Source: Chlorobiaceae bacterium
Lineage (GTDB): Bacteria > Bacteroidota > Chlorobiia > Chlorobiales > Chlorobiaceae
Direction of reading: 5' to 3'
NCBI GenBank assembly: GCA_013334975.1
Contig: JAAXWL010000008.1
Location: 1-49,736, forward strand
Length of the DNA stretch: 49,736 bases
The position numbers and the translations under genes were made by a program. Positions 1 to 49,736 of the stretch are shown here, one piece after another. Position 1 is the stretch's first letter. Every line of letters begins with the position of its first letter. The notes below the pieces were generated by a model that was not told the origin of the DNA, ran no database searches, and saw nothing but the letters and a program-made list of their open reading frames with translations.

Positions 1-42
1 TGTTTTGAAACATCGCAGCCGGTAACGGAAGCAAAGGAGTGA
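1..42 (+). CDS. C-terminal end of upstream gene, probably murE (partial)
   Basis: The first 13 codons of the window form an open frame ending in TGA at 40-42. Its stop overlaps the ATG of murF at 42 (TGATG), the same coupling style used throughout the cluster. In dcw clusters the gene before murF is normally murE (UDP-MurNAc-tripeptide synthetase), so this is probably its C-terminus. Thirteen residues are too few to prove identity; the call rests on position. Confidence 0.45.
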   Translation, partial: CFETSQPVTEAKE

Positions 43-1457
43 TGATGAAAGGTGCGTTGATTTACAGCGATTTCAGCCGGGCAGGAAGGCTTGTCGCCGA
101 CGATGTCGATGAGCGCTACGAGCTGCTCGATCCGGTGGTGGTGATCGATTCACGCCGGGTGGTCGAGGGGGCGCTCTTCATCGCCCTGTCGGGCGAGCGT
201 ACCGACGGGCATCACTTCATTGACGAGGTCTTCGCTGCCGGAGCCTCCTGGGCCGTGGTGTCGCAAGCGTGGTTCGAAGAGAAGGGGGCGGAGTTCACCC
301 GTCCGGGGCGCCGTTTTCTGGTCTCCGATGAGCCTGTCGCCGCATTTCAGCAACTGGCATCCTCCTATCGGGAGCGCTTCGATATTCCGGTCATAGGGGT
401 TGGCGGGAGCAATGGCAAGACCACTACAAAAGAGATGCTTGCTGCTGTGCTTTCGACCGGTTTCAGGGTGCAGATGAGCCAGGGAAATTTCAACAACCAC
501 CTCGGCGTGCCGCTGACGCTCCTGCAGATGCGCAGCGACACAGGAGTGGCCGTCGTGGAGATGGGCATCAACCATCCCGGCGAGATGGCTTTTCTCTGCT
601 CGATCGCCCGTCCGACGCACGGGCTTCTGACTAATATCGGCCACGAGCATCTTGAGTTTTTCGGCTCTCTCGATGGTGTTGCCGCAGCCGAGGCTGAACT
701 GTACCGTTATCTGGACGAGCATGGCGGGACGGCCTTTGTCAACCTTGATGATGCTCGTCTCGATGCTGCCGGAGCTACGCTTTCCCGGAAGGTCACTTAT
801 GGGGTGGCAACAGGCAAGGAGCGTTCATGGTGGGCTGAAGGTATCGGTTCGGACCGGCTCGGGAGAATCTCCTTTACGCTATGTTCGGAAGGGCGCAGTC
901 AACCGGTCTCGATGCACTTTGTCGGACGCCACAATGTCACCAATGCCGTTGCTGCCGCTGCGGTGGGAGCCCATTTCGGCCTTGAGCCAGAAAGCATCGC
1001 TCACGGGCTTGGAGCGCTGAGGCCGGCCAAAGGATGGAAACGGATGGAGCTTTTCGAAGCGGGCGGCATCGTGGTGCTGAACGATACCTATAATGCGAAC
1101 CCCGATTCGGTTCGATTTGCGCTCGACACGCTTGCCGGTATCGGGTGCACCGGGCGCCGGATCGCCGTGCTTGGTGATATGCTTGAACTCGGGGAGAGTT
1201 CAGCGCTTGAACATGAGTTGATCGGCAGGTATATTCGCCAGCTGCCGATTGATGCCTGCCTGACCTACGGGGAGGCATCCAGGCTCTGCTGCCGGGAGGC
1301 GGGGGAGCGCTGTATAGGCCATTTCGACAGGATGGAGTCGCTCGACCATTTTCTTTCGGGATATGTGAAGCCTGGCGATGCGGTGCTTTTCAAAGGATCG
1401 CGGGGTATGCGTCTTGAACTGGCGGCGGAAGCGCTCATGAAACAGAATCAACAGTAA
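42..1457 (+). CDS. murF: UDP-N-acetylmuramoyl-tripeptide--D-alanyl-D-alanine ligase
   Basis: MurF adds D-Ala-D-Ala to the UDP-MurNAc-tripeptide in the cytoplasm, the last soluble step of peptidoglycan precursor synthesis. The 471-residue product has the Mur ligase P-loop GGSNGKTTTKE at about residues 121-131, then NFNNHLGVPLTLL, which is typical of MurF, and a C-terminal ligase domain with LNDTYNANPDS. Length fits the family. A GTG at 39 opens the same frame but lies inside the AAAGGAG ribosome site (33-39), so ATG 42 or ATG 45 is the start; 42 is preferred because it overlaps the preceding stop. First complete gene of the dcw cluster. Confidence 0.97.
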   Translation: MMKGALIYSDFSRAGRLVADDVDERYELLDPVVVIDSRRVVEGALFIALSGERTDGHHFIDEVFAAGASWAVVSQAWFEEKGAEFTRPGRRFLVSDEPVAAFQQLASSYRERFDIPVIGVGGSNGKTTTKEMLAAVLSTGFRVQMSQGNFNNHLGVPLTLLQMRSDTGVAVVEMGINHPGEMAFLCSIARPTHGLLTNIGHEHLEFFGSLDGVAAAEAELYRYLDEHGGTAFVNLDDARLDAAGATLSRKVTYGVATGKERSWWAEGIGSDRLGRISFTLCSEGRSQPVSMHFVGRHNVTNAVAAAAVGAHFGLEPESIAHGLGALRPAKGWKRMELFEAGGIVVLNDTYNANPDSVRFALDTLAGIGCTGRRIAVLGDMLELGESSALEHELIGRYIRQLPIDACLTYGEASRLCCREAGERCIGHFDRMESLDHFLSGYVKPGDAVLFKGSRGMRLELAAEALMKQNQQ

Positions 1458-1472
1458 TGACCTGAACGAACG

Positions 1473-2579
1473 ATGCTCTACTACCTACTCCGATATATCA
1501 ACGAGCTGTTCAACCCTCCGGGGATGGGGGTTATCGAATACCTGACCTTCAGGGCCAGCGCAGCAGCCATTACCTCACTGCTGATCACCCTGCTGGCCGG
1601 GCCTGCTTTTATCCGTTTTCTCCGATCCCGGTTCGTCGAACCAGTCAAGGAGGAGGCGCCTCCGGATCACCGGAAGAAAAAGGATGTGCCCACGATGGGT
1701 GGCCTGCTGATCATTCTCTCCGTCGAACTCTCGGCGCTGCTCTGGGCCAGGGTGGATGATCCTCACGTCTGGATCGTCATGCTCGCGGTATTCTGGATGG
1801 GGTTGATTGGTTTCATCGATGACTACCGCAAGGTGGTGCTGAAGATCAGGGGAGGTCTTGCCGGCAAATACAAACTGGTCGGACAGGTCACCCTTGGCCT
1901 GATCATCGGTATCTATACCTGGCAGGATCCGGTCTTTTCGGTGCTTCTCTCCAAAACAACCGTCCCTTTTTTCAAGAAGCTCACGGTCGATTACGGTATC
2001 TTCTATATTCCCGTGGTGATCTTCATCATTACGGCGGTTTCCAATGCGGTCAACCTGACCGATGGTCTCGATGGTCTGGCGGCAGGGAACGCGGCGATTG
2101 TCACCTTCGCCCTTGGCGGTTTCGCCTACCTTGCCGGTAATGCGGTCTATGCAGGCTATCTCAGCATACCGTTTATCTCCGGCGCCGGAGAGGTTGCTGT
2201 GGTCAGTATGGCCATCGTCATGGCCTGCGTGGGTTTTCTCTGGTTCAATTCCAATCCTGCCGAGGTGTTCATGGGCGATACGGGTTCGCTCTCCCTCGGC
2301 AGCGCCATTGCCGTCATTGCGCTCATGGTCAAACAGGAGCTGCTTCTGCCGGTGCTGGCCGGGGTCTTTTTCGTTGAGACCCTTTCGGTTTCGTTACAGG
2401 TTGCCTGGTTCAAGATCACCAGGATGCGCTATGGTGAGGGACGCCGCATTTTTCTGATGGCGCCGCTGCACCACCATTTTCAATTAAAGGGATGGCCAGA
2501 GCAGAAAATCGTCATCAGGTTCTGGATCATCTCCATTCTGCTGTTCCTTGCAAGTCTGATGAGCCTGAAACTGAGATAA
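1473..2579 (+). CDS. mraY: Phospho-N-acetylmuramoyl-pentapeptide transferase
   Basis: MraY transfers phospho-MurNAc-pentapeptide to undecaprenyl phosphate at the inner membrane, making lipid I. The 368-residue protein is a polytopic membrane protein. It carries [13 protein letters not shown] near residues 65-77, the Asp-Asp pair GFIDDYRK at about 113-120, [13 protein letters not shown] at 191-203, and the histidine-rich [13 protein letters not shown] loop near the C-terminus. All are diagnostic of MraY. It starts 15 bases after murF and only 1 base separates its stop from murD. The ribosome-binding site is weak, so translation is probably coupled to murF. Confidence 0.98.
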
Positions 2580-2580
2580 C

Positions 2581-3978
2581 GTGAATACGGAAGCACTCAA
2601 AGGGATGGCGGTGTCGGTGATCGGCGCCGGGAAAAGTGGCCAGGCAGCGGCCTCTCTGCTGGTTCAGGGCGGCGCCCGGCCGTTTCTGAGTGAATTGGGA
2701 GTGATCGCCGCTGATGCGGCGGCCTCTCTGGAGTCCGGCGGCGTGCCGTATGAACAGGGCGGCCATTCCGGGAGGGTGTTCGATGCGACGCTGTGCGTCG
2801 TGAGCCCCGGCATTCCCGGTTCAGCGCCGGTGCTGCTCGAAATGGCGGCGCGCCGGGTGCCGGTGGTCAGTGAAATCGAGCTGGCCTCCTGGTTCTGTCG
2901 CGCACGGATCATCGGGATTACCGGTACCGACGGCAAAACGACCACCGCCACCCTGGCTCACGACATCTGTCAGGTTGATGGCGCTTTGCATGGATACCGG
3001 GCCTTCAGCGTTGGCAATATCGGCATTCCCTTCTCATCGAAGGTGTTGGCAATGGAGCCGGTTGATATTGCTGTGCTCGAACTCAGCAGCTACCAGCTGG
3101 AAGGGTCCTTATCGTTCAGACCCGACGTTGCTGTTCTGACCAACGTTACCCCCGACCACATGGACCGTTACTGTGGCGACATCCATGCCTATGCAGCGGC
3201 GAAGTTCCGTATCCATGCTGCTCAGGAGCAGGGCGATACCCTGGTGTACAACCATGATGATGTGATCCTTCGCGCCCATTTCGACCGTCAGGAGCCCTGG
3301 CCTTTTCGCGTGGTCAAGATCGGTCTGAGGGCTGATACCCTCGATTCCTTGCCGGGAGACTATGTTTCGGTTGACGGCAACGACATTGTTATCCGCTCGT
3401 TCGGCCTCACTCAACGACTCATGCCGGTCGGCGACTTCATGAAGCCGAGCTTCCGCGGCGACCACAACCTTTACAATGCACTCTCAGCAGTGGCGGCGAC
3501 GAATGCTGTCGGCGTTTCTGCAGAAGCGGTGCGCAAGAGCCTTGCCGGGTTCGGCGGTGTCGAGCATCGCCAGGAGTATGCCGGCAAAGCCTGCGGGCTC
3601 GACTGGATCAATGACTCGAAAGCGACCAATGTCAATGCTCTCCGTCAGGCGCTTCAGGCCGTGCCGTCAGGCATGGTGCTGATTGCCGGAGGCCGTGACA
3701 AGGGTAATGATTATCGTGTCATTGCCGATATCGTCAAAGAGAAGGTATCCTGTATCGTGGCTATCGGTGAGTCCCGTCAGAAAATTGCCGATGTCTTTCG
3801 GGGTATAGTCACGGTCATGCCTGCCGGTTCGCTCAGGGAGGCTGTCGATCTTGCCCGCCAGGCGGCCTCTCCTGGTGCAAGCGTGCTGTTTTCACCCGCA
3901 TGTTCGAGTTTCGACATGTTTACCGATTTCGAGGATCGGGGGCGCCAGTTCAAACAACTGGTCAGGGAGCTTACATGA
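2581..3978 (+). CDS. murD: UDP-N-acetylmuramoylalanine--D-glutamate ligase
   Basis: MurD ligates D-Glu to UDP-MurNAc-L-Ala in the cytoplasm. The 465-residue product has an N-terminal Rossmann-like UDP-binding domain (VIGAGKSGQAAA at about 13-24), the ATP P-loop GITGTDGKTTT at about 112-122, the acidic region ELSSYQLE, VTPDHMDRY, and the C-terminal domain with NDSKATNVNA and IAGGRDKG. The start is GTG, one base after the mraY stop, and its TGA overlaps the ATG of ftsW. Length is normal for the family. Confidence 0.97.
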   Translation: MNTEALKGMAVSVIGAGKSGQAAASLLVQGGARPFLSELGVIAADAAASLESGGVPYEQGGHSGRVFDATLCVVSPGIPGSAPVLLEMAARRVPVVSEIELASWFCRARIIGITGTDGKTTTATLAHDICQVDGALHGYRAFSVGNIGIPFSSKVLAMEPVDIAVLELSSYQLEGSLSFRPDVAVLTNVTPDHMDRYCGDIHAYAAAKFRIHAAQEQGDTLVYNHDDVILRAHFDRQEPWPFRVVKIGLRADTLDSLPGDYVSVDGNDIVIRSFGLTQRLMPVGDFMKPSFRGDHNLYNALSAVAATNAVGVSAEAVRKSLAGFGGVEHRQEYAGKACGLDWINDSKATNVNALRQALQAVPSGMVLIAGGRDKGNDYRVIADIVKEKVSCIVAIGESRQKIADVFRGIVTVMPAGSLREAVDLARQAASPGASVLFSPACSSFDMFTDFEDRGRQFKQLVRELT

Positions 3979-5183
3979 AGCTGGATTTCGAACTTAACGA
4001 TGCTCCGCCGGAATTGCTGGAGCTGCTGCCAGCAACGGCCGGCCGGGGGGAGAGTGTTGCGGGCAAGATGCTGCTGCTGCTCGTCGCGCTGCTCATGTGT
4101 ATCGGTATCGTGGTGGTGTACAGCAGCGGAGCAGGCTGGGCTGAAAAGAAGTTCTCCGATCCACAGTATTTCCTCTGGCGTCAGCTTACCTTTGCCGCTG
4201 CCGGAATGGTGCTGATTTACCTTGTTGGCATGATCGACTACCATATTTTCAGGAAAGTCAGCAAGCTCCTGCTCTTCGTCAGCATCGGTCTTCTTGCTCT
4301 GCTTTTGGTGCTCAAACTGTTTCATGTCATTCATGGGGCTGCTCGCTGGCTCGGCTTCGGTCCACTGAAGTTTCAGGCCTCCGACCTGGCCAAGTATGCC
4401 ATCATCCTTCACTTTTCCCGGTTACTTTCCGATAAGAAGCACTATATCAAGGATTTGCATACCGGTTACTACCCGATGCTGATTCTGCTGATGACGGTCG
4501 TCGCACTGGTTGCCCTTGAACCAAACTTCAGCACGGCATCGCTGATCGGCGTTATCGGCTTCGCGCTTATGTTCATCGGTGGCATCCGTATCCGCTATCT
4601 TCTGGCGACCGTCTCGATGCTGATCCCGATTGCCGCAGTCTTTGCGATCGCTGCGCCTTACCGGGTTGCGCGTCTTGTAGCATTCATCGGCAGCGAGAAG
4701 CAGTTGAGTTATCAGGTTCGCCAGGCCTTGCTGGGCCTCGGCAATGGAGGGTTGCTGGGCCTCGGCATTGGCGCCAGCAAGCAGCGGGAGCTGTATCTGC
4801 CGCTCTCTTACAACGATTTCGTCTTTGTAGTTGTTGGCGAAGAGTATGGATTCGTCGGGGCGCTGCTTGTTCTCCTGCTCTTCGTCGGGCTGTTTGTCTG
4901 CGGCATCGTTATTGCTAAAAATGCCCCTGATCTTTATGGTCGTTATGTCGCCTCAGGGGTCACCTTTGCTATCGTGCTGTTTGCTTTTATCAACATCGCT
5001 GTTGCCAGCCACCTGCTGCCGACTACCGGGGTTGCCTTGCCGTTCATCAGCTATGGTGGCACGGCTTTGTTGTTCAATTCGCTTGGCATTGGCGTCCTGG
5101 TCAGCATATCAAGTTACAGAAAAAAGAGAGAGAAGGCAAAGAACGAGCAGGTAACCCTTGCATCGCAGGAGGAGAGATTATGA
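3975..5183 (+). CDS. ftsW: Septal peptidoglycan glycosyltransferase FtsW
   Basis: FtsW is the SEDS-family polymerase that makes septal glycan from lipid II together with its partner class B PBP. The frame is open from 3900, but the ATG at 3975 overlaps the murD stop (ATGA) and gives a 402-residue protein of normal size. A short cytoplasmic N-terminus is followed by about ten membrane segments. The SEDS motifs are present: LPLSYNDFVFVVVGEEYG, whose Asp corresponds to the proposed catalytic residue, and LLPTTGVALPFISYGG near the C-terminus. The tail is basic (RKKREKAK). RodA is the alternative family member; the dcw position favours FtsW. Confidence 0.96.
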   Translation: MKLDFELNDAPPELLELLPATAGRGESVAGKMLLLLVALLMCIGIVVVYSSGAGWAEKKFSDPQYFLWRQLTFAAAGMVLIYLVGMIDYHIFRKVSKLLLFVSIGLLALLLVLKLFHVIHGAARWLGFGPLKFQASDLAKYAIILHFSRLLSDKKHYIKDLHTGYYPMLILLMTVVALVALEPNFSTASLIGVIGFALMFIGGIRIRYLLATVSMLIPIAAVFAIAAPYRVARLVAFIGSEKQLSYQVRQALLGLGNGGLLGLGIGASKQRELYLPLSYNDFVFVVVGEEYGFVGALLVLLLFVGLFVCGIVIAKNAPDLYGRYVASGVTFAIVLFAFINIAVASHLLPTTGVALPFISYGGTALLFNSLGIGVLVSISSYRKKREKAKNEQVTLASQEERL

Positions 5184-6274
5184 ATGTTCTGTTTGCCGGA
5201 GGGGGGACCGGAGGTCATCTCTATCCTGGCATCGCTATGGCTGCTGAGCTGAAGAAAGCTGTACCCGGCGTGCGGATATCCTTTGCAGGAACGACTGCGG
5301 GCATCGAGGCAACCGAAGTGCCCCGTCTCGGATATCCGTTGCATCTCCTGCCCGTCAGGGGGCTGAAGCGCGGGTTTTCCATCCGGTCACTCATAGTGAA
5401 TGTGGGGATCCTTGCGGATTTTGTTTCAGCGATCGTTCAGGCAGTTGCCCTCATTCTCAGGGAGAAGCCGGACGTGGTCGTCGGCACTGGCGGCTATGTC
5501 AGCGCTCCGGTGCTGCTTGCTGCGCAACTGACAGGTCGCAAAACACTGATCCAGGAGCAGAACGCCTATCCGGGGCTGACGACCCGCCTGCTTTCAGGCA
5601 TGGCTTCGGAGGTGCACTTGTCGTTCGCTCAGAGCCTGCGCTTTTTCGGCGGCAACGAAACGATCTTCGTTACCGGCAATCCGGCAAGGGAGTTTGATCC
5701 TGAGCCGAGGGAATCATGTCTCGACTATTTCGGGCTTGACCGTTCTCTGCCTACGCTTCTGGTTTTCGGTGGAAGCCGCGGGGCGCGCTCCATCAACAAT
5801 GCCATGCTTCGCTTCTTCGGTCGACTGGAGGGCAAGGTCAACCTTATCTGGCAGACCGGTGCGCTCGATGCCGAGCGAGTGCTTGCTGAAGCCGGGACCT
5901 CTTCCAGCCGCTGGATTGGCCCCTATATCGAAGAGATGGGCAAGGCCTATGGAGCATCCGACCTGGTGCTTTGCCGCTCGGGCGCCTCCAGCCTGGCCGA
6001 GCTGACCAATCTGGGAAAGGCGTCGGTACTGGTGCCGTATCCCTGGGCCACGGCTGATCATCAGCGTCACAACGCCCAGGCCCTGGTCAATGACGGGGCC
6101 TCAATCATGATCGACGATGCACAACTTGGAGATGAGGAGTCATTCAAGCGTATTCTTGAGCTGCTCCATGGCCGGGAAGAGCTCGCCGTTATGGGCGATC
6201 TGGCCAGAAAGCAGAGCTATGTCGGTGCTGCCGCCAAACTCGCCCAAAGAATCATTGCGCTATCAAAACATTAA
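5180..6274 (+). CDS. murG: UDP-GlcNAc--lipid I N-acetylglucosaminyltransferase
   Basis: MurG adds GlcNAc to lipid I on the cytoplasmic face of the membrane, forming lipid II. The 364-residue GT28 protein shows the N-terminal glycine-rich loop GGGTGGH at 7-13, a second G loop VVGTGGYVSAPV, the linker-region GGSRGARSIN, and the UDP-GlcNAc site RSGASSLAEL followed by PYPWATADHQ. The start overlaps the ftsW stop by four bases (ATGA) and is preceded by a good AGGAGAG ribosome site. Confidence 0.98.
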   Translation: MNVLFAGGGTGGHLYPGIAMAAELKKAVPGVRISFAGTTAGIEATEVPRLGYPLHLLPVRGLKRGFSIRSLIVNVGILADFVSAIVQAVALILREKPDVVVGTGGYVSAPVLLAAQLTGRKTLIQEQNAYPGLTTRLLSGMASEVHLSFAQSLRFFGGNETIFVTGNPAREFDPEPRESCLDYFGLDRSLPTLLVFGGSRGARSINNAMLRFFGRLEGKVNLIWQTGALDAERVLAEAGTSSSRWIGPYIEEMGKAYGASDLVLCRSGASSLAELTNLGKASVLVPYPWATADHQRHNAQALVNDGASIMIDDAQLGDEESFKRILELLHGREELAVMGDLARKQSYVGAAAKLAQRIIALSKH

Positions 6275-6286
6275 GGAGTGCCATCC

Positions 6287-7705
6287 ATGGAACTGGGAAG
6301 AACGAAGAACGTGCATATCGTCGGTATCGGTGGCGCAGGAATGAGCGCCATTGCCGAACTGCTGCTGAAGTCAGGGTTTTCGGTCACCGGCTCTGACCTG
6401 GCATCCGGGGAAGTAACCGAAAAGCTTCGTGAGATGGGGGCGATCATCCATCAGGGGCACGAGGCCTCGAATGTGGGTGAGAGCGACGTGGTCGTCTACT
6501 CTTCGGCGGTACGTCCGGAACGGAATGTCGAGATACTTGCTGCCGGAAAGCTAGGAATTCCGGTTATCAAACGCGATGAGATGCTCGGTGAACTGATGCG
6601 CTACAAATCGGGCATCTGCGTGTCGGGCACCCACGGCAAAACGACCACCACCGCCATGATTGCGACCATGCTTCTCGATGCGGGAGAGTCGCCGACGGTC
6701 ATGATCGGAGGTGTTTCTGACTTTCTGAAGGGCAGTACCATGGTTGGGGAAGGCCGGTACATGGTGATTGAGGCCGACGAGTACGACCGGGCGTTCCTGA
6801 AACTCACGCCGACCATCGCGGTGCTCAACAGCCTGGAATCGGAACACATGGATACCTATGGCACCATGGAGAACCTGAGGGAGAGTTTTGTGGAGTTCGC
6901 CAACAAGGTACCCTTCTATGGAAGGGTCATCTGCTGCGTGGACTGGCCCGAAATCCGCCGGATCATTCCGCGCATGAACCGGCGCCATACGACCTTTGGT
7001 ATTGAAGAGCCGGCTGATGTCTTGGCCTCCGATATTGAACTCCGGGAGGACGGCGCAGAGTTTACCGTTGAAGCGTTCGGCAATGTGTGGCAGGGGGTGA
7101 GGCTCGGAGTCCCCGGCAGACACAATGTACTCAACGCACTTGCGGCGTTTTCCGTAGGTCTCGAACTGGGGCTCCCGCCTGAAAAGATCATTGCAGGCCT
7201 TGCCCTGTACAGCGGTATGCGACGTCGTTTCCAGGTCAGATACCGGGGCGTGGATGGATTGCTGGTCATCGATGACTATGCCCATCACCCCTCAGAGGTT
7301 AAGGCAACGGTAAGGGCTGCCCGGGAGGGGTGGAAAAAGCACCGGATCGTGGCGGTCTTCCAGCCCCATCTCTATTCACGAACGGCCGAGTTTGCCGGTG
7401 AGTTCGGCTGGGCGCTCTCAAGAGCCGATACGATCTATGTTGCGGCAATTTATCCATCGCGTGAACGCGCCGAAGATTATCCGGGTATTACCGGCGAACT
7501 GGTTGCCGAGGCTGCACAAAAGGCTGGAGCCAAAAAGGTCTTTTTTGTTGATGAGACCGAGTCACTCTTTGCGGCCCTTCAGGGAGAAGCTGCCTCCGGT
7601 ACGCTCCTTTTGTTTATGGGGGCTGGCGATATCACCCAGCTTGCAGCCCGGTTTGCTGACTCGTGCCAATCTGCCGCAGCGAAGACAAACGGATTGGTGC
7701 AATGA
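6287..7705 (+). CDS. murC: UDP-N-acetylmuramate--L-alanine ligase
   Basis: MurC ligates L-Ala to UDP-MurNAc. The product has the N-terminal Rossmann motif [14 protein letters not shown] (11-24), the P-loop [10 protein letters not shown] (113-122), [18 protein letters not shown], and DDYAHHPSE in the C-terminal domain. A GTG at 6278 would add three residues but falls inside the AAGGAG ribosome site, so ATG 6287 with about 8 bases of spacing is chosen (472 residues). It lies 12 bases after murG and its TGA overlaps the murB ATG. Confidence 0.97.
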
Positions 7706-8634
7706 TCTCCACAGAAGTCCTTTTCCGCCTGGTCCGCGGGCCTGTGGTTGTTGCTGAACCACTCGCCACCTACACCGCCATCCGTACCGGTGGGCCGGCG
7801 GATTTTATGGTCAATCCGCGAGATCGTGCTGACCTGGTGCGTGCCTGCGACTATTTCAGTCGCCAAGGTGTTCCGCTCTTCATTCTCGGCAAAGGCAGTT
7901 CACTTCTGGTCAATGACCAGGGTTTTCGCGGAGCGGTCATCGCCACCCGGTTGCTTGATCGAATCGCCATCGAAGATGAGATTGCCGAAGTTGATGCCGG
8001 GGTTTTGTTGCCGGTACTTCTGGAACGACTCCGTCAGGCCTCCCTGACTGGGCTCGATGCGTTTGACACGATGTCGGGGAGTGTTGGTGGAGCGTTGCGG
8101 CGAAATGCTGAAGGTGGCAGTGCGGAGGTTATCGACAGCGTCGAATGGATCGATATCGTCAGGAAAGGGCGGCTGAGGCGCCTGAAGAGACGGGAGTTGT
8201 CCGTTGGCAGCACGCTCCCCCTGGCCGGTGAAGAGGTGATCCTTGGGGCCGGTTTCAGGCTTCGGCGAATCTCCTCAAAGGAAAAGCGGGAGTGCCGCCA
8301 GGAGACAGGCGGAAACGCTGTGCCGTCACCAGCTGAAGGGATTTCCGTAAAAGTATTCAGAACACCCCGGACGCTTTCGACGGACGAAGATGCATCGCCA
8401 GGCGAACTGGTCGAAGCCTGCGGACTCAGGGGGAAACGAATTGGAGGCGCATCACTCTCCCTGACCGATGCCAACACGATTGTCAATGCTGGCGGAGCCT
8501 CCTCGAATGATGTTTTTGAACTGGTGCGTCTGCTCAGAGTGTCGGTGCAGGAGAAGTTCGGGGTGAAACTCAATCTCGAACTGACGCTGGTGGGTTTTAA
8601 CCGGAATGGATGCGATGACCCTTTCAGAACGTGA
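7702..8634 (+). CDS. murB: UDP-N-acetylenolpyruvoylglucosamine reductase-like protein (divergent active site)
   Basis: MurB reduces enolpyruvyl-UDP-GlcNAc to UDP-MurNAc using FAD and NADPH. The 310-residue protein keeps the FAD-binding half ([31 protein letters not shown]) and the C-terminal fold ([16 protein letters not shown], then [12 protein letters not shown]) with the terminal Glu in LNLEL. Two signature motifs are altered. The YR-x-S motif is replaced by ELSVGSTL. The GS(V/F)F(K/R)NP loop with the catalytic Ser reads VKVFRTP, so Gly-Ser has become Val-Lys. Reductase activity is therefore uncertain, although fold and dcw position clearly indicate MurB. The ATG overlaps the murC stop; an upstream start at 7663 would lie deep inside murC. 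Confidence 0.85.
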
Positions 8635-9559
8635 TCAAAGGCATGAGACTCCTCAGCCGGAGCATTTCGGTACCCCCGGAGAGCACCCGCTGAAAGAGGA
8701 GGAATCCGCTGGCCGCGAAGGGAAGGTTGGGCGGATTTTGGGTGCAACACCGGTGATGATGTCTGTGGTGCTGCTGTTGCTTGTGGTGACTGCCGTTCTG
8801 TCCTGGTATGCTATGCAGTGGAAACAGCGCGTAACGGTCAACCGGTTGATTGTTACCGGTACCTCGCTGCTCTCCGCCGCCGATCTCGAAAAAGCCCTCG
8901 TCGGGTTCAGGGGGCGGAGTATTGATGAGGTCAGGGTCGATGATGTCAGGCGTGTCCTCGCATCGGAGCCCTATATCAGGAACATGGAGGTGAACCGGGA
9001 GCTGAACGGGATTCTGAGGGTCAGCATCACTGAACGCAGGCCAGCTGCGCTGCTGATTGAGGCTGAGCAGAGCCGAATCATCGATACGGAAGGCAATCTG
9101 CTTCCGGACTACGGAATTTCAGCGCGTTTCCGTCGTCTCGTGACCGTGTACGGCGCCGATTCGGCGCCGTCCGGGGTGTTGGGCGTTCGCCGAATGCATA
9201 CCGGAGACCGGGAACTGCTGTTTCTTTTACTCGATGCTTTTGCCAGATCGGAGCATGCCGGTCTGATGCTTTCGCAGATTCATCTTGCGTCCGAAAATGC
9301 GACCTGGTTTACCGTTGCGGGTTCACCAATCCGATTTGTTCTCGGCAATGACGGTAATTTCAAGGAAAAATTGAAAAAATTCGAGATATTCTGGCAAAAG
9401 GTTGTTGCAAAAAAGGGTATGGATTGCTATGAGTCGGTAGACCTCCGCTTCCGGAACCGGGTATTTGCCCGTGAGTCGACGCCAGAGGTGGACCCAGCGC
9501 TTCCGGTGCCACCAGTTGCAGCGCCGGAGGGCAGCCAACTTTACGATGAACATCATTGA
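8606..9559 (+). CDS. ftsQ: Cell division protein FtsQ/DivIB
   Basis: FtsQ is a bitopic divisome protein linking early and late division proteins. The 317-residue product has an acidic cytoplasmic tail of about 48 residues, one membrane segment (about 52-70, VVLLLLVVTAVLSWYAM), then a POTRA domain beginning VTVNRLIVTGTSLLSAADLE, followed by the FtsQ beta domain (ERRPAALLI, RIIDTEGNLLPDY). The C-terminus is Pro-rich. Sequence identity within the family is low, so the call rests on topology, POTRA pattern and location between murB and ftsA. ATG 8606 overlaps murB by 29 bases; ATG 8615 is also possible. Confidence 0.9.
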   Translation: MDAMTLSERDQRHETPQPEHFGTPGEHPLKEEESAGREGKVGRILGATPVMMSVVLLLLVVTAVLSWYAMQWKQRVTVNRLIVTGTSLLSAADLEKALVGFRGRSIDEVRVDDVRRVLASEPYIRNMEVNRELNGILRVSITERRPAALLIEAEQSRIIDTEGNLLPDYGISARFRRLVTVYGADSAPSGVLGVRRMHTGDRELLFLLLDAFARSEHAGLMLSQIHLASENATWFTVAGSPIRFVLGNDGNFKEKLKKFEIFWQKVVAKKGMDCYESVDLRFRNRVFARESTPEVDPALPVPPVAAPEGSQLYDEHH

Positions 9560-9573
9560 ACACAGAACTTCTC

Positions 9574-10896
9574 ATGTCGAAGAGCAATATTGTAATCGGT
9601 CTCGATATAGGCACAACCAAAGTATGCGTTGTTGTTGCCGAAAAAGATGATGTTGGCAAGCTCAACGTCCTCGGAAAAGGGCGCGCCAACTCTGAGGGTT
9701 TGCAGCGGGCGACGGTTGTGAACATCAACAAGACCGTCGATGCCATCAGCAAGGCGGTCGCCGATGCGGAACGCGAATCTTCGATCAGGATCAAAGGGGT
9801 CAATGTCGGTATATCCGGCGCCCATGTCCATTGCATCTACAGCAACTCCGAAATCAGCGTCAACCAGACCGGTATCGTCAACGAGTCCGATGTCCGGCGC
9901 TTCCTCGAAAAAGCCAAGACCAACATCCGCTATCTCGACATCGATCACGAGATCATCCATGTCATCCCCCAGGAGTTCATCGTCGATGACCAGGACGGGG
10001 TGCTTGATCCTATCGGTATGGCGGGAACCACCATGCGCGGCAGCGCCTATATTGTCGTCGGACTTCGTACCAAGATTCGCAACATCAAGCAGTGTATCGA
10101 AAAAGCGGGTCTCGAAGTCAGTGCCATGACCTTCGAACCCGTAGCCTCTGGTTTGGCGGTCATGAAGGAGAGTGAGAAGAAGAGCGGTGTGGTGGTCATC
10201 GATATCGGCGGCGGCACCACCGAAGTCGCTATATACATCGATGGAGCCATTCGCTACTCCGAAGTGATCAAGGTTGCGGCCAACGATGTGACCCATGATG
10301 TCGCCTATGGTGTCAAGGCGCTCAACGATGTGGCCGAAGATGTCAAGATTCGCTATGGCTGTGCCTGGTCGAAGGTGCTGGAGCAGGATGAAGAGATTCT
10401 CATCGACGGGATCGAGGGGCGTCCGCGAAAATCCTTTCCGCGAAGCTCCCTGACGGTGATCATTGAAGCGAGGATGATGGAGATTTTCGAGCTGGTGCGC
10501 GACATTATCAAGCGTTCGGGCTATTACGACTATCTGAATGCCGGTGCGATCATAACCGGCGGCGGCGCGCTTCTGCCTGGCACCGGAGAACTTGCCAGGG
10601 AGATTCTGGGGCTCGATGTCCGTACCGGCTACCCCGAAGGGGTTTCCGGTGGCATCAAGGAGTCGGTCAACAATCCGATGTACGCCACGGTCATGGGGCT
10701 TGTCGCCCATTCACTGCAGAACAATCTGTATCAGGATTACGGTCAGGTCACTCCGGAAACGCCCAGGCCAGAGCCAAGAGCGGTTGCTCCTACTCCGGAG
10801 GTTAGCTCGGCACAGGGCGCCGAACAGAGTTCCGATTCTCCGCAGGCAGGGAAAAAACTGGTGGATCGCCTGAAGAAGTTCTGGGATCAGTTATAG
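9574..10896 (+). CDS. ftsA: Cell division protein FtsA
   Basis: FtsA is the actin-like ATPase that anchors FtsZ to the membrane. The 440-residue protein has the phosphate-1 motif [13 protein letters not shown] near the N-terminus, the SHS2/1C region, phosphate-2 [14 protein letters not shown], and the adenosine loop [10 protein letters not shown]. After a Pro-rich linker it ends in an amphipathic helix ([14 protein letters not shown]) that matches the usual membrane-targeting sequence. A TTG at 9556 opens the same frame and overlaps the ftsQ stop, but the conserved N-terminus begins at ATG 9574, so that start is preferred. Confidence 0.97.
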
Positions 10897-10930
10897 AAAG
10901 CAACGAAAGGATAAACAAGGGAAAGAGAGC

Positions 10931-12217
10931 ATGGCATTCGAACTCGATCCTGGTCTGTTCGACAGCGACCAGGGAAGCGGAGTCAATATCAAGATTGTCG
11001 GCGTCGGAGGTTGCGGCGGCAATGCCGTCAATAATATGATCGACCGGAAGATCAGTGGAGCCGAATTTGTCGTCTTCAATACTGACCGTCAGGCACTGCT
11101 GAACTCCAGAGCGCCCGTACGGGTGCAGATCGGCAAAAAGGCGACCAATGGCCTGGGGGCAGGGGCCGATCCGGCCAAAGGAAGGCAGGCGGCCGATGAC
11201 GATCGCGAACTTATCGCGACTCAGCTTCGTGGAGCCGATCTGGTTTTTATCGCGGCGGGCATGGGCAAGGGAACCGGCACCGGTGCGGCACCGGTTGTCG
11301 CTTCGATTGCCCGGAACATGGGTATTCTCACCATTGGCGTCGTCACCAGGCCGTTCAGTTTTGAAGGGCAGATCAAGGCGAAGATAGCCGACGGCGGAAT
11401 TTCCGAGTTGCGCAAGTATATCGATACGCTCATCATCGTCGAAAATGAAAAAATCCTGCATATCGCCGAAGAGGGAGTCAGCGCTACTGAGGCCTACAAC
11501 ATGGCCAACGAAGTGCTCTTCAGGGCGGTCAAGGGAATTGCCGACATCATTACCCGCCACGGGCACGTCAATGTTGATTTCGCTGACGTCAGGAGTATCA
11601 TGCAGGGAGCCGGTGATGCCGTTATGGGTTCGGCGGCAGCCGCCGGAGATCGACGCGCCCTGAAAGCGGCATCTGATGCCCTTACCAGCCCGCTCATGGA
11701 GGGGATTTCGATGAGAGGCGCCAAAGGGGTGCTGGTCAATATCACCGGCGAAGTCACCATGAGGGATATGTCCGACGCCATGAACTATATCGAAGAGCAG
11801 GTTGGAAGCGATGCCAAGATCATCAATGGCTATGTCGATGAACCGCAGGTTTCGGGAGAAATCCGCGTCACGGTCATTGTCACCGGATTCAGGAGGATGG
11901 AGCCGGAAAGTGACCTTCGCATCCCCGCTCCGCAGGTCGGCCAGCGAGATACTTCCACGCCCAAGGCTCCGCCGCACCAGAGTTTCGCCCGTCCCGGCGG
12001 ATATTCAACAGGGATGCCGGAACCGGTCGTCGAAGATATGAGGATTCCTGCCTATATCCGGAAAAGCCTTACCATAAAAGAGCCGTTCGATATCGGTCGT
12101 AACGACACCCCTCCGGGGCGTACCCATGTCGGTACGGATGATAGCGAACAGATTCAGAAGGGGGCGACCGATACTCCGGCGTACCTTCGCAGGAAAAACA
12201 ACCCACCACTCCCGTGA
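10931..12217 (+). CDS. ftsZ: Cell division protein FtsZ
   Basis: FtsZ is the tubulin-like GTPase that forms the Z ring. The 428-residue protein has the GTP-binding N-domain with [19 protein letters not shown], and the tubulin signature [13 protein letters not shown], plus the T7 loop region [12 protein letters not shown] variable linker follows residue ~325. Two C-terminal-peptide-like motifs are present: RIPAYIRKS (371-379) and DTPAYLRRK (414-422); most FtsZ proteins have one. The start has an AAAGAGAG site and lies 34 bases after ftsA. Last gene of the cluster, followed by a terminator. Confidence 0.98.
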
Positions 12218-12256
12218 TGCATGTTGAGGGAGGGGTTTTGCCACCATATCCGTTTT

Positions 12257-12299
12257 GTCCCTGAATCCCGATCGGCTACGATCGTCAGGGACATTTTTG
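12257..12299 (+). terminator. Rho-independent terminator of the dcw cluster
   Basis: GTCCCTGA (12257-12264) pairs with TCAGGGAC (12285-12292), with an inner CGATCG/CGATCG stem, and is followed by ATTTTTGTTCTTT. It lies 40 bases after ftsZ and closes the division cluster. Confidence 0.85.
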
Positions 12300-12402
12300 T
12301 TCTTTGATAGCTTTTTAACGGGTTTTCGCTCCCCATGCAACAGGCATACTGATGCATCGAGGGCAAGCGAACCTGCAACCAGTAGAGAAAAGGAGTTATA
12401 TC

Positions 12403-13698
12403 ATGCCTTATCGGATGATATCGGCAGAAGAGGCCGTAATGGCCATTAAATCGGGAGACAGAATTTTTATTCATACCGCAGCGGCAACGCCGCTCCGTTT
12501 GATCAATGCGATGGTCGGCAGGGCAAGCGAGTTGCGGGACGTCGAAATCGTCAGCCTGCACACCGAAGGCGACGCTCCGTATGTAAGGCCAGAGTATCAG
12601 GAAAGTTTCCGTCTCAATGCCTTTTTTGTCGGTCGTAACGTTCGCTCCGCAGTCCAGAATGGCTATGGCGACGCCATCCCCATTTTCCTGAGTGATGTTC
12701 CGTCTATGTTTTACAACAACATCATGCCCCTCGATGTTGCGCTGATCCATGTCTCCCCCCCCGATCGTCACGGCTACTGCTCCCTCGGCGTTTCAGTCGA
12801 TGCCTCCAGGGCCGCCGTGCATAAGGCAAAGTACGTGATCGCGCAGGTCAACCCGAATATGCCGAGAACGCATGGCGAAGGGCTGCTCCACGTCAGCAAG
12901 ATCCATGCATTGGTCGAGGTCAACGATCCCCTGCCGGAGGTGCCCGGACACGCACTCTCCGATGTCGAGCGCCAGATCGGTCAGCACATTGCGTCAATCG
13001 TCGAAGACGGTGCAACACTGCAGATGGGTATCGGCGCGATTCCCGATGCCACCCTTGCTGCGCTGACAGGGCACAAGGATCTTGGTATCCACTCCGAAAT
13101 GTTTTCAGACGGGGTGATCGATCTGGTTGAAAAGGGTGTCGTGAACGGACGATTCAAGAAAACGCATAACGAAATCATCGTGGCGAGCTTCCTGTACGGA
13201 AGCAAAAAGCTCTATGACTTTGTCGATGATAATCCGCTGGTAGAGATGCTTGGTTCCGACTATGTCAACGACACCAGGGAGATAAGGAAGAATCCAAAGG
13301 TTACGGCAATCAACAGCGCTCTCGAGATCGATATGACCGGGCAGGTTTGCGCCGATTCAATCGGGCAGAAATATTTCTCAGGTGTCGGTGGCCAGATGGA
13401 TTTCATTCGTGGTGCAGCCCTGTCAAAAGGGGGCAAGCCCATTATTGCCCTGCCCTCCACCACCAGTAAAGGAGAGTCGAGAATTGTGCCGCAGCTCAGG
13501 CCAGGCGCCGGAGTGGTGACCACCAGAGCCCATGTCCAGTATGTGGTGACCGAATACGGCATCGTTAACCTCTATGGCAAGAACCTCCGTCAGCGAGCCG
13601 AAGCCATGGCCACGATTGCCCACCCCAACGTCCGCGAAGAGATCCTCCGCCAGGCCCACGACCTGTATGGACGGAAAAGCAATGGTGCAATTGAATGA
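12403..13698 (+). CDS. Acetyl-CoA hydrolase/CoA-transferase family protein
   Basis: Member of the family that includes acetyl-CoA hydrolase, 4-hydroxybutyrate CoA-transferase and succinyl-CoA:acetate CoA-transferase; it acts in the cytoplasm through a glutamyl-CoA thioester. The 431-residue protein shows VSPPDRHGYCSLGVS (118-132), the GIGAIPDA loop, and GIHSEMFSDG with the presumed catalytic Glu at about 232. The C-terminal half has GVGGQMDFIRGA, PSTTSKGESRIV and VTEYGIVNLYGK. ATG 12403 follows an AAAAGGAG ribosome site; an upstream ATG at 12352 lacks one. The substrate cannot be told from sequence. Monocistronic, between two terminators. Confidence 0.9.
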   Translation: MPYRMISAEEAVMAIKSGDRIFIHTAAATPLRLINAMVGRASELRDVEIVSLHTEGDAPYVRPEYQESFRLNAFFVGRNVRSAVQNGYGDAIPIFLSDVPSMFYNNIMPLDVALIHVSPPDRHGYCSLGVSVDASRAAVHKAKYVIAQVNPNMPRTHGEGLLHVSKIHALVEVNDPLPEVPGHALSDVERQIGQHIASIVEDGATLQMGIGAIPDATLAALTGHKDLGIHSEMFSDGVIDLVEKGVVNGRFKKTHNEIIVASFLYGSKKLYDFVDDNPLVEMLGSDYVNDTREIRKNPKVTAINSALEIDMTGQVCADSIGQKYFSGVGGQMDFIRGAALSKGGKPIIALPSTTSKGESRIVPQLRPGAGVVTTRAHVQYVVTEYGIVNLYGKNLRQRAEAMATIAHPNVREEILRQAHDLYGRKSNGAIE

Positions 13699-13782
13699 TG
13701 GGTAATGGGAGTGCAGGCTTATTGCTGAAGAGGAACGATTAGATCAGTCGGATCGATCTTGAGTTTTTTTAAAAGAACGAAA

Positions 13783-13816
13783 AAAAGGGTGTCCTGATCT
13801 GTCGGGACACCCTTTT
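13783..13816. terminator. Bidirectional terminator between convergent genes
   Basis: AAAAGGGTGTCC (13783-13794) pairs perfectly with GGACACCCTTTT (13805-13816) around a 10-base loop. It has a run of A on the left and T on the right, so it can stop transcription from both the CoA-transferase gene (+) and bchU (-). Confidence 0.9.
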
Positions 13817-13839
13817 CCTTTTCACCCATGTTCTTCTCT

Positions 13840-14856
13840 TTATGGCTTAACGGCCTGGACGAGCAGGTGGTCGTACTTTCTTACCATGGTGACGTCGGTG
13901 TAGCCGATGCCTTCGAGAATCTCTTTGTAGCGGGCCTGCTCCTTGAAGCCGAGCACCGAGAAGGGCATACCTGCGCCGAGGATGTAGTGGCTCAGGTAGT
14001 CGAAGTTCGGGTTTTCCGGATCGTCGATCACCATGTCGAGAATCAGCAGGCGACCGCCGGACTTCATGGCGTCAAAGGCCTTTTTGCACATCATGGTTGA
14101 TATCTGCTCGTTGGCCGAATAGAGGATACGGCAGAACATCACCGCATCAGCTTCGGGGTAGGGCTCACGGTAGATGTCAACGGCGATGCCTTTCAGACGA
14201 TCAGCAACCCCTTTTTCGGCGGCGTTCTCATTGACCAGGTCAATAGCACCGGGCAGGTTCAGGATGGTCGAGTGAAGTTCCGGGTATTGTTTCAGGATGG
14301 CCGCCGAGATGTCGCCGATACCGCCGCCGACATCGACTATCGATTTGACTCCGTCAAGTTTGGCCTCTTCGACGAGAAGCTGGATGGCAAAGAGGGCGTT
14401 GCTGCGGTGAATCTCCTCGAAGTAAAGGTTATCCTCGCGGGTTACCGGCGGATAGGGTACCTGACCCTTGAAGTTCTTTTTGCCTCTGACCGCCTCAGAA
14501 AGGCCCATGTAGAAATCGTCAGCAAGGAACGCCATGGCTTTGGCCACGGGGGTCTGATGCAGGTTCGGTTCTTTCGGGTTCGAAGAAAACATGAACTCGG
14601 CTAACGGAGTCAATGACCATTTGCCTTCGCACTGGCTGATGACGTTCATCTGCCGGAGTGTCTCGAGAAGCATTTCAAGACGGGGCGGTACCGAATCGGT
14701 ATCGGCTGCCAGCGTTGCGGTGTCCTTGGGGCCTTCGGCCATGTGGCTGAAGAGATCGAGTTCGATGGCCGCTTTCATGCAGCTGAACTCGATGAGGCCC
14801 TTGAAGACCAGCTCGTTAGCCCTGTGGTAGTAGTTCAGGAGGTCATTGTTGCTCAT
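13840..14856 (-). CDS. bchU: Bacteriochlorophyllide C-20 methyltransferase
   Basis: BchU is the SAM-dependent methyltransferase that methylates C-20 of the chlorin ring, converting the bacteriochlorophyll d series into the c series (also used for e). The 338-residue protein has an N-terminal winged-helix dimerisation domain and a C-terminal Rossmann fold with the SAM motif VDVGGGIGDISA (174-185). Tyr246 (FCRILY) and His290 (DYLSH) match the pigment/metal-binding residues I recall from the published Chlorobaculum tepidum structure. Length equals that protein, with no frameshift. Strains making only bacteriochlorophyll d often have a broken bchU, so this organism can probably make C-20-methylated pigment. 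Confidence 0.95.
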   Translation of the reverse strand: MSNNDLLNYYHRANELVFKGLIEFSCMKAAIELDLFSHMAEGPKDTATLAADTDSVPPRLEMLLETLRQMNVISQCEGKWSLTPLAEFMFSSNPKEPNLHQTPVAKAMAFLADDFYMGLSEAVRGKKNFKGQVPYPPVTREDNLYFEEIHRSNALFAIQLLVEEAKLDGVKSIVDVGGGIGDISAAILKQYPELHSTILNLPGAIDLVNENAAEKGVADRLKGIAVDIYREPYPEADAVMFCRILYSANEQISTMMCKKAFDAMKSGGRLLILDMVIDDPENPNFDYLSHYILGAGMPFSVLGFKEQARYKEILEGIGYTDVTMVRKYDHLLVQAVKP

Positions 14857-14950
14857 TGTCGATAAATGTCTTTATTTGATATGAGAGACGAAAAAAAAGG
14901 GTCGTGTGCTGGCGCACGTTATTCAATTTCGCTAATTTATCCCAAAAAGA

Positions 14951-14966
14951 GCTGTTAACCAACAGC
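14951..14966. promoter_or_regulatory. Inverted repeat upstream of bchU, possible operator
   Basis: GCTGTT-AACC-AACAGC is a perfect 6-bp-arm inverted repeat about 95 bases upstream of the bchU start. No long T run follows it, so it looks more like a regulator site than a terminator. No regulator can be named. Confidence 0.3.
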
Positions 14967-15031
14967 AACCCCAAGAAATCATCCTGCAACGACACGGTAT
15001 GAACCGTTCTGTCGACAAGGATTTTCTCTGG

Positions 15032-15073
15032 GATAAGAAAGGGGGGCGGTACCGACAGGTCGGTACCGCCCCC
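15032..15073 (-). terminator. Strong terminator of pgeF
   Basis: On the minus strand a 15-bp perfect stem (15042-15056 with 15059-15073, arms GGGGGCGGTACCGAC) with a 2-base loop begins right after the pgeF stop and is followed by CTTTCTTAT. It separates pgeF from bchU, which probably has its own promoter. Confidence 0.85.
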
Positions 15074-15074
15074 G

Positions 15075-15839
15075 TTATCTTTTGAGCCCAATCAGCGCAA
15101 GCATCCGCCCGGTCAAGCCGTTGTCGCGCCTGTAGGAGAAAAATCGCGCCTCATCCCGGTACGAGCAGAACTCCGAGCACTCCACCTGCTCGGCAGGGAT
15201 GCCCGCTTCGAGCAACTGGTCGTGGTTCACCGCTAAAAGATCGAGCAACTGCCGTCCCTCTCCGGATGGCGATGCCTTGAGGTAGCGCCCGTCAAACCGT
15301 GCAGCAACATCACCGCCGATTTCGTAGTACTCGGCGGTGATGCCTGTGCCGACCCAGGCGAGGCAATCCTCCGGGCGGGTGCCGAACGCCTCCTGCATCG
15401 CCTTGACCGTCTTTTCAGCAATTCTTCCCGCAGTCCCCTGCCACCCAGCATGAGCCGCCCCGGAAGCACCGGTTCGGTGGTCATGGATGAGGATCGGGTA
15501 ACAGTCCGCCGTCATGATTCCAACAAAGATGCCGCGAACATTGGTAATGAGCGCATCGTATCCGTCGAGATTACCCTGCCCGGTAACAATCGCAATCTCA
15601 GTCCCATGCACCTGTCCGGTCGTCACAATGTTTTTCGGATTGATCTCCAGATACGCGCCAAGCTGCCGGTAATTCTCCAGAACATGCACCGGATTGTCAC
15701 CAGTATGCCACGCAAGATTCAGCGAATCCTGCGGCGCAACGCTCACCCCGCCAGAGCGGGTACTCTGAAGCACCACCAGTCCGGGGATGGTGTGGAAGAT
15801 AGATGGATAGACAGACTCGATTGTTGAGGAGTGAGGCAT
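15075..15839 (-). CDS. pgeF: Peptidoglycan editing factor PgeF / YfiH-family multicopper-oxidase-like protein
   Basis: The YfiH/LACC1 family acts on purine nucleosides; in some bacteria the protein is reported to remove wrongly built (L-Ser-containing) peptidoglycan precursors. The 254-residue protein keeps the metal-site residues: His in GQVHGTE (about 78), Cys in TADCYPIL (113) and His in AAHAGWQGT (130). The frame is open to 15941 but the family N-terminus begins at the ATG at 15839. Its nearness to the murein cluster fits the editing role, though the terminator shows separate transcription. Confidence 0.92.
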   Translation of the reverse strand: MPHSSTIESVYPSIFHTIPGLVVLQSTRSGGVSVAPQDSLNLAWHTGDNPVHVLENYRQLGAYLEINPKNIVTTGQVHGTEIAIVTGQGNLDGYDALITNVRGIFVGIMTADCYPILIHDHRTGASGAAHAGWQGTAGRIAEKTVKAMQEAFGTRPEDCLAWVGTGITAEYYEIGGDVAARFDGRYLKASPSGEGRQLLDLLAVNHDQLLEAGIPAEQVECSEFCSYRDEARFFSYRRDNGLTGRMLALIGLKR

Positions 15840-15841
15840 GG

Positions 15842-16485
15842 TGCTTCGGTTGCGATTATCGGGATTGGTGGATGATAGATGGTCAGCAATGTAAGGAGTT
15901 TTTCGGGTAAGCATCCCCTTAAACGGGGGACATAGCAGCAATGCGACTGTATAAGATGTTATTGTCGAAAAAAAATTATATTCTATTTATAATGATAAAA
16001 CTAGTTAATTTTTATAACCGCGGCGAAAAAAAATCGCAAATTCCTTAACTGATAAGATTTGGCAATCCCTGATTTATTTTGTCTTATATGCAAGCCCTGC
16101 CCTGAAAGATTTCTGAATGTGATAATAATTAAGAGTTTTCAATGCTGGATTATTGGTGCTTATGCTGAGGGAATATATATATGTATTCAATTGTAATTGT
16201 GTGATAGTTTGGTGGTTTTCTCCGACGTCAACGTGCTTCGATTTTCTGACATGGTCATGAATGCAGGTGTTGTTCTTGATTTTAATTTTTACAGCAGTGA
16301 AATTCCTTGTTTTTCACTTTTACGGGGTACCCATGAATGGAATACGTAAAATATAAAACTTTACCTGGCCGATCTGAAGGGCGGATATTGTTCGGTACTA
16401 TGTGTGAAAAAATCTTTTTTTCTATTGTTGTAATGTTTGTGGACGTGAAATAGGGAAAATATAAATTCAAAAAAAGAGGTGACAG
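15842..16485. other. AT-rich intergenic stretch without a recognisable gene
   Basis: These 644 bases are visibly AT-richer than the flanking genes and contain runs such as AAAAAAAATT and TATATATATG. Frames are short and none resembles a known protein. No tRNA, clear terminator or tandem repeat was found. The part near 16470 holds the ribosome site of the next gene. The composition suggests foreign or rapidly drifting DNA. Confidence 0.6.
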
Positions 16486-16878
16486 ATGGGCTTAATCACA
16501 GTAGATTTACCTGGCAATGACAATATCAAAATATGGGATGATGGTTGGGTGCGATTCGGTATCGGGAATTTTGATAAAGATGAATTCAAGGCATATGCGA
16601 CTCTGGCAGGTGATGCAAATCATCCGGTTGAGGCTTCTGTTACTGCAAATATCGGGGGGACTGATACTCCTGTTAAGCTTGCGCCGATCAGTGCCAATCT
16701 GAATGGGAATATCGATATTAACGCAATTATAGGAGGAAACAGTACTCCGATTCATCTGGCTCCGGTTCGGCTTGAACTAGGGCATCTGAATATTCAGCCA
16801 AACATTGAGATCGAGTTTCGCTTGTTTGGGATATTAATAAGCTCGATACGAATTTCTGGAAGTGCCGACGTAAACTGA
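16486..16878 (+). CDS. Hypothetical small protein with two internal repeats
   Basis: A 130-residue protein of unknown function. It is preceded by AAAAGAGGTGACAG, a usable ribosome site, and ATG 16486. No signal peptide or clear membrane segment is seen except a moderately hydrophobic stretch near the C-terminus (LFGILISSIRI). Residues about 52-77 and 78-103 form two copies of a similar unit: IGGTDTPVKLAPISANLNG and IGGNSTPIHLAPVRLELGH. The alternating hydrophobic pattern suggests beta structure. It sits alone in an AT-rich island, which suggests acquisition. No family assignment is possible here; the repeat and ribosome site argue that it is real. Confidence 0.7.
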   Translation: MGLITVDLPGNDNIKIWDDGWVRFGIGNFDKDEFKAYATLAGDANHPVEASVTANIGGTDTPVKLAPISANLNGNIDINAIIGGNSTPIHLAPVRLELGHLNIQPNIEIEFRLFGILISSIRISGSADVN

Positions 16879-17014
16879 AAAATTAACTTATGTTTATTAA
16901 CGCATTCTTATGATCCTTGATGGGGATATTTACCGAAGTTACGCTTTTTGAAAGCATCGACTCAGAATGAATTATATCCCGAAGCTTTGCTGCAGGATAA
17001 TTAATTTGAATTGA

Positions 17015-17188
17015 TCATTTATACATTTCAGTCAACAAAAGATTGGAACAAGCTTTTCTTTCTGTCGGCAGCTCGGCCAATACGGCATCGGTTGTCCTCA
17101 TGTCAAAGTTGAGCGAAAACAAGGCTTCGGCGAGGTCGAGCTTGACAATATCGATCAGAATATTGGCATCATGTATCGAGACATCCAT
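17015..17188 (-). pseudogene. Truncated PIN-like toxin fragment
   Basis: A 57-codon frame starting at 17188 reads MDVSIHDANILIDIVKLDLA, then TTDAVLAELP, and ends at TGA 17015. It resembles the first third of PIN-domain proteins (first conserved Asp in HDANILID, then the TTD-VLAE segment). Full PIN proteins have about 130-170 residues and later acidic residues that are missing. It begins 11 bases after the stop of the ImmA-like frame and on the same strand, the place where a PIN-type partner gene often sits behind XRE-ImmA regulators. Probably a decayed toxin gene. Confidence 0.6.
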
Positions 17189-17199
17189 TTCATACGGGG

Positions 17200-18233
17200 T
17201 TAGATGAATGACATTTCATCGTTCGGTTCATTATACGATTTTTCGGCGAGTTCGGCGGCTTTGCTCATGGTGATGATCTCTTCTGAAACCGCCCTGTCGA
17301 GAAGCTGCCTGAATCTGGCCGGTTCTTCCTTTGAGCGATAGGCTCCGGGTTCGTTGATACGGTTTTTCGACCAGGTAATCCAGAAATTCTTGTAGGTGAA
17401 CTCGCTGATGACATCAAGTCCTCTGGCACTCGACATGATCGCCGCAACAGAGATTCCGAAATACTCTTTCATATCGAGAAGCTCTCTCACGGTAAGGTGA
17501 GTGCGCTTTTCACCAAAAGTTCGGAGAAACGACTCTTTCGGGAACAGAAAAGCTCCAGCAAAGGCATGAGCGAGTTTTTCGTTCTCGCGAGGGGTTGCTG
17601 CTTCGCAGCGGAAAAGCAGGTGCGGCAGTTCGTGAATTGCGGTAAAGCGGCGGCGGACAATGTCGCGGTTTTTGTTGAACACGATCACCGGAATATCTCC
17701 CGACCATGCCGCAAGTCCGTCGAATCCTTTCGGAGCATCGATCATGATGACCCTGATATGATAGCTTTCGAGCATTTCGACTACACCGGGAATGGGATCG
17801 ATTCCTGATTCCATTGATTTCTAAGCTCGCCTGCATAGTGCTCGGCGTCACCGGAGGATGTGAGCGAAGTGTCGGGAAACGGATGGATGAACGAAGAATC
17901 CATGCCGAGTCAGGATACGAGCTCACGGTAACGCTCAAGCATGTCGAGTGCTTTGGCTTCGATACGCTCTCGTTCCATCTCCGGCAGTCTGGGCTGTTTT
18001 CTGAACTCGATGGAGCACATTTGGGACGATTCTCTGAAAAAATAGTCCGGTCTGACGCCAAGCGCCGAGCAAAGCGAAAGCAGTGCGGGGCTGTCAGGCT
18101 GCATTTTCCCCTGCTCGTATTTACTGAGCGCCTGCTTTGAGACGGGGCTTTGCATTCTGTCGGCAAGCTCCTGCAACGACATACCAGCTATCTTTCGCGC
18201 AGAGCGGAGCCCTTCGCCTAAATTGGGCATCAT
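17200..18233 (-). pseudogene. XRE family regulator / ImmA-IrrE metallopeptidase fusion, disrupted
   Basis: Such fusions (about 350-390 residues) pair an XRE DNA-binding domain with an ImmA-type zinc peptidase and control small operons or toxin modules. Here the N-part (GEGLRSARKIAGMSLQELAD, KYEQGKMQPDS, YFFRE) runs to a TGA at 17910-17912. The same frame continues after the stop with family-like sequence (HYAGELRNQWNQ). A one-base deletion near 17805 then shifts into the frame GIDPIPGVVEMLE, FDGLAAW, and RRRFTAIHELPHLLF with an HExxH zinc motif, ending at 17200. Two lesions imply loss of function as one protein. An upstream start at 18278 is possible. The order XRE-ImmA then PIN fragment looks like one former operon. 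Confidence 0.8.
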
Positions 18234-18365
18234 GGGGGGTCTCTTTAGTTGGCTATCGGTGGTGTTTGTGGATGACATAAGTTTAACGTAATTCTTTTTT
18301 GTCAACAAGCGCTCGCGTTCATTTGATTCTTCTTAACGAGCACAAAAGAGTCAAATCCCATTCCA

Positions 18366-18523
18366 AATCGGTATCAGTATCGGATTCCTTCATCTTGCTC
18401 TCTGGGTGGATTGCGGTTGGTTGATCCGACGGGAGCGGGCGAGTCTGATACAACCCGGAAGCGCATGAACCCGTCAATTTTAATCCCGACTCCGATACCG
18501 ATGGCGATTTCTATTTCGATGAA
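18366..18523. repeat. ATCG-rich terminal-inverted-repeat element, copy 1
   Basis: About 158 bases begin with AATCGGTATCAGTATCGG and end with a segment whose reverse complement is AATCGCCATCGGTATCGG (15 of 18 match), followed by TTTCGATGA. The interior has no coding frame. It lies upstream of galE. The ends resemble those of the copies at 35833 and 37070. Confidence 0.55.
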
Positions 18524-18590
18524 GAGCGTTCGGCAGGGAAGTGTTATCTTGCAAGTTCAGGCAGAGTGACACAATTTTGATTTTCGAACT

Positions 18591-19577
18591 ATGAAGATTC
18601 TTGTTATTGGCGGGGCGGGGTATATCGGAAGCCATGTGGCCCGGGAGTTTCTCGATCGGGGGTACGAGGTTACCGTGTTTGATAACCTTTCGACAGGTCG
18701 GGAGGAGAACCTGTTCAGCGATGAGACTTTTATCTATGGCGATATCTTCGATGCGGAGGCGCTTGCTCAGGTGATGCAGGGCGGGTTTGACGGGTGTGTG
18801 CACCTTGCTGCGCTGAAGGCTGCGGGGGAGTCGATGCTGAAACCCGAAGAGTATTCGACCCATAACATCTGCGGTACCATTGCGGTGATCAACCAGGCGG
18901 TGGCCGTTGGTTCGATTCGCTGCTTTCTGTTTTCATCCTCGGCGGCCATCTTCGGAAGCCCGGTCTATCTGCCTATTGACGAGAGTCACCCTAAAGTGCC
19001 GGAGAACTATTATGGATTCACCAAGCTCGAAATAGAGCGCATCCTCGAATGGTATGACCGTCTCAAGGGGCTGAAGTTCGCTGCGGTCAGGTACTTCAAT
19101 GCTGCCGGTTACGATGTGCGTGGTCGCATCCGCGGCCTCGAAATCAATCCGGCCAATCTGTTGCCGGTGATCATGGAGACTGCCGCCGGGCTCAGGCCGT
19201 CGCTCTCCGTGTTCGGCACGGACTACCCGACAAGGGACGGCACCTGCATCCGCGACTATGTTCATGTCAACGACCTTGCCGTTGCCCATGTTCAGGCTTT
19301 TGAAAGGGTCGTGCGCACCGGAGAGAGTCTTTCGGTCAATCTCGGCAGTGAAACCGGCGTTACCGTTCTGGAGATGCTCGACGCCTCTCGGCGGCTGACG
19401 GGTCGCCCCATTCCTGGTGAGTTTTCACCCCGCAGGCCAGGCGATCCTCCCGAACTGGTGGCGACATCGGCTCAGGCGCGGGAGTTGCTCGGCTGGACAC
19501 CCCAGTTCAGCGATCTCGATACGCTGATCAATTCGACATGGAATGTTTACCGGGGTATGCCCCTTGCTACCTTATGA
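18591..19577 (+). CDS. galE: UDP-glucose 4-epimerase
   Basis: GalE interconverts UDP-glucose and UDP-galactose with tightly bound NAD+, feeding cell-surface polysaccharides. The 328-residue SDR protein has the NAD loop GGAGYIGSH (7-15), DNLSTGREEN, SSSAAIFG with the catalytic Ser/Thr region near 116-118, and the Tyr-x3-Lys pair in YYGFTK (Tyr141, Lys145). Also seen are RYFNAAG and the DGTCIRDYVHVNDLA motif typical of GalE. Single gene without an obvious partner; the ribosome site is weak. Confidence 0.95.
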   Translation: MKILVIGGAGYIGSHVAREFLDRGYEVTVFDNLSTGREENLFSDETFIYGDIFDAEALAQVMQGGFDGCVHLAALKAAGESMLKPEEYSTHNICGTIAVINQAVAVGSIRCFLFSSSAAIFGSPVYLPIDESHPKVPENYYGFTKLEIERILEWYDRLKGLKFAAVRYFNAAGYDVRGRIRGLEINPANLLPVIMETAAGLRPSLSVFGTDYPTRDGTCIRDYVHVNDLAVAHVQAFERVVRTGESLSVNLGSETGVTVLEMLDASRRLTGRPIPGEFSPRRPGDPPELVATSAQARELLGWTPQFSDLDTLINSTWNVYRGMPLATL

Positions 19578-19590
19578 ATGGTCGTGGGGC

Positions 19591-19618
19591 GACACATCGA
19601 TATCGATATCGATGTGTC
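19591..19618. repeat. 28-base perfect palindrome
   Basis: The 28 bases starting GACACATCGA and ending TCGATGTGTC are their own reverse complement, with a TATCGATATC core. They lie 14 bases after galE. Further ATCG-type words follow (GATCGGGATT near 19660 and TTTGATACCGATCTTGATTA near 19682-19703), so this is probably a variant of the dispersed ATCG repeat family. No T run follows, so it is not a standard terminator. Confidence 0.7.
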
Positions 19619-19746
19619 GGGAATTTTCCTGATACGGGAATGCTTTTTTCAGCCGGTTCAGATCGGGATTGGCGACGAAGTTGATTTTGATACCGATCTT
19701 GATTATGGTGTGACCGTGGATGGTAATGAGGGCAAAGGAGATGAAC

Positions 19747-20046
19747 ATGTTAGATAATGACAGGAAAATAGATAAATTTCCCGACCAGCTTGGTAAATCG
19801 GTCAGGGCGTTGTCCGATTATCTCGGTCTTGGTTTGCAGATTGCCGCGAGCTTCGTTTTTTTTGTTTTTCTCGGGTATCAGGCAGACCTGTTCTGGGGGA
19901 GCTCACCCCTGCTTCTTCTTGCAGGAGTGCTTCTCGGTATGGTCGGCATGGGGCTTATTCTTGTTAAAATTACACGTCAGGCGAATCTCAATCATGATCG
20001 TGCCCATAAAAAATCCGGGATTCATCAAAAGAATAGTCAGATATGA
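19747..20046 (+). CDS. AtpZ/AtpI-type ATP synthase accessory protein
   Basis: A 99-residue membrane protein of the 'ATPase gene 1' family, which accompanies Fo operons and is linked to Mg2+ supply or c-ring assembly. It has a short polar N-terminus, two membrane hairpin segments (LGLQIAASFVFFVFLGYQAD and LLLLAGVLLGMVGMGLILV), and a basic, His-containing tail. ATG 19747 sits 6 bases after AAAGGAG; ATG 19741 is immediately adjacent to that site and so less likely. First gene of the Fo operon; its stop overlaps the next ATG (ATGA). Confidence 0.85.
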   Translation: MLDNDRKIDKFPDQLGKSVRALSDYLGLGLQIAASFVFFVFLGYQADLFWGSSPLLLLAGVLLGMVGMGLILVKITRQANLNHDRAHKKSGIHQKNSQI

Positions 20047-20435
20047 AGCCGTTGTTTGATTTTCTGGTTAAGTTCATTATCTTGTCGGTCATTTTATGGG
20101 GGGTAATTTACTGGGGAGCCACGAGGTATCCGGTAGATACCGGTTCCGTTTTCACGGCATGGATCATGGTAGCCCTGAACAGTCTTACAGGCTATCTGCT
20201 CTTTGAGTATGCATTGGACAAGGAGTCGAAGGTTTTTACGCTGGTCGTTTTCGGTGGTCTTGCGCTCAGGCTTCTGGTGATCATGGCTCTGGTACTGGTC
20301 ATCAACCTGCTCGGTATGGTCAAGTCTATCGATTTCGTCATCTCGTTCATCTCCTTCTACTGCATATACCTGGTAGTCGAGGTTCTCGCCTATCAAAAGA
20401 AGAACGAATTGAAAAAAAACGCTGCAAGAAACTGA
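20043..20435 (+). CDS. AtpI-like membrane protein of the ATP synthase operon
   Basis: A 130-residue protein with four predicted membrane segments (about 10-27, 36-54, 65-87, 92-113) and a Lys-rich C-terminus. Position between the AtpZ-like gene and atpB, together with size and topology, suggests the AtpI/AtpR group of Fo assembly factors. Sequence motifs in this group are weak, so the name rests on context. The start overlaps the previous stop by four bases; atpB follows after 9 bases. Confidence 0.7.
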   Translation: MKPLFDFLVKFIILSVILWGVIYWGATRYPVDTGSVFTAWIMVALNSLTGYLLFEYALDKESKVFTLVVFGGLALRLLVIMALVLVINLLGMVKSIDFVISFISFYCIYLVVEVLAYQKKNELKKNAARN

Positions 20436-20444
20436 CAAGCCGGT

Positions 20445-21503
20445 ATGCGAGTTAAAGCGAATCCAAAAATTCTGGCACTGCTCGTGCCTTTTCTCCTGAG
20501 TCTGAACACACTTGCCTGCGCGGTTCCCGTCCAGGACGCGGTACCAGCCCATGAAGCTGCGCCGGCGATGGTCGCTCCTGCTGCCACATCTCCTGCTGAT
20601 GTTCATGAGGCCACGGTTCCCGAAGGCGAAACCACCGTTGCCGGTGAACAAGCCGCCTCTGGCGAGCATGAGGAGAAGGCAGGCGACGTCATCATGCACC
20701 ACGTTAAGGACAGCAATGTGCTCGCCTTTGAGCCCTTTGGCGAAATTGAGCTGCCTCATCTTCAGCTTGGCAGTCTCGATATTTCGATCACCAAGCATGT
20801 GGTGATGATCTGGATCGCCTCTGTGGTGCTGCTGCTTGTTGGCGCTGCTGCCGGAGCAAGTATAAAAAAATTGTCGGCTAAGCAGGCCCCGAGCGGTCTG
20901 GGCAATGTCATCGAAGCTCTGGTTGATTTCATCAGGAACGACGTTGCCAAGTCCAATATCGGACACGGTTACGAAAAGCACCTCCCCTACCTGATCACCG
21001 TTTTCTTCTTTATCCTTACCTGTAACCTGCTTGGTCTTATTCCCTACGGCGCGACGGCAACAGGCAACATCAACGTGACGCTTACGCTGGCGACCTTCAC
21101 CTTTCTGGTCACGCAGGCTGCGGCTTTCAAAGAGCTGGGGGTTGGCGGGTATGTGAAGCACCTTACCGCCGGGACCCACTGGTCGCTCTGGATCATCATG
21201 ATCCCGATCGAAATCATCGGTCAGTTCACCAAACCGTTCGCACTCACGATTCGTCTTTTTGCGAACATGACGGCTGGTCACATCATCATTCTCAGCCTTA
21301 TTTTTATCAGCTTCATTCTGAAGAGCTATGTCGTCGCAGCAGCGGTTTCGGTTCCTTTTGCCATTTTCATCTATCTGCTTGAGCTGTTTGTCGCTTTCCT
21401 GCAGGCGTTTGTCTTCACGATGCTGTCTGCGCTGTTTATCGGTCTGGCGACGGCTCATGACGATCATGATGGTCACGAACTCGAAGCATCCGGTCATCAC
21501 TGA
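20445..21503 (+). CDS. atpB: ATP synthase Fo subunit a
   Basis: Subunit a provides the proton half-channels against the c ring. The 352-residue protein is longer than the enterobacterial form because it starts with a signal-peptide-like stretch ([17 protein letters not shown]) and an Ala/Glu-rich segment to about residue 85, as seen in Bacteroidota/Chlorobiota relatives. The conserved core has [16 protein letters not shown] and the essential Arg in [15 protein letters not shown]. It ends in an acidic His-rich tail ([14 protein letters not shown]). Downstream is atpE. Confidence 0.95.
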
Positions 21504-21622
21504 GGTTACCGGATTCACTTGCCATGCACGAAAGAGAGTGTTGGGGGGGGCAGTCAACTTTTTGAAACGCTACAACGGGTAGCATTCACTTTTACACAAC
21601 ATATAACGGAGGCAATTTAAAG

Positions 21623-21844
21623 ATGGAAGGTTTGGGTTATTTAGGTGCCGGTCTCGGCGCCGGTCTGGCAGTTATCGGTGCTGGTCTTGGCATCGGAAAC
21701 ATCGCAGCTTCCGCTGCTGAAGGCACCGCCCGTCAGCCCGAAGCTACTTCTGACATTCGTACCACGATGATTATCGCCGCAGCGCTTATCGAAGGTGTTG
21801 CTCTGTTCGGTGAAGTTATCTGCGTGCTTCTTGCCTTGAAGTAA
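21623..21844 (+). CDS. atpE: ATP synthase Fo subunit c
   Basis: The c subunit forms the rotating proteolipid ring. The 73-residue hairpin has helix 1 rich in Gly (GLGAGLAVIGAGLGIG), the polar loop ARQPE, and helix 2 with the ion-binding Glu57 in AALIEGVAL. No Gln/Glu-Ser sodium signature is seen, so H+ is the likely ion. A second acidic residue, Glu64 (FGEVICVLLALK), lies two turns further along helix 2. A strong GGAGG ribosome site precedes ATG 21623, as expected for a subunit needed in many copies. Confidence 0.97.
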   Translation: MEGLGYLGAGLGAGLAVIGAGLGIGNIAASAAEGTARQPEATSDIRTTMIIAAALIEGVALFGEVICVLLALK

Positions 21845-21867
21845 TACAGCGTTGCTATAAGCTCAAG

Positions 21868-21910
21868 CCGTCTGCAGTTCCTTGTTTTCATAAGGCTGCA
21901 GGCGGATTTT
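21868..21910 (+). terminator. Attenuator-like hairpin between atpE and atpF
   Basis: CCGTCTGCAG (21868-21877) pairs with CTGCAGGCGG (21896-21905; one G-U pair) and is followed by ATTTTATC. It lies 24 bases after atpE. Partial termination or mRNA protection here would give more c subunit than b or delta, matching ring stoichiometry. Confidence 0.65.
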
Positions 21911-21935
21911 ATCAATCTGTTAAAGAACAGCGTTC

Positions 21936-22463
21936 ATGTTAACGTCAGGGATCATTCTTCTCAGCGGCAGCCTTCTCGATCCGAATCCGGGACTGATATT
22001 CTGGACAGCCGTCACGTTTCTTATCGTTCTCGTTATCCTGAAGAAGATTGCATGGGGACCGATCGTTTCAATGCTTGAAGAGCGCGAAAAAGGTATCCAG
22101 TCGGCGATTGACCGTGCTCACAAGGCAAAGGAAGAAGCTGAATCGATCCTGAAGAAAAACAGGGAATTGCTGGCCAGGGCCGATGCTGAAGCCGAAAAAG
22201 TCATCAGGGAAGGTCGCGAATATGCCGACAAAGTTCGCGCCGAGCTGAGCGAGAAAGCACAGATCGAGTCGCAGAAAATGATTGCTGCGGCAAAGGAAGA
22301 GATCGAGCAGGAGAAGCGCCGTGCGCTCGATGTTCTCAGGAACGAGGTCGCCGATATGGCTGTGAAAGGTGCTGAAAAAATTATCAGGGCTACCCTCGAT
22401 GCTGAAAAGCAGAAAGTTGTGGTCAATGAGATGATCAGGGAAATGGCGTCCAACCGTAACTGA
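21936..22463 (+). CDS. atpF: ATP synthase Fo subunit b
   Basis: Subunit b is the peripheral stalk tethering F1 to Fo. The 175-residue protein has one N-terminal membrane segment ([20 protein letters not shown], about 18-37) followed by a long charged helix with coiled-coil character through to residue ~170. [13 protein letters not shown] after the membrane segment is typical. Single copy: no b' gene is adjacent. It is separated from atpE by a hairpin and from atpH by 16 bases. Confidence 0.95.
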
Positions 22464-22479
22464 TAAAAACTCCGGAATT

Positions 22480-23019
22480 ATGTCAAATGCAATTACAGGC
22501 CGTCGATACGCATTAGCTCTGCTCGATGTGGCTGTCGAAGCTGGTTTTCTGGAGACGGTTATTGAAGACCTGAAAAAAATAGAGGAAGTGCTCTCGGGAA
22601 GTCATGAACTGGTCGTGGCTCTCAAAAGCCCGCTGATCAATGTCGATGTCAAATCACGCATCCTCGAAGAGATTTTCGGAAGAATAGTCAGTGAGAAAAC
22701 GATAATCTTTATCAAGTTGCTCACCAAAAAGAAGCGAGCAAACCTTCTTGCCGGAGTGATCACTGAATTCAACACGCTCCTCGATGAGCGCAACGGTATT
22801 ATTAATGCCGATGTGAAAAGCGCTGTCAGGCTGAGTGATGATCAGGCTAAAGAGCTGGTCAATGGACTTTCGGCTCGTACGGGCAAAAAGATTCGTGCGC
22901 GTATGTCGCTCGATGAAAAACTTATTGGTGGCGTTACGGTCAAGATCGGTGATACGATTCTCGATGGCAGTATCCAGCATCAACTTCATTTGCTCAGAGC
23001 AGCACTCTCTACCCAGTAA
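22480..23019 (+). CDS. atpH: ATP synthase F1 subunit delta
   Basis: The delta subunit caps F1 and binds the b stalk. The 179-residue protein starts with the usual ITGRRYALALLDVA, has a helical N-domain, and ends with the conserved LDEKLIGGVTVKIGDTILDGS block typical of OSCP/delta. Normally atpA, atpG and atpD/C follow; here a terminator and a tRNA follow, so the rest of F1 is encoded elsewhere. Confidence 0.96.
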   Translation: MSNAITGRRYALALLDVAVEAGFLETVIEDLKKIEEVLSGSHELVVALKSPLINVDVKSRILEEIFGRIVSEKTIIFIKLLTKKKRANLLAGVITEFNTLLDERNGIINADVKSAVRLSDDQAKELVNGLSARTGKKIRARMSLDEKLIGGVTVKIGDTILDGSIQHQLHLLRAALSTQ

Positions 23020-23046
23020 GTCTGAGGAGAGTTTCATGGTATACAG

Positions 23047-23075
23047 AAAGCCTGCCTTTGAGCAGGCTTTTTATT
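23047..23075 (+). terminator. Terminator of the Fo operon
   Basis: AAAGCCTGC (23047-23055), loop CTTTGA, GCAGGCTTT (23062-23070), then TTATT. It lies 28 bases after the atpH stop, ends the Fo-atpH transcript and confirms that no F1 gene follows. Confidence 0.9.
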
Positions 23076-23138
23076 GTGCCGCCGAAAAAGTTATATTGCA
23101 GTTTGTGCGGAATGCCAGGTGTACAGCATTCGATGTCA

Positions 23139-23211
23139 GGGGCTTTAGCTCAGTTGGTAGAGCGTCTCGTTCGCAATGAGAAGGTCAGGGGTTCGACTCC
23201 CCTAAGCTCCA
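23139..23211 (+). tRNA. tRNA-Ala (anticodon CGC)
   Basis: A 73-base cloverleaf. The acceptor stem GGGGCTT/AAGCTCC has one G-U pair, the D arm is GCTC...GAGC, the anticodon stem TCTCG/TGAGA encloses loop TTCGCAA, and the T arm AGGGG-TTCGACT-CCCCT is followed by discriminator A. The anticodon CGC reads GCG (Ala). CCA is not encoded (next bases CGA), so it must be added after transcription. Confidence 0.95.
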
Positions 23212-23463
23212 CGATACCGCCCGTTCAGGCGCTGTCTCTCAACCATGCTCCGTCCGGGTGCCGGTTTTTTGTCTCCGAACTCTGGAGACCGTAGCCTGGA
23301 TGTTCCTTCTTGTGGCGCAACGGTAGTCCCGCCGCCTTTCCGCCGGATACCCGTACCCCGGCCATACCCTCCTTGCATCGGTTTATGTGAAACAGCCTGC
23401 CAGAGAACCCGGCTGGTAAAATGGATTTATTGTCATTCATTCACATGTTTCAAGGGAGTCTCT

Positions 23464-24390
23464 ATGTTTCAATCGCTCATGAGTACATTGTTACCGCGCG
23501 TTCTGCCAGCCTTGCTTTGTTCTGTCTTGCTTCTTTCATCCTGCTCATCTTCAAAGCCATCGTCAACCGCAGAGAGCGGTGAAACGTCCGCTGCGAAGAG
23601 TTACCGTCATGCTGTTGAGCTGATTGCACAAAAGCAGTATGATCCTGCAATCATGACCCTCGAATCGCTCATGTTTTCCACACGGGCAACCGATCTTGAG
23701 GACGATGTGCTCTTTACCCTCGCCAATGCCTATTTTCAGTCGGAGCAGTACATGCTTTCGGCCGATATTTACCGGCGGTTGCTTCAGCAGACTTCCGATT
23801 CTCCCTATGCGAGGCGAGCACAGTTCCAGCTTGCCCGCTCCTTCGAACAACTTTCTCCCTTCTATGAGCTCGATCAGGACTATACTGTAAAGGCGATCAA
23901 CGAGTTTACCATCTACCTTGACCAGTACCAGGAGGATGGTTCCGAAAAAGTTGCCCGTGATGCTGAAATGTACCGGGAGCTGATGAAGGTCAATCCATCA
24001 AACGCTTCGTACAAGTCCAAGTATGAAGCGGCGATGGCTGAACTTTCCAAAGGCTCTCCGGCAAGCTATTGCAAGACGGCCATTCCGGTGCTCCGGGAGA
24101 AGCTGGCTCACAATCGCTACTCCATTGCCCGACAGTACGTCAAACTAAGGAAGTACAAGTCTGCCGAGATATTCTTTGACGAGATCATCCGGCAGTATCC
24201 CGATACCAAGTGGAATGATCCGTCATGGGCAGGCAAAATCGACATGCAGATCGAGCGAGGCAAGTGGTTCGAAGCGCGTCAGAGCATTGAGCGTTTTCAG
24301 CAGCAATTTCCCGACAAGGGTGCGTTAGTAGAGGTTTCCTCTAAAAAAGTGATGGAAAACTTTTCAGAGTCGCGCCAGAACGGGAAGTAG
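23464..24390 (+). CDS. BamD-like outer-membrane assembly lipoprotein (TPR)
   Basis: A 308-residue lipoprotein with a signal peptide ending in a lipobox (LSSC, Cys27). TPR-like helical repeats follow, including SYRHAVELIAQKQYDPAIM, NAYFQSEQYMLSADIYRRLL and QARFQLARSFE-like sequence (AQFQLARSFEQLSPFYELDQ). BamD (YfiO) is a TPR lipoprotein of the BAM complex that inserts outer-membrane beta-barrels, and layout and size fit. The long frame extends upstream to 23245, but ATG 23464 has a GGGAG ribosome site and directly precedes the signal peptide. Its TAG overlaps the GTG of nadD. Confidence 0.82.
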   Translation: MFQSLMSTLLPRVLPALLCSVLLLSSCSSSKPSSTAESGETSAAKSYRHAVELIAQKQYDPAIMTLESLMFSTRATDLEDDVLFTLANAYFQSEQYMLSADIYRRLLQQTSDSPYARRAQFQLARSFEQLSPFYELDQDYTVKAINEFTIYLDQYQEDGSEKVARDAEMYRELMKVNPSNASYKSKYEAAMAELSKGSPASYCKTAIPVLREKLAHNRYSIARQYVKLRKYKSAEIFFDEIIRQYPDTKWNDPSWAGKIDMQIERGKWFEARQSIERFQQQFPDKGALVEVSSKKVMENFSESRQNGK

Positions 24391-24992
24391 TGGTGCGTAC
24401 CGGGATTTTCGGCGCAAGCTTCGACCCACCCCACAACGGTCATCTTGCGCTTTGTCTTTTTGGCAGGGAGATGCTCGGGCTTGACCGTCTGATCGTTTCG
24501 GTATCGAAGAACCCGTTCAAGAAATCCTTCTGTGCTGCTGAAGAGGATCGGATCGCCATGACGAGGCTTTTTGTTTCTGAACTCAATCTTGCGGGGAGAT
24601 TCGCTGAAACGAGCACCTGGGAGATTGAGCAACCAGGAGTCTCATGGACGGTTGAACTTCTTCGTAACCTCAGAGCGCGCTGCGGAGATGATGAACTGGT
24701 GTTGCTTGCAGGCGAAGACAGCTACCGGCAGATGCCTCGGTGGCGTGAGCCGCTGGCGATCACGAGCCTCTGCACGATCGCCGTTTTCGGTAGATCAGGT
24801 TTTATAACGGATTCCGCTGTGTGTGGCGAGCCCTTTCCGCCCGCTCAGCTTTTCGATTTCGATCTGCCGGTTTCAGCAACCGAAATCAGGCGCAGGCTCT
24901 CAGCCGGTCAGTCGATAGCCCAACTCGTCCCGGCTTCAATCGCAGCTTATATCAGTGCCCGAAATCTTTACCGTGGGGACGCTCTTCAATAG
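24390..24992 (+). CDS. nadD: Nicotinate-nucleotide adenylyltransferase
   Basis: NadD makes deamido-NAD from nicotinate mononucleotide and ATP in the cytoplasm. The 200-residue protein has the nucleotidyltransferase motif FGASFDPPHNGH (7-18), KNPFKK, SWTVELL, LLAGEDSYRQMPRW and the C-terminal VSATEIRRRL (variant of the usual ISSTxIR). The start is GTG overlapping the previous TAG (TAGTG), so it is coupled to the lipoprotein gene. It ends 26 bases from the convergent argS. Confidence 0.93.
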   Translation: MVRTGIFGASFDPPHNGHLALCLFGREMLGLDRLIVSVSKNPFKKSFCAAEEDRIAMTRLFVSELNLAGRFAETSTWEIEQPGVSWTVELLRNLRARCGDDELVLLAGEDSYRQMPRWREPLAITSLCTIAVFGRSGFITDSAVCGEPFPPAQLFDFDLPVSATEIRRRLSAGQSIAQLVPASIAAYISARNLYRGDALQ

Positions 24993-25018
24993 CCGAAGTA
25001 TCCTGGGTCCCCAATTTA

Positions 25019-26674
25019 TTACATTGACTCCGGGGCTGAGATACCGAGAATCGTGAAGCCGTTACGCAGTACCTGGCGGACACAGAGTGATAGCTCCAGC
25101 CTTGCTGCGCGGATTTCCGGGTCGGCCTTCAGGATCGGGCACTCCTGGTAGAACTTGTGGTAGCGTTCGGCAACCGTGTGCAGGTACTCCACCATCTTTT
25201 GCGGTTCGAGGAAGCGCAGGCACGACTGGATGACATCCGGGTAGTCGAGCAGTGAAGAGGCCAGGTCGATTTCCGGCTCGCTGGTGAGCAGCGGCAGCCC
25301 TTCGCCTGTGGCGGCGCTTTCGTTGAAGCCGATCTCTTGTGAAGCCATGCGCACAAGGCTGCAAATCCTGGCGTGGGCATAGTGCAGATAGAAGACCGGA
25401 TTGTCTTTGGACTGCTTCTTGGCCAGCTCGACATCGAAGTTCAGGTGCGAATCCTTGCTGCGCATGATGAAGAAGAGGCGCGTCGCGTCCGCTCCCACCT
25501 CGTCGATCAGGTCGTCGAGCAGGTCGGCGTTACCCTTGCGGGTGGACATCTTGACCGTCTGGCCGCCGACGGTGGTGGTGACGAACTGGTTGATTGCTAC
25601 GCGGATTTTCGTGGTATCGTAACCGAGAATCTTCAGCGCCTCCTGAACGTCGGGATACTCGTCGATATGATCCGCGCCAAAGACGTTCACCATGAGGTCG
25701 AAGCCGCGCTTGAACTTGGTGACGTGGTAGGCGATGTCGGGAAGGCGGTAGCTCGGATCGCCCGAGGACTTGATGAGCACCTTGTCCTTCTCCTGGCCGA
25801 GCTTTGTGGTCAGGAACCAGGTGGCGTTATCGTAGCGATCGATGAAGCTTTGCTCATCGAGGGCGTCGATCACCTTCTGATTTGGTGATACCTCGCCTTC
25901 AGGAGCCTGGTAGAGTGTGTGCTCGTTGAAGAAGGAGTCGTGTGAGATCGAGAGTCGTTCGAGGGTTTTGCGGATCGAGCTGAAGATGACCCTCTCGGCG
26001 GTCTCCTTGAAGAGCGAGAGATCTTCGCGTGAAGCGAGATCGTTGCCATGCTCGATGAAGAGCGTTTCGGCGATGTCGGCGATGTAGTCCCCCTGGTAGT
26101 GGGTATCCGGGAAGGTGACCTCCAGGCCGCAGCGCTGGAGGTAGCGGTAGCGCACTGATTCGGCAAGTATCTGCATTTGGCGGCCGGCGTCGTTGAAATA
26201 GTATTCGCGAGTCACCGTATAACCTTGCGTTTCGAGCAGGTTGGCCAGGCAGTCGCCAAGCACGCCGCCTCGACCTCGGCCGATCGTCAGGGGGCCTGTC
26301 GGATTGGCGCTGACATACTCGACAATTGCTTTCTGTCCCGTGCCCGAATCATAGGAGCCAAACGCTTCACCCACCTCCAGCACCGCCTGCGCCGAAAGCA
26401 TGATGAAGGCCGGGTCGAGATGGAAGTTGATGAATCCGGGACCGGCAACCTCCGTTTTTACGACTGTTCCCGCAGGGAACCTCAAGTTTTCGATAAGCTG
26501 TCCGGCCAGTTCCCGTGGATTCCGTTTTGCCTCTTTGGCCACGAGAAAGGCGATGTTGGTCGAAAAATCGCCGAACTTTTTGTCGGTCGGTTTTTCAATC
26601 TGAATCTCTTTGTCGGTCTCTATGCCTGCGCTTTGCAGGGCATTATTGATAAATGGAAGGAAAAAAGCTCTCAT
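25019..26674 (-). CDS. argS: Arginyl-tRNA synthetase (altered HIGH motif)
   Basis: Class I synthetase charging tRNA-Arg. The 551-residue protein has the N-terminal Add-1 domain (about 1-100), the catalytic core beginning [17 protein letters not shown], the KMSKS-region equivalent KMSTRKGN, and a helical anticodon-binding domain ending [13 protein letters not shown]. The usual HIGH sequence (as in PTGDLHLGHARG of other bacteria) is here TIGR at residues 130-133, so both His are missing. The rest of the enzyme is intact and well conserved, so it is called functional with moderate caution. Last gene of the trpS-HAD-argS run. Confidence 0.93.
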
Positions 26675-26685
26675 CGTGATGAACG

Positions 26686-27393
26686 TTATGACATGGTTTT
26701 GACTGAGCCGGAGCGTTCCAGCAGCATTTCGGGGCTGAGCCCGGCATAATCTCCGATGGTCGCGATGACGTTATCGAACGCAGCGAAGGCTTCGGGGCGG
26801 TTGGTGGTGGTGACGGCTACGCAGCTCATGCCAGCGGCGGCAGCAGCTTCGGCTCCCGGCAGGGCGTCTTCGAAAACAATGCATGACGAGGGTTCAACGC
26901 CAAGCAGTTCGGCGACCCTGAGGAAGGTCTCGGGGTGCGGTTTGCCGTATCTGACCTGATGAGCTCCGACTACGGCCTGAAACCTGGAGGTCATTCCGGT
27001 CAGTCCGAGGACATAATCGATATTTTTCTGCCCAGCTCCAGTGCCGATGCCAAGGCGGATGCCGGATTCGGTGGCCCGGTCAAGGAAGCTCTCAAGTCCG
27101 GTCATGGTGATGATTGCGTGGCGGTTCATCACCCGGTAAAGAATATCCTTGAGTTCGGTGAGGCGCTCGGCTTTTTCCTGAGAGATTGCGGGATCGAGGA
27201 AGTAGCGCAAGACGTCGAGCCCCTTCATGCCTGCGGTCTCGACCAGATAGCGCTCAGGGTCGAGTCCCTTAAGTCCGTAATCGGCGAACAGATCGACCCA
27301 TGACTGGGCGTGCATTCTCATGTTGTCCACGAGAACTCCGTCCATGTCAAAGATGAATGCCTTCGGTTCTTTGCCATGGTGTCTGTTGATCAT
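26686..27393 (-). CDS. HAD-superfamily phosphatase / beta-phosphoglucomutase-like
   Basis: A 235-residue cytoplasmic HAD hydrolase, subfamily IA. Motif I is FDMDGVLVD, with nucleophile Asp16 and acid/base Asp18; a helical cap follows. Motif II is in [10 protein letters not shown], motif III Lys in [10 protein letters not shown], and motif IV in [12 protein letters not shown]. The pattern fits beta-phosphoglucomutase or sugar-phosphate phosphatases, but the substrate is unknown. The start overlaps the trpS stop by four bases, and argS begins 11 bases downstream of its stop. Confidence 0.9.
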
Positions 27394-28424
27394 GCGCTGA
27401 CCTCTCCGATTTTCATGGCCTCTCGAACTTCCCGCATGGTTTCGCCAGCGATGGTTCGGGCCTTCTGTTCCCCTTCATGCAGAATCGCTTTCACCAAATC
27501 AGGGCGCTCTTCGTAGTAACGGCGCTTTTCAAGGATAGGGGCCAGCTCTGACGAGATGTTTGCCGCGCACATCTTCTTGCAGTCAACACAGCCGAGTGCG
27601 CCGGAGCGGCAACCCTCTTCGATCGTGGAAAGCTGCTCGATACTGCTGAATTTCTGATGGTAGCTGTAGACTAAGCACACCTCGGGGCGGCCCGGATCGT
27701 TGCGGCGAACCTTTTGGGTATCGGTCACAGCGGGGCGCATCTTTTTCATCACTTCGTCGGGGCCGTCGGAAAGCAGGATGGTGTTTCCCAGCGACTTGGA
27801 CATCTTTGCTTTTCCGTCAAGTCCGACCAGACGGGCGAATTTCGTGATCTTGGGCTCTGGTTCAGGGAAGACATCGCCCAACTGAGGATGCTGGTAGTGG
27901 CTGTTGAATTTCCGGGCGATCTCTCGGGTGATCTCGACGTGCGGAATCTGATCTTCACCGACCGGCACCACGTCGCCTTTATAGAGCAGGATGTCGGCAG
28001 CCTGCAAGACCGGATAACCGAGGTGGCCGTAAACCAGCGAATCCATGTTCAGGTCGCGTACCTGCTCCTTCAGCGTCGGGTTTCGTTCAAGCCGTGCCGT
28101 GGTGATAAGCATCGAGAAGATGAGGAACAGTTCAGCGTGCTCCTTGACCTGTGACTGGCGGAAAACCGGGCTTTTTTCGGGATCGACACCCGCAGCGAGC
28201 CAATCGGTCAGCATATCGATGGAGTGACCATAGAGGCCCGAGGTATCGAGCGAGGTGGTCAGGCTGTGGTAATCGGCGATCAGGAAGCAAGTTTGGTATG
28301 CCCGGCTACCGTCGGGAAGCAGCAGATTCTGCTGGGTGATCCAGTTTTCAAGTGCTCCTGTGTAATGGCCAAGGTGCAGCATGCCTGTGGGCCGCATCCC
28401 GCTTAAGATTCTTTGTGTCGACAT
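27390..28424 (-). CDS. trpS: Tryptophanyl-tRNA synthetase
   Basis: Class I synthetase charging tRNA-Trp. The 344-residue protein starts MSTQRILSGMRPTGMLHLGH, with the HIGH equivalent HLGH at 17-20, and carries KMSKSLGN in the catalytic loop. YGHLGYPVLQAADILLY, DQIPHVEITREIA and FPEPEPKI are typical of TrpRS. The frame is open upstream to 28487, but the conserved N-terminus starts at the ATG at 28424. First gene of the operon on the minus strand. Confidence 0.97.
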   Translation of the reverse strand: MSTQRILSGMRPTGMLHLGHYTGALENWITQQNLLLPDGSRAYQTCFLIADYHSLTTSLDTSGLYGHSIDMLTDWLAAGVDPEKSPVFRQSQVKEHAELFLIFSMLITTARLERNPTLKEQVRDLNMDSLVYGHLGYPVLQAADILLYKGDVVPVGEDQIPHVEITREIARKFNSHYQHPQLGDVFPEPEPKITKFARLVGLDGKAKMSKSLGNTILLSDGPDEVMKKMRPAVTDTQKVRRNDPGRPEVCLVYSYHQKFSSIEQLSTIEEGCRSGALGCVDCKKMCAANISSELAPILEKRRYYEERPDLVKAILHEGEQKARTIAGETMREVREAMKIGEVSA

Positions 28425-28669
28425 GGGTGCCGGTTTTCTTGCTTCTGCCGTGAAGAGGGTGCCAGGCCAGGAGGCCGAACCGTTCACGAAAGAAAAAAAT
28501 GAGATGTTCAGAGGTGGATGTACCCCGAAACGCTTTCGAAGTTATAACAGTTGTAACAAAGAAAAAAGCTTTGTTTTTGTATTTTACCTTCAGAAAGCTA
28601 TATTAGGCAACTTGTTTCAGGTAGCGTTGCAGGTGTGCAGCAATTTGAAACAAAACATCATTGATTTTA

Positions 28670-28779
28670 GGAGAGTAAGTCCTATACAGCATTCTCTTGC
28701 CCAACCATGTCAGGTCCGGAAGGAAGCAGCATCCGGTAATGTGAGTGTGTGATATAGTCAGCTTGCTCTCCTTTTTTTT
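28670..28779 (+). ncRNA. ffs: Signal recognition particle RNA, small bacterial type
   Basis: The core AGGTCCGGAAGGAAGCAGC (28712-28730) is the universal SRP domain IV loop that binds Ffh, including the GGAA tetraloop. The outer ends pair: GGAGAGTAAG (28670-28679) with CTTGCTCTCC (28762-28771), followed by eight T as a terminator. The RNA of about 102 bases is the short 4.5S form. Its 5' side lies in the spacer divergent from trpS. Confidence 0.93.
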
Positions 28780-28828
28780 ATTTGATTTTGCATTCTGAAT
28801 CTGAAAAATAACGGTACAGGAGATACCA

Positions 28829-29881
28829 ATGGAAGATAGGGTGATGAAAAAAGCGGAATTTCTGAGGGAGCCGATCCGGCATATCCAGATCAAAAACCAT
28901 AACGTCGTGCCGATGGTCGAAGAGATGGCCGACATGGCCTTCCAGGCCCGGAACCTTGCGCGTGCAGCCTCCATTGTTGACCTGATGCAGCAGGACAAGG
29001 AGTGCGCCGTCATTCTCACCCTTGCCGGTTCGCTTATCAGCGCCGGCCTGAAGCAGGTCATCATCGACATGCTCGATAACAACATGGTGGATGCCATCGT
29101 CTCGACCGGAGCCAACATCGTCGATCAGGACTTTTTTGAAGCCCTCGGCTTCAAACACTGGAAGGGTTCCCAGTTCGCCGACGATTCGGAGCTGCGCGAG
29201 CTTGCCATCGACCGCATCTACGACACGTATATCGACGAGGATGAGCTTCGCGTCTGCGACGATACCATGGCTATCGTTGCCAACTCGATGAAGCCCGGAG
29301 CATACTCCTCCCGAGAATTCATCATCGAGATGGGCAAATACATTGAAGCCAACAACCTCGACAAGAACTCCATCGTCTATAAAGCTTACGAGAAGGGTGT
29401 GCCGATCTTCTGCCCGGCATTCTCAGACTGCTCCGCCGGTTTCGGCCTGGTGCACCACCAGTGGCACAACCCCGATAACCATGTTTCGATCGACTCGGTC
29501 AAAGATTTCCGCGAGCTGACCAGAATCAAAATCGAGAACGACAAGACCGGCATCTTCATGATCGGCGGCGGAGTTCCCAAGAATTTCACGCAGGACATCG
29601 TTGTCGCGGCTGAAGTACTTGGCTACGAGGATGTCTCCATGCACACCTACGCCGTGCAGATCACCGTGGCTGACGAACGTGACGGCGCGCTCTCCGGCTC
29701 GACCCTCAAGGAGGCCAGTTCCTGGGGCAAGGTCGATACCGTCTACGAGCAGATGGTCTTCGCCGAAGCCACCGTCGCCATGCCGCTCATCGCCGGTTAT
29801 GCCTGGCACAAGCGCAACTGGGAGGGCCGACCGGCAAGGAACTTCAACGCCATGCTCGACGCAAAAACCGTCAACGCCTGA
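28829..29881 (+). CDS. Deoxyhypusine synthase-like protein
   Basis: The family transfers the aminobutyl group of spermidine using NAD+. In eukaryotes and archaea the acceptor is a Lys of IF-5A; bacterial homologues may act on small amines (for example as homospermidine synthase). The 350-residue protein has TGANIVDQDFFEALG, GVPIFCPAFSDCSAGFGL, FMIGGGVPKNF, and SSWGKVDT with Lys301 matching the catalytic Lys of the eukaryotic enzyme. No bacterial eIF5A equivalent is expected, so the acceptor is unknown. A good AGGAG site precedes ATG 28829; the transaldolase gene follows after 9 bases. Confidence 0.88.
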   Translation: MEDRVMKKAEFLREPIRHIQIKNHNVVPMVEEMADMAFQARNLARAASIVDLMQQDKECAVILTLAGSLISAGLKQVIIDMLDNNMVDAIVSTGANIVDQDFFEALGFKHWKGSQFADDSELRELAIDRIYDTYIDEDELRVCDDTMAIVANSMKPGAYSSREFIIEMGKYIEANNLDKNSIVYKAYEKGVPIFCPAFSDCSAGFGLVHHQWHNPDNHVSIDSVKDFRELTRIKIENDKTGIFMIGGGVPKNFTQDIVVAAEVLGYEDVSMHTYAVQITVADERDGALSGSTLKEASSWGKVDTVYEQMVFAEATVAMPLIAGYAWHKRNWEGRPARNFNAMLDAKTVNA

Positions 29882-29890
29882 GGAGGCTCT

Positions 29891-30559
29891 ATGAAATTCT
29901 TTATCGACACTGCCAGTCTTGACGAAATCCGCGCCGCTGCCGAACTCGGCGTGCTCGACGGCGTCACGACCAACCCGTCGCTGATCGCCAAGATCGTCAA
30001 GGATCCGGCCAACTTCACCTACAGCGACTTCAAGGAGCACATCGCAAAGATTTGCGACATCGTCGATGGCCCGGTCAGCGCCGAAGTGACCTCGCTGAAA
30101 GCGGACGAGATGATCGTGCAGGGCGAAGAGCTTGCTGCCATCCACAAGAACGTGGTCGTCAAGTGCCCGCTCACCGTCGATGGCCTCAAAGCGATCCGCC
30201 ACTTCTCGCAGAACGGCATCCGAACCAACGCCACGCTGGTCTTCTCGCCCACGCAGGCGCTTCTTGCCGCAAAAGCCGGAGCCGACTTCGTCAGCCCCTT
30301 CGTCGGACGCCTCGACGATGTCAGCACCTCCGGCATGGAGCTGGTGCGACAGATCGTCACCATCTATGACAACTATGGCTACCTCACCGAAGTGATCGTG
30401 GCCAGTGTCCGCAGCCCGATGCACGTCGTCGAATCGGCAATGGCCGGAGCCGACATCGCCACCATCCCTTACAGCGTCATCAAACAGCTCGCCAACCACC
30501 CCCTGACCGACAGCGGCCTGAAGAAATTCATGGAAGACGCCGCCGTCATGAAGCCGTAA
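29891..30559 (+). CDS. tal: Transaldolase (TalC/Fsa-like small form)
   Basis: Transfers a dihydroxyacetone unit between sugar phosphates in the non-oxidative pentose phosphate pathway. The 222-residue single-domain protein has [38 protein letters not shown] with Schiff-base Lys91, [11 protein letters not shown] and PFVGRLDD. Small transaldolases and fructose-6-phosphate aldolases share these motifs; the length and NPSLI form favour transaldolase. A GAGGAGG site precedes ATG 29891. Closed by a terminator. Confidence 0.94.
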
Positions 30560-30586
30560 GGCGAGATTGTTTCGGAATTGTCTTTG

Positions 30587-30621
30587 AAAGCCGGAAATGC
30601 CAATCATCTCCGGCTTTTTTT
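30587..30621 (+). terminator. Terminator after transaldolase
   Basis: AAAGCCGGA (30587-30595) pairs with TCCGGCTTT (30609-30617), followed by TTTT. It lies 28 bases after the transaldolase stop. Confidence 0.88.
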
Positions 30622-30657
30622 ATGGGTTGCCGCAATTCTGCCGCTGCGGGTTTATAA

Positions 30658-30697
30658 CCATTTATAGAGGAATGTTCTTATACGCTGCTATAAATGG
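30658..30697. promoter_or_regulatory. Inverted repeat in the spacer before the dinD remnant
   Basis: CCATTTATAG (30658-30667) and CTATAAATGG (30688-30697) are perfect 10-base inverted copies 20 bases apart. The sequence is AT-rich and not followed by T, so an operator is more likely than a terminator. No regulator can be named. Confidence 0.35.
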
Positions 30698-30812
30698 CTA
30701 TAAATGAATTGCGTTGTTCCCTGTTGCTGAAAAGCTGTCAATTATTTACGTTGATTGGTGTGGTCCCGTGCCATCCTTTACCCTCTTGGTCTTACTGTTT
30801 CGTGATTATCTC

Positions 30813-30840
30813 TTGACATTGTCGGGAAGCAGCTTATGTG
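30813..30840 (+). promoter_or_regulatory. Possible sigma-70-type promoter of dinD remnant
   Basis: TTGACA (30813-30818), a 16-base spacer and TATGTG (30835-30840) lie about 32 bases before the ATG at 30872. The -35 box is perfect; the -10 box is weak. Confidence 0.3.
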
Positions 30841-30871
30841 TTGAGCATTTCAACCATTGAATTCCTGAATC

Positions 30872-31441
30872 ATGAAAAAAGAGCAGATTCATTCGCTTAC
30901 CTCTACTTTTGAAGCCTATGCGCGTCAGGCTGAAGCCGGGGTAGAGTTCTGGCTTGCCCGTGACCTTCAGCAACTTCTGGATTATGGAGAGTGGCGTAAT
31001 TTTTGTGCTGTTGTCTCTAAAGCCAAGATCGCCTGCTAAGTATTGGGTTATGCTTTCCATGACCATTTTGTTGACGTCAACAAAATGGTCAATCTTGGGT
31101 CAGGCAGCCAGAGAGAGGTTGATGACATACTTCTTACCAGATATGCGTGCTATCTCATTGCCCAGAAAGGTGATCCCAGGAAGCAGGAAATTGCATTTGC
31201 CCAGACCTGTTTTGCTATACAGACCCGAAGGGCGGAGGTTATCGAGCAGCGCTTGCTTGAGGGGGAACGGGTTTCAGCACGCAGGAAGCTCAGCGAAACG
31301 GAAAAAGAGCTTTCGGGAGTCATTTTCGAACATACCGGAAGCACCGAAAATTTTGCCTTGATACGCAGCAAAGGCGATTTTGCTACCGAGGTTACCATTT
31401 TTGGCGCACCAGAGCTCGTGACCAATAACGGTGAGCGGTAA
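30872..31441 (+). pseudogene. dinD: DinD-family protein (DNA-damage-inducible), disrupted
   Basis: The frame from ATG 30872 matches the DinD N-terminus: FEAYARQAEAGVEFWLARDL, LLDYGEWRNF, VVSKAKIAC. It then meets TAA at 31037-31039. The same frame continues with DinD-like DHFVDVNKMVNLGSGSQREV, LTRYACYLIAQKGDPRKQEI and RRKLSETEKELS, and ends at 31441 after only ~190 codons against about 270-280 in intact homologues. The segment after IRSKGD appears to join sequences that are far apart in normal DinD, so an internal deletion is likely. In enterobacteria DinD is SOS-induced and inhibits RecA. This copy is probably dead; the tail lies 23 bases from the purine-rich repeat of the next element. Confidence 0.82.
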
Positions 31442-31464
31442 CAGCAGAATTGTTTGTTTTGTTG

Positions 31465-31504
31465 AGAAAAGGACGAAAAAGGACATAAGGGACGGAAGAG
31501 GGGA
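31465..31504 (+). repeat. Purine-rich GGAC repeat, left arm of four-helix element
   Basis: AAAAGGACG, AAAAAGGACAT and AAGGGACGG follow one another with a spacing of about 10 bases. A pyrimidine-rich counterpart on the other side of the next gene (32144-32185) makes a loose inverted-repeat pair around it. Confidence 0.55.
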
Positions 31505-31561
31505 TTTTTCATAGCATATTCTATAACCGGCTGGTAGTTTTTGGCCTTAATGCTGACGATG

Positions 31562-32125
31562 ATGGCCAACGACAGGGTTGTGCCTCCGCATGGGGGTTAC
31601 AGGAAGCTGCTTTCATACCGGAAAGCGGAGATTGTCTATGATGCTACCGTGTATTTTACCGGGCGTTTCTATGACCGACGTGACCGGACGGTTGACCAGA
31701 TGGTTCAGGCGGCACGTTCCGGTAAGCAGAATATCATTGAGGGGAGCATGGCATCAGGCACTTCGAAGGAGACGGAGTTGAAGCTGACCAACGTTGCACG
31801 GGCGAGTCTTGAGGAGTTGCAGGAAGATTACCGGGATTTTCTCAGGGTGAAGGGATTGGTGGAGTGGGATGCCCGTCACCCGTATACTTTGCGGTTGCGG
31901 GAGCTGAACCGTCAGCCGGATGCCGATTACGAGACATTCCGGAAAGGCATAGAACATGAAAATCCGGAAATCAGCGCCAATGTGATCCTCGGCCTCATCA
32001 AGGTGTGCTGTTATCTGCTCGACCGGCAGCTTGAAAGCATCGAGCAGGAGTTTCTCGAGCATGGCGGCATTCGAGAGCGAATGACCAAAGCAAGGCTCCA
32101 GAGAAGTTCCGAAAAAGGAAGATAG
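31562..32125 (+). CDS. Four-helix-bundle protein (23S rRNA intervening-sequence / Avd-like family)
   Basis: A 187-residue small cytoplasmic protein. MANDRVVPPHGGYRKLLSYR, QMVQAARSGKQNIIEGSMAS, SKETELKLTNVARASLEELQ and EDYRDFLR match the family of four-helix-bundle proteins first seen in 23S rRNA intervening sequences and related to the Avd accessory protein of diversity-generating retroelements. There is no reverse transcriptase or rRNA gene nearby, so this is an orphan member; function unknown. Start chosen at ATG 31562 (31559 and 31550 are also possible; no clear ribosome site). The gene is bracketed by purine-rich inverted repeats. Confidence 0.85.
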   Translation: MANDRVVPPHGGYRKLLSYRKAEIVYDATVYFTGRFYDRRDRTVDQMVQAARSGKQNIIEGSMASGTSKETELKLTNVARASLEELQEDYRDFLRVKGLVEWDARHPYTLRLRELNRQPDADYETFRKGIEHENPEISANVILGLIKVCCYLLDRQLESIEQEFLEHGGIRERMTKARLQRSSEKGR

Positions 32126-32143
32126 ACCCAAAAAGCTCAGTTT

Positions 32144-32185
32144 CTCGTCAACACTCTTTTCCTCGTCCCTTTCCTTCTCTTCCCC
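32144..32185 (-). repeat. Purine-rich GGAC repeat, right arm (read on minus strand)
   Basis: The plus strand shows CTCGTCAACACTCTTTTCCT then CGTCCCTTTCCTTCTCTTCC, so the minus strand is a purine run with GGGACGAGGAAAAG. It mirrors the left arm at 31465-31504 and closes a unit of about 720 bases that carries only the four-helix gene. Confidence 0.5.
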
Positions 32186-32263
32186 GGGAACCTGCAAGCG
32201 GTACTCTCGGGTTAGTGTTACTGCATGTTATGGCGGAATCACATCGTTGTTGGAGGGTACACT

Positions 32264-33361
32264 ATGGGGGCTTGTCTGAATGATCATCTGAAGCGGTTTG
32301 GCGGGCTGGCGGTTGGCCATGAGGAGGAGCAGAAGCGCTATTTCGCGGAGAAGCGGTTGTATGCGCTGCAAATCGAAACGACCGATGCCTGTCATCAGGG
32401 GTGTATCTACTGCTACGCAGGGTCTACACCTCGTGAGAGTCAAGGGCTTACTTCGGATGAGATTCGTGGATTGCTGAAAGATGCGGCGTCGCTGGAAATC
32501 CGGGCGATCGACTGGCTTGGCGGCGATCCGCTCGTTCGGGACGATTGGTACGAACTGATGCTCTACGCCCGGTCGCTGGGATTAGTCAACAATGTCTGGA
32601 CAAGCGGCCTTCCACTGAAGAACAAAGAGGTTGCGGCGAAGGTGCATGAGGTGAGCGAGGGCGGGTTCGTTTCGGTGCATGTCGACTCCATCACTCCCGA
32701 GGTTTTTGCGAAACTTCACAGGGGCGGGCATCCGCACAACATCGATACGGTTATTGAGGGGGTACGTAATCTGCTTGCACTGGGCAAGTCTGCCGACAGG
32801 ATGATCAACTGCATCACCTATACCTCCGCTCAGGGGCCGGAGGACGCCATCAAGACCATGCGCTGGTGGTTCGACGAACTCGGGCTCCGCACCTGCCTGA
32901 CCATGTTCAACCCCGCAGGTATGGGGGCTGAATGGCGGGCATTCGAGCCGGGACTTGATGAGGTGCAGCAGGTCTATACGGAGCGTGACCGGATCAATTT
33001 CGGCGATGACAACATCTCCATTGCCGCAATGGATACCGACAAATATTACTGTGGCACGATGGCCACAGTTACCTTCACCGGCGAGGTCACGCCCTGCTCG
33101 GTCATTCGCGATGGGGTAGGCAATATCCGGGTGACCCCTTTCCTTGACATCATCACGCAGCATCTCGATACGCTCGTACACGGAAAATTGCACGACGTTG
33201 GCAATCTGCCCGATCCGTGCAATGCCTGCGTCAACAACGCTCACTGCTGGGGATGCCGGGCGAGCGCTTACCATTATAACGGCGATGCCGATGGTCTCGA
33301 TCCGAAATGCTGGCTGATCAGGTCAGCGGGAGAGGGCGCGCCATTTCATCAATCAACATAA
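32264..33361 (+). CDS. Radical SAM/SPASM-domain protein of unknown product
   Basis: A 365-residue radical SAM enzyme. The [4Fe-4S]-SAM motif is CHQGCIYC (Cys43, 47, 50), followed by the GGEP-like WLGGDPL. The C-terminal third has further Cys: a CGTM...TPC pair near 270-285 and CNACVNNAHCWGCRASAY with a last Cys in DPKCW (319-349), the pattern of a SPASM domain holding auxiliary Fe-S clusters. SPASM proteins usually modify peptides, proteins or cofactors. No precursor peptide gene is evident nearby. ATG 32264 follows TGGAGGG; an upstream start at 32225 lacks a site. Its TAA lies in the ribosome site of the methyltransferase, so the two are coupled. Confidence 0.9.
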   Translation: MGACLNDHLKRFGGLAVGHEEEQKRYFAEKRLYALQIETTDACHQGCIYCYAGSTPRESQGLTSDEIRGLLKDAASLEIRAIDWLGGDPLVRDDWYELMLYARSLGLVNNVWTSGLPLKNKEVAAKVHEVSEGGFVSVHVDSITPEVFAKLHRGGHPHNIDTVIEGVRNLLALGKSADRMINCITYTSAQGPEDAIKTMRWWFDELGLRTCLTMFNPAGMGAEWRAFEPGLDEVQQVYTERDRINFGDDNISIAAMDTDKYYCGTMATVTFTGEVTPCSVIRDGVGNIRVTPFLDIITQHLDTLVHGKLHDVGNLPDPCNACVNNAHCWGCRASAYHYNGDADGLDPKCWLIRSAGEGAPFHQST

Positions 33362-33371
33362 GGTGATTAAC

Positions 33372-34169
33372 ATGACCAGAAGAAAACTCGATGTTACCAT
33401 CGGCAATGTCAGTGAAGTCTATGACGGAGCCGGAGGAATCCTGTGGGAGATGCTTATGGGTGAACAGATCCATGTTGGTGCGGAGCAGGAGACCGACACG
33501 CTTGCCGGAAAGGCCGGCGTCACTGCCGGGACTCACCTGCTCGACGTGTGCAGCGCCCTCGGCGGGCCGGCCCGTCATCTTGCCCGACGCTACGGCTGCC
33601 GGGTGACTGGTCTTGATGCGACCCGAAAAATGCACGAAGAGGCGATACGCCGCACTCATGAGGCCGGACTGGAGGAGCGGCTCGACTTCCGGCTGGGTAA
33701 TGCGCTCGACATGCCGTTTCAGGCAGGAAGCTTCGATGTGGTGTGGGGGCAGGATGCCTGGTGCTACATCACCGACAAAAAGCGGCTCATCGAAGAGTGC
33801 GCCCGCGTGCTGAAACCGGGAGGCGTTCTCGCCTTCACCGACTGGCTGGAGACCGGCCCTATGAGCGACGGTGAGTGCTCAGCGCTGAATACCTTCATGG
33901 TGTTTCCCTACATGGAGACGCTCGATGGCTATGCTGCTCTGTCTGAAGCTGCCGGGCTGACGGTTGTCGAGAAGGAGGATTTGTCACCCGATTTCGCAAC
34001 GCATATTCAGCACTACCTCGAAGAGGTGCAGCAAACCTATCGGGAGGCGATTGTGAGCAACTATGGCCAGGAGATGTACGATGCGGTTGAACAAGGCATC
34101 ACCCTCTGGCGCGACGCTTCAGCAGAGGGTAAAGTTGGCCGGGGAAGGATTGTAGCCAGAAAAGAGTGA
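33372..34169 (+). CDS. SAM-dependent methyltransferase (class I)
   Basis: A 265-residue methyltransferase with motif I HLLDVCSALGGPARHLA (about 55-71), the acidic GLDATRKM after strand 2, and FDVVWGQDAWCYI for motif IV/post. Overall it resembles sarcosine/dimethylglycine and phosphoethanolamine N-methyltransferases, but the substrate is not known. GTG 33363 opens the frame, but ATG 33372 has TAAGGTG at suitable spacing. Coupled to the radical SAM gene, so the two probably act on the same molecule. Confidence 0.9.
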   Translation: MTRRKLDVTIGNVSEVYDGAGGILWEMLMGEQIHVGAEQETDTLAGKAGVTAGTHLLDVCSALGGPARHLARRYGCRVTGLDATRKMHEEAIRRTHEAGLEERLDFRLGNALDMPFQAGSFDVVWGQDAWCYITDKKRLIEECARVLKPGGVLAFTDWLETGPMSDGECSALNTFMVFPYMETLDGYAALSEAAGLTVVEKEDLSPDFATHIQHYLEEVQQTYREAIVSNYGQEMYDAVEQGITLWRDASAEGKVGRGRIVARKE

Positions 34170-34181
34170 GGAGGGGGTAAG

Positions 34182-34229
34182 AGAAGAAAGGGACCCAAAG
34201 GAGATAAGGGACTGAAGGGGCATGAAAGG
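34182..34229 (+). repeat. Purine-rich GGAC repeat, left arm of second (gene-less) unit
   Basis: AAAGGGACCCAAAGGAGATA continues with AGGGACTGAAGGGGC and ATGAAAGG: GGAC-type words about 10 bases apart, as at 31465. It lies 12 bases after the methyltransferase stop. Confidence 0.5.
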
Positions 34230-34340
34230 AGTATGATCAGCGGCAGTGTGTTGTGTTTAACTCAGATCATGACGACAGGGTTGACCATCCGGGGTTTGCA
34301 GGAATTTCTGTTTTACGCCTCGGCCTTTTTTCTGATTGTT

Positions 34341-34380
34341 TCGTCCCTTGTGTCCTTTTCGTCCTTTTGGTCGTTTCATT
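34341..34380 (-). repeat. Purine-rich GGAC repeat, right arm of second unit (minus strand)
   Basis: The plus strand reads TCGTCCCTTGTGTCCTTTTC then GTCCTTTTGGTCGTTTC; its complement has AAAAGGACGAAAAGGACAC. With the arm at 34182 it encloses about 110 bases that hold no recognisable gene. Confidence 0.5.
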
Positions 34381-34407
34381 TGTTCAAATCACCAGCACTG
34401 AGCAAAG

Positions 34408-34857
34408 ATGACTTCTGATGAAATGATACACGGGATTGTTTCAGCTCTTCCGGGTGTGATACCAAAAGCAAGCTGGGGGGAAATTGCCCTGTTTTACAAC
34501 CCTGGCGGGGCGCTGCCGAATGGCGTCTACTTTTGTACCATCAAGGAGCATGATGGCGAACACGACAAGGCTTCAAACCTGAACCGTGAGGGTGTCTTCA
34601 GGCTTTCTGTTGGAGTTGGTTCAGAAACCTACTCAGAGCTTTTTGGGCAGAGGCCTATCAGACCACCAAAAGGTGGAGTAGTCGCAACCGGTCACGATTT
34701 CGCTGTCCTGAACCGCTTGACGCCCCATCCGGTCTATGCCTGGATGGGTTGGGTGCAGATACTCAGCCCATCAAAAGCGAGTTTCGAGACGATTTATCCG
34801 CTTGTTGAGGAGGCTCACCGCAGAGCCGTGACCAGGTTCAGAAAAAGGATTGGTTGA
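34408..34857 (+). CDS. DUF6194-like protein
   Basis: A 149-residue soluble protein. The series FYNPGGALPNGVYFCTI, NREGVFRLSVGVG, SELFGQRP, LNRLTPHPVYAWMGWVQILS and EEAHRRAV fits my recollection of the uncharacterised DUF6194 family. Function unknown. It starts about 28 bases after the second purine-rich repeat without a strong ribosome site, and is followed 29 bases later by an oxidoreductase gene. Confidence 0.75.
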   Translation: MTSDEMIHGIVSALPGVIPKASWGEIALFYNPGGALPNGVYFCTIKEHDGEHDKASNLNREGVFRLSVGVGSETYSELFGQRPIRPPKGGVVATGHDFAVLNRLTPHPVYAWMGWVQILSPSKASFETIYPLVEEAHRRAVTRFRKRIG

Positions 34858-34886
34858 TATACGATAGATCATGACGGAACACACCT

Positions 34887-35831
34887 GTGAAAGCGATTGT
34901 CTACACCGAATATGGTCCGCCCGAGGTGCTCAGGCTGACTGAGGTTGAGAAGCCTAAGCCAGAAGCGGATGAGATACTGGTTAAAGTCTGTGCGACAACC
35001 GTCACCGCCGGGACTGTTTGGGCCCGAAGCGGCAAATATCCTGATTCCGGACTCTTTACCCTTGCGCTACGACTCATGACTGGACTTCTGAAACCGGGAA
35101 AGAACATTCTGGGCTATGAATTTGCCGGTGAGATCGAAGCGGTTGGCAAAGAGGTACAATCGTTCAGGACTGGAGAGAGGGTTTTTGGGACAACGACCGG
35201 CCTGAAGTCAGGCGCTTACGCTGAATATCTCTGTCTGCCTGCCGAATGGAAACAAGGGGTCGTTGCACGGAAACCCGAGAATATGACATACCGGGAAGCG
35301 GCAGCCGTTCCTGTCGGGGGGATGACTGCGCTGTATCTTCTTCAGAAAGCCAATATCAGGAGAGGGCAACGCATACTGATCTTTGGAGCATCTGGAAGTG
35401 TTGGTACCTTTGCGGTTCAACTGGCGAAACATCACTTCGGCGGGCAGGTGACCGGGGTATGCAGTACCTCAAACCTGGAACTGGTACGCTCACTCGGCGC
35501 CGATAACGTCATCGATTACACCCGGGGCGATTTTCCCCGGAATGGCGACCTCTTCGATATTGTTTTTGATGCTGTCGGGAAACTTTCGCCGTCTGACAGA
35601 AGAAAAATGGTGAAGAAAAAAGGGGTGTCTCTGAGTGTGAACTCTCCGACCTGTGAAAAGAGAGAAGATTTACTTCTTCTGAAAGAGCTTGCTGAAGCAG
35701 GAAAGATTCGCGCGGTTATCGACCGGTGTTATCCGTTGGAGGAGTGCGTTCTGGCACATGAGTATGTCGGGAAAGGACATAAAAAGGGAAATGTGGTTAT
35801 CGCAGTCAGCCCATACTGTAAGTGTCTGTAG
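34887..35831 (+). CDS. MDR-family NAD(P)H:quinone oxidoreductase-like protein
   Basis: A 314-residue medium-chain dehydrogenase/reductase. The N-terminal GroES-like domain starts [20 protein letters not shown] and contains [12 protein letters not shown]; the Rossmann domain has [19 protein letters not shown]. The four structural-zinc Cys of alcohol dehydrogenases are absent, so it belongs to the zinc-free quinone oxidoreductase side. NADPH-dependent reduction of a quinone or enone is likely; substrate unknown. Start is GTG 34887. Confidence 0.88.
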
Positions 35832-35832
35832 T

Positions 35833-36059
35833 GCCATTGATTTTATCCAGATCGAAATCGGGATCGGTATCGAAATCGATTGGTCGTGTGAAAACAGAAA
35901 ATCCGTTTCTTGATTTATCTGTTTAATTATCAAATGATTATCATAGTAAATCACAATTCCCGGTGAGTTTTGTTTCAGCCTCTTCAGGTGGAGCCCGATA
36001 CCGATTTGGATACCGATTTCGATGATAAAGAAAATCCGCCTGTTTATCGTTGACGAACC
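35833..36059. repeat. ATCG-rich repeat element, copy 2
   Basis: About 227 bases. An inner inverted pair is GATCGAAATCGGGATCGG (from 35850) and CCGATTTGGATACCGATTTC with flanking CGATACC (35994-36028). Similarity to the copy at 37070 continues outside these arms on both sides, for example GTTTATCGTTGACGAACC against ATTTACCGTTGACGTACC. No coding frame inside. It lies upstream of the ferredoxin-nitroreductase gene. Confidence 0.65.
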
Positions 36060-36110
36060 TTTAGCAGGAAGTATTTTTTCGCGGACCAGATCAAAACTGA
36101 GAATGCGACC

Positions 36111-37031
36111 ATGGCGATTCCAACTTCAAGAACACAGGAGAGTCCGGAGATACGAATCGATAGCGGGCTTTGCTCCGGATGTGGCGTTTGCGTCTCCGTA
36201 TGCAGTGATGGAAGCCTCATCATAGAAAACGGGAAAGCCCGAAGAAGCGAACGTTCCGTTTATGAGTGTATCGGTTGCGGCCATTGCATGGCAATTTGCC
36301 CGTCCGGAGCGATAGCCGTCAATGGCAGGGAGCTTTCATTGAATGATGTGTTTGATTTGCCGTCGAAAGGGAGAATGGCCGATTATGAGCATCTTCTCGG
36401 ACTCTTGCAGCAGCGAAGGAGCATACGGAAGTTCAGGGATAGAAAGGTCGAGCCCGAACTGATCGAAAAGATTCTGGACGCTGCCCGTACTGCTCCGATG
36501 GGGCTGCCGCCATCCGATGTGCATGTTCTTGTGTTTGACAGCAAGGAAAAAACGCGGGCGTTTGCCAAAGATTTTTCAGAATATCTGGCAGGCATGAAGT
36601 ATATGACGAATCCATTGTTTCTTGCCCTGATGCGTCCGATATGGGGAAAAGAGACCGATGAGCTGTTCCGGGGATTCCTGAAGCCGCTGTTCAGCGCCTA
36701 CACGACCGACGGGATGGAGAAAGGGGTCAACGTCATCAATTACGATGCTCCGCTTGCGATCTATTTCTACGGGACGCCATACAGTGATCCGGCAGATCCG
36801 GTGATCGCCGCCACCTATGCCATGATTGCCGCTGAATCGCTTGGATTGGGAAGCTGTATGCTCGGAGCCATTCATCCGTTTATTCAGAGCGGAAAAAAAG
36901 CGGAGCGCTTCAGGAACGATCACAAGATCAGATACAAAAGCAAAGAGGGTCTGTTTGTCATTTTCGGTTATCCTGAAGCCCATTACAGGAAAGGCGTTCG
37001 CAGAACATTTGCTTTCGTTGATTACGTATAA
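36111..37031 (+). CDS. Ferredoxin-nitroreductase fusion protein
   Basis: A 306-residue two-domain oxidoreductase. Residues 21-31 (CSGCGVCVSVC) and 53-63 (CIGCGHCMAIC) hold two [4Fe-4S] sites of bacterial ferredoxin type. From about residue 90 an FMN nitroreductase domain follows: QQRRSIRKFRDRKVEPELIE, AARTAPMGLPPSD, and GLGSCMLGAIHPF. Electrons probably pass from ferredoxin clusters to FMN and then to an unknown acceptor. No ribosome site of note. The gene sits between two copies of the ATCG repeat. Confidence 0.92.
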   Translation: MAIPTSRTQESPEIRIDSGLCSGCGVCVSVCSDGSLIIENGKARRSERSVYECIGCGHCMAICPSGAIAVNGRELSLNDVFDLPSKGRMADYEHLLGLLQQRRSIRKFRDRKVEPELIEKILDAARTAPMGLPPSDVHVLVFDSKEKTRAFAKDFSEYLAGMKYMTNPLFLALMRPIWGKETDELFRGFLKPLFSAYTTDGMEKGVNVINYDAPLAIYFYGTPYSDPADPVIAATYAMIAAESLGLGSCMLGAIHPFIQSGKKAERFRNDHKIRYKSKEGLFVIFGYPEAHYRKGVRRTFAFVDYV

Positions 37032-37069
37032 TATCATGTCAATCTTAAGTTGACGTATTTTTCCGGGAC

Positions 37070-37280
37070 ATTGATTTATCAGGATCGAAATCGGTATCGA
37101 AATCGATTTATTATGTGAAAACTGAAAATAGGTCTATTTCTGTATCTGATTAATTATCGAATGGTTATCAAAATAAGCCCCAATACTCGGCGAGTTTTTC
37201 TTTAGCCTCTTCAAGTGGAACTCGATACCGATACCGATTTCGATGATAAAAGAAATTCTGACTATTTACCGTTGACGTAC
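37070..37280. repeat. ATCG-rich repeat element, copy 3
   Basis: About 211 bases, similar over its whole length to 35833-36059 in the same orientation; by eye roughly three quarters of positions match. The arms GATCGAAATCGGTATCGAAA (37083-37102) and CGATACCGATACCGATTTCG (37223-37242) are inverted copies. AGCCTCTTCAAGTGGA matches AGCCTCTTCAGGTGGA in copy 2. No coding frame. Confidence 0.65.
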
Positions 37281-37302
37281 CAGCAGTTTACTCATCACGA
37301 CA

Positions 37303-38472
37303 ATGCACAATATTGACCATATCATATTCTCGCTCGTGCCGGGCGCGGTTGTCTCGATTTTGCTGAGCATCGTGCTGGCGCGGTTCGCGGCATTCAGGTG
37401 GCGGTTTGCTATTCCGCTCGGGCTGGTCGCGGGCGTGGTGCTTGCCGTTGTGCTTTCGCAGTGGCTGGCGTTCACTCCGCCGATTACCGGGAAGGATGGT
37501 CGTCCCTTGCCGGGGAGCGTTGCGGTTATGGAGGAGGTGACGCTGAACGGGCGCAAAGAGTGGGTCGTTATTCGAGGGCATGACCAAACCAAGCCGGTGC
37601 TCTTGTTCGTTTCGGGCGGGCCTGTGGGCTCGGAGCTCGGGTGGGTAAAGCGATACAACGCCGACCTTGAAAAGGAGTTCGTTGTGGTGGTGTGGGAGGA
37701 GCCGGGAGGCGGGAAATCATATCCGGCAGTGAACTGGAAAACCGTCAAGGTGAAAGACTATGTCGATGACGGGATCGAACTGACACGCTGGCTGCGGTCA
37801 CGTTTCCATAAAGAGAAGATTTATCTCGTTGGGCACTCCTGGGGATCGTTATTGACGGTCTGGATGGTGCAGCGCAATCCTGAGTTCTACCATGCGCTGG
37901 TCAACGTCGGGCAGATGGTCAACCCTGACGAGAACGATCGTTTCGGCTATCGTTTTTCACTCGAAGCGGCGCGTAAAGCTGGAGATGCGAAAGTCGTTAC
38001 TGAACTTGAAAAGAACGGCCCACCGCCCTATGGCGAAGGCGGGGCGTTCAGGTATAACGCCTACCTGAACAATGCGCATGGCGTCAATCTCCTGATGGAA
38101 AAGGCGGAACGGAGCAGGGAGTACCTGAGAGATTTTTTCCCTTCGGGATACAATATTCCGGAATACGGATTGCTCGACAGGGTGTACTGGTTCCTCGGAT
38201 TGATCCAGGGAATGAACCATATCTACTCACCGCAACTCGACCAGGTCGATCTGATCCGGCAGGCACGAAAACTCGATGTTCCGGTTTACTTCGCTACCGG
38301 TCGGTACGACTATAACGCTTGGTACGAGCTTGCCGAACGCTATTTCAATGTTCTGGAGGCACCCAAAAAGGAGATGATCTGGTTCGAGGATTCAGGTCAC
38401 TCGCTCAATTACTCGGAACCAGGCAAATTCATGAACCTTATGCGCCGGGTTCAGGCCGGGAATCCGGAGTGA
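37303..38472 (+). CDS. Membrane-anchored alpha/beta hydrolase (prolyl-iminopeptidase-like)
   Basis: A 389-residue protein with two N-terminal hydrophobic segments (about 8-25 and 36-56), then an alpha/beta-hydrolase fold. The nucleophile elbow is GHSWGS (Ser179); the oxyanion region is FVSGGPVGSELGW; the Asp is probably in ATGRYDYNAWY and the His in EDSGHSLNYSEP. The GGPG-like motif and cap resemble proline iminopeptidases, but the substrate is unknown. Confidence 0.85.
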   Translation: MHNIDHIIFSLVPGAVVSILLSIVLARFAAFRWRFAIPLGLVAGVVLAVVLSQWLAFTPPITGKDGRPLPGSVAVMEEVTLNGRKEWVVIRGHDQTKPVLLFVSGGPVGSELGWVKRYNADLEKEFVVVVWEEPGGGKSYPAVNWKTVKVKDYVDDGIELTRWLRSRFHKEKIYLVGHSWGSLLTVWMVQRNPEFYHALVNVGQMVNPDENDRFGYRFSLEAARKAGDAKVVTELEKNGPPPYGEGGAFRYNAYLNNAHGVNLLMEKAERSREYLRDFFPSGYNIPEYGLLDRVYWFLGLIQGMNHIYSPQLDQVDLIRQARKLDVPVYFATGRYDYNAWYELAERYFNVLEAPKKEMIWFEDSGHSLNYSEPGKFMNLMRRVQAGNPE

Positions 38473-38576
38473 AACGTTTCGGGGAACCGCCGCGCATCGC
38501 GCCGTGCGGTACCGTGCTGAAATTTCGGGAATTAACGGTAAATTGGCAGACCAGGCGTCAATCTTACCGCTTTACC

Positions 38577-39068
38577 ATGTCACATCCATTCTGTCAGTCA
38601 GCTTCCGCCCACCTTGGAACGGTTACAGCTCGCCTGCTGACCTGTCTCGATACGATCGGGGAGGAGCGTCTCTGGGTCGATTTTGCCCCGAACCTTGCCA
38701 GTCCGGGGAATCTCGTATTGCACCTGATCGGTAATCTGAGCCAGTATGTGCTGAAAACACTCGGCAATCACCTCTACTATCGTGAGCGCTCAAAGGAGTT
38801 TGCCGGTAAACCGGAAGCGGACCGTGAGGCGCTGAAGAAGATGCTGATTCAAACCGTGAGTGAATGCCAGGCAGTGATTGACACTCTGGATGAAAATGCA
38901 CTTTGCCGGAGCTATGTCGTACAGGGGTTGAGGCGAAGCGGGTACGAGATTCTTCTCCTTGTCATCGAGCATTTTGGTTATCATACCGGGCAGTTCGCAT
39001 GGTTCAGCAAGTACCTGTTTGAGGGCGATTTCGATTTTTTCCGGGGCCGGAATCTTGACATTCAGTAA
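38577..39068 (+). CDS. DinB-superfamily protein
   Basis: A 163-residue four-helix metal-binding protein of the DinB/YfiT type. The three metal-ligand His are likely in NLVLHLIGNL and in IEHFGYHTGQ (HxxxH). DinB-like proteins act as thiol S-transferases or hydrolases; the activity is not predictable. The open frame reaches upstream into the hydrolase gene, but ATG 38577 starts the recognisable domain. No strong ribosome site. Confidence 0.82.
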   Translation: MSHPFCQSASAHLGTVTARLLTCLDTIGEERLWVDFAPNLASPGNLVLHLIGNLSQYVLKTLGNHLYYRERSKEFAGKPEADREALKKMLIQTVSECQAVIDTLDENALCRSYVVQGLRRSGYEILLLVIEHFGYHTGQFAWFSKYLFEGDFDFFRGRNLDIQ

Positions 39069-39173
39069 TCATGTCCAGAGATTCATGGGCATGAGTGCTT
39101 TTCGCGGGGCACATCGCTGTTCTGCCAGACCGTCACGACAGAGCCCCCTGCTGTGCGATGGAAACAACACATA

Positions 39174-39893
39174 ATGACAATAACCATGGATGAGAAGTTA
39201 CAGAATAAACCTCCTGAGGAGCTGACGACAAGCGAATATGATGAACTGGAGAATTTTCTGCTGCATGAATCCGGCCTGAAGCATCCGATGAATCTGGATG
39301 CTCTCGAAGGGCTTATGACCGCCCTGATTATCGGTACGGAGCCTGTCATGCCTGCAGAGTGGCTTCCCTGTGTCTGGGGCTCTGCGGGAGCTGACGAATC
39401 GCCCCGTTTTGACTCACCGGAGCAGGGGGAGCGGATCATGTGGTTTATCAGGAAGATGATGAAGGCGCTCGTCTATCAGATCAATGAACATACCGCTGAT
39501 TATGTTCCGCTGCCTGACGTAACCACCTTTGAAAGCGATGAATCGAAACGTCATGCGGCCAGGATGTGGTGCCGGGGATTTATCGAGGGTATGAACCTGA
39601 GGCCGGCATCATGGAGCCCGTTGCTGAAAAATGAGAAGGGTGCTTCCACAATACTGGCTATCTCGATTGTTGCCGGCCTGTTGCGTGACAAGCTCACACT
39701 CGATGAAGAGAAGGAGTATGAACACTGGAAGCTGATACCGGATGCTGTTCTTGAAATCAGGGAGTTCTGGCTGGCTCGTCTTCAGGAGGAGGCGGAGGTG
39801 CGTTCAGCGCAAGTGAATGCCGGGGATCCGGGCAGGAACGACCCATGCCCTTGTGGAAGCGGTAAAAAGTACAAGAAGTGTTGCTGGGAGTGA
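39174..39893 (+). CDS. UPF0149 (YgfB/YecA-like) protein with C-terminal SEC-C motif
   Basis: A 239-residue soluble protein. Residues about 15-180 fit the UPF0149 family (YDELENFLL, MNLDALEGLMTALIIG, WCRGFIEGM). The C-terminus GRNDPCPCGSGKKYKKCC is a SEC-C zinc-binding motif, as in SecA and YecA. E. coli YecA binds SecB and ribosomes, so a role near the secretion machinery is possible but unproven. ATG 39174 or 39186 may be the start; neither has a clear site. Confidence 0.85.
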   Translation: MTITMDEKLQNKPPEELTTSEYDELENFLLHESGLKHPMNLDALEGLMTALIIGTEPVMPAEWLPCVWGSAGADESPRFDSPEQGERIMWFIRKMMKALVYQINEHTADYVPLPDVTTFESDESKRHAARMWCRGFIEGMNLRPASWSPLLKNEKGASTILAISIVAGLLRDKLTLDEEKEYEHWKLIPDAVLEIREFWLARLQEEAEVRSAQVNAGDPGRNDPCPCGSGKKYKKCCWE

Positions 39894-39964
39894 AAATATA
39901 GCAGATTATAAAAAAAATGACCGGCGCGGCTTCCCGCGATACAATAATCCAGAAAGATCAGACG

Positions 39965-40333
39965 ATGAGCGATGAAAAGGTCGATCGGTTGCTGCATGAA
40001 CTGGAGGTGACAAATCCGGAGCGCTATGAGCTGGTTCAGGCAGTAAGGCAGGCCGTATACCGTGTTGTTCCGGATGCATCGGAACGGGTGATGTATGGCG
40101 GCTTCATGTTTTCAGGTGCGCAACCGTTCTGCGGCCTCTTTGCTTACAAGGAGCATGTCAGCGTCGAATTCGGGCGCGGCTGTGACCTTGAAGATCCGCA
40201 TCGTGTTCTTGAAGGCAATGGAAAGCATCGGCGACATATCAAGTTGCATTCGGAGGCCGACACGACGGCGAAGCACCTTGAGAGCTATCTCCATGCAGCG
40301 TACCGGAACAGTTGCGATTTGCCACAGACCTGA
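39965..40333 (+). CDS. DUF1801-domain protein
   Basis: A 122-residue soluble protein with ELVQAVRQAVYRVVPDASER, VMYGGFMFSG, FGLFAYKEHVSVEFGRG-like sequence and RHIKLHSEADT, a pattern of the YdhG/DUF1801 (frataxin-like fold) family. Function unknown. An upstream ATG at 39917 would add 16 unrelated residues. Convergent with rlpA. Confidence 0.8.
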   Translation: MSDEKVDRLLHELEVTNPERYELVQAVRQAVYRVVPDASERVMYGGFMFSGAQPFCGLFAYKEHVSVEFGRGCDLEDPHRVLEGNGKHRRHIKLHSEADTTAKHLESYLHAAYRNSCDLPQT

Positions 40334-40405
40334 GGATGAGTGGCGTTGTCAGATGACAGGCGCAAGACAAAAAGAGACTGTCCGTTTGATTGCGACAAAG
40401 ACTCC

Positions 40406-40441
40406 GATCTTGCTCTTCGCCCCACTCTGGAGAGCAAGATC
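40406..40441. repeat. 11-base-arm hairpin between convergent genes
   Basis: GATCTTGCTCT (40406-40416) and AGAGCAAGATC (40431-40441) are perfect inverted copies around a 14-base loop. No T run follows on either strand. TGTCCGTTT occurs at 40379-40387 and again near 40542-40550, so the 260-base spacer may be a small repeat remnant. No gene is visible in 40334-40594. Confidence 0.45.
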
Positions 40442-40594
40442 AGTCTATGTTTCTGGTATCGTGTTCAAAATACTCACCTGAGGCGCTTTGATAGTGGGCC
40501 AAGCCCCATACGGTCAAATCAGTTCCTGATTCCGAGGCAGTTGTCCGTTTCTCTCTGAGACACTTCAGGAAATTCTTGATGAAAAGCACTCCGT

Positions 40595-41110
40595 TTACCG
40601 GTAGATCGATTCGATTTTCACCCTTGCGGTGCCTTTTTCGTAGAAGCCAAGTTGCTTTGCCGCTTCGGCGCTCAGGTCGATCACCCTGCCATCGATGAAG
40701 GGGCCCCGGTCGTTGACCCGGACGACGATCGACGAGTTGTTGTCAAGATTGGTGACTTTGACGACCATCGGCAGTGGCAGGTATTTGTGTGCGGCACTCG
40801 GCAGCTCCGGATCGAAGATCTCACCATAGGCTGTGGGCTGGTTGTTGTGCAGTTCGAGCGTTTCCTTGCCGTACCATGAGGCGATGCCGATCTCCTCGTA
40901 AGCATAGACCTGCTCGAAAATCATGGGCACATAGAGGCGATTGCCGATGACATAGGGCTTGTTCTTGATTTTGCCGAGCTTATAGGCATCTTCGGGCGAA
41001 ATCCCCGTCGTTGGCTGCCATAAGGTTGTTCCCTCCCGTTGTGAAGAGCAGGCCTGAAGGGTGAAGAGCAGGGCAACTATCAGCATTGGAATCCGTGGGT
41101 TCATGGTCAT
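40595..41110 (-). CDS. rlpA: RlpA-family septal lytic transglycosylase-like lipoprotein
   Basis: A 171-residue outer-membrane lipoprotein: the signal peptide ends in LFTLQAC (lipid-modified Cys21). The double-psi beta-barrel domain follows: EIGIASWYGKETLELHNNQP, TAYGEIFDP, AAHKYLPLPMVVKVTNL and VVRVNDRGPFIDGRVIDLS, with the catalytic-type Asp in NDRGPF. RlpA cleaves denuded glycan at the septum in some bacteria. No SPOR domain is present, so septal targeting would need another cue. Start at 41110 or 41104. Confidence 0.9.
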   Translation of the reverse strand: MTMNPRIPMLIVALLFTLQACSSQREGTTLWQPTTGISPEDAYKLGKIKNKPYVIGNRLYVPMIFEQVYAYEEIGIASWYGKETLELHNNQPTAYGEIFDPELPSAAHKYLPLPMVVKVTNLDNNSSIVVRVNDRGPFIDGRVIDLSAEAAKQLGFYEKGTARVKIESIYR

Positions 41111-41321
41111 GTTCGTGTTTTCTGGTTCATGATCGGGTTGCATGGTGTGCCAGACAAGTCGTGCTTTATCGAATCATTGAAAAAATAGCCATTCCGGAAG
41201 AATATTCCACAGACCCTTGTATATTTCAAAAGTATCATTTCTCTGTTGCGAGCGTGTAACGGCATTTGCTGTGCTTTGTTACCGAGGTTAAACATAGTTT
41301 TTTCCGACTTACCGATAAGGC

Positions 41322-42101
41322 ATGATTGAACAGGTAAACAGGCGATTGACAGGCATTCTGATTCTCCACGGGTTTACGGCGAACCTCGAAAGCGTCCGGG
41401 AGCTTTTCGCACCTCTGGGCAGGCTCGATCTCAAGCTCTCCGCTCCGATACTTCGAGGCCATGGGGCATCCTCACCAGACTCTCTCCGGGGGGTAACCTG
41501 GATGGAGTGGCTGTCGGATGTCGAGGAGGCGCTTGTGGCTTTGGCCGGAAAAGAGGGCAAGGTTGTGGTGCTTGGTCACAGTATGGGAGCCCTGCTCGCC
41601 CTGCAACTCGCCGCAAGGCATCCGGAACTGGTTGATTCAATCATTCTGGCCACGCCGCCGATTCGGCTGACCTCCCTGCTCGCGCCGGGTCGCCCCCTGC
41701 ATTTTCTCGCTCCCCTGATCAGTCGCTTTGTTGACCGTTGGGAAATGCCCACCTCTTTTGCCGATCCCGGCAATGCCATCATCCCGAAGCAGTATGACTG
41801 GGCGCCGACCATGAGCATTCTTTCCATGTTCGATCTTTTGACAGAGACGACCCTGATCCTTGGACGTATCAGCGTGCCGACGCTTATTCTTCAAGGACGG
41901 AACGAAAGCATCGTCCTGCCCGAAAGCGCAGGAATCGTCTTGCGCTCCATTGCCACTCCCCAGGAAAACAAACGTATCGTCTGGTTCGAAAAGACCGATC
42001 ACCAGATTTTCTGTGACGGAGAGCGCAAGGCTGTGGTCGCGACCGTCGTTGGATTCGTCGCCGAGCGTCTTGCCTTGTACGGCCTTCAAGCGTCCGCATA
42101 G
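41322..42101 (+). CDS. Alpha/beta hydrolase, carboxylesterase/monoacylglycerol-lipase-like
   Basis: A 259-residue soluble hydrolase: the oxyanion segment is ILILHGFTAN (11-20), the nucleophile elbow GHSMGA (Ser87), the Asp probably in LILQGRNESIV, and the His in KTDHQIF. It resembles Est30-type carboxylesterases and monoacylglycerol lipases. The start ATG 41322 has no good ribosome site, so expression may be low. It is followed 35 bases later by the PagL-like gene. Confidence 0.87.
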   Translation: MIEQVNRRLTGILILHGFTANLESVRELFAPLGRLDLKLSAPILRGHGASSPDSLRGVTWMEWLSDVEEALVALAGKEGKVVVLGHSMGALLALQLAARHPELVDSIILATPPIRLTSLLAPGRPLHFLAPLISRFVDRWEMPTSFADPGNAIIPKQYDWAPTMSILSMFDLLTETTLILGRISVPTLILQGRNESIVLPESAGIVLRSIATPQENKRIVWFEKTDHQIFCDGERKAVVATVVGFVAERLALYGLQASA

Positions 42102-42136
42102 CGATCTTCGCGAAAACCCATTCAACCGGTGTTCTT

Positions 42137-42745
42137 ATGAAACAAAAGAAGCTTTGTGTTTTCAGCCTTCAGCTGCAAGGTCTCATTCTCGTCTCAGTGC
42201 TGCTCACTGCCGCAACCTCTTTTGCTGCCGCCGATACCCGGCGAGGCTTCCAGCTTGATGAAATCGCCATAGGTTCAGGTTACGCTGACGGGCACCTGAA
42301 GTTCACCCGGGCAACCTACAAAGCGGTGCCAGCATATCTGCGATTCGGTTTCGATATGAGCTCCACTGTCGGCATGCAGGAGAGCAAAGGGAGGCTTCAG
42401 CTCGCCTTCGAACCCTTCTGCAATCCGGTTACCAAACCTGAATCCGGGGTAGAGAGCGGTCTGAATGTGTTCTTCCGTTATTTACATCCACTGAGCGCAT
42501 CGATGAAGCTGGTTTCCGAAATCGGTTCAGGGCCGATGTACCTGAGTATCGATAGTGAGGAGCAGGGTAAAGCCGGATTCAATTTTCTGAACCAGTTCGG
42601 GCTTGGCGCCCAACTCGCTGTTACCGGCAAGAGTGCCATAACCATCGGGTACCGTTTCCGTCACCTTTCGAATGGCGGCACCAGCCAGCCGAACCGAGGC
42701 ATCAATACGAACACAGCGGTGATCAGCTATTCATGGCTCTACTGA
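42137..42745 (+). CDS. PagL-like lipid A deacylase (acyloxyacyl hydrolase)
   Basis: A 202-residue protein with a signal peptide (about 1-31, ...ATSFAAA) and a beta-barrel pattern ending in aromatic residues (YSWLY), as expected of outer-membrane proteins. The motif YRFRHLSNGG near 172-181 supplies the His176/Ser178 pair matching the PagL active site (His-x-Ser), followed by QPNRGIN. PagL removes a 3-O acyl chain from lipid A and alters surface properties. The family is short and variable, so confidence is moderate. Confidence 0.8.
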   Translation: MKQKKLCVFSLQLQGLILVSVLLTAATSFAAADTRRGFQLDEIAIGSGYADGHLKFTRATYKAVPAYLRFGFDMSSTVGMQESKGRLQLAFEPFCNPVTKPESGVESGLNVFFRYLHPLSASMKLVSEIGSGPMYLSIDSEEQGKAGFNFLNQFGLGAQLAVTGKSAITIGYRFRHLSNGGTSQPNRGINTNTAVISYSWLY

Positions 42746-42815
42746 ACCTCATCGGGAGGGGTTGCCTTTGTGGAAACACCTTCGGCACACCCATGCCGAC
42801 AGACAAGAGCGTGCC

Positions 42816-43481
42816 ATGCGTCTCATCGATCTGAGTCATCCTGTTGACCCCGGTATGCCGGTGTGGCCAGGCACCCCGCAACCCTCATTTGCAGATATCA
42901 GCACGATCCGTCGTGACGGTTTTGCAGAGCGACAACTTTGCTTCTCCTCTCATACCGGAACCCATATCGATGCAGCCTCGCATATCATCGAGGGGGGTGC
43001 TTCTCTCGACCGTACTTCTCTCGACCGCTTTTTCGGCAAAGGGGCCCTGGTTGATCTCCGGGACGTTGGGTGCCCGGTGATAGATGCCGATCTGCTTCAG
43101 CAATCGGCTTCACTGAGTGACGAAACGGAGTTTCTGCTGTTGCACACAGGATGGAGCCGATTCTGGGGGAGCGACGCCTACAACAGCGGCTTCCCCGTGC
43201 TTTCCGCTGAAGCCGCTCGTTGGTTGGCAGCTTCAGGCCTGAAAGGCATCGGCATCGATGCCCCCTCGTTCGACGAGGCAGCCAGTCACCACTATCCGGT
43301 GCACCGGATAGTGCTGGAGGCCGGAATCATCCTGATCGAAAATCTCACGGCACTCCATCTGCTCGACCACTGCGGTTTTTTTCTTTCCGTTTTCCCGTTG
43401 TCCATTACCGGAGCGGAGGCATGCCCGGTCAGGGCCGTGGCTATCCTGCCGCCTGCTCATTTAAGCCAACAGACGATTTAA
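42816..43481 (+). CDS. Cyclase/kynurenine formamidase-like metal hydrolase
   Basis: A 221-residue protein of the cyclase family. The metal site motif HTGTHIDAASH (46-56) supplies the His/Asp ligands, and SHPVDPGMPVWPG at the N-terminus is typical. LLLHTGW and GIGIDAPSFD also match kynurenine formamidase KynB. No other tryptophan-degradation gene is nearby, so the substrate is open. The longer frame from 42762 adds residues without family features; ATG 42816 is chosen. Confidence 0.87.
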   Translation: MRLIDLSHPVDPGMPVWPGTPQPSFADISTIRRDGFAERQLCFSSHTGTHIDAASHIIEGGASLDRTSLDRFFGKGALVDLRDVGCPVIDADLLQQSASLSDETEFLLLHTGWSRFWGSDAYNSGFPVLSAEAARWLAASGLKGIGIDAPSFDEAASHHYPVHRIVLEAGIILIENLTALHLLDHCGFFLSVFPLSITGAEACPVRAVAILPPAHLSQQTI

Positions 43482-43572
43482 TTTGTCTTTATAATGAAAT
43501 TTCCATACCTTCCGTATGGTTATACCAAAGTCTTGGTTTACCCTGTTCTTTTCTCCTGAAATTTCATGAGTT

Positions 43573-44241
43573 ATGAACAGTTCAGAACGAAGATCTTACT
43601 CCTCGATTACCGCTAAGGTTATCATGGCGCTTGCCGGACTCTTCCTGTCCGCATTTCTTGTTGTCCACCTCTCCATCAACCTGCTGCTTATGGCAGATGA
43701 CGGCGGCAAAGCGTTTACGGCCGCAGCATCCTTCATGGCAACCAATCCCTTCATCAGGATTGCCGAAGTAGCTCTTTTCGGGGGATTCCTTATCCACATG
43801 CTGTTCGGGGTTGGGGTCAGTTTCCGTAACCGGATGTCAAGACCGGTACGATACCAGCACAAAAGCCGTTCAGAGACCTCGCCGATGTCCAGGTACATGG
43901 TTCACACAGGCATCATCGTCTTCATTTTCCTTGTGCTTCATTTCATCGATTTCTACTGCATCAAGATAGGTCTGGTGGCTCCGCCTGCGGGCATTGAACG
44001 TCACGACTTTTATAGCCGCTCGATGCTGCTGTTTTCCGACAAGGGTTATTCAGGGATTTATCTGATCTGCTTCCTCTTTCTCGGATTTCATCTGAACCAT
44101 GCCATTCAGGCCGCATTTCAGACCATGGGGCTGAACCACAGCAAGTATACCATGATCATCAAGGCTCTCAGCACCACCTACGCGGTCATCGTTGCCGGAG
44201 GGTTTATAACCATTCCTTTCTGGTTCATCTTTTTGAGGTAA
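43573..44241 (+). CDS. sdhC: Succinate dehydrogenase/fumarate reductase cytochrome b subunit
   Basis: A 222-residue membrane anchor of the single-subunit (type B) form that carries hemes b and reacts with menaquinone. About five membrane segments are visible. His in FLVVHLSIN, LIHMLFG, YMVHTG, VLHFIDF and FHLNHAIQ are candidate heme ligands. The lack of a separate sdhD fits type B. First of three genes sdhC-sdhA-sdhB; sdhA starts 55 bases downstream. Confidence 0.93.
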   Translation: MNSSERRSYSSITAKVIMALAGLFLSAFLVVHLSINLLLMADDGGKAFTAAASFMATNPFIRIAEVALFGGFLIHMLFGVGVSFRNRMSRPVRYQHKSRSETSPMSRYMVHTGIIVFIFLVLHFIDFYCIKIGLVAPPAGIERHDFYSRSMLLFSDKGYSGIYLICFLFLGFHLNHAIQAAFQTMGLNHSKYTMIIKALSTTYAVIVAGGFITIPFWFIFLR

Positions 44242-44296
44242 TGCCTTCAGTCAGAATTCCGGTATCCATGACTGCCACCGATAACCTTCACTGTAC

Positions 44297-46237
44297 ATGA
44301 TCAACCTGAACGCGGGCGCGCCAAGGGGGCCCCTTGCAGAACAATGGAGCTCCTACAAGGCCAACTGCAAGCTGGTCAATCCGAACAACAAGCGCAAACT
44401 CGACATCATCGTGGTAGGCACAGGCCTGGCCGGTGCGTCGGCAGCCGCTACTCTCGGACAGCTCGGCTACAACGTCAAATCTTTCTGTTATCAGGATACG
44501 CCGCGCAGGGCGCACAGCATTGCCGCCCAGGGGGGCATCAATGCCGCGAAAAACTATCAGAACGACGGCGATAACGTTTTCCGTCTGTTCTACGACACCA
44601 TCAAGGGGGGAGACTATCGGGCCAGAGAGTCGAACGTGTATCGGCTGGCCTCGATAAGCCCTGAAATCATCGACCTTTGTGTCGCACAGGGAGTGCCTTT
44701 CGCCCGCGAGTACGGCGGATTGCTGGCTAACCGCTCCTTTGGCGGCACCCAGGTGTCGAGAACCTTCTATGCCCGTGGTCAGACCGGCCAGCAGCTTCTC
44801 ATCGGAGCATACAGCGCCCTGAGTCGCCAGATAGCCGAGGGTACCGTGAAGCTTTACAACCGTCGCGACGTGCTCGACATCGTCGTCATCGATGGAAAAG
44901 CCAGAGGGGTTATCGCCCGTAACCTGGTGACCGGCGAGCTTGAACGCCACTCTGCTCATGCGGTGGTGCTTGCCTCCGGCGGTTACGGCAACGTCTTCTA
45001 CCTTTCGACCAACGCGATGGGCTCGAACGTCACCCCGGCCTGGAGCGCCTACAAAAAGGGGGCACTCTTCGCCAATCCCTGTTTCACACAGATTCATCCC
45101 ACCTGTATCCCCGTGCATGGCGAGTTCCAGTCGAAGCTGACGCTCATGAGCGAAAGCCTCCGGAACGATGGCCGGATATGGGTGCCCAAAGAGAAAGAGG
45201 ACGCCGAACAGCTTCGCCAGAAAAAGATCATTCCGGAACAGATTCACGAATCGAAGCGCGATTACTATCTCGAACGTCGCTACCCGGCCTTCGGCAACCT
45301 GGTACCCCGTGATGTCGCATCGAGGGCGGCCAAGGAGCGCTGCGACGAAGGCTATGGCGTCGGCACCAGTGGCCGGGCGGTCTTTCTCGACTTCAGCGAC
45401 TCGATTAACCGTCTCGGAGTCGAAGCCATCTCCGCACGGTACGGGAACCTCTTCCAGATGTATGAACGGATCGTCGATGACAATCCCTACCAGACGCCGA
45501 TGATGATCTATCCTGCGGTACACTACACCATGGGGGGCCTCTGGGTTGATTACGAGCTGATGACCACCGTTCCAGGGCTCTACTCGATCGGCGAGTGCAA
45601 CTTCTCGGATCATGGCGCCAACCGTCTCGGCGCATCTGCACTGATGCAGGGGCTTGCCGACGGCTATTTCGTTCTGCCTTACACCATCTCGGCCTATCTC
45701 TCAAACGAGATTCATACGCCAGCCATCCAGACAACCCTGCCGGAGTTCCACAGCGCCATCCAGGGGGTCAGCGATCGTATCGATCAGCTCAGGAACACCA
45801 AAGGAAAAACTTCGGTCGATCATTTCCACAAGAAACTTGGCAAAATTATGTGGGAGTACTGCGGTATGTCCCGAAGCGAGGCCGGCCTGCAAAGTGCCCT
45901 CGGCATGATTGGAGAGCTGAAAGAGGAGTTCATCTCCGACGTCAGGGTTCCAGGAGGCATGAAGGAGTACAACCCCGAACTGGAGAAGGCATGGCGCGTC
46001 CAGGACTTCATTGAACTCGGTGATCTGATGGTGCGCGACGCACTGCAACGCAAAGAGTCATGCGGAGGCCACTTCCGGGAAGAGTCCCAGACTTCCGACG
46101 GCGAAGCGCTTCGAGACGATGAAAAATTCGCTTACGTCGCGGCCTGGCAATACAAAGGCAACAGCGCGGAACCCGCAATGCATCGTGAAGAGCTTCGATT
46201 CGACACGGTCAAACCATCCCAACGCTCTTACAAATAA
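44297..46237 (+). CDS. sdhA: Succinate dehydrogenase/fumarate reductase flavoprotein subunit
   Basis: The 646-residue FAD subunit that oxidises succinate or reduces fumarate on the cytoplasmic side; in green sulfur bacteria the fumarate-reducing direction serves the reductive TCA cycle. [17 protein letters not shown] is the FAD loop, [14 protein letters not shown] holds the His that usually binds FAD covalently, and [28 protein letters not shown] and the [10 protein letters not shown] active-site Arg region are present. ATG 44297 has no clear ribosome site. sdhB begins 9 bases after its stop. Confidence 0.96.
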
Positions 46238-46246
46238 ACGGCGAAC

Positions 46247-47020
46247 ATGAATTTCACCCTGAAGATATGGCGTCAGAAAAACGCCGCAGACAAAGGAGGG
46301 CTGGTTACTTACACGGTCGGGGATATCTCTGCCGACAGCTCTTTTTTTGAGATGCTCGACCAGCTCAACCAGTTGCTCATCGGCAAGGGGGAAGATCCGG
46401 TCTCCTTTGATCACGACTGCCGCGAAGGCATCTGCGGCACCTGCAGCCTCTACATCAATGGACGACCTCATGGACCTCTGAAAGGAACAACCACCTGTCA
46501 GTTGCACATGCGCTCGTTCAGGAACGGCGAAACCATTTTCGTTGAACCCTGGCGTTGCGGGGCCTTTCCGGTCATCAAGGATCTTATCGTTGACCGGAGC
46601 GCCTTCGACAAGATCATCCAGGCTGGCGGATATGTCTCGATCAACTCCGGAGGCATTCCCGACGCCAACACCATTGCCGTCCCCAAGCCTAATGCCGATG
46701 CCGCCTTTGATGCGGCGGCCTGTATCGGTTGCGGAGCCTGCGTCGCCTCCTGCCCAAATGCGTCCGCAACCCTTTTTGTTGCAGCCAAGGTCTCCCATCT
46801 CGCGCTGCTGCCGCAGGGCAGGGTCGAGGGTGAACGGCGCGTCAGGAAGATGGTTGAAACCATGGATCACCTTGGATTCGGCAATTGCAGCAACACCTAC
46901 GCCTGCGAAGCCGAGTGCCCCAAAGAGATCACCGTTGCCAACATCGCCCGTATGAACCGCGAATTCCTCGCAGCAAAACTCTTCGCCGACAAAGAGAAGC
47001 AGGTCAGCTTCTCACTGTAG
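46247..47020 (+). CDS. sdhB: Succinate dehydrogenase/fumarate reductase iron-sulfur subunit
   Basis: The 257-residue electron-transfer subunit. The N-terminal [2Fe-2S] ligands are in [20 protein letters not shown] with TTCQLHM; the C-terminal ferredoxin domain has [15 protein letters not shown] and [15 protein letters not shown] for the [4Fe-4S] and [3Fe-4S] clusters. It is shaped like the Bacteroides/Chlorobium branch of SdhB. Ends before a hairpin terminator. Confidence 0.96.
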
Positions 47021-47047
47021 CTCAAGCGCTTGTCCGGAGACGTTCTT

Positions 47048-47126
47048 CATCGAAATCGGCATCGAAATCGAATTCTGACAACGACAAGGTATTTTTGTAG
47101 GGGCGGTTCGTGAACCGCCCTTTTTC
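47048..47126 (+). repeat. Composite ATCG/GGGGCGGTTC repeat, copy A, serving as terminator after sdhB
   Basis: CATCGAAATCGGCATCGAAA leads into TCGAATTCTGACAACGACAA and then GTAGGGGCGGTTCGTGAACC. GGGCGGTTC (47101-47109) pairs with GAACCGCCC (47112-47120) and TTTTT follows, so it works as the sdhCAB terminator. A close copy in the same orientation lies at 48781-48875, after the amylase gene. Confidence 0.75.
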
Positions 47127-47304
47127 TTGTGCTCCCCGACTTGCTCCATCCGGCAATCTCCTCTTTGCTGTTGATGAAGAATCTTCCCTTTGAAATGAAA
47201 GTTTTGCACGTTCTTTACACGGCATTTTTGTATTATTCGAGTGAAACAAGAGAATATTCAGTCTATCATTTCAGCAGACCGCACCAATAAACAGAGGAGG
47301 AGAC

Positions 47305-48747
47305 GTGGCACAGCTCAGAGGAACCATGATGCAGACATTTCACTGGTACTCGCCGAACGACGGCAGTTTCTGGAACGAGTGGGCCGGGCGTATGCCGGAG
47401 TTACAGAAAAAAGGATTTACCGCCCTTTGGTTGCCCCCGGCCTACAAGGGGATGAGTGGCACCTGGGATGTCGGATACGGCGTGTATGACCTCTTCGACT
47501 GCGGTGAATTCGACCAGAAAGGCACCGTTCGCACCAAGTACGGCCTGAAAGCGGAGTACCGGAAGTGCATCGACGCGGCACATGCTGAAGGGATTCAGGT
47601 CTATGCCGATGTGGTGGTGAACCACAAGATGGGGGCAGACGACAAGCAGTGGATCGATAACGTCATCATCGTTGACCCCTATAACCGGAACCAGGCCATC
47701 AGTAATTATCATCACAAAGAGCTGTGGGCCCACTTTTCCTTTCCCGGCCGGGGCGATGCCCATTCAAGCATGACGTGGGACTGGTGGCATTTCGACGCAA
47801 CCAAAGAGGATGGAAACATCTACAAACTGAAAGACAAACATTTTGAAACTCATGTCGATTCAGAAAACGTCAATTACGACTTTCTTATGGGTTGCGATCT
47901 GGACTTCAGTCATGAACAGGTACGAGGCGAGGTGCATTACTGGGGAAAATGGTCTCTCGACACCTTTGGTATGGACGGATTCCGTATCGACGCAGTCAAG
48001 CACATCCGCTCCTTCTTCTTCAGAGAGTGGCTCGATGACATGCGTAACCACGCACAGAAAAACCTTTTTGCTGTCGGTGAATATTGGTCGTCCGATCTTG
48101 GCCGCCTCCGGCACTACATCGACGATACCGAAGGCCGGATGCACCTCTTCGACGTACCACTACACTACAACTTCCATCACGCATCGAAATCGGGCTCCGG
48201 TTACGACATGGGCGCCCTCCTGAACAACACGCTGATGAAGGAAAATCCGATGCTCGCCGTGACCCTGGTTGAAAACCACGACACCCAGCCACTGCAAAGC
48301 CTCGAAACCGTCGTCGAACCCTGGTTCAAGCCGCTGGCCTATGCCATCATCCTCCTGCGTGACGAAGGCTACCCCTGCGTCTTTGCCGCCGACTACGACG
48401 GAGCCTCATACGAAGACATGGGGTACCAGATAGATCTGGCCTCACACCAGTGGATGATCGACCTGTTCATGGAAGCGAGACAGAGCTGCACCTTCGGCCA
48501 GCGCCGCGACTACTTCGATCACAACCACACCATCGGCTGGACATTCAGCGGCGACAGCGACCACAAGAGCATGGCCGTCATCATGACCAACGCCGGAGAC
48601 GACACGAAATGGATGGAAACTGGCAGAGCAAACACCACCTACCGCGACCAGACCCGGCACATCGAAGAGCCCATCCAGTCGAACGAACACGGCTGGGCCC
48701 CCTTCAGAACACTCGGCGGCAAAGTCTCCGTCTGGGTTGAGGCGTAA
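47305..48747 (+). CDS. amyA: Cytoplasmic alpha-amylase (GH13)
   Basis: A 480-residue GH13 enzyme without a signal peptide, so it acts on intracellular glycogen or maltodextrins. The order of conserved regions is YADVVVNHKMGA (I), GFRIDAVKHI with nucleophile Asp229 (II), VGEYW with acid/base Glu259 (III) and VENHDTQP with Asp326 (IV). MMQTFHWYSPNDGSFWNE and the overall length match bacterial AmyA. The start is GTG 47305 behind GGAGGAG. Flanked by direct copies of a composite repeat, consistent with arrival or movement as a unit. Confidence 0.94.
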   Translation: MAQLRGTMMQTFHWYSPNDGSFWNEWAGRMPELQKKGFTALWLPPAYKGMSGTWDVGYGVYDLFDCGEFDQKGTVRTKYGLKAEYRKCIDAAHAEGIQVYADVVVNHKMGADDKQWIDNVIIVDPYNRNQAISNYHHKELWAHFSFPGRGDAHSSMTWDWWHFDATKEDGNIYKLKDKHFETHVDSENVNYDFLMGCDLDFSHEQVRGEVHYWGKWSLDTFGMDGFRIDAVKHIRSFFFREWLDDMRNHAQKNLFAVGEYWSSDLGRLRHYIDDTEGRMHLFDVPLHYNFHHASKSGSGYDMGALLNNTLMKENPMLAVTLVENHDTQPLQSLETVVEPWFKPLAYAIILLRDEGYPCVFAADYDGASYEDMGYQIDLASHQWMIDLFMEARQSCTFGQRRDYFDHNHTIGWTFSGDSDHKSMAVIMTNAGDDTKWMETGRANTTYRDQTRHIEEPIQSNEHGWAPFRTLGGKVSVWVEA

Positions 48748-49100
48748 CCCGCCTTACGGTGTTGGATAAAGCAAGATTTTCATCGGTATCGGTATCCAAA
48801 TCGGTATCCAAATCGAATTCCGACAACGACAACGAAGCGGGATCTTTGTAGGGGCGGTTCGCGAACCGCCCCTATGGAATAAAGCAGATTATTGGTTGTC
48901 TTGTAGGGGCAACCCCCCGTGGTTGCCCGCATTGCCGTGGTGGTGGAATCGTCGTGATTTGAGTATGTTCTTCTATTGGTACTCCCCCATAAGCAAAGTC
49001 ATGATGTGTCTATAACTCTCCTTGCTATGTTGGTTTGTGATTTCCGGTCATAAAGGTTGTGCAATTCGCTTTTGTTTTATAGCCATAACGTTATCTGACA
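48748..49100. repeat. Repeat-rich spacer: composite repeat copy B, palindrome and REP-like hairpin
   Basis: 48781-48875 repeats the 47048 unit (ATCGAATTCCGACAACGACA, then TTTGTAGGGGCGGTTCG). Within it 48849-48874 is a 26-base perfect palindrome (arms TAGGGGCGGTTCG). At 48903-48930 another hairpin has GGGCAACC/GGTTGCCC arms in the frequent GTAGGGGC...GCCC form known from many bacterial genomes. 48940-49100 shows nothing recognisable and is AT-richer towards the next gene. Confidence 0.7.
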
Positions 49101-49736
49101 ATGAATACAGATACTTCTCCGGCCTCATATCCGGATATTCCTGATGATGCGCTGGTTATTTTTATCGGTCATAGTGATGACGCTAACGAAGAGGCGCAAG
49201 CTGTTCTGAGCTTGGAGTCGAAGCTTGAAAGAACATTCCGTGAATATCTTGCTTTGTCAGGAGGGGATTGCGGATTTCAAAGTCTTTGGTTATGGGAGTG
49301 GAACAAGGATGCTTCTTCCAGACCAGGAGGCCAGCAGACAGTCGTTGCTCCTGTACTGTCTCAGGCAAAGATCGGCTTGTTTGTTCTCAAGGAGCGGATT
49401 GGAGCAGTTACCTGGGATGAACTTGAAACCATGCGAGAGAGAAGCAAAACTGAACATTTGCAACTTCTTGCATTTTTCCCGGAAGAACCCCCAAAATCTC
49501 TCAAGCTCGGAACCAGTAAAAAAGATGCGTCACAATGGCTTGAGGTGCTTACAAAGCGTGATGAACTATCCGGCAACTGGGTAAATCCCGGTGCAGCCTC
49601 AGTGACCCCTCTTGAACAGTACAGAGACTGCGAGCATCTCAAAACAATTGCATTTGAGCGATTGTCTAAAGCAATACATGCTGTTCTTTGTGAGCAATCA
49701 AAACCGTTAAAACGACGGAAATATTCTCATTTCTCC
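49101..49736 (+). CDS. N-terminus of a TIR/DUF4062-like effector-domain protein (partial, runs off the window)
   Basis: An uninterrupted frame of 212 codons from ATG 49101 to the window end. It begins MNTDTSPASYPDIPDDALVI and continues FIGHSDDANEEAQAVLSLES, WLWEWNKD, PGGQQTVVAPVLSQAKIGLF, and LKERIGAVTWDELETM. A beta strand with FIGHS, a Ser/Asp-rich loop, and QQTVV...AKIGLFVLK-ERIGAVTWDELE recall TIR-like and DUF4062-like domains that precede NTPase or repeat domains in defence proteins. Residues 130-212 look helical. The C-terminal part and any ATPase lie outside, so function is inferred only from fold likeness. Open frame length and codon use support a real gene. Confidence 0.6.
   Translation, partial: MNTDTSPASYPDIPDDALVIFIGHSDDANEEAQAVLSLESKLERTFREYLALSGGDCGFQSLWLWEWNKDASSRPGGQQTVVAPVLSQAKIGLFVLKERIGAVTWDELETMRERSKTEHLQLLAFFPEEPPKSLKLGTSKKDASQWLEVLTKRDELSGNWVNPGAASVTPLEQYRDCEHLKTIAFERLSKAIHAVLCEQSKPLKRRKYSHFS

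Follow-up and report, generated by a model that had tools for sequence, protein, structure and literature searches.

The MurB homologue encoded between murC and ftsQ in the dcw cluster of a Chlorobiaceae bacterium (GCA_013334975.1, contig JAAXWL010000008.1; the window analysed is a stretch of 49,736 nucleotides) is, in our judgement, probably a displaced MurB that has become a pseudoenzyme with a non-catalytic role and that has repeatedly been lost. This reading draws on lost active-site residues, a second MurB whose site is intact, conserved gene order, deletions, a shortened form and a shift in purifying selection, all read directly from sequence. Loss of catalysis by the dcw protein is very probable. 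Its present role would be a non-catalytic one with no need for the substrate domain, as deduced solely from the selection data. The features concerned are collected in Table 1.

Table 1. Features of the dcw locus, of the second MurB and of the shortened dcw forms.
Feature	Position	Strand	Details
murC, upstream neighbour	6278..7705	+	
murC stop / murB start overlap	7702..7705	+	4 bp, ATGA
dcw MurB homologue, proposed pseudoenzyme	7702..8634	+	310 aa
Residues 1-100, FAD-binding half (domain I), most constrained	7702..8001	+	dN/dS 0.05-0.15, homologue pairs
Ser67 in place of the GxGSN Asn of canonical MurB	7900..7902	+	alignment
Residues 161-230, ex-catalytic stretch (YRxS, RxxKQP, Ser loop), least constrained	8182..8391	+	relative non-synonymous change 1.61
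VGSTLP, residues 168-173, in place of YRxS	8203..8220	+	alignment
Lys217 in the catalytic Ser column (V-K-V-F-R-T-P)	8350..8352	+	alignment
Glu293, C-terminal catalytic Glu, kept	8578..8580	+	alignment
murB end / ftsQ start overlap	8606..8634	+	29 bp
ftsQ, downstream neighbour	8606..9559	+	
MurB2, second MurB	L003:1438-3033 (G000:C19)		531 aa, MurB part plus ~230 further residues
181-aa MurB remnant without substrate domain, dcw locus	L103:1409-1951; L104:1794-2336; L105:1964-2506		three g2 genomes

The gene order is murC-murB-ftsQ. Overlaps at both junctions are found in the lineages that carry this dcw murB and are absent from the canonical sister-family genome; they suggest that translation of the three genes is coupled. 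Beyond the dcw cluster, a few kilobases downstream, a BchU-like bacteriochlorophyll methyltransferase (13840-14856, minus strand) and a YfiH/PgeF-like (laccase-domain) protein (15075-15941, minus strand) were recognised by eye.

The earlier note on this DNA had claimed that the dcw MurB lacks the YRxS motif and the catalytic serine of the loop reading VKVFRTP whilst keeping the FAD fold and the C-terminal glutamate. Alignment with 32 canonical MurBs bore this out. The Tyr, Arg and Ser of YRxS are all missing, the proton-donor column (Ser, or Cys) is occupied by lysine, and the window protein keeps the C-terminal Glu. The loss proved broader than first noted: the Asn of GSN, the Pro of GIPG (Ser125), the Arg and Gln of RxxKQP (Asn205 and Ser209) and the His of KHxxF (Asp256) have also been replaced, at positions where the canonical residues are 88-100% conserved in the canonical set. 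Structural glycines are retained whilst catalytic and cofactor positions are gone. Because the overall pattern is common to eight homologous copies at the same locus, the losses are neither sequencing error nor chance. In the Pseudomonas aeruginosa enzyme, whose residue roles were mapped onto the dcw protein by alignment, Asn-57 coordinates K+, Arg-166 and Arg-224 contact the flavin, and Ser-239 and Glu-335 bind both substrates (PMC3689657).

The fold is preserved. Searches against Pfam returned MurB_C (2.7e-17) and FAD_binding_4 (2.5e-15), and the score against the curated murB family TIGR00179 was 129.5 bits, below the cut-off of 144.5. The AlphaFold model has a mean pLDDT of 87.3, and since its first 18 PDB matches in Foldseek are all MurBs (TM 0.62-0.86), we conclude that the MurB fold has been kept. 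Model confidence is lower around residues 201-230, the region of the Ser loop, and the placement of Lys217 there depends on the alignment together with the overall fold match. Relative to the type II MurBs of Staphylococcus aureus (1HSK) and Listeria monocytogenes (3TX1), the dcw protein is homologous over its full length (approximately 28-31% identity), has the same predicted fold (TM approximately 0.8) and shares its dcw neighbourhood with the canonical gene of the sister family, but it lacks the YRxS, RxxKQP, GSN Asn, Ser and His positions and falls below the curated murB cut-off. By descent and fold the protein belongs to the MurB family, though not by its enzyme-defining residues, and it joins lost catalytic residues to a kept fold in the manner of a pseudoenzyme.

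One of the possibilities raised beforehand was a second MurB elsewhere in the genome, and a genome search found it. Apart from the dcw protein, this 99.7% complete genome encodes a single member of the MurB family, hereafter MurB2 (G000:C19:14757-15572), which possesses all tested catalytic positions except that Arg159 is Lys. Across 27 Chlorobiaceae homologues of MurB2, the equivalents of Escherichia coli Tyr158, Arg214, Ser229 and Glu325 are invariant, as are the GSN Asn, the MNAG Asn, the GIPG Pro and the His. The Arg159 to Lys substitution, although unusual, is fixed in all 27 (L003:1438-2340 and 26 others). MurB2 was present in 31 of 31 Chlorobiaceae genomes in one survey and is the only MurB found in genomes without a dcw copy, which holds for most Chlorobiaceae. 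Because its site is intact in the 27 homologues and it is the sole MurB where the dcw copy is lacking, we infer that MurB2 is almost certainly the working enzyme making UDP-MurNAc. The dcw protein and the MurB2 of Chlorobiaceae (~540 aa) thus share MurB domains and a genome, but MurB2 differs in its otherwise intact active site, its extra C-terminal part, its location outside the dcw cluster and its separate clade.

The distribution of the dcw gene was surveyed in 86 Chlorobiaceae genomes; a contig search with the window protein alone gave no match, whereas an alignment query did. Full-length, inactive-looking dcw copies occur in eight of the 86 (nine copies), and three others (G060, G075 and G090) carry a shortened form of 181 aa that ends before MurB_C. 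The named homologues come from MAGs whose titles read Chlorobiaceae, Chlorobiales or Chlorobi bacterium. Direct inspection of 39 genomes showed ftsQ immediately after murC with no murB between them, and the dcw murB is likewise absent from G106. A sister-family genome (G005) has a canonical MurB at this position. On an FtsA+FtsQ tree these states need five changes, and genomes lacking the gene are nested among those with an intact one (for example G032 beside G151). Given this tree and the canonical MurB at the sister-family locus, the pattern is best read as several independent losses of the dcw murB, and such repeated loss shows that the family does not depend throughout on whatever the protein does. 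The MAG G148 appears to contain two dcw murB copies (L096 and L097), the former on a 3,689-bp contig (JAAXWQ010000024.1) that is close to G151; this copy is probably contamination.

In the protein tree, the full-length and shortened dcw proteins form one clade (99/88), whose neighbours are the same-order canonical MurBs (91/82); the stems are long. For this reason the dcw protein is most simply taken as the vertically inherited MurB of green sulfur bacteria. It was probably inactivated before the family radiated; arginine at the position of the GSN Asn is common to most full-length homologous copies and to the shortened ones. MurB2 stands apart in a clade of its own (100/100), likewise with a long stem. 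A single clade of dcw copies and MurB2, which a recent duplication would produce as the origin of MurB2, is not the best tree, but the AU test does not reject it (p 0.079); a clade uniting dcw copies, MurB2 and the same-order MurBs gave p 0.035.

We assessed selection by pairwise NG86 estimates, for which values on distant pairs are approximate. On this measure, full-length dcw copies have a dN/dS of 0.15-0.28, similar to the neighbouring ftsQ (0.16-0.32), whereas murC is lower (0.08-0.17); the 181-aa form gives 0.05-0.21. Non-synonymous change relative to the protein-wide value, taken over residues 1-100, 101-160, 161-230 and 231-300, was 0.51, 1.21, 1.61 and 0.92 in the dcw murB. The corresponding figures were 1.32, 0.68, 1.10 and 0.75 in MurB2, and 1.42, 0.68, 0.83 and 0.98 in canonical Bacteroidota MurBs (three pairs only). 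The constraint profile of the dcw protein is therefore reversed with respect to both. When residues 1-100 were mutated at random and only stop codons were rejected (200 runs), mean dN/dS was 1.03 and the minimum 0.34. Set against the observed values, this null indicates that the protein, and not only its open frame, is constrained and that the constraint lies off the active site. Purifying selection on the protein, as expected of a functional pseudoenzyme, is seen in the full-length and 181-aa forms alike. The suggestion that the dcw MurB has another role is consequently favoured in its general form, with no particular role singled out.

These data bear directly on whether the gene could instead be a decaying relic without protein function, its frame held open by the murC/murB/ftsQ overlaps and by coupled translation of ftsQ. 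Overlaps at both ends could indeed favour keeping the frame, the gene has been deleted in many relatives, and its catalytic residues are scattered and lost. However, avoidance of stops alone would give a dN/dS of about 1, far above that of the FAD-binding half or the 181-aa form, and in relatives murC and ftsQ lie next to each other with no murB in between. We therefore regard a relic as unlikely.

Similarly, conservation of the fold and the FAD half might reflect a flavoprotein with a different catalytic activity, its pocket reshaped for another substrate; the replacement of the Asn at position 67 by Arg in most copies is a specific rather than a random change and would fit such a protein. 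Against this, constraint is weakest in what used to be the substrate region, the 181-aa form is constrained though it lacks that region, and beyond the FAD half there is no obvious new cluster of conserved polar residues. A new chemistry is thus a rather improbable account of the gene.

It is most improbable that the protein is a MurB still at work, with Lys217 or a different residue taking the part of the catalytic Ser, one of the possibilities raised in the earlier note. The kept Glu293, the MurB fold and a lysine in the Ser column speak for it, and type IIb MurBs do use Cys at the Ser site (PMC3689657). Yet the Ser column in the nine copies reads S, S, K, K, R, R, R, R and G, and Glu293 is E in only three of the eight C-terminally complete copies, being D or G in the other five. 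Since both positions vary, a Lys-based mechanism is unsupported, and lysine as a replacement acid was rejected. Additionally, the two Arg positions that contact the flavin have been lost along with the Asn that coordinates K+ and the His, and the genome contains a complete second MurB. Some residual activity of the dcw protein is nonetheless compatible with its sequence, as the window protein retains Glu293 and Ser is still found in two close copies. Sequencing error or a plain pseudogene was rejected, given open frames in nine copies and a dN/dS well below 1.

The displaced MurB probably became a pseudoenzyme in the following way. MurB2, present throughout Chlorobiaceae, would have taken over UDP-MurNAc synthesis, and the dcw copy, freed from catalysis, would have lost the residues positioning flavin, NADPH and the enolpyruvyl substrate as well as those that protonate the product. 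Some lineages would have retained it as a pseudoenzyme that still needs its FAD-binding half; its function there is probably that of a binding or regulatory partner in the murC-ftsQ neighbourhood. One lineage has cut it back to that half, and several deletions have removed it altogether. More specifically, and only tentatively, in some green sulfur bacteria the protein might be devoted to cell-wall synthesis or division as a non-catalytic component, a FAD-fold adaptor or sensor that acts on MurC, FtsQ or MurB2 and can do without the MurB substrate domain, as in the 181-aa form.

Among pseudoenzyme paralogues in general, the trypanosome AdoMetDC prozyme (PMC5201418) is likewise a catalytically dead homologue kept under selection beside a working one. 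The dcw case differs in having no known partner or regulatory effect, in that one lineage has dropped the substrate domain, and in that the dead copy is the inherited gene whilst the active one belongs to a separate clade. Our search of open-licence papers turned up no account of a dead MurB, nor of a pair of MurBs in Chlorobiaceae.

Peptidoglycan synthesis requires MurB, which is also a drug target, and dcw genes are commonly assumed to be what they seem. In this case the dcw 'murB' very probably does not encode the enzyme, so that annotating it in the obvious way names the wrong gene, and in most Chlorobiaceae the only MurB found is MurB2 with its invariable lysine at position 159. The family and its sister family together show all stages (canonical, dead but constrained, shortened but constrained, and deleted), a series which amounts to a natural experiment on the non-chemical jobs of a Mur protein.

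The C-terminal extension of MurB2 (~230 aa) had no Pfam match above threshold (of 12 members, one matched CBM9_2 at E = 0.099), and the PDB offered nothing convincing. It is conserved, with the pattern VSELFI...YLEFEMTPEG.W.AL.F, and resembles a DOMON/CBM9-type domain; CDD includes a model named DOMON_murB_like. A domain of sugar-binding type on a cytoplasmic enzyme is puzzling.
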